A model generated the notes under the pieces. That model had not been told where the DNA came from and did no database searches. It saw only the letters and a program-made list of their open reading frames with translations. The translations under genes were made by a program, and so were the position numbers. A DNA stretch of 42,413 nt from a virus, in the IMG/VR virus record IMGVR_UViG_3300035698_009651, positions 1-42,413 of that record. One strand, written 5' to 3'. This document shows positions 1 through 42,413 of the stretch, piece by piece (the first letter of the stretch is position 1; each line of letters begins with the position of its first letter).

Positions 1-300
1 CGCCACCCAGAACCCAATGAGCCACTTCGCTTCCTGTGGTATCTTGAAGTCATCAAGGCTGTCCTCGTGCCCGAGCAGCGGCAGCTTCATGATCTCATCT
101 GGCGTGGAGCGGATTAGATAATCGAGCGCCCCATAAACCACGGGGTTGATCTCCCACAACACTACGCGCCTCCTGTAGTGCAGGCAGGAGTATCCGGCCG
201 CACCTGCGAAGGGCTCGACTATAGTACGATGGACTGGCCGTGGATACTGCTTCGCCAGTCGCACCTTGCTCCCAAAGTATGATAGCAGCCTAACCGTCAT
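1..300 (-). CDS. D12-class adenine-specific DNA methyltransferase, 3' end outside window
   Basis: The first 100 codons are present; the gene leaves the window at base 1. The N-terminus has the D12-class (Dam-like) N6-adenine methyltransferase layout: a SYFGSKVRLA segment and the SAM-binding motif IVEPFAGAAG near residues 27-36. The catalytic DPPY motif would lie beyond the edge. It starts 6 bases after the stop of a second methylase (307-1053). Over the first 100 residues the two agree at 62 positions by hand count, so they are a tandem duplication. The likely role is methylation of phage DNA against host restriction or to mark replication. Target specificity cannot be read from the fragment, and I cannot tell whether the gene is intact. 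Confidence 0.85.
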   Translation of the reverse strand, partial: MTVRLLSYFGSKVRLAKQYPRPVHRTIVEPFAGAAGYSCLHYRRRVVLWEINPVVYGALDYLIRSTPDEIMKLPLLGHEDSLDDFKIPQEAKWLIGFWVA

Positions 301-306
301 ATCGTT

Positions 307-1053
307 TCACCTCAGCAGTGATGGGTAGTCGTTAGACCCCTTCGTCCAGATGACCTCTGTTGACTTCCGCATCCCCTCTCCTTTGACCCGCTCGTTTGCA
401 CCAGTCTGCGTGCAGAACGGCCGGAACGGAAGCCAGTCAGCCCCCTCGTTCTCACAAACGATGACCTGGCCCGGGAGTGCACGGCACCAGTCAGCTAGGT
501 GGCTGTAGTCAATGTGCTTCGGTCCATTAGGATAAGAGACGCCTGCTATTTGATACGGCGGGTCGATGTACCATGTAGCAGGCCCGATCTCATCCACAGG
601 AATGTCTGTGTAGGATGAGTGGTGTACTTCCCAGTGCTTGATTTTGCGGACGGATATGGAGAGCCGCTTCCTGCACTTATCCCCCCACTTGCATACGCCC
701 GGCCACTCGCGTGCCCATTTGTGCAGTGTCTTCCCGGGCGTGCATGAAGCCACCCCCGCCCAGAGCCCGATAAGGTCCTTCGCCCCCTGCGGTATGTCCA
801 GACCATCAATCTGTTCGTCGGGTTGGAGGAGCGGCAGGCTCATTATCTCATCAGGTGTTGCATGCACCAGGTACTCCAAGACTCCGTGTATAACAGGATT
901 CAGCTCGTACAGGATGACGTGCCTTATGTAGTGCAGACAGGAGTACCCCGCTGCTCCAGCGAACGGCTCGACGATGGTTGGGTACAACGGCTTTGGGTAT
1001 CTCCTCGCCAGTCGCACCTTCGTGCCGAAGTATGAGAAGAGCACGGGTCGCAT
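307..1053 (-). CDS. D12-class adenine-specific DNA methyltransferase (Dam-like)
   Basis: A 248-residue protein with the full D12-class N6-adenine methyltransferase layout: SYFGTK near the N-terminus, SAM motif I (VEPFAGAAG) around residue 30, and the catalytic DPPY motif in TWYIDPPYQIAG near residue 190. It is expected to transfer methyl from SAM to adenine in a short DNA target. I chose the ATG at 1053 because the reading frame upstream of it lies inside the helicase gene and matches nothing, while MRPVLFSYFG aligns with the start of the neighbouring paralogue. The ATG overlaps the helicase stop by one base (TAATG), which implies translational coupling at the end of the replication operon. 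Target site unknown. Confidence 0.9.
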   Translation of the reverse strand: MRPVLFSYFGTKVRLARRYPKPLYPTIVEPFAGAAGYSCLHYIRHVILYELNPVIHGVLEYLVHATPDEIMSLPLLQPDEQIDGLDIPQGAKDLIGLWAGVASCTPGKTLHKWAREWPGVCKWGDKCRKRLSISVRKIKHWEVHHSSYTDIPVDEIGPATWYIDPPYQIAGVSYPNGPKHIDYSHLADWCRALPGQVIVCENEGADWLPFRPFCTQTGANERVKGEGMRKSTEVIWTKGSNDYPSLLR

Positions 1054-2495
1054 TAGATCGCTCCGCATGTGTATGCGTACCCAAGCGCCGGGCACTGTCC
1101 CACGTGTATCACCCGCCGGGTTACAAACCCGGACTCCCGGAGCACTATCCAGTTCAGCCGCTGCACACCAATCTCCTTCTCCCTGTCCGTCTGGTTCAGC
1201 CCGAGCATGCCTGTTACATGAGCGAACTTCCGTTTGTCCTCGCTGAAGTTCCGCATGCCCTGAACCTGTGCTGTATAGCTGGCCGCATCCGACTGTGTAG
1301 GCACGAGGACTAGTGCGTGCCACACCTGACTCAACCGCCGCAGAGCCTTCCACGTCTCATTGACGCGGTGCCGGACGTCCATGCGCTTGGCGTCCTCCTC
1401 CCAGTCGAGGATGTCGGCGTAGTCGATGATGATAACGTCGGGGACGAAGTCCCGCTCCTGCCGCCAGCGGCGTAGGATGGCCTCGATGCCGCCGACGTTG
1501 ATGGAGCTGTTCGGGTGGACTGATACCATTACGCCCGGCCTGTCCTTTGTCATACCGCACGCCCGCATGAACTTCCTGCAGGCCTTGCGGCACGCCCGGT
1601 AGGACACCACGCTGCTGCTCTTCTTTATCCTGTAGTCGACATCCACCAACGGAGCGCCCTGCTCATCGGCCTCGATCTCCTCCTTGCTCCTATGGTGCAG
1701 TTTACATGGAACCTGGATGTCGCCGACCTGCGTCTTCCAAAGTGGCATGTTAGTCAGCCGGATGCCCATGCGAAGCATCACCTGGCTCTCGCTGAGGTCG
1801 CCGACCTCAAACAAAGCCACCCGCCGCCTGGCCCGCAACGCACGCATGACGAACTCCACGCACCACCCGGTCTTGCCTGACTTCTCCGGTCCCTGCAGAC
1901 CGACCAGCGCGTCGCGTGTTAGTGCGGGATTGAGGAACTCGCCGATCTTGCCCGTGAACTCCAGCAGTGGCTCCTGCGGTGATGCGAATGCACGCTGCCA
2001 CGCCGCCCTATCTGTTAGCGGGTCGAACCCGATGCCTTGGCCTATCAGCGGGGCGTGGTACTCGGCAACGACACGGTCGGCCTCCTCACGGTTATTCGTG
2101 GCCAGCGCCCCTGCGAGGGATTCCTGAAGCCGGGCCAAGGCGCGGCCCTTGGCGTACTCGCCCAGCTCGTCGATGAGGTGGGGTATGTTCAGCTCCCCCG
2201 CCCGGTCGAACTCCGCCGATAGGAACTCCAGCAAATCATGCACCGCGTCTGCCTCTGTGTCGCTACTTCCGCCGGACTCTGCCCAGGAGTAGTAGATCGC
2301 CTCCAAGTTGCGACACGGCGCAACGTCGTGCGAACGGTGGTAGTCCAGGCACCACTGCGCTACGCGCTGGGCGGGGCGGCTTTGGAATAGCGTGGGGTCC
2401 AAGGCGCTGCTGGCCGTGGCTAGGAACGCCTTGCTGGTGGCCAGCGCTATCAGGAACTGCCGCTCTAGGCCGGAGTCAACACGTCGTCGTCTCAT
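1053..2495 (-). CDS. DnaB-like replicative DNA helicase
   Basis: A 480-residue RecA-fold helicase. Visible motifs are Walker A GPEKSGKT (202-209), Walker B PDVIIIDYAD (352-361) and a glutamine-containing motif VLVPTQSD (397-404), the order found in the DnaB C-terminal ATPase domain. The first 150 residues are helical and may stand for the DnaB N-terminal domain, though the match there is weak. It should unwind the replication fork as a hexamer and work with the adjacent primase (3481-4371). Its ATG overlaps the stop of the initiator-like gene by four bases (ATGA), and its own stop overlaps the next methylase start, so the block is one translationally coupled operon. No separate helicase loader is recognised; the initiator-like neighbour may do that job. 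Confidence 0.85.
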   Translation of the reverse strand: MRRRRVDSGLERQFLIALATSKAFLATASSALDPTLFQSRPAQRVAQWCLDYHRSHDVAPCRNLEAIYYSWAESGGSSDTEADAVHDLLEFLSAEFDRAGELNIPHLIDELGEYAKGRALARLQESLAGALATNNREEADRVVAEYHAPLIGQGIGFDPLTDRAAWQRAFASPQEPLLEFTGKIGEFLNPALTRDALVGLQGPEKSGKTGWCVEFVMRALRARRRVALFEVGDLSESQVMLRMGIRLTNMPLWKTQVGDIQVPCKLHHRSKEEIEADEQGAPLVDVDYRIKKSSSVVSYRACRKACRKFMRACGMTKDRPGVMVSVHPNSSINVGGIEAILRRWRQERDFVPDVIIIDYADILDWEEDAKRMDVRHRVNETWKALRRLSQVWHALVLVPTQSDAASYTAQVQGMRNFSEDKRKFAHVTGMLGLNQTDREKEIGVQRLNWIVLRESGFVTRRVIHVGQCPALGYAYTCGAI

Positions 2496-3484
2496 TTGGC
2501 ATCCTTGCGCTTGCGGATGGGCTTGCCGTGCTTGTTCAGGCCGCTCTCGACCTCGACCACTTCACCAGCGGCGTTGCGCCACGTCCGCATATAGTTTCCT
2601 GTAACGTCGTCCCGGATGATGGGCCCTTGTCGTGGCTTGGTGTTCTTGGCGGGCTCTGTCTTGGCGGCTCGTTTCATCGCCGCCTCTATGCGTTCGAACT
2701 TCGAGCGGAAGGTCCGGCCACAAAAACCCTCTGGCAGGTACTCATCGTCATTGTCGCGGACGGCCTGGCAGTACCACACCAGAACACGCTCGACGCGATC
2801 TCGTGGCACCTTGTCGAGTCGGTGTAGTTGTTCGATCCGCTTGGCCCATTCATCTAGATGGCGTTTCCGATCAATGTGTGTTCTGGTAAACGCCGCTCTA
2901 TGTAGCTTCCTGGCCATCTTCATCCATCTTGGATGGAGTTCCGCTTTTGACACACACCGTCCGCTCGTCGCGCTAGCGACGGCGGACACTCTGTCTCTCT
3001 TACACTGAGTCTCTTCAGTTGGAGGGGAAATGCATTTCCCCTCTAAGAGGGGAAATGCATTTCCCCTCCGAGTGACCGTATCAGGTAGTTCGGAGATGCC
3101 ATTTTCTGCTAGTGTGTGCGCTTCGTCCCATTGCTTTCGGGCGACGGCGGTCTCTGGTTTGGTGTTCACCAAGGATGGGTGGTTCAGGAAGTAGTAACGG
3201 GCAGTGCGGTGCATGAGTTTGTGTTGGCCGCGGGGCCGTACGACCTCGATGAATCCCGCTTCCTCCAGCCGCTTGATGATGTTGTAGACCTGGCGGCGTG
3301 TGGTAAGCCCCACCGCATTGGCGATTGTTGTGTGGCACGGCCAGGCAACACCGTGCTTCCCAGCGCACTGGGCCAGCTTTCCCCATACCAGTTTAGCCGA
3401 TGCTGTTATGGATGGGTCGGCAAGCAGCCCATTCGGGATGAAGACGCCCCGAAACTGCTTGTATGGGTTGATGCGTTTGCTCAT
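2492..3484 (-). CDS. Helix-turn-helix replication initiator-like protein
   Basis: A 330-residue protein. Residues 1-105 look like a winged helix-turn-helix (LTTRRQVYNIIKRLEEAGFI as the recognition part), of the kind seen in phage replication initiators and helicase loaders. A low-complexity linker follows (about residues 130-175), then a basic C-terminal region rich in Arg and Lys. The gene sits between primase and DnaB-like helicase with four-base ATGA overlaps on both sides. The linker DNA holds two identical 22-bp palindromes, like the origin sites inside lambda gene O, which supports an initiator role by analogy. No sequence family was confirmed. Another possibility is a transcription regulator, but the position favours replication. 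Confidence 0.65.
   Translation of the reverse strand: MSKRINPYKQFRGVFIPNGLLADPSITASAKLVWGKLAQCAGKHGVAWPCHTTIANAVGLTTRRQVYNIIKRLEEAGFIEVVRPRGQHKLMHRTARYYFLNHPSLVNTKPETAVARKQWDEAHTLAENGISELPDTVTRRGNAFPLLEGKCISPPTEETQCKRDRVSAVASATSGRCVSKAELHPRWMKMARKLHRAAFTRTHIDRKRHLDEWAKRIEQLHRLDKVPRDRVERVLVWYCQAVRDNDDEYLPEGFCGRTFRSKFERIEAAMKRAAKTEPAKNTKPRQGPIIRDDVTGNYMRTWRNAAGEVVEVESGLNKHGKPIRKRKDAK
3022..3068. repeat. Two identical 22-bp perfect palindromes, candidate replication origin
   Basis: Bases 3022-3043 and 3047-3068 carry the same 22-bp perfect inverted repeat, with half-site GAGGGGAAATG followed by its exact complement. They are separated by TAA, giving a 25-bp period. Since 25 is not a multiple of three, the copies are read in different frames of the initiator-like gene, so protein selection alone does not explain their identity. 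They fall in the predicted flexible linker. Likely roles are binding sites for the encoded helix-turn-helix protein or another dimeric regulator. An RNA hairpin is also possible, since each arm pair would fold in the message. Confidence 0.8.
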
Positions 3485-4371
3485 AAGCCGATCTCCTTCA
3501 TAAGCCGAACGGCGGCCTCTTCTATAAAGTCGCCCGGATCGGTACTGAACCCGTTAAGAATCTCGGTGGTGCCCGGATATATCGATAGCCATTGAGCAAG
3601 CTTCTCGGCTTGCTGCTGCGCCTTCGGCTCGGGGTCGTATAGCACGAACCGGTTAGTATAGTGGCGGAGCTTGTTGGCCTGTTCCAGTTTCCAGTCGATG
3701 CCCAGTGTAGCTACAGCGCCCGGCCCTAGACGCCAGACGCCGGTGACTCCCTCGACGATGACCACTGTGTTCCCAGGCACAGCGTGCTCGCCGTATACGA
3801 TGCTCTTGGGGTCGACTAGGATGTCGTTGTTTGGCGTCATGCTGTACTTCGGCTCGGTGTTCTTTGCGATGGCCCTGCCCTGGTATGCGACGATGCGGGA
3901 CGCGGCGTCGAACAGTGGGATGACAACACGCCAAGACCACCCGTTGCTGGAGTGCTGTGTCCCGCGAAGGGACCAGGTTCGCTTGAGCCTGTTTGGGCTG
4001 AAGCCCCTGCCTTTGAGATACCGTCGGTGCTGCTTGGTCATCGGGCCGGTGCCAGCGGGCGGGTCGAGTTCCAGCTTGCGCTCAATCTGTGCTTCGGCCC
4101 CTGCTCCGGCGGTTTGATATGTGCGTATGATATCGAGGACAGCGCCCCGGTCGGTGACGTGGAGTAGCTCTGCCAGGACGGAGACGGGGTGGTGGCCGCC
4201 GCACTTCCAGCAGTGGAAGTATCCGCGGGATAGGTTGAAGCCGAGATGCCAGTCGCTGTGGTCCTGGCACCAAGGGCAGTCAATTTGCACCCAGCCGGGC
4301 CCGCAGTGTGGGCTTCCGCTTTGGGCAAACGGGATATGATACCGTTGGCAGAGTCGGATGATATCAATCAT
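3481..4371 (-). CDS. DNA primase, zinc-ribbon plus TOPRIM
   Basis: A 296-residue bacterial/T7-type primase without a helicase domain. The N-terminal zinc ribbon shows CPWC (32-35) and CWKC (54-57). The TOPRIM domain shows the acidic VEG motif (E207) and the LYDPEP motif (D246, E248), the residues expected to bind the metal ions for primer synthesis. It should make RNA primers on the lagging strand together with the DnaB-like helicase two genes on. At under 300 residues it is shorter than cellular DnaG and has no clear C-terminal helicase-interaction domain. ATGA overlaps link it to both neighbours. Confidence 0.9.
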   Translation of the reverse strand: MIDIIRLCQRYHIPFAQSGSPHCGPGWVQIDCPWCQDHSDWHLGFNLSRGYFHCWKCGGHHPVSVLAELLHVTDRGAVLDIIRTYQTAGAGAEAQIERKLELDPPAGTGPMTKQHRRYLKGRGFSPNRLKRTWSLRGTQHSSNGWSWRVVIPLFDAASRIVAYQGRAIAKNTEPKYSMTPNNDILVDPKSIVYGEHAVPGNTVVIVEGVTGVWRLGPGAVATLGIDWKLEQANKLRHYTNRFVLYDPEPKAQQQAEKLAQWLSIYPGTTEILNGFSTDPGDFIEEAAVRLMKEIGL

Positions 4372-4559
4372 CGCTCTTCGCGGGCCTTGTCTGTGAAGCG
4401 TACCATCATTGTAGTGATGGCTTTATGCATGGTCATGCCCTTGGATGCGCACGCCGCCTTGAATCGCTTCTTGATCTGCTTGTTGATGCCCCAGACCAGT
4501 AGCTGGCAGACCTGGGGGTTGCGCCGTTTGGTAAGTGGGGTGGGTGGTGCTTTACCCAT
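4368..4559 (-). CDS. Small ribbon-helix-helix-like protein
   Basis: A 63-residue basic protein. The C-terminal half (KKRFKAACASKGMTMHKAIT and the following helix) follows the strand-helix-helix pattern of ribbon-helix-helix DNA-binding proteins such as the ParG/Arc/CopG type: a polar residue series, a Gly turn, then a hydrophobic helix. Such proteins act as dimers on palindromic DNA. Its start overlaps the SNF2 helicase stop by eight bases and its stop overlaps the primase start by four, so it is part of the replication operon. It is a candidate binder for the palindromic sites in this window, but that is inference only. Confidence 0.6.
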   Translation of the reverse strand: MGKAPPTPLTKRRNPQVCQLLVWGINKQIKKRFKAACASKGMTMHKAITTMMVRFTDKAREER

Positions 4560-5943
4560 GGTGTGATACTCCTTTGATAAGGTCCGCCATTACATGAGAG
4601 GTGATGGATGATGGCTGTCCATCCAATAGATGCTCTACCACCTCTCGTTTCTTGTTGATGAGTGTTATTACACGTTCCTCGATGGTGTCCCTCCCGATGA
4701 GGAAGTAGACGTCGATGTGCGATGCCTTTTGACCGATGCGGTGCACACGGTCCGCCGCCTGGTCGTGCTCGGCTGGCGTCCACCCGATCTCGACGAAGAG
4801 TACTGTTGATGCGGCGTGCAGCGTGATGCCCTCTCCGGCGGCTTGGATGTTGCCGAACAGGAGCCTCGTCTTGGGGTCGGTCTGGAACTTAGATACGATG
4901 TCGTGCCGCTGTCGTATTGAGGTGCTCCCGTCGATACGCAGTGACCCGCGGAACTGCTTTTTCAGTACGTCGAGGATGTGTCGGTGGATGCCGAACACCA
5001 CGAGCTTCTGCCCTGTCTGCGCCAGCCAGCTTGATATCCATTCCACGGCTGCTGGGATTTTGCCCTCGGCTGCGAGTTGCTTCAGCGTGTTGAGCTTTAC
5101 CAGCTCGGGTGCTCCGAGTGCTCGGGCCGCCGCGCCCCGCCCCTTCTTGTCGAGTATGTAATCGACGATGTCCTGCTCGGCTTGCTTATACGCCCGTTTA
5201 TTGTTGATGTCAACACGTATGGTGCTGGTGGTTTTGGGTGGCAGCTCCTTAAGCACATCGCACTTGAGCTGACGAATCATGACAGCCGAGACCTTCTCGT
5301 GCAGCTCGTCGACGTGGGTTGCGCCGCGGAAGACCCACCCGCGTCCACGGAACCCACGGCGAGGGTCACAGTAGCGCATGGCGTACGACCAGAACGACGG
5401 GAACAGGACCGGGTCGATCAGGTGTAGGATGTTGAAGAACTCAATAGGCCTGCTAAGCACAGGCGTGCCCGACATACCAATGACATGCGGGGCTCTGGAT
5501 GCTATTCTGACCGCGGCCTTAGTGCGTAGGGTGGTGCGGGTTTTGATGCGGTGGCATTCGTCCATGATGACCAGCTGGAAGTTCATGCCCGCGAGATGGT
5601 CCTGCCAGTGGTGTAGGATGTCGTAGTTGATAACCGTGATGCCGCCGCGGGCGACGAATGGGTGTGGTCGTGTGCCCTCTAGGATGGTGCATTGCATACC
5701 AGCATTGATTCGCAGCTCGTCTCTCCAGTTGTACTTCAGGAAGGCGGGGCAGATGACTAGTGCTGGTCGGACATCGGGGTGGATGGCCATCCACGATATT
5801 GAGGTGCCCGTCTTGCCGAGGCCCATCTCGTCACCGACGATGGCGCGTCCTGCTTTGGCTTCGACGAACCGGGTGCTGCGGACCTGGAAGCGGAACATCT
5901 TACGCTTCATCACCGTCCGTAGTTGTGCGCCTACTGATGTCAT
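4552..5943 (-). CDS. SNF2-family DNA helicase/translocase
   Basis: A 463-residue SF2 ATPase of the SWI2/SNF2 type. Motif I is DEMGLGKT (38-45), motif II is DECH (128-131), motif III is GMSGTP (156-161), and motif VI is in DRVHRIGQ near residue 410. This is the minimal two-lobed motor without accessory domains, similar in size to SMARCAL1/HepA-like phage proteins. It probably translocates on duplex DNA, remodelling replication forks or displacing proteins. It follows the sigma-like gene by 10 bases and overlaps the small RHH-like gene by 8. The start has only a weak ribosome site (GAGAA), so translation may depend on the gene before it. Confidence 0.9.
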   Translation of the reverse strand: MTSVGAQLRTVMKRKMFRFQVRSTRFVEAKAGRAIVGDEMGLGKTGTSISWMAIHPDVRPALVICPAFLKYNWRDELRINAGMQCTILEGTRPHPFVARGGITVINYDILHHWQDHLAGMNFQLVIMDECHRIKTRTTLRTKAAVRIASRAPHVIGMSGTPVLSRPIEFFNILHLIDPVLFPSFWSYAMRYCDPRRGFRGRGWVFRGATHVDELHEKVSAVMIRQLKCDVLKELPPKTTSTIRVDINNKRAYKQAEQDIVDYILDKKGRGAAARALGAPELVKLNTLKQLAAEGKIPAAVEWISSWLAQTGQKLVVFGIHRHILDVLKKQFRGSLRIDGSTSIRQRHDIVSKFQTDPKTRLLFGNIQAAGEGITLHAASTVLFVEIGWTPAEHDQAADRVHRIGQKASHIDVYFLIGRDTIEERVITLINKKREVVEHLLDGQPSSITSHVMADLIKGVSHHG

Positions 5944-5953
5944 TGGGTTCTCA

Positions 5954-6526
5954 CTAGATGCAGGCGGCGGCTTCGGTCCATGCCTGGGCGGCGCGGCGCT
6001 TGTCCCATCCCCATTGCTTGTGGATGTATTGCTTCAGTGCCCGTCTGGCGCGGGCGGGGCACGCCGCTCGAATGTCATCGGCCAGTTCTGCGGGTGCTAC
6101 CAGGATGGTGTTGATGAGGAGCTGTGCGTCGTCGCTCAGCTCTGCACAGAGGTGCGAGAGGATGGACATCCGCGACGCCCGGGCCGGGATATCGAACGAT
6201 GCGTCCTCGGCGTCCATCGACGAGAAGAAGACATGCCGCGGCCGTCTGCGAGTGCGCCTGTCGAGACGGCCGCGAGTGCAGTAGTTGAGCAGCTGCCAGT
6301 ACAGTTTCTGGTACAGCCAATGCACCTCGCCCGACCGGCCCGTGTCGCAGACCCACTCGTCGCAGAGCAGGGCGCCAAGGACGGATAAGGCCTCCCCAAC
6401 TACCTCCTCCACATCGACATCGTGCTTTGTGGCGAGGTTGACTCCGATGCGCTTCGCCATCGATTTGTACTTGTGGAACCGCCCGGCCTGCTGTTCGGGA
6501 GATAGGTTACGAATCCATTTGCTCAT
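5954..6526 (-). CDS. Sigma-70-like factor
   Basis: A 190-residue protein resembling the short sigma-70-like proteins found in phage early operons. Residues 36-85 contain an acidic helix (DVDVEEVVGEALSVLGALL) and an aromatic-rich helix (HWLYQKLYWQLLNYCTR), the pattern of sigma region 2. After a basic stretch (RRTRRRPR), the C-terminal part has LSDDAQLLIN and a final segment GWDKRRAAQAWTEAA that fits a region-4-like helix-turn-helix. The reading is by pattern, so family membership is probable rather than certain. It is the first gene of the replication operon, with an AAGGGA ribosome site, and could redirect host RNA polymerase to later phage promoters. Confidence 0.55.
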   Translation of the reverse strand: MSKWIRNLSPEQQAGRFHKYKSMAKRIGVNLATKHDVDVEEVVGEALSVLGALLCDEWVCDTGRSGEVHWLYQKLYWQLLNYCTRGRLDRRTRRRPRHVFFSSMDAEDASFDIPARASRMSILSHLCAELSDDAQLLINTILVAPAELADDIRAACPARARRALKQYIHKQWGWDKRRAAQAWTEAAACI

Positions 6527-6567
6527 ACGAGGTCCCTTTCGTACTGTGGCGGGTTGTAGTTGGTAAG

Positions 6568-6596
6568 ATACTATACATCGGTGCCAGTGGCGTCAA
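6568..6596 (-). promoter_or_regulatory. Candidate promoter for the replication operon
   Basis: Reading leftward, TTGACG (6591-6596) is a good -35 box. A -10 box could be TATAGT (6570-6575, 15-base spacer) or TAGTAT (6568-6573, 17-base spacer). It sits 42 bases before the start of the sigma-like gene. It does not share the sequence of the three repeated early promoter modules. Confidence 0.45.
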
Positions 6597-6673
6597 CCGC
6601 CGTCTCCTGCCGCTTGCGAGAAATACTCCGGCAGCGTCGTCTTCATGAACTGCTCGTTTTTCATGTGATTCAT
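6593..6673 (-). CDS. 26-codon open frame, probable duplicated or severed C-terminus
   Basis: A 26-codon frame beginning MNHMKNEQFMKTTLPEYF. The first eight residues repeat exactly the last eight of the VWA-peptidase protein upstream, because a 27-bp stretch is duplicated. No ribosome site other than sequence within the duplication is evident. It could be a remnant of a longer C-terminus of the VWA protein that was cut off by the duplication, or a genuine small peptide. I favour the remnant. Confidence 0.35.
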   Translation of the reverse strand: MNHMKNEQFMKTTLPEYFSQAAGDGG

Positions 6674-6715
6674 GTCCCTGGTCAGATTACTGCTCGTTTT
6701 TCATGTGATTCATGT
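6649..6715. repeat. 27-bp direct repeat with 40-bp period
   Basis: Bases 6649-6675 and 6689-6715 are identical over 27 bp (beginning ACTGCTCGTTTTTCATG) with 13 bp between them. The right copy encodes the last residues and stop-adjacent codons of the VWA-peptidase gene; the left copy begins the 26-codon frame. The 40-bp offset is not a multiple of three, so a duplication here would shift the frame. Confidence 0.85.
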
Positions 6716-7928
6716 TGATCGCGCCGTTGATCGTCACCCTGGTTCCCCAAGGCGGGGCGGTGCTGCTTTTCGGTGCTACCCAAAGCACGGGGTAGTCCGG
6801 CTCCGTGGTCGGGAAGCGGCCCGCCAGGTCGGTGAGGTAGATGAGGCATGCGGGTGTCAGGCTCTGCTCCTCAACCCAGTCGAATGCCGGGCGGAAGTCA
6901 GTGCCTCCCCCGCCGGCGGGGTTGGGGGTGATCGGCAGGTCCGCTCGGGTGTATGTCTCTGCTCCCTGGACCCGGGCGTCGACGTAAATCAAATGGATCG
7001 TCGTCTCGAATGCCCCCAGCACCGCTGATGCCTCGGCCGCGAACAGTGCCAGCGCCTTCGTGTCGATGCTGCCTGATGTATCGATGGCGATGACGATCTC
7101 CGGTAGCTCGTCGGAGATCAGCGACGGGAGCATGATGCCTCGCGAGGCGTGCCGCCGGTTGAACCGGCTCCAGTCGTAGTCGTTCCTCGCGGTGCGGAGG
7201 ACGAAGTCCCGCAGGACGGCGTCCCAGGGTATGGGCGGGTTCGTCACCCGCTCGATCTCACGTGCTAGCGATGCTGGGAGGTTGCCGCGGCCAGCCGCTT
7301 GGGCCGCTTGGGCAACGGCGACCCGCCAGTCGGCCTCTGTCCTCGTTGGCTCGGCTGGTGCGTCCGTAACGGCCCCACACCGCCCCGGGTCGACGAGGTT
7401 GCCCTGTGTGCCGTCCTGGGCGCTGTCTGGGCCGGATGTACCGCCCTGCTGCTGATCGTTGCCCTGTGGGCCACCAGCGCCGCCCTCGGTATCGCCTTCC
7501 CCGCCGCCCTCGTCGTTCTTGGGCCGCTCCGGGAGCTGGGCGTAGATGGCCTCGGCCGCCTTGCCGTTGAACCGGGCATCGAGGAGTGCCCCGGCGGGCA
7601 GGGTCATCCCGGCGTCCCGCAGGATGGCGTTGATGGCGTAGTCCGCAGCGACGTTCCATTGGTCGTGGTCCCGCCTGCCTCGCCGCCAGGTGTGGCCCGC
7701 CGCGATGTGCATGACCTCGTGGGCCAGGACGCCTTGAAGCTCCGGGTCCGTCAGCCCGTCGAAGAAGATGGGGTTGTATCTGATGGCTTCGCCGTTGGTG
7801 GAGGCCGTCTCCACGCGCTCGTCGGCCTCCACCGGCAGGCGGGCCAGCAGCGCCCCGAAAAAGGGGTGGTCGATGATGACGAGGGTCCTGGCCCGCTGCA
7901 GTCGTTGGTCGAGTGCGAGAGCGTGCAT
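6687..7928 (-). CDS. VWA-domain protein with N-terminal HExxH peptidase-like domain (DUF2201 type)
   Basis: A 413-residue protein in two parts. The N-terminal domain carries HEVMH (70-74) followed by IAAGH, a zincin-like metal site. Residues 135-190 are a Gly/Gln/Asp-rich linker. The C-terminal domain has the MIDAS metal site of von Willebrand A domains, DTSGS (283-287) with GGGTDF (341-345). This combination matches the DUF2201 putative metallopeptidase/VWA proteins and recalls CobT. It overlaps the DUF3150-like gene by one base and lies downstream of a MoxR ATPase, the usual AAA+ partner of such VWA proteins. Together they probably form a chaperone or metal-insertion machine; the substrate is unknown. 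The C-terminus may have been shortened by a small duplication. Confidence 0.8.
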   Translation of the reverse strand: MHALALDQRLQRARTLVIIDHPFFGALLARLPVEADERVETASTNGEAIRYNPIFFDGLTDPELQGVLAHEVMHIAAGHTWRRGRRDHDQWNVAADYAINAILRDAGMTLPAGALLDARFNGKAAEAIYAQLPERPKNDEGGGEGDTEGGAGGPQGNDQQQGGTSGPDSAQDGTQGNLVDPGRCGAVTDAPAEPTRTEADWRVAVAQAAQAAGRGNLPASLAREIERVTNPPIPWDAVLRDFVLRTARNDYDWSRFNRRHASRGIMLPSLISDELPEIVIAIDTSGSIDTKALALFAAEASAVLGAFETTIHLIYVDARVQGAETYTRADLPITPNPAGGGGTDFRPAFDWVEEQSLTPACLIYLTDLAGRFPTTEPDYPVLWVAPKSSTAPPWGTRVTINGAINMNHMKNEQ

Positions 7929-8803
7929 TACTTCTTCTCCATGTATGTGGTCATCTTGTCGAGGATGCCCTTGGCCGCCTTGGCGGCGGCCGAGCGGGCC
8001 CGCTCGTCTGTGCGGATGCTGTCTGCGTCCAAGGCCCCGAGCTTCTTGGATACCTGCTTGGTCATCTTTGCGAGCTGCGGGTCGTTGAGGACGTTGAGGC
8101 GGGGTAGCAGGTCGCAGAGGTCTTGGATGTTGCTGACGAGGGAGTTGCGGATCACCCGGTCGGTGTCTGATACCCGGTCGGCCAGCTTGTTGACGGACTC
8201 GTAGAGGCGGCCCCAGAGGTCGTGGGTCGCGGCGTTGAGCTTCTCGCTCATACGCCCCTCGATCTCCTGGCGGATGTCATCGCCGGCCTGCCCCGCCAAG
8301 GTGACCCGGAAGTCGGTGGATACCGGCAGCGGCGAGATGTCGATGTGCCAGGCGAAGCGGCGGGCCATCGTGCTCGCGGCCGGGTACCAGTCCGTGTGGA
8401 ACAGCTCACCGAGCCGGTCCTGCGCCATCGTCAGCATGCTGGGGTAGTCGGCGACGAAGGCGTCGGACGCCTCGCGGAACGCGGCCTCGGCCTGCCGCAT
8501 CTTGGTGGTGTACTCGAGGAAGTTCGCGGCGGGCAGAATTCTGAAGCCGACGTCGTTCCACGGCAGCGTCTGCTTGTCGTGGATGATGCGTCCTCGTACC
8601 TCGGCGTTGCGGATGGGTGCGAGGGACTTGCGGCTGACCAGGTGCGTCCACCATGATCCCGCGTCCTGCTCGGCGTGCTTGCGTGCGGTAATGTCGTCGC
8701 CGATGGCGGTGTCCCGCTTGCGGCCGTCCCAGCGGGAGACGGTGAGTTTGGCGAGCATCGCCCGTTCGTGTAGGTCGCCTGTGTTGGTCTTGCGCTTTGT
8801 CAT
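7928..8803 (-). CDS. DUF3150-like protein of the MoxR/VWA set
   Basis: A 291-residue soluble protein, mostly helical by eye, with no catalytic motif I can name. An early LTVSRWDGRKRD segment and its position between a MoxR ATPase and a VWA protein resemble the DUF3150 proteins found with CobS/CobT-like pairs on mobile elements. That assignment is from memory and position. I placed the start at 8803, after GAAGGAG with good spacing; upstream codons in frame fall in the promoter leader. One of the three repeated early promoter modules lies 50 bases upstream, so this gene and the VWA gene can be expressed without the MoxR gene. Role unknown, perhaps an adaptor. Confidence 0.6.
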   Translation of the reverse strand: MTKRKTNTGDLHERAMLAKLTVSRWDGRKRDTAIGDDITARKHAEQDAGSWWTHLVSRKSLAPIRNAEVRGRIIHDKQTLPWNDVGFRILPAANFLEYTTKMRQAEAAFREASDAFVADYPSMLTMAQDRLGELFHTDWYPAASTMARRFAWHIDISPLPVSTDFRVTLAGQAGDDIRQEIEGRMSEKLNAATHDLWGRLYESVNKLADRVSDTDRVIRNSLVSNIQDLCDLLPRLNVLNDPQLAKMTKQVSKKLGALDADSIRTDERARSAAAKAAKGILDKMTTYMEKK

Positions 8804-8849
8804 TGCCGTGCTCCTTCTGGTTGGTGCGTCGTCGGGTAGTCCGTTCAAC

Positions 8850-8917
8850 GTATAGAAGTATACCTTCCTGTCATCGGACCCGTCAAGCGGGAATCTTAAG
8901 GGAATTTGATGAATCTT
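8850..8917 (-). promoter_or_regulatory. Early promoter/operator module, copy 1
   Basis: Reading leftward: -35 TTGACG (8881-8886), 18-base spacer, -10 TATACT (8857-8862). The -10 lies inside an inverted repeat GTATA-CTTC-TATAC (8850-8863) that looks like a repressor site. Eight bases upstream of the -35 is a conserved block ending in CCCTTAAG (8895-8917). The same layout occurs at 10597 and 14407. It drives the DUF3150-like and VWA genes. Confidence 0.8.
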
Positions 8918-8941
8918 TCCCTCGGCCCGGGCCGCCCCGTG

Positions 8942-9931
8942 CTAGACGAGCAGCTCTTGGTGGTCCGATGCCCACTGGATGAACTCGGACGAGTTCGCGG
9001 CCCCGGGGCAGTGGCGCATGGCATCGCGGATGGTGAGTACGGTGAACTCCCCCGGCATCCTCGTGGCGTACTGCATGACCTGCCTGGCGTTCTTGGGCGT
9101 GGTCCGGGATGCCAGCGCCGATGAGATGGCATAGAGGGCGGCCGGTTCGTTTGGGACCGGCGTCTCGCTTGGGTTCGTCAGGATGTCGTCGATGGCTGGC
9201 AGCGCGTCGCAGACACGGATGAACCCGAGGAATTCCGAGGCAAACCCCTCCCCAGCAGCACCGGCGAGTGCCTCCTGGTCTCGGATGCCAGCGGCGTAGA
9301 GCCATGCCAGGTTGGTGACGGTGCGCGGGCACGGGCGGTTGACGATGTCTGCCGTTGGATTGCCGTCAGCCATGAGCATCTCCGGCCGGAAGCGGACGAA
9401 TGCGATCACCTCGGGTGCGATGTCGTGCGTCAGCGCCCAGGCACACCATTGGTCGACGTCGGCCTCCAGTTCCACGATGGTAACGAACCGGCTCTTGACC
9501 GGCTCGAGGATGCTGGTGACGCCAGCGCGATCCTGCCTGCGGTTGGTGGCTGCGATGAATGTGACGTGCTCGCTGACCTCGTGCTCGCCGATGCGGCGGG
9601 CCAGGATCAGCTGCATGGCAGCGGCCTGCACGCAGGCGGGTGCCTGGCCGAGGTCGTCGAGGAAGACCACCGTCGGCTTGTCGGCGACGATCATTCGCTG
9701 CAGGTCGCCGAACGGCAGCCACTTGGCCTTGCCAGCCACGACGGCGGGCATGCCCTTGTAGTTGGTCGGGTCCTCGATGACGGGGTGCGATACGAGCATG
9801 GTGTATCCCAAGTCGTCGACGACCTGGTAGGGGATGTCCGTCTTGCCAATGCCTGGGGCTCCTTTGATCAGCAGGGGCTTCCGTCCCTCGATCATCACTC
9901 GGAGCAGCGTTGCCAGGTTGCTTGCCTTCAT
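8942..9931 (-). CDS. MoxR-family AAA+ ATPase
   Basis: A 329-residue AAA+ ATPase. Walker A is GAPGIGKT (24-31), Walker B TVVFLDDL (87-94), sensor 1 AATN (127-130), and an EPVKSRF arginine-finger-type segment follows at 143-149. The layout and the LLIKGAPGIGKT start resemble MoxR/CobS proteins, which form rings that remodel partners through VWA-domain proteins. It is followed by a promoter module and then the DUF3150-like and VWA-peptidase genes, a classic MoxR/VWA neighbourhood. I chose the ATG at 9931, after AGGAGA; upstream sequence in this frame lies in the preceding gene. Its ATG overlaps the previous stop (ATGA). Cellular target unknown. Confidence 0.85.
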   Translation of the reverse strand: MKASNLATLLRVMIEGRKPLLIKGAPGIGKTDIPYQVVDDLGYTMLVSHPVIEDPTNYKGMPAVVAGKAKWLPFGDLQRMIVADKPTVVFLDDLGQAPACVQAAAMQLILARRIGEHEVSEHVTFIAATNRRQDRAGVTSILEPVKSRFVTIVELEADVDQWCAWALTHDIAPEVIAFVRFRPEMLMADGNPTADIVNRPCPRTVTNLAWLYAAGIRDQEALAGAAGEGFASEFLGFIRVCDALPAIDDILTNPSETPVPNEPAALYAISSALASRTTPKNARQVMQYATRMPGEFTVLTIRDAMRHCPGAANSSEFIQWASDHQELLV

Positions 9932-10191
9932 GATCGTGTCTCCTCTGGTTGGTGTTGGTCGGCCTGGCTGCTGCGGACGATGGTCAGCTGGAACTCGTCG
10001 CCCTCGTCCGTCTCGATGACCAGCCCGGCGTCGGTGGTCATGACGCCAGCCTCGTCGAAGGTCCGGGCGTGGCGCACGGTGGTCAGCGTGTTCGTGCTGT
10101 CCATCCCGGCGTGCTCGAGGTCGGCGGGGTCGGAGTAGGACATTTCTTCGAGCAGCGTCTTGAGCATGTCTTGTATTTCGTTCGCGGTCAT
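9928..10191 (-). CDS. Small acidic protein, unknown
   Basis: An 87-residue acidic protein (many Asp and Glu, few Lys) that I do not recognise. The second half could form beta strands ending in QLTIVRSSQ. Start at 10191 follows AAGAAGGAGCACGACG, the leader shared with other small early genes. Its stop overlaps the MoxR start by four bases (ATGA), so it is translated together with the ATPase and may be a partner or regulator of it. Confidence 0.7.
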   Translation of the reverse strand: MTANEIQDMLKTLLEEMSYSDPADLEHAGMDSTNTLTTVRHARTFDEAGVMTTDAGLVIETDEGDEFQLTIVRSSQADQHQPEETRS

Positions 10192-10209
10192 CGTCGTGCT
10201 CCTTCTTCT

Positions 10210-10227
10210 GGTCGGACAATTCCGGCC
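10210..10227 (-). repeat. Start-associated inverted repeat
   Basis: GGTCGGA-CAAT-TCCGGCC, a 7-base-pair imperfect inverted repeat (one G-U in RNA) directly upstream of the ribosome site of the gene at 10191. Related copies occur at 13536-13553 and 13807-13825, each just before the ribosome site of a small early gene. Confidence 0.65.
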
Positions 10228-10236
10228 AAGGCCCAC

Positions 10237-10256
10237 CCGCCTTCTTGCGAAGGCGG
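10237..10256 (-). terminator. Stem-loop between small early genes
   Basis: A perfect 8-bp stem CCGCCTTC / GAAGGCGG around a TTGC loop, 12 bases after the stop of the gene at 10268-10552. No T-run follows on the leftward strand, so it is either a weak terminator or an RNA processing/stability element. A comparable hairpin lies at 13835-13855. Confidence 0.5.
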
Positions 10257-10267
10257 TAGGGTGATGG

Positions 10268-10552
10268 TCAGCTGTTGGTGCCGTTGGCCTTCATGATCGC
10301 GTGGAAGAGTCGCGTGGGGATGTCGTCGCGGACGCAGGTGTCCAGGTCGTAGGCCAAGCGCCCGGCCTCAGCCAGGTCGCCCCGGGCAACAGCGTCGCGG
10401 ACCGCCAGGAGGTCTTTGACGTCGGCGTCGTAGGTGGCTGCCATCTCTTTGTCGTTGTTGCGGTGGGCGGTTGCCGCCCGGCGGTTGCGGTGAATTACGC
10501 GGTCGAGGCGTTCGAGGTCTCTGGTCCGTTCGTTGGTCTGCGTTGCGTTCAT
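10268..10552 (-). CDS. Small helical protein, unknown
   Basis: A 94-residue protein rich in Arg, Asp and Ala, probably all helical (RTRDLERLDRVIHRNRRAAT then a second long helix). I do not recognise it. It starts at 10552 after GAAGGAGCACGACG and is the first gene behind early promoter module 2, so it is likely expressed early. A stem-loop follows its stop. Confidence 0.7.
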   Translation of the reverse strand: MNATQTNERTRDLERLDRVIHRNRRAATAHRNNDKEMAATYDADVKDLLAVRDAVARGDLAEAGRLAYDLDTCVRDDIPTRLFHAIMKANGTNS

Positions 10553-10596
10553 CGTCGTGCTCCTTCTGGTTGGTGCCATCGTTCGTGCCAGTCAAC

Positions 10597-10663
10597 GTAT
10601 AGAAGTATACCTCCCTATCATCGGACCGACAAGCCTAATTCTTAAGGGAATTTGATTAATCTT
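10597..10663 (-). promoter_or_regulatory. Early promoter/operator module, copy 2
   Basis: Reading leftward: -35 TTGTCG (10627-10632), 17-base spacer, -10 TATACT (10604-10609) inside the inverted repeat GTATA-CTTC-TATAC (10597-10610). The conserved upstream block containing CCCTTAAG is at 10641-10663, again eight bases before the -35. A 10-bp repeat array lies 58 bases further upstream. It drives the gene at 10552 and probably the MoxR gene. Confidence 0.8.
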
Positions 10664-10720
10664 TTGGCCGCCCCGGGGCCGCCCCGGTGCCCACCTGGGC
10701 CGCACTGGGTAGCGTATGGC

Positions 10721-10790
10721 CGATGTCCGCCGATGTCCGCCGATGTCCGCCGATGTCTGGCGATGTCTGGCGATGTCCGCCGATGTCTGG
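10721..10790. repeat. Seven-unit 10-bp tandem repeat array
   Basis: Seven exact 10-bp units in a row: CGATGTCCGC three times, CGATGTCTGG twice, then one of each. The common part is CGATGTC. A 10-bp period puts every unit on nearly the same face of the helix. The array lies in a 307-base gap without a credible gene, upstream of promoter module 2; open frames through it are low-complexity products of the repeat. It may be a set of regulator sites or origin iterons. Confidence 0.85.
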
Positions 10791-10913
10791 CGGGGTGCGC
10801 CGAGGTGCGCCCACCCGTGCCACCCCGCCCGGCGTACGGGCAAACGTACCACCGCCTGGCGGATCGTCGCCCTGTGGCCAACCAGTGGAATCCTTGGCGG
10901 GCCACACGAGAGA

Positions 10914-10943
10914 CCGGGCGCTGGAGCGGACTCCAGCACCCGG
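10914..10943 (-). terminator. Strong stem-loop after the Lys/Ala-rich HARE-HTH gene
   Basis: A 13-bp stem with one G-U pair and a TCCG loop, arms CCGGGTGCTGGAG and CTCCAGCGCCCGG on the leftward strand, 26 bases after the stop at 10970. It is followed by TCTCTCGTGT rather than a pure T-run, so termination may be partial. Confidence 0.65.
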
Positions 10944-10969
10944 TTGGGGGATGTGCGTGGTGGCGAATG

Positions 10970-11629
10970 CTACGCCGCAAACGCCTTCTTGATGGCGGGC
11001 AGCAGCTCCCGGCCCGCGTCGGTGATCTGCCAGAGGCCACGACCGGCCTTCTCGACGCGGCCGCGCTTGTCGCTCAGCATCGCGCTGTACAGCGTGGCCT
11101 CGGGCGTCTTGCCCTCGCCGCGCTCGTAGAGGCCGCCGGCCTCGGCCTTCTCGATGATGGCCTGGGCGTTCATCGGCTTCTTGGACCCGCCGAGGACCAG
11201 GATTGCGGCGTTCATCAGCGACTTGCGGGGACCGGCAGGCGTGCGGTCGGCCGTCTCGGCCTTCGGCTCGTCGTCCGTTGAGCTGGCTTTCTTGGCGGTC
11301 GCCTTCTTGGCCTTCGGCTTGCTGGCCTTCTCGATGGCCTTCTTGTTGGCCTTCTTGGCCTTGTCATTGTTGCTGGCCTTCTTGCCCTTCTTGGCGGGTG
11401 CCTCCTCGGCCTGCTCGTCTGCTGCGGTCGCTTCCGCATGGACCGGCTTCAGGTCCTCGGGCTTGACCAGCGCCACCGCGTCTGAGCCTACGACTGAGAC
11501 CCGGCACTTCCCTGGGTGCCGCTTGCTGTCGCCCATCGCTGTGACCTGGACCACTTCGCCGTCCAGCCCCGTCTCGTAAGTATGGCCGACCTTGATGCCG
11601 GTCTCCTTTGATGTGTTTCGCTTCGCCAT
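10970..11629 (-). CDS. Lys/Ala-rich protein with C-terminal HARE-HTH-like winged helix
   Basis: A 219-residue protein. Residues 1-65 may form a small beta domain (GIKVGHTYETGLDGEVVQVT). Residues 75-135 are a Lys/Ala/Pro-rich tail-like stretch as in histone H1-like proteins. Residues 140-219 look like a HARE-HTH winged helix (AAILVLGGSKKPMNAQAIIE, then GKTPEATLYSAM), a domain found in RNA polymerase delta and in some nuclease-linked proteins. It probably binds DNA. The start at 11629 follows AAGGAGATTCAC; an in-frame ATG at 11695 overlaps the previous stop as ATGA and would add 22 residues. A strong stem-loop follows. Confidence 0.7.
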   Translation of the reverse strand: MAKRNTSKETGIKVGHTYETGLDGEVVQVTAMGDSKRHPGKCRVSVVGSDAVALVKPEDLKPVHAEATAADEQAEEAPAKKGKKASNNDKAKKANKKAIEKASKPKAKKATAKKASSTDDEPKAETADRTPAGPRKSLMNAAILVLGGSKKPMNAQAIIEKAEAGGLYERGEGKTPEATLYSAMLSDKRGRVEKAGRGLWQITDAGRELLPAIKKAFAA

Positions 11630-11691
11630 GTGAATCTCCTTCTCGTTCGGGTGTGGTGGTATGAGGCCCTGCGCCTCGTAATGGACTGTTG

Positions 11692-12129
11692 TCATGTATC
11701 GCTCTGTTCAGCGGAGGAATCCAGTGCAAATTTACTTGGCCCCACCTTTTTGAAGGCGGGGTGCTTGAAGATGGATGCATATACGGTTCGGTCGGGCGTG
11801 GCTCCCCCAGGGGACCAGAGCCCCTCGTCGATCATCATCTGCGTCAGCTCCTTGGTGGCCATCGGCTTCCCCGCCATGCGCAGCGCCTCGATGGCCGCCT
11901 CGATGACGTTCTTGCCGCGGCCTGCTTGGCGGGCCTCCTTGGCGACCTCCTTCTCGTGCTCCTTGGACTCCTTGGCGCTCTTCGGTCCCGCGACCCGGTC
12001 TGCGACACACGCCGAGCAGGCGGTGGCCTTGACCCCGCGAGGGGCGGCCTTGACGGGGTGCCCGCAGACGGAGCACTGCCTGCCGTTCGGGTTGTCGTGC
12101 ATCGCCTGCTTGATTGATGGCCCTGTCAT
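11692..12129 (-). CDS. Zinc-ribbon protein with HARE-HTH-like domain
   Basis: A 145-residue protein. The N-terminus has a four-cysteine site, CSVC (19-22) and CSAC (38-41), likely binding zinc. A charged helical linker follows, then a C-terminal winged-helix-like segment (VIEAAIEALRMAGKPMATKE, TVYASIFKHPAF) that parallels the C-terminal domain of the next gene, so the two adjacent proteins share a domain. A TAAGGAG ribosome site begins in the stop codon of the gene before. It is a probable DNA-binding regulator or nucleoid-type protein; no target is known. Confidence 0.7.
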   Translation of the reverse strand: MTGPSIKQAMHDNPNGRQCSVCGHPVKAAPRGVKATACSACVADRVAGPKSAKESKEHEKEVAKEARQAGRGKNVIEAAIEALRMAGKPMATKELTQMMIDEGLWSPGGATPDRTVYASIFKHPAFKKVGPSKFALDSSAEQSDT

Positions 12130-12139
12130 CGTGGTCTCC

Positions 12140-12382
12140 TTAAGCCAGTTTGATGTCAGTGTAGTGGATGGTCAGTAGACTCTTGTCGAAGCTGGCGTCC
12201 AGCGAGAGAAGTTTCTTCGCTCTCATAACACCCGTGAGCGTAAACCACGCCGCCTGTACATGACGCCGTGCCCCGCGGTGGCAGTCGCGCTCGCTGGTCC
12301 ATAGGGTGCCAGTCCGGTCGCCCAGGAAGTAGACGCGTGTGGTGGCCAGCGCCGCGGGTGGTGTGCTTGCGTGGTAGAGCAT
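12140..12382 (-). CDS. Small protein, unknown
   Basis: An 80-residue protein I do not recognise. It looks like a compact alpha/beta fold, with strands such as RVYFLGDRTGTLW and SLLTIHYTDIKLA. Its ATG is 2 bases after the stop of the gene before, and its stop codon forms part of the next gene's ribosome site, so it fits the operon although it has only a modest ribosome site (AGAGGA). Confidence 0.6.
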   Translation of the reverse strand: MLYHASTPPAALATTRVYFLGDRTGTLWTSERDCHRGARRHVQAAWFTLTGVMRAKKLLSLDASFDKSLLTIHYTDIKLA

Positions 12383-12384
12383 GG

Positions 12385-12819
12385 CTATCCGTCCTCTCCA
12401 AAGACGCGGTGGATTTCGCGGTTGACGATGCCGGGCAGTTCTGTCTCCAGTGCCTTCAGCGCGGCGTAGTGGGTGTCGATGCGGTGGTTGATCTTGATGA
12501 TGGCCTCGTTAATGACTAGGGCAACGAGTGAGCGCAGTGCACCGGCGGCTTGGTCTGCCGGGTGTACGGCGCGGCTGGCTGCTGGTGATTTTGGTGTGAC
12601 GGCGCGGCCACCACGGAACCGCGGGTAGGACACATCGGGGTGTGCGCGGGTGTATTTGGAGAATGTTTGCTGGCATGCGCTGGATGTGAAGGCGCGGCCC
12701 ATCTGCCGCGAGTACATGCGGGCGATCTCATTCCATGGGGCGTGCCCGCCGTAGTGGGCATGCACTTCATTTACGGAGCGGAGGAGCAGCTCGTGGCTGT
12801 GTCGTCTTGGTGCTGGCAT
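12385..12819 (-). CDS. Early protein, unknown, helical
   Basis: A 144-residue protein. The first half is basic with a possible helix-turn-helix (GHAPWNEIARMYSRQMGRAF), and the last 60 residues are predicted helical, suited to oligomerisation. It may be a small DNA-binding protein. I placed the start at 12819 because AAAGGA lies 7 bases before it; an in-frame ATG at 12843 overlaps the previous stop as ATGA and would add eight residues (MRTTKRTD). Confidence 0.6.
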   Translation of the reverse strand: MPAPRRHSHELLLRSVNEVHAHYGGHAPWNEIARMYSRQMGRAFTSSACQQTFSKYTRAHPDVSYPRFRGGRAVTPKSPAASRAVHPADQAAGALRSLVALVINEAIIKINHRIDTHYAALKALETELPGIVNREIHRVFGEDG

Positions 12820-12839
12820 GTCTGTCCTTTTCGTGGTTC

Positions 12840-13061
12840 TCATTGGTGGTCGGTGTCATCCATATCGTGGGCGTGGGAGTCTGCGTCATGTTCGAATGCA
12901 TCTCCTAATCCCCGCCCCAGGCAAACGCCAAGGAGGGCTTTGACTGACAAACCATTTTCACTGCTGATGCGCTGGACGGCCTTGTACTCATCAGCAGTCA
13001 CGTGGGTGGTGGCGTGTAGTGTTCGCCGTCGTACGCCGTCATTGCTTCGGGTGTATATCAT
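12840..13061 (-). CDS. Small ribbon-helix-helix-like protein
   Basis: A 73-residue protein. TLHATTHVTADEYKAVQRIS and the helix after it (GLSVKALLGVCLGRGL) follow the ribbon-helix-helix pattern: a short strand, then two helices separated by a Gly turn. The tail is rich in His and Asp (DSHAHDMDDTDHQ), possibly binding metal. It starts after GAAGGAGCACCACG and may be an early autoregulator. The palindromic promoter operators are plausible targets, without direct evidence. Confidence 0.6.
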   Translation of the reverse strand: MIYTRSNDGVRRRTLHATTHVTADEYKAVQRISSENGLSVKALLGVCLGRGLGDAFEHDADSHAHDMDDTDHQ

Positions 13062-13096
13062 CGTGGTGCTCCTTCTGAGCGCACCGTGCGTATGGG

Positions 13097-13516
13097 CTAT
13101 TCCTCAAGCATGTCGGCGATGTATCGAACGAGCGCGGCGAGGTCCTGCATGGGCACGCGGGTGCCTTGGTCACAGCTGAGCCCGTCGGCGATGATGGCCT
13201 TCCCCGCATGGCGGATGCCACAGTACCGGTCTGTGCAGCAGGCGTCCACCACGTCCCAGTCCCATCCGGGGAAGAGCATCTTGCCGGACTTTGCCTCGAT
13301 CGCCTCGGCCGCCAAGCGAAGGGCGTGCATCGGGTCGATGGGCTGCGTGAAGGTCGCCTCCAGGTGGTCTATGTCCCGGTCGTACTCGATGTCACAGATG
13401 GCGATGGGCGTGGCATCGCCGCCGCCCTGCTTGATGAGCCACTCCGTGGATGGGTCTGCTGTGACATTGAGCGCCGTGGTCAGTTTCCTACGCCAGTCAT
13501 GTGCGGTCATCTTCAT
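13097..13516 (-). CDS. Early protein, unknown
   Basis: A 139-residue protein I do not recognise. It has an aromatic and acidic core (ICDIEYDRDIDHLEATF) and two cysteine-containing segments (DACCTDRYCG). The start at 13516 follows AAGAAGGAGCATCGACA. Upstream codons in frame belong to the neighbouring leader region and look non-coding. It is expressed with the small-gene operon behind promoter module 3. Confidence 0.65.
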   Translation of the reverse strand: MKMTAHDWRRKLTTALNVTADPSTEWLIKQGGGDATPIAICDIEYDRDIDHLEATFTQPIDPMHALRLAAEAIEAKSGKMLFPGWDWDVVDACCTDRYCGIRHAGKAIIADGLSCDQGTRVPMQDLAALVRYIADMLEE

Positions 13517-13535
13517 TGTCGATGCTCCTTCTTCT

Positions 13536-13553
13536 GGTCGGACAATCCAGGCC
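13536..13553 (-). repeat. Start-associated inverted repeat
   Basis: GGTCGGACAATCCAGGCC, an imperfect copy of the inverted repeat at 10210-10227. It lies just upstream of the ribosome site of the gene starting at 13516. Confidence 0.6.
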
Positions 13554-13569
13554 AGTGAGTCACTGTTGT

Positions 13570-13788
13570 CTAGATTCGCTCGCTCTCGTTGCTGCAAACG
13601 ATGCACTGGCGTCCACGGACCGCGTCCCTTGGCGTGAGCCGGTTTGGCTGGCCGCACGCCGGGCACGGGAGGTTGCGGGGGTTGATGCGGCCTGGTGAAC
13701 GCAGAGCCGAGCGCCCGCGTGGGTCCATGAAGTCCCGCATCTCATCCAGGCTCGCCCCCTCGCGTAGGTCGCTGAAGTCGTATTGCAT
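13570..13788 (-). CDS. Small zinc-ribbon protein
   Basis: A 72-residue protein whose second half has CPAC and CIVC pairs about 20 residues apart, a four-cysteine zinc ribbon. The first half is acidic then basic (PRGRSALRSPGRINPRNLP). The start at 13788 follows AGGGAGCACGACC, a variant of the shared early leader. Likely a small nucleic-acid or protein-binding factor; no function assigned. Confidence 0.7.
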   Translation of the reverse strand: MQYDFSDLREGASLDEMRDFMDPRGRSALRSPGRINPRNLPCPACGQPNRLTPRDAVRGRQCIVCSNESERI

Positions 13789-13806
13789 GGTCGTGCTCCC
13801 TGTTCT

Positions 13807-13825
13807 GGCCCGGACAATCCCGGCC
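13807..13825 (-). repeat. Start-associated inverted repeat
   Basis: GGCCCGGACAATCCCGGCC, a relative of the repeats at 10210 and 13536, again just before the ribosome site of a small early gene (start 13788). Confidence 0.6.
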
Positions 13826-13834
13826 AAGGCCCAT

Positions 13835-13855
13835 CCACCCTCGTCGTGGGGGTGG
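13835..13855 (-). terminator. Stem-loop between small early genes
   Basis: A 6-bp stem CCACCC / GGGTGG 15 bases after the stop of the gene at 13870. Its flanks resemble those of the hairpin at 10237-10256 (both sit next to GGCCAAGGCCCA). No T-run follows. It is more likely an RNA spacer structure than a full terminator. Confidence 0.45.
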
Positions 13856-13869
13856 TAGGGCGCTGGTCG

Positions 13870-14157
13870 TTAGTCCGCAAAATGCCCCAGAAGGCAGTAG
13901 TACCCGTGCCGGTCGCCGTTGGTGCCCTCGTAACCATCCAATGTCTGCTGGAGGCAGTTGGCCATCGAGCGGACGTCCTCGTCGCAGTCGGCCTGGACGT
14001 GGTGCGTGCGCTCGCCGTTGGCGGTGAGTAGCTCCACGGTGATGTAGGCGTCGTTTCTCTTGCGGCTGATCCTTGCGAAGGCCCGGGGCAGGCCCGGTGC
14101 TCCGTCGCTAAGCGTTGCCTTGCTGGTCGCGGCCAGTTCGATACTTGTGATATGCAT
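13870..14157 (-). CDS. Small early protein, unknown
   Basis: A 95-residue protein that looks like a beta-alpha fold (AYITVELLTANGERTHHVQA followed by a helix with DVRSMANCLQQTLDG). I do not recognise it. The start at 14157 follows GGAAGGAACTGAACC, a ribosome site unlike the shared leader of its neighbours. It lies three bases after the gene before. Confidence 0.65.
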   Translation of the reverse strand: MHITSIELAATSKATLSDGAPGLPRAFARISRKRNDAYITVELLTANGERTHHVQADCDEDVRSMANCLQQTLDGYEGTNGDRHGYYCLLGHFAD

Positions 14158-14160
14158 GGT

Positions 14161-14361
14161 TCAGTTCCTTCCCGTGCGGAGGTTGAGGAGCTTGGCGGCC
14201 GCGTAGGCCACCAGTTCCTTGGGGTCGTCCCAGGCCGTTGCTGCCGGTCTGTTGGCGCAGGTCTTGAGGGCGAAGAGCCGCCGCCCGGTGCCGGTCGTGC
14301 TTACGTGGATGATCCTGGCTTCTTGTCCGGCATACGGTCTGGCGTTGTGGTTGATGAACAT
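14161..14361 (-). CDS. Small basic early protein, unknown
   Basis: A 66-residue basic protein, the first gene of the leftward unit behind promoter module 3. It has a strand-rich first half (ARIIHVSTTGTGRRLFALKT) and a C-terminal helix (PKELVAYAAAKLLNL). The start at 14361 follows GAAGAAGGAGCACGACG. Position suggests immediate-early expression; function unknown. Confidence 0.65.
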   Translation of the reverse strand: MFINHNARPYAGQEARIIHVSTTGTGRRLFALKTCANRPAATAWDDPKELVAYAAAKLLNLRTGRN

Positions 14362-14406
14362 CGTCGTGCTCCTTCTTCGGTTGGTGCGTCGTTCGTTCCA
14401 GTCAAC

Positions 14407-14473
14407 GTATAGAAGTATACCTACTATCATCGGATCATCCAACCAAATACCTAAGGGAATCGAAGATAATCTT
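14407..14473 (-). promoter_or_regulatory. Early promoter/operator module, copy 3
   Basis: Reading leftward: -35 TTGGAT (14437-14442), 17-base spacer, -10 TATACT (14414-14419) within GTATA-CTTC-TATAC (14407-14420). The upstream block with CCCTTAG is at 14451-14473, eight bases before the -35 as in the other copies. It includes CGAAGAT-A-ATCTTCG (14461-14475). It is the main leftward early promoter at the divergence point of the genome. Confidence 0.8.
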
Positions 14474-14566
14474 CGCCCCTAAGCCCCTAGACACAGCAAG
14501 ACTTACGACACCGCCCAAAGATTACTCCAACCCCCCGCTGGAATCATGAGCCCATGCACCCGTAAT

Positions 14567-14591
14567 CTGCTAGGCAGATTCTGCCTAGCAG
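14567..14591. repeat. 25-bp inverted repeat in the divergent region
   Basis: CTGCTAGGCAGA, a single T, then its exact complement: a near-perfect 25-bp palindrome 29 bases before the small terminase start. With so short a loop it is more likely an operator for a dimeric protein than a transcription terminator. The rest of the 14474-14566 gap shows nothing I can name, and no clear rightward promoter is visible. Confidence 0.75.
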
Positions 14592-14620
14592 GGCCCATCC
14601 GCCCAAAAGAGAGACCTGAG

Positions 14621-15166
14621 ATGAGATCGACGAAGAGCATGAAGACGATGAGCGCAAGAGCGAAGGCGAAGGCCGCTATCCAAGCACGCCCCCACATCAA
14701 GTCGAACAAGCCCGGTAAGAAAACCCGCGTCCGTATCACCAAGAGGATGATGAGGAAGGCCATCCGCGGGTCGCTGGGTAACAAGACGGAGATAGCCCGC
14801 CGCCTCCATGTACGACACGCCACCGTCTGCAGCATACTTAAGCGCGAGAGGTGGGACAATATACGCGCCGTCTACCAGGCCGAGCTGGAGTTCGTCGCTG
14901 ACGCAGCGGAGAATACGGTGTATGGCCTGATGATGCAGAGGAAGGACACGGCCACCGCCGGTCGACTAGCCACCTGGGTGCTAACGAGGGCCAGACACAA
15001 AGACCGCAATCTGATGGACGTCTCCAAGATGATCCTCGAAGGAGGCGACAAGCCCGTGCGCATCGACCAGATGCCTATTGAAACGCTCGACCTCCCGCTC
15101 GACGTGCGGAAGGCGATCCTGCTGGCAGTCGAGGCGAAGATAAAGGAAAAGGAAGGGAAGGACTGA
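14621..15166 (+). CDS. Terminase small subunit-like DNA-binding protein
   Basis: A 181-residue basic protein. After a Lys/Arg-rich N-terminus, residues 45-75 hold a helix-turn-helix (GNKTEIARRLHVRHATVCSI) of the type in phage small terminases, followed by a helical oligomerisation region. It should recognise the packaging site and feed DNA to the large subunit encoded 200 bases downstream. I chose the ATG at 14621, after a GAGAG ribosome site; the upstream in-frame ATG at 14546 would run through the 25-bp palindrome. The stop overlaps the next start (TGATG). Confidence 0.7.
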   Translation: MRSTKSMKTMSARAKAKAAIQARPHIKSNKPGKKTRVRITKRMMRKAIRGSLGNKTEIARRLHVRHATVCSILKRERWDNIRAVYQAELEFVADAAENTVYGLMMQRKDTATAGRLATWVLTRARHKDRNLMDVSKMILEGGDKPVRIDQMPIETLDLPLDVRKAILLAVEAKIKEKEGKD

Positions 15167-15399
15167 TGGCGCTACTAGGCATAACGCTGATGAAGTTGCT
15201 GCATGATGCAGGACTCATCACGAACACCACGAGCCGTGTCATCATCGACGCTCAGTTGAACGGGGCTGTCCACATCTATATTGACACCTACCCCGAGTTC
15301 GGTCCCGGCGTTCTCAACGCGATGGTGGAGCAGCTGAATGGCGCTGAGGTTATACAACAGGAACAGGATGATACGGCAAGCGAAGCCGACAGTCAGTAG
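15166..15399 (+). CDS. Small protein between terminase genes, unknown
   Basis: A 77-residue protein with a likely beta-alpha fold (SRVIIDAQLNGAVHIYIDTY) and an acidic Gln/Glu-rich tail. It overlaps the small terminase by one base and the large terminase by about 32 bases, so it is embedded in the packaging operon. I do not recognise it. Confidence 0.65.
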   Translation: MALLGITLMKLLHDAGLITNTTSRVIIDAQLNGAVHIYIDTYPEFGPGVLNAMVEQLNGAEVIQQEQDDTASEADSQ

Positions 15400-16843
15400 A
15401 GACGCCCTCGAGGCGTCCATTTGCAGGGACTCGTTCTACGAGTTCGTGCAGCGGTTCTGGAGTGTGATCGTTCCTGAGGACCCTGTTTGGAACTGGCACA
15501 TCGAGTACCTTTGCGAAGAGCTGCAGACCGTCGCGGAGCGCGTGTTCGATAACAAGCCCGCCTTGTACGAACTGATCATCAACATCTCACCTGGTAGCAC
15601 TAAGAGCACCATTTGCTCTATTATGTTCCCTGCGTGGGTGTGGACGCGGATGATGACTGCTCGGTGTATTTGCGGCTCCTACACCTACCCTCTGGCAATG
15701 GAACTGTCACGCAAGTCCCGCGACGTCATCCAGTCGGAGAAGTACGCCGCGCTATTTGGCATGATCACGCTGAGGGACGACCAGAACACGAAGGGGTACT
15801 TCGTCAACACCAAAGGCGGCGGGCGACTGGCCGTCAGCACCGGCGGCTCTGTCACTGGAATGCACGGCCACTTCATTGTCATAGACGACCCACTCGACCC
15901 AAACCAAGCCATCTCCAAGGCAGAGTTAACTGCAGCGAATCGCTGGCTCTCCGAAACGATACCGACACGCAAGGTAGACAAGGTGGTCACTGCTACCATC
16001 CTGATTATGCAGCGCCTCCATCAAGATGACCCGTCAGGCGTGCTGTTGGAGAAGGCAAAGAAGGGTGTCGTCAAGGTGCGTCATATCTGTCTGCCCGCAG
16101 AGGTGATACCAGAGCACAAGAAGCGAGTCCGGCCGCGTAGGCTGTATCGGTACTATCAAAACGGTCTGATGGACCCACGTCGCCTGCCTGCTGTTGTATT
16201 GCGGAAGGCGGAAGCGGAGCTGGGTGAGTACGCCTACGCTGGCCAGTTCATGCAGTCGCCTATCCCGCGGGGTGGTGGTGCATTCAAGACCACGATGTTT
16301 ACCGTGGAACCACAGCGCAAGGCCGGTATGGTCAAATCGGTGCGCTATTGGGACAAGGCCGGTACGTTGAAGGGTGGCGCGTTCACTGTCGGCTTAAAGA
16401 TGGGTGTGGATATGAACGGGCGCTTCTGGGTAGAGGATGTTGTGCGCGGCCAGTGGGAGGCGGCGGCCAGAGAGCGTATCATCCATGACACTGCTGTGTC
16501 GGATGGCAAGCCCGTGGTCGTTGGTATAGAGCAGGAACCCGGCTCTGGTGGTAAGGAGTCGGCACAGAGTACGGTGAGGACGCTTGCTGGATTCCGGGTG
16601 GTGCTGGATAGGCCCGTCGGTGATAAGGCAACCCGGTCGTACCCGTATGCAACGCAGGTGAACAACGGCAACGTATCGTTGCTGCCAGCAGCGTGGAATA
16701 GCGCATACATAGGGGAGCTATCGTACTTCCCGCATTCGACATACAAGGACCAGGTTGATGCGTCTAGTGGTGCGTTTGCGATGCTGGTCAAGCCGATGAT
16801 GAAACTTGGCGCATTGGACAGAAGGAAGAAAGCGAGAGTCTGA
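15368..16843 (+). CDS. Terminase large subunit
   Basis: A 491-residue packaging motor. The ATPase part has a P-loop-like segment NISPGSTKST near residue 80 (a deviant Walker A) and Walker B FIVIDDPLD near 175. The nuclease part has RYWDKAGTLKGGAFTVGL near 330 and VVGIEQEPGSGGKES near 385, giving the acidic residues of the RNase H-like domain. It cuts concatemers and pumps DNA through the portal. I chose the ATG at 15368 (MIRQAKPTVS) with AGGAAC before it; an ATG at 15338 would add ten residues. Confidence 0.92.
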   Translation: MIRQAKPTVSRDALEASICRDSFYEFVQRFWSVIVPEDPVWNWHIEYLCEELQTVAERVFDNKPALYELIINISPGSTKSTICSIMFPAWVWTRMMTARCICGSYTYPLAMELSRKSRDVIQSEKYAALFGMITLRDDQNTKGYFVNTKGGGRLAVSTGGSVTGMHGHFIVIDDPLDPNQAISKAELTAANRWLSETIPTRKVDKVVTATILIMQRLHQDDPSGVLLEKAKKGVVKVRHICLPAEVIPEHKKRVRPRRLYRYYQNGLMDPRRLPAVVLRKAEAELGEYAYAGQFMQSPIPRGGGAFKTTMFTVEPQRKAGMVKSVRYWDKAGTLKGGAFTVGLKMGVDMNGRFWVEDVVRGQWEAAARERIIHDTAVSDGKPVVVGIEQEPGSGGKESAQSTVRTLAGFRVVLDRPVGDKATRSYPYATQVNNGNVSLLPAAWNSAYIGELSYFPHSTYKDQVDASSGAFAMLVKPMMKLGALDRRKKARV

Positions 16844-16844
16844 T

Positions 16845-18350
16845 ATGGCAAAGGGCAAGAAGGTGGTAACAGATAAGCAGGCAACAAACAAGCAACAGAG
16901 ATTTGAGGCCGCACTGCAGAACGCCACGCTTACCAGAAGCGAACTGATCTCCAAGCTGCTCGATGGTGAGAACCGCAGCATCAACACTGAGTGTGGATAC
17001 CCTGAGCAGATCACCACCGCTCAGTACAAAGAGATGAGCGACAGGGAAGGCATCGCTGCGCGTGTGGTGTCTGTTCTGCCGGAAGAGAGCTGGGCGCTCG
17101 AGCCCACCGTCCAAGAGACCGACAAGGCAGAGGCAACTGCGTTTGAGGATGTGTGGGAGGACCTGCAGAAGCAGCTCAATATCTACTACTATATGCAGCG
17201 GGTGGACATACTCTCAGGCATCGGTAAGTTCGGCGTGATGCTGCTGGGTCTGGATGACGGGAAGCCGCTCGACCAGCCTGTGGATGCTGTCATGGCCGCT
17301 GAGGCGGTCACAGACACGAAGAAGAAGGCGAAGAGCAGGAAGACCAAGACCGCGGCCCGGCGTCTGCTGTTCCTGAGGGTCTTCGACGAGAGCGTGGTTA
17401 GTGTGAAGGCGAAGGAGACGGACTCGAAGAACTTTCGGTTCGGCCTGCCTACCATGTATGCAATCACGTTTCAGGACACCGACAAGGTAGCCGGTGACAT
17501 CAAGAAGATGGACGTACACTGGACGAGGGTAATCCACGTTGCAGACGACAGGAAGATGTCGGAGGTGTACGGCACGCCACGAATGCAATCTGTGTACAAC
17601 CGGCTCTACGACCTGCGGAAGATACTCAGTGGCTCCGGCGAGATGTTCTGGCGTGGTGCATTCCCAGGCTATGCGTTTGAGGTCAGCCCAGAACTGATAG
17701 CACAGGGCGGCACGCTGGACACAACGGCGCTGCGCGAGGAGTTCCAAGACTACAGCAATGGTCTGCAGCGGTACCTGGCCCTTACGGGCGTGACAGCCAA
17801 GTCGCTTTCTCCCCAGGTCGCCGACCCGCGTGGTCATGTGGAGTCGCAGTTGGAGGCTATCGCAATCTCGTTGGGTGTTCCTAAGAGGATTCTGTATGGT
17901 AGTGAGCAGGCACAGTTGGCGTCTGTTCAGGACACCAGAACGTGGAACAAGAGACTCGTGAAGCGCCAACACCAGTACGTTGGGCCAATGATTGTAAGGC
18001 GGTGCATCGACAGACTCATTGCTGTTGGCGTTCTGCCCGAGCCCAAGAGCTACAAGGTGCTTTGGCCTGATCTCAATACGGTGACTGACAAGGATCAGGC
18101 GGATATCGCCAAGACGAAGACAGAAGCGCTGGCCAAGTACGTTGCTGGTGGTGTGGAGCAGCTTGTGCCCCCGATGTCCTTCTTCACTGAGATACTCGGA
18201 CTGGGCATTGATGAGGCCGAGGCCATTATCGATGAAGCAGAGCAGTACCTGAAGGATCGGACGGATGATGGCGGTGACGACCAGGATAATGTAGACGACG
18301 ATCAGCAGGACCAGGATGGTGATGATGGCGACGAACCCACTCAACCGTGA
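16845..18350 (+). CDS. Portal protein, DUF1073 type
   Basis: A 501-residue protein in the portal position directly after the large terminase (one-base gap). Segments such as CGYPEQITTAQYKEMSDREG, IGKFGVMLLGLDDG, ILYGSEQAQLASVQD and the long helix around residues 360-400 fit the DUF1073-type phage portal family. It forms the ring through which DNA enters and leaves the capsid. The C-terminus is an Asp/Gln-rich tail (TDDGGDDQDNVDDDQQDQDG), whose DNA carries the start of the MuF gene. The start at 16845 avoids an in-frame extension into the terminase gene. Confidence 0.88.
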   Translation: MAKGKKVVTDKQATNKQQRFEAALQNATLTRSELISKLLDGENRSINTECGYPEQITTAQYKEMSDREGIAARVVSVLPEESWALEPTVQETDKAEATAFEDVWEDLQKQLNIYYYMQRVDILSGIGKFGVMLLGLDDGKPLDQPVDAVMAAEAVTDTKKKAKSRKTKTAARRLLFLRVFDESVVSVKAKETDSKNFRFGLPTMYAITFQDTDKVAGDIKKMDVHWTRVIHVADDRKMSEVYGTPRMQSVYNRLYDLRKILSGSGEMFWRGAFPGYAFEVSPELIAQGGTLDTTALREEFQDYSNGLQRYLALTGVTAKSLSPQVADPRGHVESQLEAIAISLGVPKRILYGSEQAQLASVQDTRTWNKRLVKRQHQYVGPMIVRRCIDRLIAVGVLPEPKSYKVLWPDLNTVTDKDQADIAKTKTEALAKYVAGGVEQLVPPMSFFTEILGLGIDEAEAIIDEAEQYLKDRTDDGGDDQDNVDDDQQDQDGDDGDEPTQP

Positions 18351-20361
18351 CCCAAGCAGAACAACTCTGCTGAGGCGTGCGTTCATCACGGAGATGAACA
18401 AGCGCTTCCGTGAGTTGCAGCGCAAGGTGCGTGAACTGGTATATGACCTCGACGTGTTCGGGCTGAGGACCGCCGCTGATCCTTTGGCTGTGTTTGCTGA
18501 GAACGTGGCTAGACAGGCGTGGCGGTTCCAGACGTCTGACAAGAAGCTGGCCTCTTTCAATCGGTGGTTCAAGGAGCATGTCGATCTTGGTGTCCTAGAG
18601 ACGACCGCGGTTCCGCCGTGGACGAGTAAGTACGTTGATAGTGCTTACAAGAAGGGAATGCAACGTTCCTACTTTGATGCAAATAAGCAGGCGCTGTCCA
18701 AGAGCCCGGACTTCTACGCAGGTTCACAAGAGCAGTTCCTACGGTCGGCGTTCGGTCGGCCCGAGCGTATGAGCAAGGTGCTCCTAATGGGCACCCGTAC
18801 GTTTGAGGAACTCAAGGGCGTGACGAATGCCATGTCACAACAGATGTCGCGGGTGCTTGCTAGTGGTATAGCAAACGGCAGTGGTGCTGGTGAGCTGGCG
18901 CGGAAGCTGAACAAGACCATCAGAGGAATCAACAGGACCCGCGCACGCGTGCTGGCCAGAACTGAGGTTGTGCGTGCCCATGCTGAGGGGCAGCTCGATT
19001 CCTTCGAAGAGCTGGGGCTTGATGAAGTGCGGTTGAAGGCCGAATGGAGCACGGCTGGTGATGACCAGGTATGTGAGCTGTGCATTGACCTGGACGGTGC
19101 GGTGATGACCGTGAAGGAGGCGCGTGACCTTATCCCTCGGCATCCATGTTGCCGGTGCGCGTGGATACCAGCGAACGTGGGTGAAAGCCGCAAGGGCCAG
19201 ATGTGGGGCGACAAGAGGGATAAGGCATTCCGCGACTCTATACAAGCTGAGCGTTCCAACGCATCATTCGGCAAAGCAAAGAGCAAGAGTACGTGGGCAG
19301 GCAAGGAGAAGCTGAAGCCCGGGAAGACCAGTAAGGGACGGGCGGTGCCCCGCAGAGGGAGGTCAGGGAAGGTTAGTCCACTGCAGCTGCCGCCCGAGGG
19401 AGCGCCTGCTGATGTACAGCAGCTCTATAAAGACAGACAGTCGGCGTACACACGCATGCGCAAGAAGGGAATCGGCGCAGAGGAGAAGATCAGGCGAACG
19501 GCGGAGTACGATAGAACCTCCGCGGTATTGAAGCAGAGCAAACTGGAACATCCCGAGTGGCATGGCAAGGCGGCGAGGGGTGGTGTGCCAGCACCACCTG
19601 TCGCACCAACGCCACCGCCGGTTGCGCCACCTGTCGCACCAACGCCACCGCCGGTTGCTCCCAAGCCCGCCCCCAAGCCCGCTCTGTCGAAGACGATGCA
19701 GGCCGAGACCCCCTCTCGGACTATTAAGGAGGCAGCAGAGCGGTACGCCGATGCGACAGGCATGCGTATGGATATTTATGACAACACCGGTCATTACATT
19801 GGAGAGAGCACAAAAATCACAGCCCCGAATAAGCGGGCTGTGGAAAAGATCGATAACCTGCGGAAAGAACACATCAGACTGAATGCACGGTTTGGGAACA
19901 CACCGACGAACGTGCAGGGTGGTGTTTCCTACTTCGACGCTAATGGGTTTATGAAGTATGGAGGGGATTATGAACCGTCATCGAGGGGCCGCATAGCAGG
20001 GTTTTATAAAGAGAATAATAAGCACTTAAGCATTGCAGGCAAGTCGGGGTACCCAACACAACTACATGTTGGTGGAAGACATCATAATGTGGCGTTTCGA
20101 TTAGAGGACATCTATCGGCATGAAGTAGGGCACCATGCACATCAGAACTTGGACATGGGCGCTCGTGTGGAATGGGGCTCCATTGGACGAAAGGAGGGCG
20201 TGGAGATGTTTGGTAAGAAGGTGAGTCAATACGCCGGGACGAATATGAAAGAGGCCTTCGCTGAGAGTTTCACTGCATGGACCCATCCAAATTATGTGAC
20301 GGGAATGTTGCCCGCTTCTGTCGAGAGTTTCATGAGCAAGACGTTCCCCAACATACTGTAG
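18316..20361 (+). CDS. MuF-type head morphogenesis protein with C-terminal HExxH peptidase-like domain
   Basis: A 681-residue protein in three parts. Residues 1-300 are a Mu gpF/SPP1 gp7-like minor head domain, with RTRARVLARTEVVRAHAEGQ and the cysteine cluster VCELC...HPCCRC. Residues about 410-460 are a Pro/Ala-rich hinge with two copies of APTPPPVAP. The C-terminus has YRHEVGHHAH (HExxH at 602-606) and KEAFAESF (E646/E650), a zincin-like catalytic arrangement. MuF proteins carrying exchangeable C-terminal toxin-like domains are known, so this domain may be packaged and act in the host at infection, or it may process head proteins. It overlaps the portal gene by 35 bases; ATGs at 18322 and 18325 are alternative starts. 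Confidence 0.85.
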   Translation: MVMMATNPLNRDPSRTTLLRRAFITEMNKRFRELQRKVRELVYDLDVFGLRTAADPLAVFAENVARQAWRFQTSDKKLASFNRWFKEHVDLGVLETTAVPPWTSKYVDSAYKKGMQRSYFDANKQALSKSPDFYAGSQEQFLRSAFGRPERMSKVLLMGTRTFEELKGVTNAMSQQMSRVLASGIANGSGAGELARKLNKTIRGINRTRARVLARTEVVRAHAEGQLDSFEELGLDEVRLKAEWSTAGDDQVCELCIDLDGAVMTVKEARDLIPRHPCCRCAWIPANVGESRKGQMWGDKRDKAFRDSIQAERSNASFGKAKSKSTWAGKEKLKPGKTSKGRAVPRRGRSGKVSPLQLPPEGAPADVQQLYKDRQSAYTRMRKKGIGAEEKIRRTAEYDRTSAVLKQSKLEHPEWHGKAARGGVPAPPVAPTPPPVAPPVAPTPPPVAPKPAPKPALSKTMQAETPSRTIKEAAERYADATGMRMDIYDNTGHYIGESTKITAPNKRAVEKIDNLRKEHIRLNARFGNTPTNVQGGVSYFDANGFMKYGGDYEPSSRGRIAGFYKENNKHLSIAGKSGYPTQLHVGGRHHNVAFRLEDIYRHEVGHHAHQNLDMGARVEWGSIGRKEGVEMFGKKVSQYAGTNMKEAFAESFTAWTHPNYVTGMLPASVESFMSKTFPNIL

Positions 20362-20370
20362 GAGAGACTG

Positions 20371-20613
20371 ATGATTGCTGAACCGAATTGCAGCAGGCGG
20401 ATGTGCAAGCACTACAAGGGCGTCTCCCAGCCGGACGGCACCGAGATGAGTGAGATCGTTATCTGCACGGCGTTCCCCGAGGGCATCCCGGATGTGATCG
20501 CCTATGGGAAGAATGATCATACAACACCGTTCGCGGGCGACAACGGCACACAGTTCGAACAGGCCGACTCCATTGAGGATACTCAGTACTGGAAGGACCT
20601 GGAAGGGAGCTGA
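20371..20613 (+). CDS. Small conserved Cys-containing protein after MuF
   Basis: An 80-residue protein. CSRRMCKHYKGV, then VICTAFPEGIPDVIAYG, then GDNGTQFEQ are motifs I associate with a small conserved phage protein often found beside the MuF gene; the association is from memory. Three cysteines (residues 7, 12 and 31) may bind metal. No function is known. An AGGAGAGACTG ribosome site precedes the start. Confidence 0.75.
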   Translation: MIAEPNCSRRMCKHYKGVSQPDGTEMSEIVICTAFPEGIPDVIAYGKNDHTTPFAGDNGTQFEQADSIEDTQYWKDLEGS

Positions 20614-20619
20614 GTGGTA

Positions 20620-20871
20620 ATGAAGATGAAGAAGCCCTGGTGGGCAAAGACATTCACGATGACGCAGACAGGCGTATCGGACGACGGCCATGGGCATAGC
20701 CAGATGGACTATGATATGGAGGTGAGGCCCCGATGGTGGGTCATACCGGGAATTAAGGTGATCACCTATTGTCTCAGGGCGATAGCGGCAGTCGCCGGAC
20801 GCCCGTTGGAGTACCACGAACACGCACGGTGGCCGTGGCTGCCCAGGATTGGACAAGCGGAAAGGAAGTAG
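20620..20871 (+). CDS. Small protein, unknown
   Basis: An 83-residue Trp-rich protein (KKPWWAKTFTMTQTG, PRWWVIPGIKVITYCLRAIA). The middle could be a short membrane-associated helix. Not recognised. I chose ATG 20620; a GTG at 20614 is in frame and has closer spacing to the AAGGGAG ribosome site. Confidence 0.6.
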   Translation: MKMKKPWWAKTFTMTQTGVSDDGHGHSQMDYDMEVRPRWWVIPGIKVITYCLRAIAAVAGRPLEYHEHARWPWLPRIGQAERK

Positions 20872-20872
20872 C

Positions 20873-21127
20873 ATGAACGCAGAAGAGATCATACCTGGAA
20901 TGGAGCTGATGAGCCCCATGGGTAAGCTACGAATCATCGAGCCGTGCGGCCCTGCTGGGTGGTGGTTCTGTGAGGTGGTGGCGTCGTACGGGACTGTTGT
21001 TGCAGGGAAGCGAGTGAAGTGGTCAGGCAGCAACCTGCGTTTGTGTAGGCCAGAGGACGAGCCCGCGCTGGCAGTGGCTGCTAAGAACAGGGCGCGTGTT
21101 CTGCAGTACCCGCGGATGTATCGATGA
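20873..21127 (+). CDS. Small protein, unknown, beta-rich
   Basis: An 84-residue protein that looks like a small beta barrel (GMELMSPMGKLRIIEPCG, WWFCEVVASYGT, GSNLRLC). Not recognised. GGAAAGGAAGTAGC precedes the start, one base after the stop of the previous gene. Its stop overlaps the next start (ATGA). Confidence 0.6.
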   Translation: MNAEEIIPGMELMSPMGKLRIIEPCGPAGWWFCEVVASYGTVVAGKRVKWSGSNLRLCRPEDEPALAVAAKNRARVLQYPRMYR

Positions 21128-21297
21128 TGACAGCCCAGCCAGATAAGGATGCCAGGCTCGGGCAGGAGCAGGTTTGGATTAAGCAGCTGGTTCTGCAGGC
21201 ACAGCAGCGCGGCTACTATGGTAAGCTAATCATTACAATGGAGGCCGGGCAGATACGCCGTGTGGTGAAAGAGGAGTCCTTACATCCGCCGTTCTGA
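21124..21297 (+). CDS. Small DUF2292-like protein
   Basis: A 57-residue protein: a helix (QEQVWIKQLVLQAQQRG) followed by YYGKLIITMEAGQIRRVVKE. This helix plus two-strand pattern resembles DUF2292 small proteins of unknown role. It starts in the ATGA overlap with the gene before. It is followed by a 149-base gap with an 8-T run at 21306-21313, a possible promoter and a hairpin. Confidence 0.6.
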   Translation: MMTAQPDKDARLGQEQVWIKQLVLQAQQRGYYGKLIITMEAGQIRRVVKEESLHPPF

Positions 21298-21322
21298 CCT
21301 GTAACTTTTTTTTGCTTTCTCC

Positions 21323-21352
21323 TTGCTCTACATTTCACATCCGTCGTAAGAT
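21323..21352 (+). promoter_or_regulatory. Weak candidate promoter before the capsid block
   Basis: TTGCTC (21323-21328), 18-base spacer, TAAGAT (21347-21352). The match to sigma-70 boxes is only fair, but this is the largest gap in the virion operon and lies before the protease/capsid genes. Confidence 0.3.
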
Positions 21353-21399
21353 TATACATGCGATGCAGAAACCGAATAGGCACCGGTACCCTATAAAGG

Positions 21400-21424
21400 G
21401 GCCCTGCGGCGAAAGCGCAGGGCC
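21400..21424 (+). terminator. Stem-loop before the prohead protease gene
   Basis: GGCCCTGCG / CGCAGGGCC, a 9-bp perfect stem with a GCGAAAG loop, 22 bases before the protease start. No T-run follows, so it may be a partial terminator, or a leader structure that protects the message or affects translation of the next gene. Confidence 0.5.
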
Positions 21425-21446
21425 TATTGTCATTGGGAGAAACCAA

Positions 21447-22943
21447 ATGAGCAAACGGGCGATGGCGGTTGTAGTACAGAACGCAGCAACAGCAGCACCT
21501 GTTCTGAAGAAGGGGCAACTCCAAGCAATTACGATGAATGTACAGCCCGCCGTGCGCCATGACCAGATGGAGGGCCGGGATTATCTGGTTGCTCCGATGG
21601 TCATGCTGACCGTGGGCGTACACGCCGGGTCGCTTGGCCCTCTGTACTACCCTGCTGAGGAGCTGGCCAAGATTCCCGAAGTGTGGAATCACAAGCCGGT
21701 CATCGTCTACCACCCCAACGGCAAGACGGCCTGTGACCCGGACATCCTCACCAATCGCAAGGTTGGTGTGATCATGAACACTACATTCGACGGGACGAAG
21801 TTGAAGGCCGAAGCGTGGCTCGAGGAAGAGCGGCTGAAGAAGGTGGACAATCGTGTCCTGGATGCACTGGAAACGGGCACGACGATGGAGGTGTCCACCG
21901 GGCTCTTCACCGACAATGAAGTGGTGGAGGGCGAGTGGGAAGGGGAGGTGTACGACGCCATCGCACACAACTACAGACCGGACCACCTGGCCCTGCTGCC
22001 CGATCAGAAGGGATCGTGCTCCGTGGAGGATGGAGGCGGTCTGCTCCAGAACAAGGAGATGAAGGCAATGAAGCTGACGCCCGCCGAGCAACACATCATC
22101 AAGACCGTGCGGATGGCCAGCAACGAGGTGTCCCACGGCAATATATGGTCTGCGCTCCAGAGCAAGCTGGGGAAGGTCAAAGGTGATAAAACGTGGGTGA
22201 TCGAGGTGTACGACGCCTTTGTCATCTATGAGGATGACGGCACGATGCTGCAACTGAGCTACAAGATGGAAGATGACGCTACCGTGACTCTCGGTGACGA
22301 GACGCCCGTAGAAGTGAAGCGCGTCACAGAGTACATGACGCTTTCTGGAGTATTCGTCGGCAACAAACCAGAGGAGAGTGAGATGAACAAGGCGCAGTTG
22401 ATTGACGCCCTGATTGCGAATGAAGCAATGCAGTGGGGCGAGGATGATCGCGAGGCTCTGCAGGCCATGAACAAAGCAGCCCTGGAGAAGATGCAGCCCG
22501 TCGTCGCCAAGAACGAAGATGGGACGCCCATCACCGAAGAGGGCCCGGCCGAGAAGGACGAGAAGGACGAGAAGGACGAGAAGGACGAGAAGGACGAGCC
22601 CGTGGCCAACGCCGACGAGCCCATGACAGTGGACCAGTACATCGCCAACGCGCCTGCAGACATGCAGGACATGCTGCGTGCCGGTGTGAAGGCCCACCAG
22701 GCCGAGAAGGGCAAGCTGGTCAAGGTGATCACGGCCAACAAGGCCAATACGTTCACCGAGGAAATGCTGCAGGGCAAGGACCTGGCCGAACTGCAGGCCC
22801 TGGCGAAGCTCGCCACCAACGGCCAGCCCGCACCTAAGAAGTCCGTGAGCTACCTCGGCATGGATGAGCCCGCCGAGAACGCGGACGCCGAAGAGCCCCT
22901 CGAGCCTGCGACGATGGAGTTCGAGACCGCAGGCGCGAAGTAG
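21447..22943 (+). CDS. Prohead protease/scaffold protein, DUF2213 type
   Basis: A 498-residue protein. Residues 25-190 resemble the DUF2213 phage protease-like domain: VWNHKPVIVYHPNG, TTMEVSTGLFTDNE with a likely catalytic serine, and NYRPDHLALLPDQKGSC. The C-terminal 150 residues are acidic and helical with five tandem EKD units (DNA repeat GAGAAGGAC at about 22551-22597), suited to a scaffold. The protein probably guides capsid assembly and processes head proteins. The start at 21447 follows GGGAGAAACCAA; the longer frame upstream would run through the hairpin. Confidence 0.8.
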   Translation: MSKRAMAVVVQNAATAAPVLKKGQLQAITMNVQPAVRHDQMEGRDYLVAPMVMLTVGVHAGSLGPLYYPAEELAKIPEVWNHKPVIVYHPNGKTACDPDILTNRKVGVIMNTTFDGTKLKAEAWLEEERLKKVDNRVLDALETGTTMEVSTGLFTDNEVVEGEWEGEVYDAIAHNYRPDHLALLPDQKGSCSVEDGGGLLQNKEMKAMKLTPAEQHIIKTVRMASNEVSHGNIWSALQSKLGKVKGDKTWVIEVYDAFVIYEDDGTMLQLSYKMEDDATVTLGDETPVEVKRVTEYMTLSGVFVGNKPEESEMNKAQLIDALIANEAMQWGEDDREALQAMNKAALEKMQPVVAKNEDGTPITEEGPAEKDEKDEKDEKDEKDEPVANADEPMTVDQYIANAPADMQDMLRAGVKAHQAEKGKLVKVITANKANTFTEEMLQGKDLAELQALAKLATNGQPAPKKSVSYLGMDEPAENADAEEPLEPATMEFETAGAK

Positions 22944-23023
22944 TACCAGACGAGACGCAGAAGCAAATGGCAGGAGCCGTCAGGCACTGAGAACTGTACG
23001 ACACGCGCATAAGGAGAGAAGCA

Positions 23024-23464
23024 ATGGCTAATCAGATTCAGCTGAAGGGCGGCTACCGCAGGGAAGAGAATCTCGCCAGCGGAATCGTCACCCCGGGCAT
23101 GTTGGTGGAACTCGACTCTGACAATGCGGTTCTGGCACATGCAACAGAGGCGGGCTACGCCGAGCGGGCATTCGCAGTCGAGGATGCGCTGCAGGGTAAC
23201 ACCGTCGAGGACAACTATGCAATCGGCGTTCGGGTCTCCTTCAATCTGGTGGAGCCTGGCGGGGTGGTGAACGCCCTCATCAAGGCCGGTGAGACGATCA
23301 CCATCGGAGAGCAACTGGTGAGCGGCGGCGATGGTGCGCTGATCGCTTTTGACAACATTGGCTCGGGCGTGACAGTCAAGCAGGTGATTGCTGTCGCGAC
23401 CGAGGCCAATGACCTGAGCGCAAGCGGGGCCGTCAATACCCTGTCTGCTGTCAGGGTTCTGTAG
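23024..23464 (+). CDS. Capsid cement/decoration-like protein
   Basis: A 146-residue beta-rich protein between protease and major capsid. SGIVTPGMLVELDSD, NLVEPGGVVNALIKAG and a terminal TLSAVRVL fit the small cement proteins (DUF2190-like) that stabilise heads. AAGGAGAGAAGCA precedes the start. The 80-base gap before it shows nothing else. Confidence 0.7.
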   Translation: MANQIQLKGGYRREENLASGIVTPGMLVELDSDNAVLAHATEAGYAERAFAVEDALQGNTVEDNYAIGVRVSFNLVEPGGVVNALIKAGETITIGEQLVSGGDGALIAFDNIGSGVTVKQVIAVATEANDLSASGAVNTLSAVRVL

Positions 23465-23530
23465 GCAGCCGACCGGGTTCTAGTGCAGTATGCGCTGGGC
23501 GACGAGAAGAAGAAGGCAAGGAGAACAGAG

Positions 23531-24589
23531 ATGGAAGACTACATTTGCAATGGACGGGCAGAAGGGCCGGTTGCCAACATCCTCATGGCGAACAACTTTG
23601 ACGTGAGGGCGCTCCGGCCGTGGATTGGCGATGATGGTCGTTCCTACATAGCACGAGTCGAGAACGGGAAGACGGCTGCGGTGCCTCTGCAGAATGCAAC
23701 GGCGACGCTTCGCAAGGACGACTGGAAGATTTTGGATGATGCTGTGGTCAAGGCAGCCAAGCCCCGCCTGCGTTGCGTGGCTGATCTGCGAGGCGCCGGC
23801 CTGACGTACAACATCCCCAATGGCATGAGCAAGACGGTCCTCGAGACCGAGACGCAGAGCGACATCACCGAAGCCATCATCAGCATGGATGGCTTGCGTG
23901 AGTCCGAGGCGGATCGGCCGCTGTTCGAGCTGACCAATTTGCCCCTGCCGATCACTCACAAGGATTTCAACTTCTCAGCCAGGCAGGTCATGGCCTCCCG
24001 CAACGGGGGCAGCCCGCTTGACACCACCACCGCAGAGCTTGCGGGGCGGCGCGTCGCTGAGATGGTGGAGCAGCTGACCCTGGGCGTCGCCAGTTCGTAT
24101 GCATACGGCGGTGGGACCATCTATGGCCTCACCAACTACACGAACCGGCTTACCAAGGTCATGACCAGCCCGACCTCTTCCGGTTGGACGGGCGCGAACA
24201 CCGTCGGGGAAATCCTGGCAATGCGACTGCAGAGCCAGTCGGCATACCACTACGGCCCGTGGATGTTGTACACCTCCCCCAACTGGGACGTGTACATGGA
24301 CGATGATTACTCCACGGCCAAGGGCGACCTGACGCTGCGGGAGCGCATCGCAAAGATCGACGGCATCCAGGGCGTCAGGACGCTGGATTATCTGACGGGG
24401 TACACTATCGTCCTCGTCCAGATGACCACGGACGTCATCCGCATGGTCAATGGCATGGAGATCACCACCGTGCAGTGGGAGACCAGGGGCGGCATGCAGC
24501 TCAACTTCAAGGTCATGACGATCATGGTTCCGCAGATTCGGGCGGACCAGAACTCCAGGACCGGCATCGTTCACGGCGCTACGGCGTAG
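23531..24589 (+). CDS. Major capsid protein
   Basis: A 352-residue protein of HK97-like fold type, judged by position after protease and cement genes and by segments such as ISMDGLRESEADRPLFELTN, ITHKDFNFSARQVMASRNGG and YTIVLVQMTTDVIRMVNGM, which recall the encapsulin-like major capsid proteins. It should form the icosahedral shell. The start at 23531 follows AAGGAGAACAGAG; codons upstream in frame lack support. A long stem-loop follows the gene. Confidence 0.85.
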   Translation: MEDYICNGRAEGPVANILMANNFDVRALRPWIGDDGRSYIARVENGKTAAVPLQNATATLRKDDWKILDDAVVKAAKPRLRCVADLRGAGLTYNIPNGMSKTVLETETQSDITEAIISMDGLRESEADRPLFELTNLPLPITHKDFNFSARQVMASRNGGSPLDTTTAELAGRRVAEMVEQLTLGVASSYAYGGGTIYGLTNYTNRLTKVMTSPTSSGWTGANTVGEILAMRLQSQSAYHYGPWMLYTSPNWDVYMDDDYSTAKGDLTLRERIAKIDGIQGVRTLDYLTGYTIVLVQMTTDVIRMVNGMEITTVQWETRGGMQLNFKVMTIMVPQIRADQNSRTGIVHGATA

Positions 24590-24610
24590 ACAGCACTCTG
24601 GCGGGTGTGT

Positions 24611-24648
24611 GACGCCGGGAGAGCATGATGTGTAGTTCTCCCGGCGTC
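24611..24648 (+). terminator. Long stem-loop after the major capsid gene
   Basis: A perfect 12-bp stem GACGCCGGGAGA / TCTCCCGGCGTC with a 14-base loop, 21 bases after the capsid stop. No T-run follows; it could lower transcription of the genes beyond or stabilise the capsid message. Confidence 0.65.
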
Positions 24649-24675
24649 GAACTACAAATGGGAAGGAGCAGCAAG

Positions 24676-25164
24676 ATGAAGAGATACAGAGTACTCGGCG
24701 GTGCTTTTGTAGACGCCGCCGGCGAGGAGCATAAGAAGGGAAGCATAGTCGAATCCTCAACGGACCTGACTGTGGTGTTCCCCCAGGCGTTCGAGCGCGT
24801 TCATGCCGATGAAGCACCCGCACCTAAGAAGCCAGAACCGGCACGCTCGTCGCCGCCTGTTGCGGATGTGGCCAAGCCTACCGCAGACCCCAAGGACGCC
24901 GCCCCATCCGCCCCTGAGGCGAACGTGGCCGCCCCTGCCGCCGCCCCTGCCGCCAAAGCACCAGTAGCAAAGGCACCGGCAGCAAGAGGGCGTGACGTCA
25001 CCAAGTTCTACCCAAGCGCGATGGACGAGGACTTCCAGGTCTTCAAGAATGACGGGCTGTATTATGTCTATGACATCGACGACCCGTCCAAGGCCCTCAA
25101 TACGACGGACCTCAAGAAGAAGACCGCCGTCCTCAAGTTCATCAAGGAAGCCCTGGAGGAATAG
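24676..25164 (+). CDS. Module protein with Ala/Pro-rich linker
   Basis: A 162-residue protein. The first 45 residues (MKRYRVLGGAFVDAAGEEHK to ERVHAD) resemble the first 50 of the putative glycosyltransferase at 39837 (RLRVKCG, RVYRMGDVFDTTE, FPDKFLLVEE), suggesting a shared SH3-like module. A Pro/Ala-rich linker follows, then an acidic C-terminal region (DFQVFKNDGLYYVYDIDDPS). Its neighbour is a Rossmann protein related to the same large protein. AAGGAGCAGCAAG precedes the start. Function unknown, perhaps a virion attachment module. Confidence 0.6.
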   Translation: MKRYRVLGGAFVDAAGEEHKKGSIVESSTDLTVVFPQAFERVHADEAPAPKKPEPARSSPPVADVAKPTADPKDAAPSAPEANVAAPAAAPAAKAPVAKAPAARGRDVTKFYPSAMDEDFQVFKNDGLYYVYDIDDPSKALNTTDLKKKTAVLKFIKEALEE

Positions 25165-25170
25165 GTTGCC

Positions 25171-25884
25171 ATGAACGACTGGGCCCCTCCACAAATCTGG
25201 GCTGGACAGGATGTGTATGTCATCGGCGGCGGCCTGTCGCTGGAGACGTTCCACTGGCCACTGCTGCACAACAAGCCCACGGTGGGATGCAACGTCGCAT
25301 ACAGACTCGGTGAGGATGTGTGCGATGTGTGCATTTTCGGGGATCAGAAGTTCTACGACGCTTATTACAAGGAGCTGGTGGCGTTTGAGAACCCGGTTGT
25401 GACGAACAATCCATACATGCGGGCTACCTGTGAGGATTCATGGCTGCTGAGGATGAAGCGGAAGCCCAGAGGCTTGGGAACCGTGGATACGCTTGGCTGG
25501 AACACAAATACAGGCGCGTCTGCAGTCAACCTGGCCCTCATCATGGGCGCGAGCAGGGTGTTACTGCTTGGGTTCGATATGTGCCTTGTGGATGGCAAAG
25601 CGAACTATCACGATGAGAGGTTGGATGAACCCAAGCCGGAAGTCTATGAGAAGTTCCTGAAGAACTTTGGTTACGTTGCCCGTGACCTGCCGCGTATGTT
25701 TCCTGAGGCAAGCATTGTCAACGTAACAGATGGGAGTAGGCTGGACCTGTTCCCCAAGGAATCGTTGCAGGACCATTTCGGGAAGGAGCAACACAATGAA
25801 GCCACTGAGAGTTCTGTGGGTAGCAGTGCTGGCACTATCCATGATGACGGTGGGGTGCAGCACCTGGAACCAGACGAAGGTTGA
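25171..25884 (+). CDS. Rossmann-type protein, DUF115/sugar-transferase-like
   Basis: A 237-residue protein. VYVIGGGLSLETF near residue 12, CNVAYRLG, DVCIFGDQKFY and ASRVLLLGFDM near 130 follow the pattern of DUF115-type Rossmann proteins seen in phages and in glycan-related transferases. The same pattern occurs in the middle of the protein at 39837 (FVVASGPSIKGMD, CVNQSYKALG, AYLIGCDC). It may handle a sugar or nucleotide-sugar. The last 89 bases overlap the following lipoprotein gene in another frame, so the C-terminus is probably loosely constrained. Substrate unknown. Confidence 0.65.
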   Translation: MNDWAPPQIWAGQDVYVIGGGLSLETFHWPLLHNKPTVGCNVAYRLGEDVCDVCIFGDQKFYDAYYKELVAFENPVVTNNPYMRATCEDSWLLRMKRKPRGLGTVDTLGWNTNTGASAVNLALIMGASRVLLLGFDMCLVDGKANYHDERLDEPKPEVYEKFLKNFGYVARDLPRMFPEASIVNVTDGSRLDLFPKESLQDHFGKEQHNEATESSVGSSAGTIHDDGGVQHLEPDEG

Positions 25885-26344
25885 CAGCGGTGTTGACCTG
25901 ACCACGAGCACGGCGTCGGCCGGAAGGATATCGCCTGACGGCAACCTGACCGCGGCGTACCTGGGGCTGGGTGCCACCATTGCCAATGTCGACACCAAGG
26001 GCATCTACGGAATCACGCCTGGGCCTGTGACCACAATGGCGATGCCAACACCGGCAGGCATTTCATTCCTGTCCAGCCCCAAGAACGTGCGTGCCACTGG
26101 AGTGAAGTACACACCAGTGCCAAATCCCGGGGAGGTGGCCTTCTCTGCTGAGACAATCGAGATCAATGTTTCTGACGTGGTCACTGCGTTGACTCCAGCA
26201 TTGATAACAGCGGCACAAGAGCTGAAGGGCATGACGCTGGTAGAAGCCGAGGCGCGCGTCGAGCAGATGAAACTCGCCGGTGAGATCACGGCGAACATTG
26301 CGGCCAGGCTGGTGGAGCTGCTGCCACTCATTATCGGGCTCTGA
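25796..26344 (+). CDS. Predicted lipoprotein 1
   Basis: A 182-residue protein with a short basic start, a hydrophobic signal (LWVAVLALSMM) and lipobox TVGC at residues 18-21, so it should be lipid-anchored in the cell envelope. The mature part is rich in Thr, Ala and Gly, and ends in a helical segment (EARVEQMKLAGEITANIAAR). GGAAGGAG precedes the start, which lies inside the previous gene. Possible roles are superinfection exclusion or envelope disruption at lysis; neither can be read from the sequence. Confidence 0.7.
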   Translation: MKPLRVLWVAVLALSMMTVGCSTWNQTKVDSGVDLTTSTASAGRISPDGNLTAAYLGLGATIANVDTKGIYGITPGPVTTMAMPTPAGISFLSSPKNVRATGVKYTPVPNPGEVAFSAETIEINVSDVVTALTPALITAAQELKGMTLVEAEARVEQMKLAGEITANIAARLVELLPLIIGL

Positions 26345-26348
26345 CAAC

Positions 26349-26765
26349 ATGAAGAGATGGCCCCTACATCTTGCGTTGCTTTTGGCGTGCGGGTGTGTCC
26401 AACCCGACGCCGTGCAACTGGCCTCACCGGATAAGGACCAGATTGCTAGCAGCGGGCCCCAGGAGCAGAGCGGTGGTGGTACGAATCTCCAGATAGGTTC
26501 TGTAGTCATGGATGGGGGGGTCGTGACTACCATCGCTCTGCTTGGGCTGGGGTTGGGGTGGTTTGCTTTGAAGGCCCGCGCCAGACGCAAGGTGCTTGAC
26601 TGGCGTGTTGGCATGGACATGGACCGCGAAGAGGGATGGAAGAATATCATGCAGAAGAAGGCGCGGGCTGATGGTGTAGAGCCGGGGCTCCATCGCACAG
26701 TCAAGCGTCTCAAGAAGAGGGCGTGTATATCAGGACTGCTGGAGACAAGGGTGGGCCGCAAGTGA
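26349..26765 (+). CDS. Predicted lipoprotein 2 with a membrane segment
   Basis: A 138-residue protein. The N-terminus (MKRWPLHLALLLACGC) is a signal with a possible lipobox ending LLAC. A second hydrophobic stretch, VTTIALLGLGLGWFAL, lies near residue 65 and is followed by a basic tail. It starts 4 bases after lipoprotein 1. The two may act together at the envelope, for example as spanin-like lysis proteins, but no spanin pattern is clear. Confidence 0.6.
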   Translation: MKRWPLHLALLLACGCVQPDAVQLASPDKDQIASSGPQEQSGGGTNLQIGSVVMDGGVVTTIALLGLGLGWFALKARARRKVLDWRVGMDMDREEGWKNIMQKKARADGVEPGLHRTVKRLKKRACISGLLETRVGRK

Positions 26766-26816
26766 TTATTGTCAACGCCAAGACGTTGCGAACAGCCGAG
26801 CGAAGGGACGCCTAGC

Positions 26817-29003
26817 ATGGCCATTCATTTTAAGACCGACTTCGGCGTGGAGCCTGTCGCCGACTACTACGACGGCCGCCAGGCCGGGTGTCTGCGGATG
26901 TACGTCTCAGGCGACGCCCAGATCAGCGACGGGCGGTTCTACAGCAGCTACCCCGCCGACGGCGATCCGGTCCGCGCCATCTACCCGGTCGATGCCGAGC
27001 ACGCAACAGCCGCCTACCCGATTGCCGTGGGCATGACGATCGGTCTGGACATCACCATCGGGCCGTGCCCATCGGCGTGCCTGCATTTCACGGCCCACAC
27101 CACGAACCCGACGAACGACGGCTGGGGCCTCCTCACCATGCGGCTTTACGGCCGCACGGGAACAGGCGTACTCAACGAATCCGCCAACGACATGCTCATC
27201 CAGTTGCAACCCCAAGCGGGGGGCGACTGGATAGACCTGGGGGCGGCCTGGGGCTATCTCCAGACGCCGCCGATGTCCTCGCTGGACCCCGGCGAGATTC
27301 CCCTGTCGCTCGTCTACGAGTGCATCGCCGCGACCGCCGGAACCTCGACGTGGATCGTGTGGGCGCAGTACGGCAACATGATCGCGGGGGCTGTCTCCGG
27401 CACGCCGTTCCCGCTGTGGTGCGGAACCGTGGACGCCTACGGCACGGACGACAGCATCACCCCCAAGCTGAAGCTCAATCCGCAGTCGGGCCACGCAATG
27501 CGTATCTGGCGCGACGCCTCGGCTGGTCAGGATAGTGTCAAACTGTCCGCCGGACATCTCTACCTCTACGAGAATGGCGCGGCTGAGGGCTCGCCGACAT
27601 TCGATCACACACTGACGGACTCGGCCTACACCGGCGACCTCGCCGCAACTGTCGAGGCCCATGCCGGATGGCACGCGACAATTACGGCCGACGCCAATCT
27701 GTATTCGTCCAACCTCTACGCCCTGGCGTTCTCCTCATGCTCTGGCAGCGCCGAAGCCAAGATACTCATGCACGTCGGCCAGACGTACATCCGGCGATTC
27801 TGGGCCGAGCAGGACCAGGCGCTGCCCTCCGACGAGGCCCTTATCACCCCGATCGTCTGGAGCCCCGACCAGGACACGCCCACGCGAAATCTTGCGCCTT
27901 GCGCCTCATGGACCTCGACGGCCACGGGCAGACGTGTCGTCATACTCTCCAGCCAACTGCTGGAGCTGGACCCGGACCGCGACTATGACCTCCGGCAGTT
28001 CGAGAGCGACGACGGCCTGATCTGGACGGAGCGCGAGGCTGGCGGCGGCGGGCCGATGTTCGCACACAGCGACGCGGGCAACGCCCACGGCTGGTTTGAG
28101 GCGTCGATGATCGAGAGCGCCTCCGGCGTGCTGACGCTGCTGGCCCGCAAATGGTACGACGGCTACGACCCCATCAACGAGAATGCGTCCGATGGCGCGG
28201 TCCCCGTGGTCGCGACATCCTCCGATGAGGGGGAAACGTGGAGTGCCCCGCTTGAATTGAGCACGCCCGCATTCTGGCCCGCCGGGCTACGGGGCGAAGA
28301 CCCCTGGGAGTTTCGCGGCTCGCGGCCGTTTGTCCGCATGGCGTCGGGGCGGCTGGTCTACCCGTTCCACACTGGCGGCGAGCAGCGCCTGGGGCTTCTC
28401 TGGACCGACGCCAGCTCATCGGCCGATCTACTGGACGCGGACAACTGGCACGTCGAAACGCTTTCGGCTGCGGCTACGACCGTTGCCGAGATGGTCGGGG
28501 CCGAGGAATCCGCCGGCGTGCTCACGCTGGTCGGCCGACATCAAGCCGCCGCGCCTACGTGGGGCTACTGGCTGACCATCGACGAGACCCCGACCGGCTG
28601 GGAGAACCAGTCCACTATCGAACGCACCGACGGCGTTGACGGCAGCCCGCATATCTGGGTCGGCCGCAGTCCGATGCTGGTCATGCGCGAGGGCGACGAG
28701 ACGCTGCTGTTCGGCGAGGACCGAGCGAACTACGGCTGGACCAGCCTGCGCAACGCCATCCAGTTCAACGTCTGCAAGACGACCCTCGCCGCCGGTGGCG
28801 ACATCGCGCGGCGCGGCGAGCTGATGCGCTTCATCGGCAACGGCACGACCGCGACTTACCCGGTCTTTGATCGCGTGGGCACGTCGCTCGCGGGCATCTT
28901 TCGCGGGCCCAACATGGCGTGCTGGCTGGAGTTCGACAACTTCTTCCCGTCCAGCGGTGCGGCCGGACGCTCCTACTACTACGCTCGCGGGAGAACTGCC
29001 TGA
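26817..29003 (+). CDS. Sialidase-like beta-propeller protein, probable receptor-binding or tail spike
   Basis: A 728-residue protein. The second half has Asp-box motifs of sialidase/BNR repeats, SSDEGETWSAP near 468 and SDDGLIWTE near 394, and repeated strands such as RMASGRLVYPFHTGG, GVLTLVGRH and PMLVMREGDETLLFG. The first half is beta-rich without a named fold. It probably binds or cleaves surface glycans. The reading is that of a propeller; catalytic residues of true sialidases were not traced. Codon use is strongly C/G-ending compared with genes on either side, suggesting recent transfer. The start is at 26817, after AAGGGA at wide spacing. Confidence 0.7.
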   Translation: MAIHFKTDFGVEPVADYYDGRQAGCLRMYVSGDAQISDGRFYSSYPADGDPVRAIYPVDAEHATAAYPIAVGMTIGLDITIGPCPSACLHFTAHTTNPTNDGWGLLTMRLYGRTGTGVLNESANDMLIQLQPQAGGDWIDLGAAWGYLQTPPMSSLDPGEIPLSLVYECIAATAGTSTWIVWAQYGNMIAGAVSGTPFPLWCGTVDAYGTDDSITPKLKLNPQSGHAMRIWRDASAGQDSVKLSAGHLYLYENGAAEGSPTFDHTLTDSAYTGDLAATVEAHAGWHATITADANLYSSNLYALAFSSCSGSAEAKILMHVGQTYIRRFWAEQDQALPSDEALITPIVWSPDQDTPTRNLAPCASWTSTATGRRVVILSSQLLELDPDRDYDLRQFESDDGLIWTEREAGGGGPMFAHSDAGNAHGWFEASMIESASGVLTLLARKWYDGYDPINENASDGAVPVVATSSDEGETWSAPLELSTPAFWPAGLRGEDPWEFRGSRPFVRMASGRLVYPFHTGGEQRLGLLWTDASSSADLLDADNWHVETLSAAATTVAEMVGAEESAGVLTLVGRHQAAAPTWGYWLTIDETPTGWENQSTIERTDGVDGSPHIWVGRSPMLVMREGDETLLFGEDRANYGWTSLRNAIQFNVCKTTLAAGGDIARRGELMRFIGNGTTATYPVFDRVGTSLAGIFRGPNMACWLEFDNFFPSSGAAGRSYYYARGRTA

Positions 29004-30211
29004 TGCAATACCTCAAGCAATCCACAGAGGTCACCGTCCAGCTTGGCCCGTTCGTCGATGAGACCGACGGCAAGACCGCCGAGACCGGCCTGACGATCTC
29101 GCAGGCCGACGTGCAGCTCAGCAAGAACGGAGCCGCCTTCGCACAGAAAGGCGACGCCTCCGCCGCCGCGCACGACGCCGGCGGCTGGTATCGCGCCCCG
29201 CTATCGACGACCGACACGGGGACGCTCGGGCGACTCATCGTCGCCGTGCATGAATCGGGGGCCCTGCCGGTCTGGCGCGACTTCATGGTCGTACCGGCAA
29301 ACGTCTTCGACTCCATCGTCCTCGGGACCGACTACCTCCAGGCCGACGCCGTCCAGATCGAGGGCGATACGCAGAGCGCGACCGACCTTAAGCACTTCGC
29401 GGACGTGGGATACAATCCATCAACCAGTAAGGTAGCTGGTGTGGTGCTGGTCGATACCACTACAACGAACAGCGATATGAAAGGTACTGACGGTGCCAGC
29501 ACACTTGATGCTGCCGCAGTCGCCGCAGCTTGCATGTCATCGCTTGTCACGTATGACAGCCCCACAATGCAAGAGATGACTGATGCCTTCACTGAAATCA
29601 AGGGCGCAACGTGGGCATCCACTGATTCTCTGGAGGCAATCAGAGATCGTGGTGACGTGGCGTGGATCACTGGTGACGGTGAGGTAGACTGGACTGCAGA
29701 TGAGAAGAAGCAGATACGCTCGGCTCTGGGTGTTGCTGGTGACGTTGTGACAGCTGCGAGCGGGCAGCTCCAAGCGGTCAAGGCCAAGACTGATACCATT
29801 GGTGCAAACTTGGCCAGCTACGTGGGCCCCGCGATACGCCTGAGGACATACACCATTTATGCCAGTGAGGATTACCCAACGGATCGAGAGGTTGAGCACA
29901 TCGTCACTGGTTACAGTGGTCCATCGCTGACCAACGCCACCGCAGTTCTGCGTCTGTTGTCCACTCGCAGCTATGAGGGTGCCACTACAGCGGCAGAGCT
30001 GGAGGTTGTGGCCACAATTGCAGTGGATGGAACCACTGTGACGTTGACAGCCATTCTGACAGCGGCGCAGACGGCGAAGCTGACCACTTCTCCGCAGCAA
30101 CAGGATTGCAACTACCGTGCTCAATTTGTTGTGACAACAGCAGCAGAAAAGATACTGGTGCTGATGGATGGTGCAATGACGGTTCGGAAGCAGATTCTTA
30201 CTACAGAATAG
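29003..30211 (+). CDS. Baseplate/upper-tail-like protein
   Basis: A 402-residue protein. The first 80 residues hold TVQLGPFVDETDGKTAETGL and ADVQLSKNG, a motif set I know from phage baseplate-type adapter proteins (by memory, not search). The rest is Thr/Ala-rich and beta-strand-like. Its ATG overlaps the sialidase-like stop (TGATG). DNA composition changes inside the gene near 29400, from strongly GC-ending codons to the mixed use of the later genes, so the gene looks like a recombination joint. Confidence 0.6.
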   Translation: MQYLKQSTEVTVQLGPFVDETDGKTAETGLTISQADVQLSKNGAAFAQKGDASAAAHDAGGWYRAPLSTTDTGTLGRLIVAVHESGALPVWRDFMVVPANVFDSIVLGTDYLQADAVQIEGDTQSATDLKHFADVGYNPSTSKVAGVVLVDTTTTNSDMKGTDGASTLDAAAVAAACMSSLVTYDSPTMQEMTDAFTEIKGATWASTDSLEAIRDRGDVAWITGDGEVDWTADEKKQIRSALGVAGDVVTAASGQLQAVKAKTDTIGANLASYVGPAIRLRTYTIYASEDYPTDREVEHIVTGYSGPSLTNATAVLRLLSTRSYEGATTAAELEVVATIAVDGTTVTLTAILTAAQTAKLTTSPQQQDCNYRAQFVVTTAAEKILVLMDGAMTVRKQILTTE

Positions 30212-30222
30212 GGGCAACGGTA

Positions 30223-30522
30223 ATGAATGAAGAGAATATGAATGGCGAGGCGTTCACACAGGGCCAGAAGGCTGTGATCAAAGACATCGCGTACACGGTA
30301 GGCGAGACGGTGGCATCTCGTGTAGAGCAGAGGCTAGATGATCGTATATCCATCCACACAGCGACATGCCTTACCAAGTCCAAGGTGGACACTACACTGA
30401 ACGAGATCAGGGGCGGTGTGAAGATGGGTCGGTCGGTCTGGGCTATACTGATTAGTACAGTAGTTGTGGCAACTGCCGTCGCCCGTATGGTTGACCGATT
30501 TATCGGCCCGCTTGGAAAGTGA
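30223..30522 (+). CDS. Small protein with one membrane segment, possible holin-like
   Basis: A 99-residue protein with helical N-terminal 65 residues and a C-terminal transmembrane helix (VWAILISTVVVATAVARMVD), then a short tail. This soluble-helix-plus-one-membrane-segment layout resembles some holin or holin-accessory proteins (XhlA-like). No lysin is nearby, so this is a weak call. The start has only a weak upstream purine-rich sequence (GGGGCAACGGTA). Confidence 0.5.
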   Translation: MNEENMNGEAFTQGQKAVIKDIAYTVGETVASRVEQRLDDRISIHTATCLTKSKVDTTLNEIRGGVKMGRSVWAILISTVVVATAVARMVDRFIGPLGK

Positions 30523-30530
30523 GTTGACCT

Positions 30531-30929
30531 ATGGCAGTACGAACAACGGATGCACTGATTCGAGGCATACTTGAGGTTGATTCGTCGCTCACGGACCTCG
30601 ACCCGTTCATCAATGTTGCGAACGCGCTGGTGACGGAGCTTTGCACAGACTCCGACTACACAGACGCCCGTCTCATACTAATCGAGACGTGGCTTGCTGC
30701 CCACTTTGTGGCCATACGTGACCCACGTGCCGCGGCAGAGAAGGCGGGCGTGAGTGTGAACTACCAGTACAAGGTCGACTTGAATCTGGCGGTTACCATC
30801 TATGGCCAGCAAGCGATGATGCTGGACACGGCTGGTAGCCTGACTGCCCTGAACAATCAGAAGGGCGCTACAGTAACACCGGGTGTGGTTTGGGCTGGTA
30901 CTGAGGCCACCACCGAGGAAGACGAATGA
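30531..30929 (+). CDS. Head-tail connector (adaptor)-like protein
   Basis: A 132-residue helical protein. MAVRTTDALIRGILEVDSSL, FINVANALVTELC and the long helices ending at AVTIYGQQAMMLD fit the gp6/adaptor family that docks below the portal. The following head-closure-like gene overlaps it by four bases (ATGA). It should start the neck assembly. Confidence 0.7.
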   Translation: MAVRTTDALIRGILEVDSSLTDLDPFINVANALVTELCTDSDYTDARLILIETWLAAHFVAIRDPRAAAEKAGVSVNYQYKVDLNLAVTIYGQQAMMLDTAGSLTALNNQKGATVTPGVVWAGTEATTEEDE

Positions 30930-31285
30930 GCATCATAACAAAGATGCTGAAGCAGGATGTGGTGTATTGGGCACCTGAGACGGAGCATTTCGACGCCTTC
31001 GGTCGGCCGATACCCGCAACACCAGTTGCGATCATGTGCCGCTGGGAGGACGTGGTCGAGGAGTTCATAGATGCAAAGGGCACAAAGCAAATCTCAAAAT
31101 CCAAAGTGTATGTCAGTCAGGATGTGAAGACTGGCGGACTGTTGTACCTTGGGCTGCTGGCGGATGTATCAGTCAGTACATTCCCAGTAGACCCGCGGGA
31201 CTCGGCAGATGTGTTTGAGATACAGCAGTTCTCGAAGCTACCGAACCTGAAGGTGACTGAGTACTTGAGAACAGCGTATTTGTAG
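30926..31285 (+). CDS. Head closure (stopper)-like protein
   Basis: A 119-residue beta-rich protein. VVYWAPETEHFDAFGRP and CRWEDVVEEFIDAKGT fit the small neck stopper proteins that close the head after packaging. Position between adaptor and gp10-like gene supports this. Confidence 0.65.
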   Translation: MSIITKMLKQDVVYWAPETEHFDAFGRPIPATPVAIMCRWEDVVEEFIDAKGTKQISKSKVYVSQDVKTGGLLYLGLLADVSVSTFPVDPRDSADVFEIQQFSKLPNLKVTEYLRTAYL

Positions 31286-31293
31286 GTGGCGTT

Positions 31294-31662
31294 ATGCCCG
31301 TAATGGTAAAACTCAAGGGATTCGAGAGTGCGATCAGCCGCCTGAAGTGGATGAAGACGACGACCGCTACAGGCCTGGAGCGCGGCTTGAAACGGGCCGG
31401 GCTGTTTTTGCAGCGCGAGAGCCAGAAGATTGTGCCTGTAGAGTTCAGTACATTGAAGAACTCAGCTGGTACAGAAGCGAGGGGCAAAGGGCTGGACACA
31501 TCTGTGTATGTGTTCTACACTGCACTGTATGGAATCTATGTCCATGAGATACTGACGAACAGGCACAAGCCGGGCAAGACAGCGAAGTTCCTTGAGCGGC
31601 CCGCCAGAGAAAAGAGAAAGCAGATGATGGATATCATCCGGAAGGAGGCAAGCAGACGATGA
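31294..31662 (+). CDS. HK97 gp10-like neck protein
   Basis: A 122-residue basic protein. VKLKGFESAISRLKWM, GLKRAGLFLQRESQKIVPV, YGIYVHEILTNRHKPGKTAK and FLERPAREKRKQM follow the HK97 gp10 pattern: helix, insertion of a Y-V-H-E segment, then FLE-P-A. It belongs to the head-tail joining region. The next gene overlaps by four bases. Confidence 0.75.
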   Translation: MPVMVKLKGFESAISRLKWMKTTTATGLERGLKRAGLFLQRESQKIVPVEFSTLKNSAGTEARGKGLDTSVYVFYTALYGIYVHEILTNRHKPGKTAKFLERPAREKRKQMMDIIRKEASRR

Positions 31663-32105
31663 CACTACCACCATCGAGGATTCTCGCGGAGCTGTTGATG
31701 GGCGGATCGTCACCGCTGTTCTTTGGCCCTCTGTCCGGTGATGAATGGCCCATCTATGTATCAGCGCTGCCTGAGGGTTCTGCAGTCAAGAACAACGCCG
31801 CTGCTGTGTTCGATACTACGGGTATGGTGGATGGTCGTGTTGCCAATGGCACGCAGGTGGTGACGTACGGCTTTCAGGTAATGGTGAGGTGCTCAGACTA
31901 TGTGGAGGGCTGGGCAAAGGTGCAGGCAGTTGTGGAGCGGCTGGATGCGGTCAGCGAAGAAGAGGTAAGCATTGATGGCGAGGTGTTCGTCGTCAATGAC
32001 ATTGTACTTTCGGGCCCAGCTTTGCCGCTGGGGCAAGAGGTTGAGGATGGCCGACGTGAAATGTTCACGGTCAACGGCCTTGTGAGATTGAGGCAGACTA
32101 CTTAG
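31659..32105 (+). CDS. Tail terminator-like protein
   Basis: A 148-residue alpha/beta protein in the tail-terminator position, between gp10-like and tail tube genes. TYGFQVMVRCSDYVEGWAKV and QAVVERLDAVSEEEVSID resemble the minor capsid/tail terminator family. It should cap the tail tube at its head-proximal end. Confidence 0.6.
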   Translation: MTLPPSRILAELLMGGSSPLFFGPLSGDEWPIYVSALPEGSAVKNNAAAVFDTTGMVDGRVANGTQVVTYGFQVMVRCSDYVEGWAKVQAVVERLDAVSEEEVSIDGEVFVVNDIVLSGPALPLGQEVEDGRREMFTVNGLVRLRQTT

Positions 32106-32117
32106 AGGAGAAACATT

Positions 32118-32522
32118 ATGGCAGTAAGCGATGGAATTTCGGGCAAGGGAACAACGCTGGCAGGTGCGACATCAGGCGCAATTGCACAGATCACGAAGGC
32201 ATCCTTCCCCTCGATGGATGCAGGCGAGATCGAAGTCACTACGATGGACTCGGACGACGACTGCAGGGAGTTCATCGCCAACCTGGTGGACAGCGGTGAG
32301 ATGTCCTTGGAGCTTCTGTACGAGAAGGACAATACGGATACTCTGGTCTCCGCTGTTGGCGACGGCGCAGAGGAGTGGACTGTCACGCTGCCCGACAGCT
32401 CGACCGTGGTGTTCACGGGGTACGTGAAGACCTCGGATGGCGACATCCCGATGGATGGCGCTATGACCCAGACTGTGTCGATCCGGGTCTCTGGTGCAAT
32501 CGCGTTTTCGGCGGCCTCGTAG
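32118..32522 (+). CDS. Major tail tube protein
   Basis: A 134-residue beta-rich protein. MDAGEIEVTTMDSDDDCREF, MSLELLYEKDNTDTL and the terminal VSIRVSGAIAFSA fit the siphophage tail tube protein family. AGAGGAGAAACATT precedes the start. It should polymerise around the tape measure. Confidence 0.85.
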   Translation: MAVSDGISGKGTTLAGATSGAIAQITKASFPSMDAGEIEVTTMDSDDDCREFIANLVDSGEMSLELLYEKDNTDTLVSAVGDGAEEWTVTLPDSSTVVFTGYVKTSDGDIPMDGAMTQTVSIRVSGAIAFSAAS

Positions 32523-32575
32523 CTGTAGAAGCCGCTTTCTGATGTTCTGTGTTTCCTTTGGGAAGGAGAATGCAA

Positions 32576-32986
32576 ATGAGTAAGGTGCTAGGGCGAGAGG
32601 AAATCTTGGCGCGTGACGATCTCAAGCGGGAGATGGTGGAAGTCCCCGAGTGGGGCGGTGCGGTGTGGGTCACCTCGATGATGGCCTCGGAAAAGGATGC
32701 TTACGAGCAATCCATGTTCGACCAGAAGCGAGGGGGCTGCCGCACCGAGTTCACCCCCAACATGGCAAACGCCAAGGCCAAGTTGACGGTCTGCGTCGTT
32801 GTGGATGAGGCGGGCAAGCGCATCTTCAAGGACGCGGACGCGGGCGCGCTCGGCAAGAAGAACGCAGCCGCTGTCGACCGGGTTGTCAGTGTTGCCCAGC
32901 GGCTTTCTGGTATGGACGAGGAAGCTGCTGAGATATTAGCGGGAAACTCCGGGAGCGCCCAGGCCGCCGATTCATCTTCCGACTAG
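32576..32986 (+). CDS. Tail assembly chaperone, short form (gpG-like)
   Basis: A 136-residue protein in the lambda gpG position, between tail tube and tape measure. It ends shortly after a slippery sequence (32941-32947); most ribosomes are expected to stop at 32986 and give this form. GGAAGGAGAATGCAA precedes the start. It should bind the tape measure during tail assembly. Confidence 0.8.
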   Translation: MSKVLGREEILARDDLKREMVEVPEWGGAVWVTSMMASEKDAYEQSMFDQKRGGCRTEFTPNMANAKAKLTVCVVVDEAGKRIFKDADAGALGKKNAAAVDRVVSVAQRLSGMDEEAAEILAGNSGSAQAADSSSD

Positions 32987-33339
32987 CACTGGCCCTGGGT
33001 ATGACAGTTGGCGATCTGCTCCGCCGTATGACCAGTTTGGAGCTTGTTGAATGGGAAGAGTACTACCAACAGGAACCTTGGGGAGAGGAGCGAGCAGACT
33101 TGCGTGCTGGTACAATCGCAAGCCCTCTCCTGAATATACAGTTGGCCAGGGGCTCCAAGCACAGCAAGCCCTCAGATTGGGTTATGGAGTTCGAGGAGTC
33201 CGTGCATCAAGATGATAATGCAATGGTGCGTGCCTTCCAGGCGTTTGCAGCAAAGCACAACGCACGGCTGGCGAAGCGGGCGCAGCAACAGAAGTGGGCT
33301 GGTGTAGAGGAGCAGCAGGACACGGATGAAAGGCAGTGA
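32576..33339 (+). CDS. Tail assembly chaperone, frameshifted form (gpGT-like)
   Basis: A -1 frameshift at GGGAAAC (32941-32947) joins codons 32576-32947 to the frame 32947-33339, giving about 254 residues. The downstream frame is open from the slippery site onward and includes RFIFRLALALGMTVGDLLRR, typical of the gpT/DUF4035-like domain. Lambda makes its GT protein with the same kind of shift at GGGAAAG. The T part recruits tail tube subunits to the gpG-coated tape measure. The T part also has an ATG at 33001 without a clear ribosome site, so a separate product is unlikely. Confidence 0.8.
32941..32947 (+). promoter_or_regulatory. Programmed -1 frameshift slippery heptamer
   Basis: G-GGA-AAC in the zero frame of the gpG gene fits the X-XXY-YYZ slippery rule and re-pairs as GGG-AAA after a one-base backward slip. 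The frame reached is open to the end of the gpT-like domain. No downstream pseudoknot was traced. Confidence 0.8.
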
Positions 33340-33342
33340 TAC

Positions 33343-36150
33343 ATGGCCTCCACAATTGAGACCCTCAATGTAGTTCTGCAGGCAAGGGCCGGCTCCTTCA
33401 ACAGAACAATGGACGGGGCGACTCGGCGTGTGACTGCACTTCGTGGTAGGCTGTTCAACCTCAAAACGCTGATGGTGGGCGGTATTGGTTTCTACCTGGC
33501 CCGCAAGGCCATTATGGCTGCCACTACTGCAGCCGAGGCGTTCGAGAAGCAGATGGCAGAGGTCAGTACAATGCTGTCGGGCCCTGCCATTCAGTTCCTT
33601 GGTGAGTACCGCAAGGGCATACGTTCATTGTCCTTGGAGTTCGGCCAGACTACACAGGCGCTGGCGAGGGGTATGTACGATATCCTGTCTGCCTCCATCG
33701 CACCTGCCCATGCAATGGAGGTCCTGAGGGTTTCTACAAAGGCCGCGATTGCTGGTGTGACGGATGCTGCTGTCTCTGTGGATGCGATCACCAGTATTCT
33801 TAATGCCTACCAGTTGAAGGCAACGTCGGCAGCGATGGTGAGTGACACCCTGTTCGCCACTGTCAAACGCGGCAAGATTACGTTCGCACAGTTGGGTCAC
33901 GTTGTTGGTCGTGTTGCACCAATGGCTAAGGCTGCAGGAATGAGTGTTGGGGATATGGGTGCAGCACTGGCGACGATGACTCGTCAGGGCCTCAACGCTT
34001 TTCATTCGACAACAAGACTGTTGGCTGTTATGCGTTCCTTCCCTGCGGGAATGAGTGACATCGTTTCTACAATGAAGCAATTTGAGGGCATGGACCTCGA
34101 ACAGATCATGGGGATCATACCAGAGAGCAGGGCTGCAACTGGTATTGCTGCCTTGTCCTCCGACCTTAGGGGCCTCAAGGTTGACGTGGAGTTGCTGGCG
34201 AACCCTGCAGGCAAGAATGAGGAGGCCTTCCAGAAGATGGTCGCCACGCCGGGATTCAAGCTGAACCAGTTTCGCATGCTGATACAGGACCTCAAGGTTG
34301 ATCTTGGCCAAGCGTTGATGCCCACCGTTATTCAACTGACTGAGAGCTTTCGCGCCAACGGTGATGGCGTGCGGGCATGGATACGTAACTTTGCATCTGG
34401 TGTCCAAAGCATCACATCCTTTGTCACAGCCAACTCTGGATTGATAGGAACACTCGCTAAGGTCACGCTGGGGCTAGTGGCCTTTACCCTGGTGGCCCGT
34501 CCTCTCATTATGCTGGTGCAGTTGATGGGGATGGCATACCACGGGGTTGCTGCTGCCATCTCCATATTCCGAACTGCAACGCTGGCCAACACAGCGGCGA
34601 AGGCAGCGGAGTCAACTGTGACGCTTGTGGGGGTGCAGACCAACGCCGCCCAAGCCGCCTCCTACGCCAATGCAGGTGCTGCGGCAACCATGAACACCGT
34701 TGCTATCCATATCAATACAGCAGCAAGGGCGAGGAACGCAGCAGTAACGCTTGGAGCAATGGGCGCTCTGATTGGTGTTGTGGGTGCTCTTACCTCCTCC
34801 AGTACTGCATCCGCTGGTAATTCTGCTATTGTGGGGGCGAATACCGCTGTTTCTGGAGGTAACACAGCGGCGACGCTGGTTAACTTGGGCGCAATGATGG
34901 GGCAGGCTGCCAGCAGAGCATTAGCAACAGCCGCCACTACAGCACACACTGCTGCTCTTATTGCCAATGCGATGGCTGCTGCCGCGGCCGCTCTTCCGAT
35001 GGCTGTTGCTATGGGCGCGGTGATGGCGCTGGCGGCGGGCTTTATGTATGCAGCTTATGCCTGTGCAAAAGCAAAGAGACAGATGGATGAGGTAGCTGCG
35101 AGCAGTAGGAGGTTTGGTGATTTGGCCAGAGGGTACTCGAGGGCACAGCAGGCCTTCAAAGGGACTAGTGATCTGGCGAAGCAAAAGACAGCACTGTTGG
35201 AGATGCTCTCCATACAGAAGCAACAGAGGGAGATGCTGCTGAATGCAAAGGCAGCAGGCGAGCAGAATGCCAGACAACAGATCGCCTCGCTTGACAAGCA
35301 GGTCGAGAAGAACGAGAAGTTGCTGATAACAATACAGAACAGGATTGGATTGCAGAAGAAGCAACAGCCCGGTGTTACAATGCCGGACTTCACGAAGGAG
35401 TCGGTGGCGAACACAATCGAAGCATTGATAACGGCGCATGATACGTTCGGCAAGACGGCACGCCAAGTTGCCATATACAAGATGGAACTGAATGGAGCAT
35501 CGGCAGCGCAGTTGGCCACGGCCAGGACGCTCAATGCTGCGATTATGAAGTTGGAGGCCGGAGCAAAGGCTACAGATCAGATCAAGGAATCAATGGCTGG
35601 TCTAGACTCTGAACTGGCAACACTGGCGGGTAACACGGACCTTGACATTATGCTCCACGCATTGTGGAACAATGCAGATGTAACCACGGCGCAGCTTGAC
35701 AAGATGATTCAGAAGATTAAAGAGGTACAGCAGGCCCGCGACGCCGCAAAGGCGAGGGAAACACAACAGAACCTGCTGAGGGAAGGTACACGACTCACGG
35801 AGCAGTTGAAGACACCAGTTGAGAAGTACGCAGATGAGATCGACCGCCTGAATAAACTGCAAGGCGCTGGTGCATTGGGTGCGGGCAAGCGTGGGTGGGA
35901 AATGTACAAGCGGGCGGTGATAGCCGCAAGGAAGAGATTGGAGGATGCAACAAAGGACACCACGAGCAAGTCCGCACTGAGGACTGGTGAGTTCAGAGCG
36001 ATCAGAACGTCATTAGTAGATGTGAAGGGCATGAACATGGGGGCAGACAAAGCGAATCCTGTAGTTGACAAATTGGCGCAGAGTCAGACGGTGCTTGAGA
36101 AAATTGACACTGGGATACAACAGATTCTCAAGAAGGAGGGGCTCATATGA
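33343..36150 (+). CDS. Tape measure protein
   Basis: A 935-residue protein, by far the longest in the tail block. It has TP901-type features: an N-terminal helical region (MDGATRRVTALRGRLFNLKT), PMAKAAGMSVGDMGAALATM near 190-210, several hydrophobic Ala/Gly-rich stretches between about residues 360 and 570, and coiled-coil regions rich in Lys, Gln and Glu near 590-670 and 770-840. It sets tail length; at the usual 0.15 nm per residue the tail would be about 140 nm (inference). It follows the frameshift chaperones directly and overlaps the next gene by four bases. Confidence 0.9.
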   Translation: MASTIETLNVVLQARAGSFNRTMDGATRRVTALRGRLFNLKTLMVGGIGFYLARKAIMAATTAAEAFEKQMAEVSTMLSGPAIQFLGEYRKGIRSLSLEFGQTTQALARGMYDILSASIAPAHAMEVLRVSTKAAIAGVTDAAVSVDAITSILNAYQLKATSAAMVSDTLFATVKRGKITFAQLGHVVGRVAPMAKAAGMSVGDMGAALATMTRQGLNAFHSTTRLLAVMRSFPAGMSDIVSTMKQFEGMDLEQIMGIIPESRAATGIAALSSDLRGLKVDVELLANPAGKNEEAFQKMVATPGFKLNQFRMLIQDLKVDLGQALMPTVIQLTESFRANGDGVRAWIRNFASGVQSITSFVTANSGLIGTLAKVTLGLVAFTLVARPLIMLVQLMGMAYHGVAAAISIFRTATLANTAAKAAESTVTLVGVQTNAAQAASYANAGAAATMNTVAIHINTAARARNAAVTLGAMGALIGVVGALTSSSTASAGNSAIVGANTAVSGGNTAATLVNLGAMMGQAASRALATAATTAHTAALIANAMAAAAAALPMAVAMGAVMALAAGFMYAAYACAKAKRQMDEVAASSRRFGDLARGYSRAQQAFKGTSDLAKQKTALLEMLSIQKQQREMLLNAKAAGEQNARQQIASLDKQVEKNEKLLITIQNRIGLQKKQQPGVTMPDFTKESVANTIEALITAHDTFGKTARQVAIYKMELNGASAAQLATARTLNAAIMKLEAGAKATDQIKESMAGLDSELATLAGNTDLDIMLHALWNNADVTTAQLDKMIQKIKEVQQARDAAKARETQQNLLREGTRLTEQLKTPVEKYADEIDRLNKLQGAGALGAGKRGWEMYKRAVIAARKRLEDATKDTTSKSALRTGEFRAIRTSLVDVKGMNMGADKANPVVDKLAQSQTVLEKIDTGIQQILKKEGLI

Positions 36151-36944
36151 TCTACCTTGACATTGTAGATGGGGCGGGCGGCCGCAAGACCATAGATGGA
36201 TGGGAACTGACCCGTATCGCAACTGTGTCTGGTGTTACTGGTGACGGTTACGAGCGGATCATCGAGGCCGTCAACACTGTGATCGCTGGTGCTGGTGGTG
36301 TTTCAGGCACGGGGAATATACGATCTGCCCACCCCGCACTGGCTGCATGCAAACTGACCGAGTTCCAACCGGAAGCGCTGTCGTCTAGTGCTATACAGGT
36401 GAGGGTGGTGTACAAAGAAGAGGACCCCACTGACAGTTCTGAGCACACCAAAACCAAGATCGGCGCATCCACTTCCCAGGTAAGTACGAACAAGGACTTT
36501 GAGGACAACAAGGTTTCTGTACTGTACACATACCCCGCCGACTACAAACTGAATGATAGGAACAGAGGGCAGCCCAGAACACAAGGCGGCAAGATTCCGA
36601 AGCTGTACCCCCAATCCACTATTGTTGTCACTCGGCTTGAGGAGAGTAGCCCCGGTACAAAGAGCAGGTCGTATGTGGGGAAGGTCAATTCTGGTGCTTG
36701 GTCAATGGACCCGGCTGCTGCTGCACGGACCTGGATTTGTAATAGCATTGTGGGTAATTCTGATAATGACGGCGAGACATACACCGTAGTCTACACAATG
36801 ACATACCAAGAGGACACATGGGACCAGACGATCATCTTCATCAACCCAGATGACGGCAAGCCTCCCCATGATTTGATACAGGGTACGGGGCAGAAGACCA
36901 TACAGGTGTACAAAGAGATCAACTTCAATGGCCTGAATTTATAG
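36147..36944 (+). CDS. Tail protein after the tape measure, unknown
   Basis: A 265-residue protein in the distal-tail position. It is beta-rich (AIQVRVVYKEEDP, KVSVLYTYPADY, ETYTVVYTMTYQED) and ends YKEINFNGLNL. I do not recognise the family. ATGA overlap with the tape measure suggests co-translation and a role in the tail tip. Confidence 0.65.
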   Translation: MIYLDIVDGAGGRKTIDGWELTRIATVSGVTGDGYERIIEAVNTVIAGAGGVSGTGNIRSAHPALAACKLTEFQPEALSSSAIQVRVVYKEEDPTDSSEHTKTKIGASTSQVSTNKDFEDNKVSVLYTYPADYKLNDRNRGQPRTQGGKIPKLYPQSTIVVTRLEESSPGTKSRSYVGKVNSGAWSMDPAAAARTWICNSIVGNSDNDGETYTVVYTMTYQEDTWDQTIIFINPDDGKPPHDLIQGTGQKTIQVYKEINFNGLNL

Positions 36945-36956
36945 AGGAGAAGCGGT

Positions 36957-37460
36957 ATGGCTGATGTGCAGACAATAAATGGTGACGTACTCGTTCGGGG
37001 GGGTTTCCGATGCACTGGTGCATTAACTCCTGGTGATGGCAGCATCACTAACGCTCACATCAGCGCGGCGGCTGGCATAGTCTACACCAAGATGGAGCAT
37101 CAGCACCGCGTTATGTACGAGCAGGAGTCAGGCACGACAGCAGCGGCCGAGGATCGTGTGGTGCATGTGGTGATAGGCACCACGGGTCTCATCAAGAGCA
37201 TCCAGGCAGGTTCAGTGGTAGCCAACATTGGCGACTCTATAATCACCATCGACCTCGAGAAGAATGGCGTCTCTATACTGACGGCCGCCTTCGATCTCGA
37301 TAGTGGCGACGCTGCCTTTGCACTGGTGGCCGGTTCGATTGACACGGCAACGCTGGTGGCCGATGACGTGCTGGAGGTGGTCATTACTGTGACGGCAGGT
37401 ACTGGCACGTTGGGCACGGGTGTGTTTGCTGTGCTTGACATTGTCGAAGATGCGAGCTGA
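36957..37460 (+). CDS. Tail or virion structural protein, unknown
   Basis: A 167-residue beta-rich protein (NGDVLVRGGFRCTGAL, DSIITIDLEKNGVSILTAAF, VLEVVITVTAGTGTLG). The repeated small strands suggest a tail-tip or fibre component. AGAGGAGAAGCGGT precedes the start. Not recognised. Confidence 0.6.
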   Translation: MADVQTINGDVLVRGGFRCTGALTPGDGSITNAHISAAAGIVYTKMEHQHRVMYEQESGTTAAAEDRVVHVVIGTTGLIKSIQAGSVVANIGDSIITIDLEKNGVSILTAAFDLDSGDAAFALVAGSIDTATLVADDVLEVVITVTAGTGTLGTGVFAVLDIVEDAS

Positions 37461-37465
37461 CAACT

Positions 37466-38785
37466 ATGATTGACCAATTCCAACACGGCACAAAGAGCGT
37501 CCGCGACAAGCTCAATGAGATGGTAGACGCCATCAACGCCCTACAGTCCATTACGGGTGATGGGCTGGTGCAGGTATCACAGTCGTCTAATGGTGTGACC
37601 ATTGGGCTGGATATCGATATGTTGGCCGGGAACTTACCTCATGAATCTGTCCAATACTTCTACGCCAAGATCACAGGCGAGGATGCAGGATATTACGCTT
37701 GGCATGAGGTGGAGTTGGATGATTTATCAGAGTGGGTGGCTGTTGATGGTGGGCGGTCGGGAACAACAGTTTCTGGGTACGCTGTGGAATGGAATGGGTG
37801 GGAGAACGCTTACAGTTCAAGTGATCGCGTCGTCCTCATGTATGCGATACCAGAACCGAACGGTGTGGTCATGTACAAGTTTCTGTTGCCCCTTATCTAC
37901 ATTGGTGACATCCAAGCGCCGGAGAGCGGGGAGTTGTACCAGTCGGGTTGTATCGGCTCCGAAACATGGGTGTCGGGCTCGCAGGGGTATACTCTTGATG
38001 CGGAGTTTGTAGACGACCCGCCGAGCGGGAGGCCTATTGTATCACATCTGCACGCTGTTCTGCCAACGCACCTTGTCACGACTGCAGAGTACGGCAGCGT
38101 GTCCGATGCCATTGATACTGATGACTTCATTGAGGACAACTACGGTGACTCGGCGGCTTGGTACAGCATCGAAGGTGGGATGACTTCCTCCGATTCCTCT
38201 GGGCAGGAGATATCGCTGTCAGAGTCAGAGCCGGAAAGTGGAGCGTACCTTGTTATTGGTGGCTGGTTTGATCGCGGGGACACTGTTGGGCATAGTAGGG
38301 CAATGACAGAATGGGCTGATGAGGCTGACAAGAAATACTACCTCCCGCTGACGGACCTCATCGTTGACCCGCACACGCTGCTTGACGGCGTGGTCCACAC
38401 CGACACGGATACCTGCACCTGTTCGGAAGGCGCGATCATTATCGGCGCGCCTGGCGATCCGTCAGTTTGGGTGCGGCTGGCGGGCGGGCCTGCCGAATCG
38501 CTGCTGAAAATGGACGATGAGGGCTCGCTACCCATGTGGTTCGCCAAGGGCGCGGACGAATCACTCCTACATGTCAGCAGCGGGGAGCTTGCATGGCACG
38601 TTAAGGGCGCCGCCAACACCATCTTATACATGAACAGCGGGCTGCTGGATTGGAAGGCCGCGGCTGTTGGGGCGTTCTGTTACGACGCCACAAGTGGCCT
38701 TGGCTACCGCTCAGGCGACCAGTACCAAGTCCTGCAGATGCTCACTGCTAGTACAGTTGGTATGGACTGGGTGAGGGCTCACTGA
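37466..38785 (+). CDS. Probable tail fibre/tip protein
   Basis: A 439-residue protein. A short helical N-terminus (KSVRDKLNEMVDAINALQS) is followed by a long beta-rich region with Ser/Asp/Gly content, then repeated short motifs with Leu-Trp or Met-Trp (ESLLKMDDEGSLPMWFAKG, ELAWHVKGAAN, GLLDWKAAAVG) near 340-400. Such repeats suit a fibre shaft. The following gene overlaps by one base. Not recognised further. Confidence 0.6.
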   Translation: MIDQFQHGTKSVRDKLNEMVDAINALQSITGDGLVQVSQSSNGVTIGLDIDMLAGNLPHESVQYFYAKITGEDAGYYAWHEVELDDLSEWVAVDGGRSGTTVSGYAVEWNGWENAYSSSDRVVLMYAIPEPNGVVMYKFLLPLIYIGDIQAPESGELYQSGCIGSETWVSGSQGYTLDAEFVDDPPSGRPIVSHLHAVLPTHLVTTAEYGSVSDAIDTDDFIEDNYGDSAAWYSIEGGMTSSDSSGQEISLSESEPESGAYLVIGGWFDRGDTVGHSRAMTEWADEADKKYYLPLTDLIVDPHTLLDGVVHTDTDTCTCSEGAIIIGAPGDPSVWVRLAGGPAESLLKMDDEGSLPMWFAKGADESLLHVSSGELAWHVKGAANTILYMNSGLLDWKAAAVGAFCYDATSGLGYRSGDQYQVLQMLTASTVGMDWVRAH

Positions 38786-39807
38786 TGGCATGGTCCATCA
38801 CAGATTGGGACGGCGACCCGGCGCAGGACTGGCATTCTGTTACGAACGTGACGGACTTTCAGAAGGCTGTGAACGAGCGGAAGCTGGCACTTGGTGCTGG
38901 CGGCGACGCGCTGAAGATTGCGGGGGACGACGTTCAACTCGCATCGTTCTGGAACGCGATGCAGACGTGGGTTGAGGCCAACCTGACGAGCTTCGTTGCA
39001 TCACACGCCGCTGGAAGCCAACGCGCAGACGACTACTACGATGGTAAGGCTTCGGTAAGCATGTACGCCACCCTTGCGGCTGTGTTCTCCGCTGCGGGGC
39101 TGGGTACGAGCGACTGGCGAAGGTACACCACACATCCTGATGATGCTGGTGCTGATCTCAGCGGCAAGATTGTGGCGGGCGACATCATCGGCCCGTGGCT
39201 GTTCGAGGATCTACAGGAAGTCTTGAACGTCCTGGTCTGGACGCGGCCGGTGTTCGAGTGGAGTGCGGACCATGACACAGATGCCAATGCGGGGGGTGCG
39301 GCCGCCAGCACGCAGGCGGCAGCGGAAGCGGCCGCCGAGGCGGGCTGGCCCAATGGGGGCGCCCCGGCCGCATGGTATATGCCTCATGCTTGGACGGGCG
39401 TGTTACGCAACACGGCCACCGACTGGGGAGCAGCAACAGTCCGCCGCCGGGCCAAGGGCCGTCTATCGAGTCAGCCGACGCATTGCTCACGCGAGATTGA
39501 CTGGTACGCGGGTGCTATTGCCACCACATACGGCTCAATGACGCCGGAGTTCGACAACCACGGCGACGACGCCACAGAGGGCGTACTGACTCTCTGGGAC
39601 ACAACGACCAGCGCGGCGGCAATACAATACAGCACTCTGTACTACGGGACCAAGGTACCCATGCCGAACACTTGGCCGACCGGCGCAATCATAGTGAACG
39701 GTGCATCTCTTGGGCGCGGCTGGCAAACCCGACAGGAGAACAGTGCTTCGTTTTTTGGGTACGCCGTCCTCCGATGGGACGCAGCAAGCGGCTTTGACTA
39801 TACATAG
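38785..39807 (+). CDS. Tail-associated protein, unknown
   Basis: A 340-residue protein with Trp- and Asp-rich N-terminus (SITDWDGDPAQDWHSVTNVT) and an Ala-rich helical stretch near 172-186. The C-terminal third looks beta-rich. It overlaps the gene before by one base. Position suggests a tail-tip or adhesin component; no family recognised. Confidence 0.55.
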   Translation: MAWSITDWDGDPAQDWHSVTNVTDFQKAVNERKLALGAGGDALKIAGDDVQLASFWNAMQTWVEANLTSFVASHAAGSQRADDYYDGKASVSMYATLAAVFSAAGLGTSDWRRYTTHPDDAGADLSGKIVAGDIIGPWLFEDLQEVLNVLVWTRPVFEWSADHDTDANAGGAAASTQAAAEAAAEAGWPNGGAPAAWYMPHAWTGVLRNTATDWGAATVRRRAKGRLSSQPTHCSREIDWYAGAIATTYGSMTPEFDNHGDDATEGVLTLWDTTTSAAAIQYSTLYYGTKVPMPNTWPTGAIIVNGASLGRGWQTRQENSASFFGYAVLRWDAASGFDYT

Positions 39808-39836
39808 GTGAGATGAGTGTTCAGGAAGGAGCAGTC

Positions 39837-41396
39837 ATGCGGTTGAGAGTTAAGTGTGGTGTTCACAGAGAAGGTGATCGTGTTTACAGAATGGGAGATG
39901 TGTTCGACACCACCGAGGCACTCGCCAAAGCATTCCCAGACAAGTTTCTACTGGTTGAGGAACATGCAAAGAAAGCGGAGCCAGTGGCCAAGCCTCCCCC
40001 ACGGCCGAGGGAAGATGATCCTGGTTTGTCCAAGATGAAGATGGGCAGTAATCCTCCCGGCGAGGTTCCGCGTTTTCCTCATAGTCCTAGAGCCAGCGCA
40101 GTTCCGCCGATCAGCAGGCTGAGGAATAAGCACAAAGGCGAGCGGTGCTTCGTGGTGGCCAGCGGGCCTTCCATCAAGGGCATGGACCTTTCCTGGCTCG
40201 AAAACGAAACGACAATCTGTGTGAACCAGAGCTACAAGGCTCTGGGCTTCGCCCCGACATACATGTGCATCGGGGACCGGGCGCTGTGGCCGAAGGTGAA
40301 GAAGCTATACGCTGGTATGGATACACAGGTCGTCTGTGCAACTGGCACGAACGGTATGGTGGGGTCGGATTACCCTGGGGATAACCTTGTCGTAGTCATC
40401 CCGCTCGATACATCAACCACCGTAGCCGAGGGTGGCTTCACTTGGGATATATCTAAGTCTGTATGCAAGGCATGGAATGTAATCCCTGAGGTGGTGCTGC
40501 CCTTCGTGTGTTGGGCTGGGTTTAAGGAGGCGTACCTCATCGGTTGTGACTGCACCGACGCCGGGTACTTCTACAAACAGGGTGCACGGGACACCAAGTT
40601 CCAGAAGTTCGATGACCGTGCTGCTGGCTCCTACACCGCCATCGCTGCCATACCTGATCTTCCCACTGAGATATACAATGCAACAGTGGGCGGCAACCTG
40701 AATGTGTTTCCTCGGAAGGAATTCACCACGCTTCGGCCTCTGCTGGTGGTTGGGTACTACACCAAGGACCGCGACTACCCAAAGATGGCCAGGGACATGA
40801 AAGCCGGCGTCGAGGCCCAGGGCCTGGAGTGCGTGATAGAGGAACGGCCGTCGCTGGCGAAATCGGAACAGAAGCTGCCAAGGCCTATGCCGTGGGTATT
40901 GAACTGCTCCATGTGTGGCCCGTTTGTCCGTGACATGCGGGAGGCCTACCCACATCACGATTTGCTGTACCTTGATGTGGATGCGAGCATGATGAAGTTC
41001 CCGTCGCTCTTCTTCGACCAGCCGCGCGACTATGATTTCGCTGTTGTGTTCTTCACCTGTAAGAAGTGTGACCACCAGCTCTCATCTAATTGCATGTTCT
41101 TTGCGGCCTCCCCCGCCGTGGATCAGCTTATCGATCTATGGTGTACAGAACAGGCAAAGCGGAACAAGGCAATGATAGATGGGGATTTCAGAAATCCGTA
41201 TCAGATGGCCTGGGACCAACGTGTTCTGGAGGACGTTCTGTTGCTGGTCCCGGAGTTGAAGTGGATGGAGATGCCCTGGGAGTACTCAAAGCTAACACCC
41301 ACGCCAAGTGGTGAGGTGCTAATGCCTCAGGTTGACCCTGAGCAGGCGGTTATCATGCAACATCAGGCTTCCCGGCGCCACAAATTCAAAGTGTGA
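39837..41396 (+). CDS. Putative glycosyltransferase with N-terminal Rossmann module
   Basis: A 519-residue protein in three parts. Residues 1-50 (RLRVKCG, RVYRMGDVFDTTE) resemble the N-terminus of the protein at 24676. Residues 100-290 are a DUF115-like Rossmann region (CFVVASGPSIKGMDLSWL, CVNQSYKALGFAPTYMC, EAYLIGCDCTD) like the protein at 25171. Residues 300-519 look like a GT-A glycosyltransferase, with DLLYLDVDASM (DxD at 380-382) and QMAWDQRVLED. It may make or attach a glycan on virion or host envelope. I chose the ATG at 39837, after GGAAGGAGCAGTC; an ATG at 39813 would add eight residues. Confidence 0.65.
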   Translation: MRLRVKCGVHREGDRVYRMGDVFDTTEALAKAFPDKFLLVEEHAKKAEPVAKPPPRPREDDPGLSKMKMGSNPPGEVPRFPHSPRASAVPPISRLRNKHKGERCFVVASGPSIKGMDLSWLENETTICVNQSYKALGFAPTYMCIGDRALWPKVKKLYAGMDTQVVCATGTNGMVGSDYPGDNLVVVIPLDTSTTVAEGGFTWDISKSVCKAWNVIPEVVLPFVCWAGFKEAYLIGCDCTDAGYFYKQGARDTKFQKFDDRAAGSYTAIAAIPDLPTEIYNATVGGNLNVFPRKEFTTLRPLLVVGYYTKDRDYPKMARDMKAGVEAQGLECVIEERPSLAKSEQKLPRPMPWVLNCSMCGPFVRDMREAYPHHDLLYLDVDASMMKFPSLFFDQPRDYDFAVVFFTCKKCDHQLSSNCMFFAASPAVDQLIDLWCTEQAKRNKAMIDGDFRNPYQMAWDQRVLEDVLLLVPELKWMEMPWEYSKLTPTPSGEVLMPQVDPEQAVIMQHQASRRHKFKV

Positions 41397-41407
41397 AGGA
41401 GATCAGC

Positions 41408-41998
41408 ATGACTACACTTGCGGCAATGAAACAGATTGAGAGGCGGGCGGACGTTCCTCTCTTCCTTCGTGAGGCGTCACTGACTCATTTGGTGGTCGAG
41501 GTTGGTGTCCGGTATGGGTACAACTTCGAGCAGCTTCTCGGCTGCCGCCCTGATGTGGCGGTTGCTATCGATCACTGGAGGGTGACGGGCAAGAAGGAGG
41601 AGCAGGATACGGACTTGGATCAGACTGAGCTTGACGGCATCTACTTGGATGTCGTTGCTCGGAATCTGTACCGACCTGGTGTTCGTGTTGTGCGAGCATC
41701 GTCGGAGAAGGCCGTGCGTCTGTTCACCTTGTTTTCCATCGATTACATCTACATTGATGCAAGCCATACTAAGGAGGGATGCCTCGCGGACATGGAGGCG
41801 TGGTGGGCGTATGTTCGTCAGGGGGGAATCATGGCGGGCCATGACTACGTCGCCAAGGCGGCTCAGAGTGGTGTCCCCTTTGGTGTGATCGAGGCCGTCG
41901 TGGTGTTCATGAAGAAGAAGAAGATGAATCCCGAATTGCTGCACGTTACGAAGCATGGATATTGCAGCTGGATGATTTACAAGGACGAAGGAGAGTAA
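41408..41998 (+). CDS. Class I SAM methyltransferase (Methyltransf_24-like)
   Basis: A 196-residue protein. VVEVGVRYGYNFEQLLG is SAM motif I, AIDHW follows at the end of the second strand, and YIYIDASHTKEGCLADMEAW with GGIMAGHDYV are the later motifs of methyltransferases often found in sugar and peptide biosynthesis clusters. It follows the putative glycosyltransferase by 11 bases and probably methylates a glycan or its precursor. AAGGAGATCAGC precedes the start. Confidence 0.75.
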   Translation: MTTLAAMKQIERRADVPLFLREASLTHLVVEVGVRYGYNFEQLLGCRPDVAVAIDHWRVTGKKEEQDTDLDQTELDGIYLDVVARNLYRPGVRVVRASSEKAVRLFTLFSIDYIYIDASHTKEGCLADMEAWWAYVRQGGIMAGHDYVAKAAQSGVPFGVIEAVVVFMKKKKMNPELLHVTKHGYCSWMIYKDEGE

Positions 41999-41999
41999 T

Positions 42000-42413
42000 A
42001 TGCCAGTGTTGCTAACAGACATCAAGGAGCGCATTCACCTGGCCGAGGTTATCCCATCGGGTGGTATTGCGATAGAGTTGGGTGTCGCCAGTGGGAAGTT
42101 CTCCGAGGCTCTTCTTGGTGCTGCTCCGCAGATGAGAATGCTGTACTCCATCGACCGGTGGGCGGGGGACCGAGACCACGGTGATGAGGAGTACAGGGGG
42201 GCGTGCCGCCTCCTAGCACCATTTGCTGATCGTAACATCATTCTTCGTCTGCCGTTCGAAGAGGCCCGCTACTACATGACCGATAAGATCTTCAACCTGG
42301 TTTATGTGGATGGGTACGCCCACACCGGACAAGACGAAGGGCGGACGCTGGAGCAGTGGTGGCCGAAGGTGAAGCAGGGCGGGGTGTTCGCGGGCCACGA
42401 CTACACCGCCCAC
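42000..42413 (+). CDS. Class I SAM methyltransferase, 3' end outside window
   Basis: The first 138 codons are present. AIELGVASGKFSEALLG is SAM motif I, YSIDRWAG follows, and LVYVDGYAHTGQDEGRTLEQ with GGVFAGHDYTAH matches the order seen in the previous gene, so the two are tandem paralogues. The start lies one base after the preceding stop, with GAAGGAG in front. The C-terminus and stop are outside the window. Confidence 0.8.
   Translation, partial: MPVLLTDIKERIHLAEVIPSGGIAIELGVASGKFSEALLGAAPQMRMLYSIDRWAGDRDHGDEEYRGACRLLAPFADRNIILRLPFEEARYYMTDKIFNLVYVDGYAHTGQDEGRTLEQWWPKVKQGGVFAGHDYTAH

Follow-up and report, generated by a model that had tools for sequence, protein, structure and literature searches.

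A linked MoxR-class ATPase, DUF3150-like protein and metallopeptidase-VWA protein on the replication side of phage genomes and on bacterial plasmids

Which complex would a MoxR-class AAA+ ATPase serve in a virus when its neighbours encode a helical protein and a VWA protein with a peptidase-like motif? This question is raised by three genes of the 42,413-base virus record IMGVR_UViG_3300035698_009651, analysed here at its full length and called the window. The early block of the window reads leftward, and the structural block reads rightward, from a terminase gene at 15338 on the plus strand through portal, head and tape measure genes. The three genes follow one another on the minus strand as the ATPase (A), M and V, and all three open reading frames were confirmed:

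6687-7928, minus strand: V, a DUF2201 protein of 413 amino acids with a metallopeptidase-like N-terminal domain and a C-terminal VWA domain, N4 gp25 family
7068-7082, minus strand: MIDAS motif DTSGS of V (residues 283-287), completed by T343 and D367
7707-7721, minus strand: HEVMH metal site of V (residues 70-74)
7928-8803, minus strand: M, a DUF3150-like helical protein of 291 amino acids, so called from relatives matching PF11348 and from its fold
8857-8886, minus strand: sigma-70-like promoter TTGACG-18-TATACT between A and M, part of a three-copy repeat
8942-9931, minus strand: A, a MoxR-class AAA+ ATPase of 329 amino acids, N4 gp24 family (PHROG_1297, E 1.4e-66)
9647-9670, minus strand: Walker B motif VVFLDDLG of A (residues 88-95)
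9839-9862, minus strand: Walker A motif GAPGIGKT of A (residues 24-31)
9928-10191, minus strand: small open reading frame of 87 amino acids upstream of A
10268-10552, minus strand: small open reading frame of 94 amino acids upstream of A, the first past the second promoter copy
10604-10632, minus strand: second promoter copy TTGTCG-17-TATACT, upstream of the two small open reading frames and A

The stop codon of M overlaps the start codon of V (TAATG), and the ATG of A overlaps the stop codon of the 87-amino acid frame by 4 nt; that frame is probably co-transcribed with A. Neither small frame had a significant family match in Pfam and PHROG searches. Downstream of the module, on the same strand, lie genes for an SNF2 helicase and then primase-like and DnaB-like proteins.

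A matched the Pfam AAA and AAA_5 models barely above the cut-off. A profile search of the PDB returned midasin as the best relative (E 2.6e-35), followed by NorQ/CbbQ (about 1e-6), and other AAA+ proteins matched as well. Midasin and NorQ/CbbQ are AAA+ proteins with VWA- or MIDAS-bearing partners. The A protein of the window carries Walker A and B, sensor 1, the arginine finger and sensor 2, and its nearest relatives lie in the MoxR/midasin/CbbQ branch. Among 194 relatives, the Walker A lysine K30 was kept in 188, with five of the remainder gapped at this position, and the Walker B residue D92 in 187, with glutamate in the rest; position 93 was glutamate in 143 and aspartate in 51. Sensor-1 N130 and the arginine finger R148 were found in all 194 and sensor-2 R203 in 193. 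With every ATPase residue retained, these results bear out the MoxR-class assignment made in the preliminary description of this locus.

V matched PF13203 (DUF2201_N; E 2.4e-51, 175 bits against a curated cut-off of 23.2), PF09967 (DUF2201; E 3.4e-30, 105 bits against 26.4) and PHROG_1314 (E 1.2e-97). HEVMH and DTSGS...T343...D367 lie inside the DUF2201 domains and are therefore family motifs rather than chance strings, so that the fusion of a metal site and a MIDAS in one protein, as first described, is confirmed. The predicted structure of V had a mean pLDDT of 85.6, with a low-confidence linker at about residues 140-180. Fold searches with its VWA part matched VWA and integrin I domains, while neither fold search nor solved-structure search gave a convincing PDB match covering the N-terminal domain, and solved-structure profile searches with V returned weak generic matches only. 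We also considered two other identities for V. A SprT/Spartan-type protease was rejected on a match below threshold (E 0.0019). The label "HNH endonuclease", attached to PHROG_1314, to many RefSeq entries and widely to V-family proteins, is probably wrong, as only DUF2201_N/DUF2201 and weak SprT/M48 matches were obtained.

The two motifs of V differ in how strictly they are kept. Among 207 V proteins, the histidine pair of the metal site was present in 205, H79 in 204 and D96 in 206. The catalytic glutamate of HExxH, which is present in the window, was kept in 198, and seven proteins had both histidines and no glutamate; the full open reading frames of V at two loci, L192 and L193, carry HESEH. 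On a quick tree of 118 proteins with some long branches, parsimony required at least five changes of this glutamate. In contrast, the MIDAS (DxSxS...T...D) is essentially invariant, with D283, S285 and S287 in 207 of 207 proteins, T343 in 206 (one has serine) and D367 in all 205 of those aligned; its loss among relatives, named beforehand as grounds for doubt, was thus not seen. Because the catalytic glutamate has been lost at least five times, proteolysis is not a universal core function. The earlier suggestion that the peptidase-like motif adds proteolysis therefore survives for most members, where HExxH is kept, and falls as a core activity. Judged by conservation, the MIDAS would be the essential element of V, whereas cleavage is possible in most members and may be dispensable in some.

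The M protein of the window matched no Pfam family, PF11348 (DUF3150) included. PF11348 was matched by 22 of 50 M relatives, at best with E 3.5e-8. An AlphaFold2 model of M (mean pLDDT 95.1, pTM 0.89) resembled the predicted fold of a phage protein annotated as DUF3150, with a TM score of 0.87, and hhalign aligned the N-terminal part of M with the DUF3150 protein of plasmid pCAR1 at a probability of 82%. A PDB fold search with the M model gave no significant match, and a solved-structure profile search gave weak generic matches only. The label "DUF3150-like", as originally given to M, is thus right, although the relationship is remote and runs through relatives and fold only.

We next asked how widely the three genes travel together. 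Genome and viral contig scans, with closer alignments as queries, gathered 205 loci; an M alignment of six sequences proved too divergent to serve as a query, and viral contig scans with a single M or a single V protein returned no match. In annotated phages, 526 records matched V and 635 matched A, including N4-like phages, jumbo phages, phage G and Thermus phage phiFa. M matched three phage records, all cyanophage and identical in sequence, and the one inspected had the order A, M, V with small genes in between. Among plasmids, 44 records matched M and 82 matched V, many of them from Burkholderiales. Hundreds of phages share the three-gene module, as do many plasmids of bacteria. The unit was found on plasmids of Burkholderiales, on about 80 viral contigs and on chromosomal contigs, in three orders (AMV, MAV and AVM). 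This extent across phages, plasmids and chromosomal contigs is new here.

Linkage was scored at loci flanked by 9 kb or more on either side. A was present in all 51 such V-seeded loci (35 of 35 genomic, 16 of 16 viral), M was present in 35 of the 51 (24 genomic, 11 viral), and 15 of 16 M-seeded loci held both A and V. The association that the preliminary description had proposed to look for in other phages and plasmids is therefore strong. A further profile search turned up no hidden M gene at loci where A and V alone had been found. Pairwise distances of A, M and V correlated (r 0.76-0.86, 112 loci), a correlation to which shared inheritance contributes. In the V tree, plasmid, genome and viral sequences interleave. 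The nearest V to that of the window is viral (locus L091), and the closest homologues of V and A in annotated records, at 36-46% identity, are on plasmids, several of them conjugative.

The A/V pair is already known, and the module is a variant of known MoxR-VWA systems. The gp24 and gp25 proteins of N4 (PHROG_1297 and PHROG_1314), adjacent or near each other, are the same ATPase and metallopeptidase-VWA protein, at only 25-30% identity to A and V of the window. Their genes belong to the core of every N4-like phage in the comparison (PMC4193335). In N4-like phage G7C, no DUF3150 gene is annotated in the stretch from gp24 to gp25. As some full-flank loci likewise show no M gene in the vicinity of A and V, M cannot be universal. 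A MoxR-vWA/metallopeptidase chaperone pair of jumbo phages, described in 2021 by Iyer et al. (PMC7824862), has the two-protein architecture of A and V; the passage on this pair mentions no third gene. As far as the literature searched shows, in which DUF3150 goes unnamed, no earlier description treats the three genes of the phage version as one unit.

Other relatives reside on plasmids and in an archaeal virus. Plasmid loci of Burkholderiales and Rhodovastum hold all three homologues in the order of the window, with V 35-42% identical; A, M and V are contiguous in three of them (L008-L010) and separated by intervening genes in L007. Several of the plasmid loci lie close to PRTRC ThiF genes; L008 and L009 adjoin ThiF-family genes, with PRTRC annotated in L008. 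In pCAR1, ORF101-103 encode MoxR, DUF3150 (Pfam match E 8.3e-92) and VWA proteins in the same order, and the genes of ORF100-103 are reportedly conserved in R478, Rts1, SXT and R391 (PMC2642839). Unlike V of the window, the pCAR1 VWA protein is of the CoxE/CobT/NorD type and lacks the DUF2201 metallopeptidase domain. In archaeal virus ATV, the MoxR/VWA pair p618/p892 has been studied biochemically and acts in extracellular tail development, the VWA protein stimulating the ATPase (PMC4124505). ATV p618/p892, RavA-ViaA and midasin all resemble A and V in joining a MoxR-branch AAA+ ATPase to a VWA/MIDAS partner or domain, with differing targets (tail proteins, respiratory complexes and pre-ribosomes). 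To our knowledge, none of the three has an HExxH domain or a DUF3150 partner. The preliminary remark that function in phages is largely undefined needs qualification, as the jumbo-phage pair (PMC7824862), the ATV pair (PMC4124505) and the N4 core genes (PMC4193335) were already on record.

The MoxR class of A, together with the CbbQ_C and CoxE/CobT-like VWA matches of pCAR1 relatives, could point to a chaperone of the CobST, ChlID or NorQD sort that supplies an enzyme of the phage or of the host with its metal, a role also raised in the preliminary description. However, no CobN/ChlH-like chelatase or metalloenzyme recurred among the identified neighbour clusters, and V matched DUF2201 rather than the CobT or CoxE VWA models. 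We regard metal insertion as very improbable.

The position of the module in viral genomes bears on whether it serves the virion. In viral loci, the clustered replication genes that were scored (polymerase, SNF2 helicase, exonuclease, primases, DnaB-like and VRR-NUC) all lay on the module strand, and the module was opposite to TerL (27:1), TerS (14:0) and structural genes (27:0), strand being a proxy for expression time only. With near relatives removed, this strand pattern stood at 31:0 and 14:1. In N4, gp24 and gp25 belong to the middle genes (PMC4193335). These results support the early-region placement first given to the module. For the jumbo phages of group 2.2, this very domain pair has been proposed, on the model of ATV p618/p892, to act as a chaperone in the folding or assembly of tail or head proteins, with the metallopeptidase processing structural proteins (PMC7824862), and virion proteins of roseophage RPP1 map near gp24/gp25 (PMC4193335). 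Since strand gives expression time only by proxy, and since ATV uses such a pair for its tails, a virion role stays a rival. We doubt it for this module subfamily because the module lies on the replication strand, opposite the virion genes, and is shared with plasmids, which make no virions and carry the closest homologues of V and A in annotated records; the repeated loss of the catalytic glutamate also speaks against it. Overall, virion assembly seems unlikely.

Location on the early side also fits counter-defence or host takeover, in which the machine would dismantle or cleave a host defence or regulatory complex soon after DNA entry. Phages and incoming conjugative plasmids, which have the module in common, would share such a need, and the patchy occurrence of M and the permuted gene order also fit. 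Against this, presence of the gp24/gp25 core in all N4-like phages compared (PMC4193335) is more usual for housekeeping, and a PADLOC defence search gave no match above noise. This explanation seems unlikely as well. The idea that the module is itself a defence system was dropped, as PADLOC returned no relevant match.

The explanation that we favour, with confidence about evenly balanced for and against, is that the three genes encode one ATP-driven remodelling machine, directed at an early or replication target common to phages and plasmids rather than at the virion. A would assemble as a ring, on which the VWA domain of V would dock and hold a partner through the MIDAS metal; the helical M protein would be dedicated to this machine as a partner or adaptor. 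Hydrolysis of ATP would then dismantle or activate the target complex. The zincin-like N-terminal domain of V would bind metal and, in most members, could cleave a protein presented to it; this step is accessory, because several lineages lack the catalytic glutamate. The target is most likely an intracellular complex, concerned with DNA metabolism or belonging to the host, that phages and conjugative plasmids alike encounter early or during replication. More specifically, and rather improbably, the three proteins could form a hitherto undescribed ternary AAA+/MIDAS/metallopeptidase machine, carried by mobile DNA, whose work is to clear or remodel protein complexes on DNA that is replicating or has newly entered the cell; M would be its substrate adaptor, with a modelled fold that appears not to be among solved structures. 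Protein roadblocks, crosslinks and host factors are examples of what it might act on. Plasmid sharing and replication-side location narrow the search for the target of the gp24/gp25 machine. If the module does remodel such a complex, MIDAS mutants are expected to be dead and catalytic-glutamate mutants may live, with early rather than virion phenotypes.

The window also holds a repeated promoter. Matches to the sigma-70-like consensus were near shuffle level (3 found vs 1.3 expected); unlike these matches alone, a 36-nt block present in three copies (8845, 10592 and 14402) is specific, so the repeated promoter described between the ATPase and its partners is real. The dosage control proposed from it finds no support as a general trait: in L091, the nearest relative, about 22 nt separate the A stop from the M start and hold no promoter, and separation of A and M by a promoter is therefore not a conserved trait. 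Inside the repeat, at the -10 region, lies the near-palindrome GTATACTTCTATAC, which could be an operator.

The module of genes for a MoxR-class AAA+ ATPase, a DUF3150-like protein and a metallopeptidase-VWA protein recurs near a ubiquitin-like ThiF cassette in some homologous loci. L008, L009 and seven genome loci (L017, L031, L049, L055, L057, L059 and L074) have members of a ThiF-family gene cluster no more than about 8 kb away from it, and the ThiF-family genes near the module of L008 carry the PRTRC system annotation. Nine Acidobacteria loci (L017, L018, L023, L032, L033, L035, L037, L045 and L063) share one common gene cluster near the module, and the cluster member that we scanned, that of L018, matched Siphovirus Gp157. 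The proximity of this cluster suggests that the chromosomal module copies of these nine loci belong to mobile elements, such as prophages.

In the Desulfobacterota loci L014, L019, L021, L025 and L078, the HExxH motif of the metallopeptidase-VWA protein reads HLVMH or HTVMH, retaining the metal-binding His pair while the catalytic Glu is gone. The ATPase gene adjoins the metallopeptidase-VWA gene in each of these loci, and the DUF3150-like gene was not found in them.

The labels 'HNH endonuclease' and 'homing endonuclease' are in wide use for DUF2201 metallopeptidase-VWA proteins, both in PHROG_1314 and in RefSeq phage records (e.g., H3, H5 and H22). Family searches found no HNH domain in the DUF2201 protein of the window, and the endonuclease label on these proteins is probably a wrong name that has been propagated.

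Further features of the window are as follows:

14402-14437, minus strand: third copy of the promoter repeat, close to the structural-block boundary
10970-11695, early block: protein rich in Lys and Ala that ends in a HARE-HTH domain (PF05066, E 3.2e-11)
10711-10800: tandem array of about eight units of 10 bp (CGATGTCCGC / CGATGTCTGG), directly upstream of the second promoter copy
6649-6715: perfect 27-bp direct repeat, copies 40 bp apart, spanning the 3' end of the metallopeptidase-VWA gene and the sequence immediately beyond
5954-6526: 190-aa protein, directly downstream of the metallopeptidase-VWA gene

The 190-aa protein had no match in family searches and is conserved in L091 and L095, which are sister phages; it may be a candidate sigma-like protein. 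The tandem units resemble an iteron array or a cluster of binding sites, and the region is possibly an origin or a regulatory region. The 27-bp repeat looks as if the end of the gene had been duplicated.
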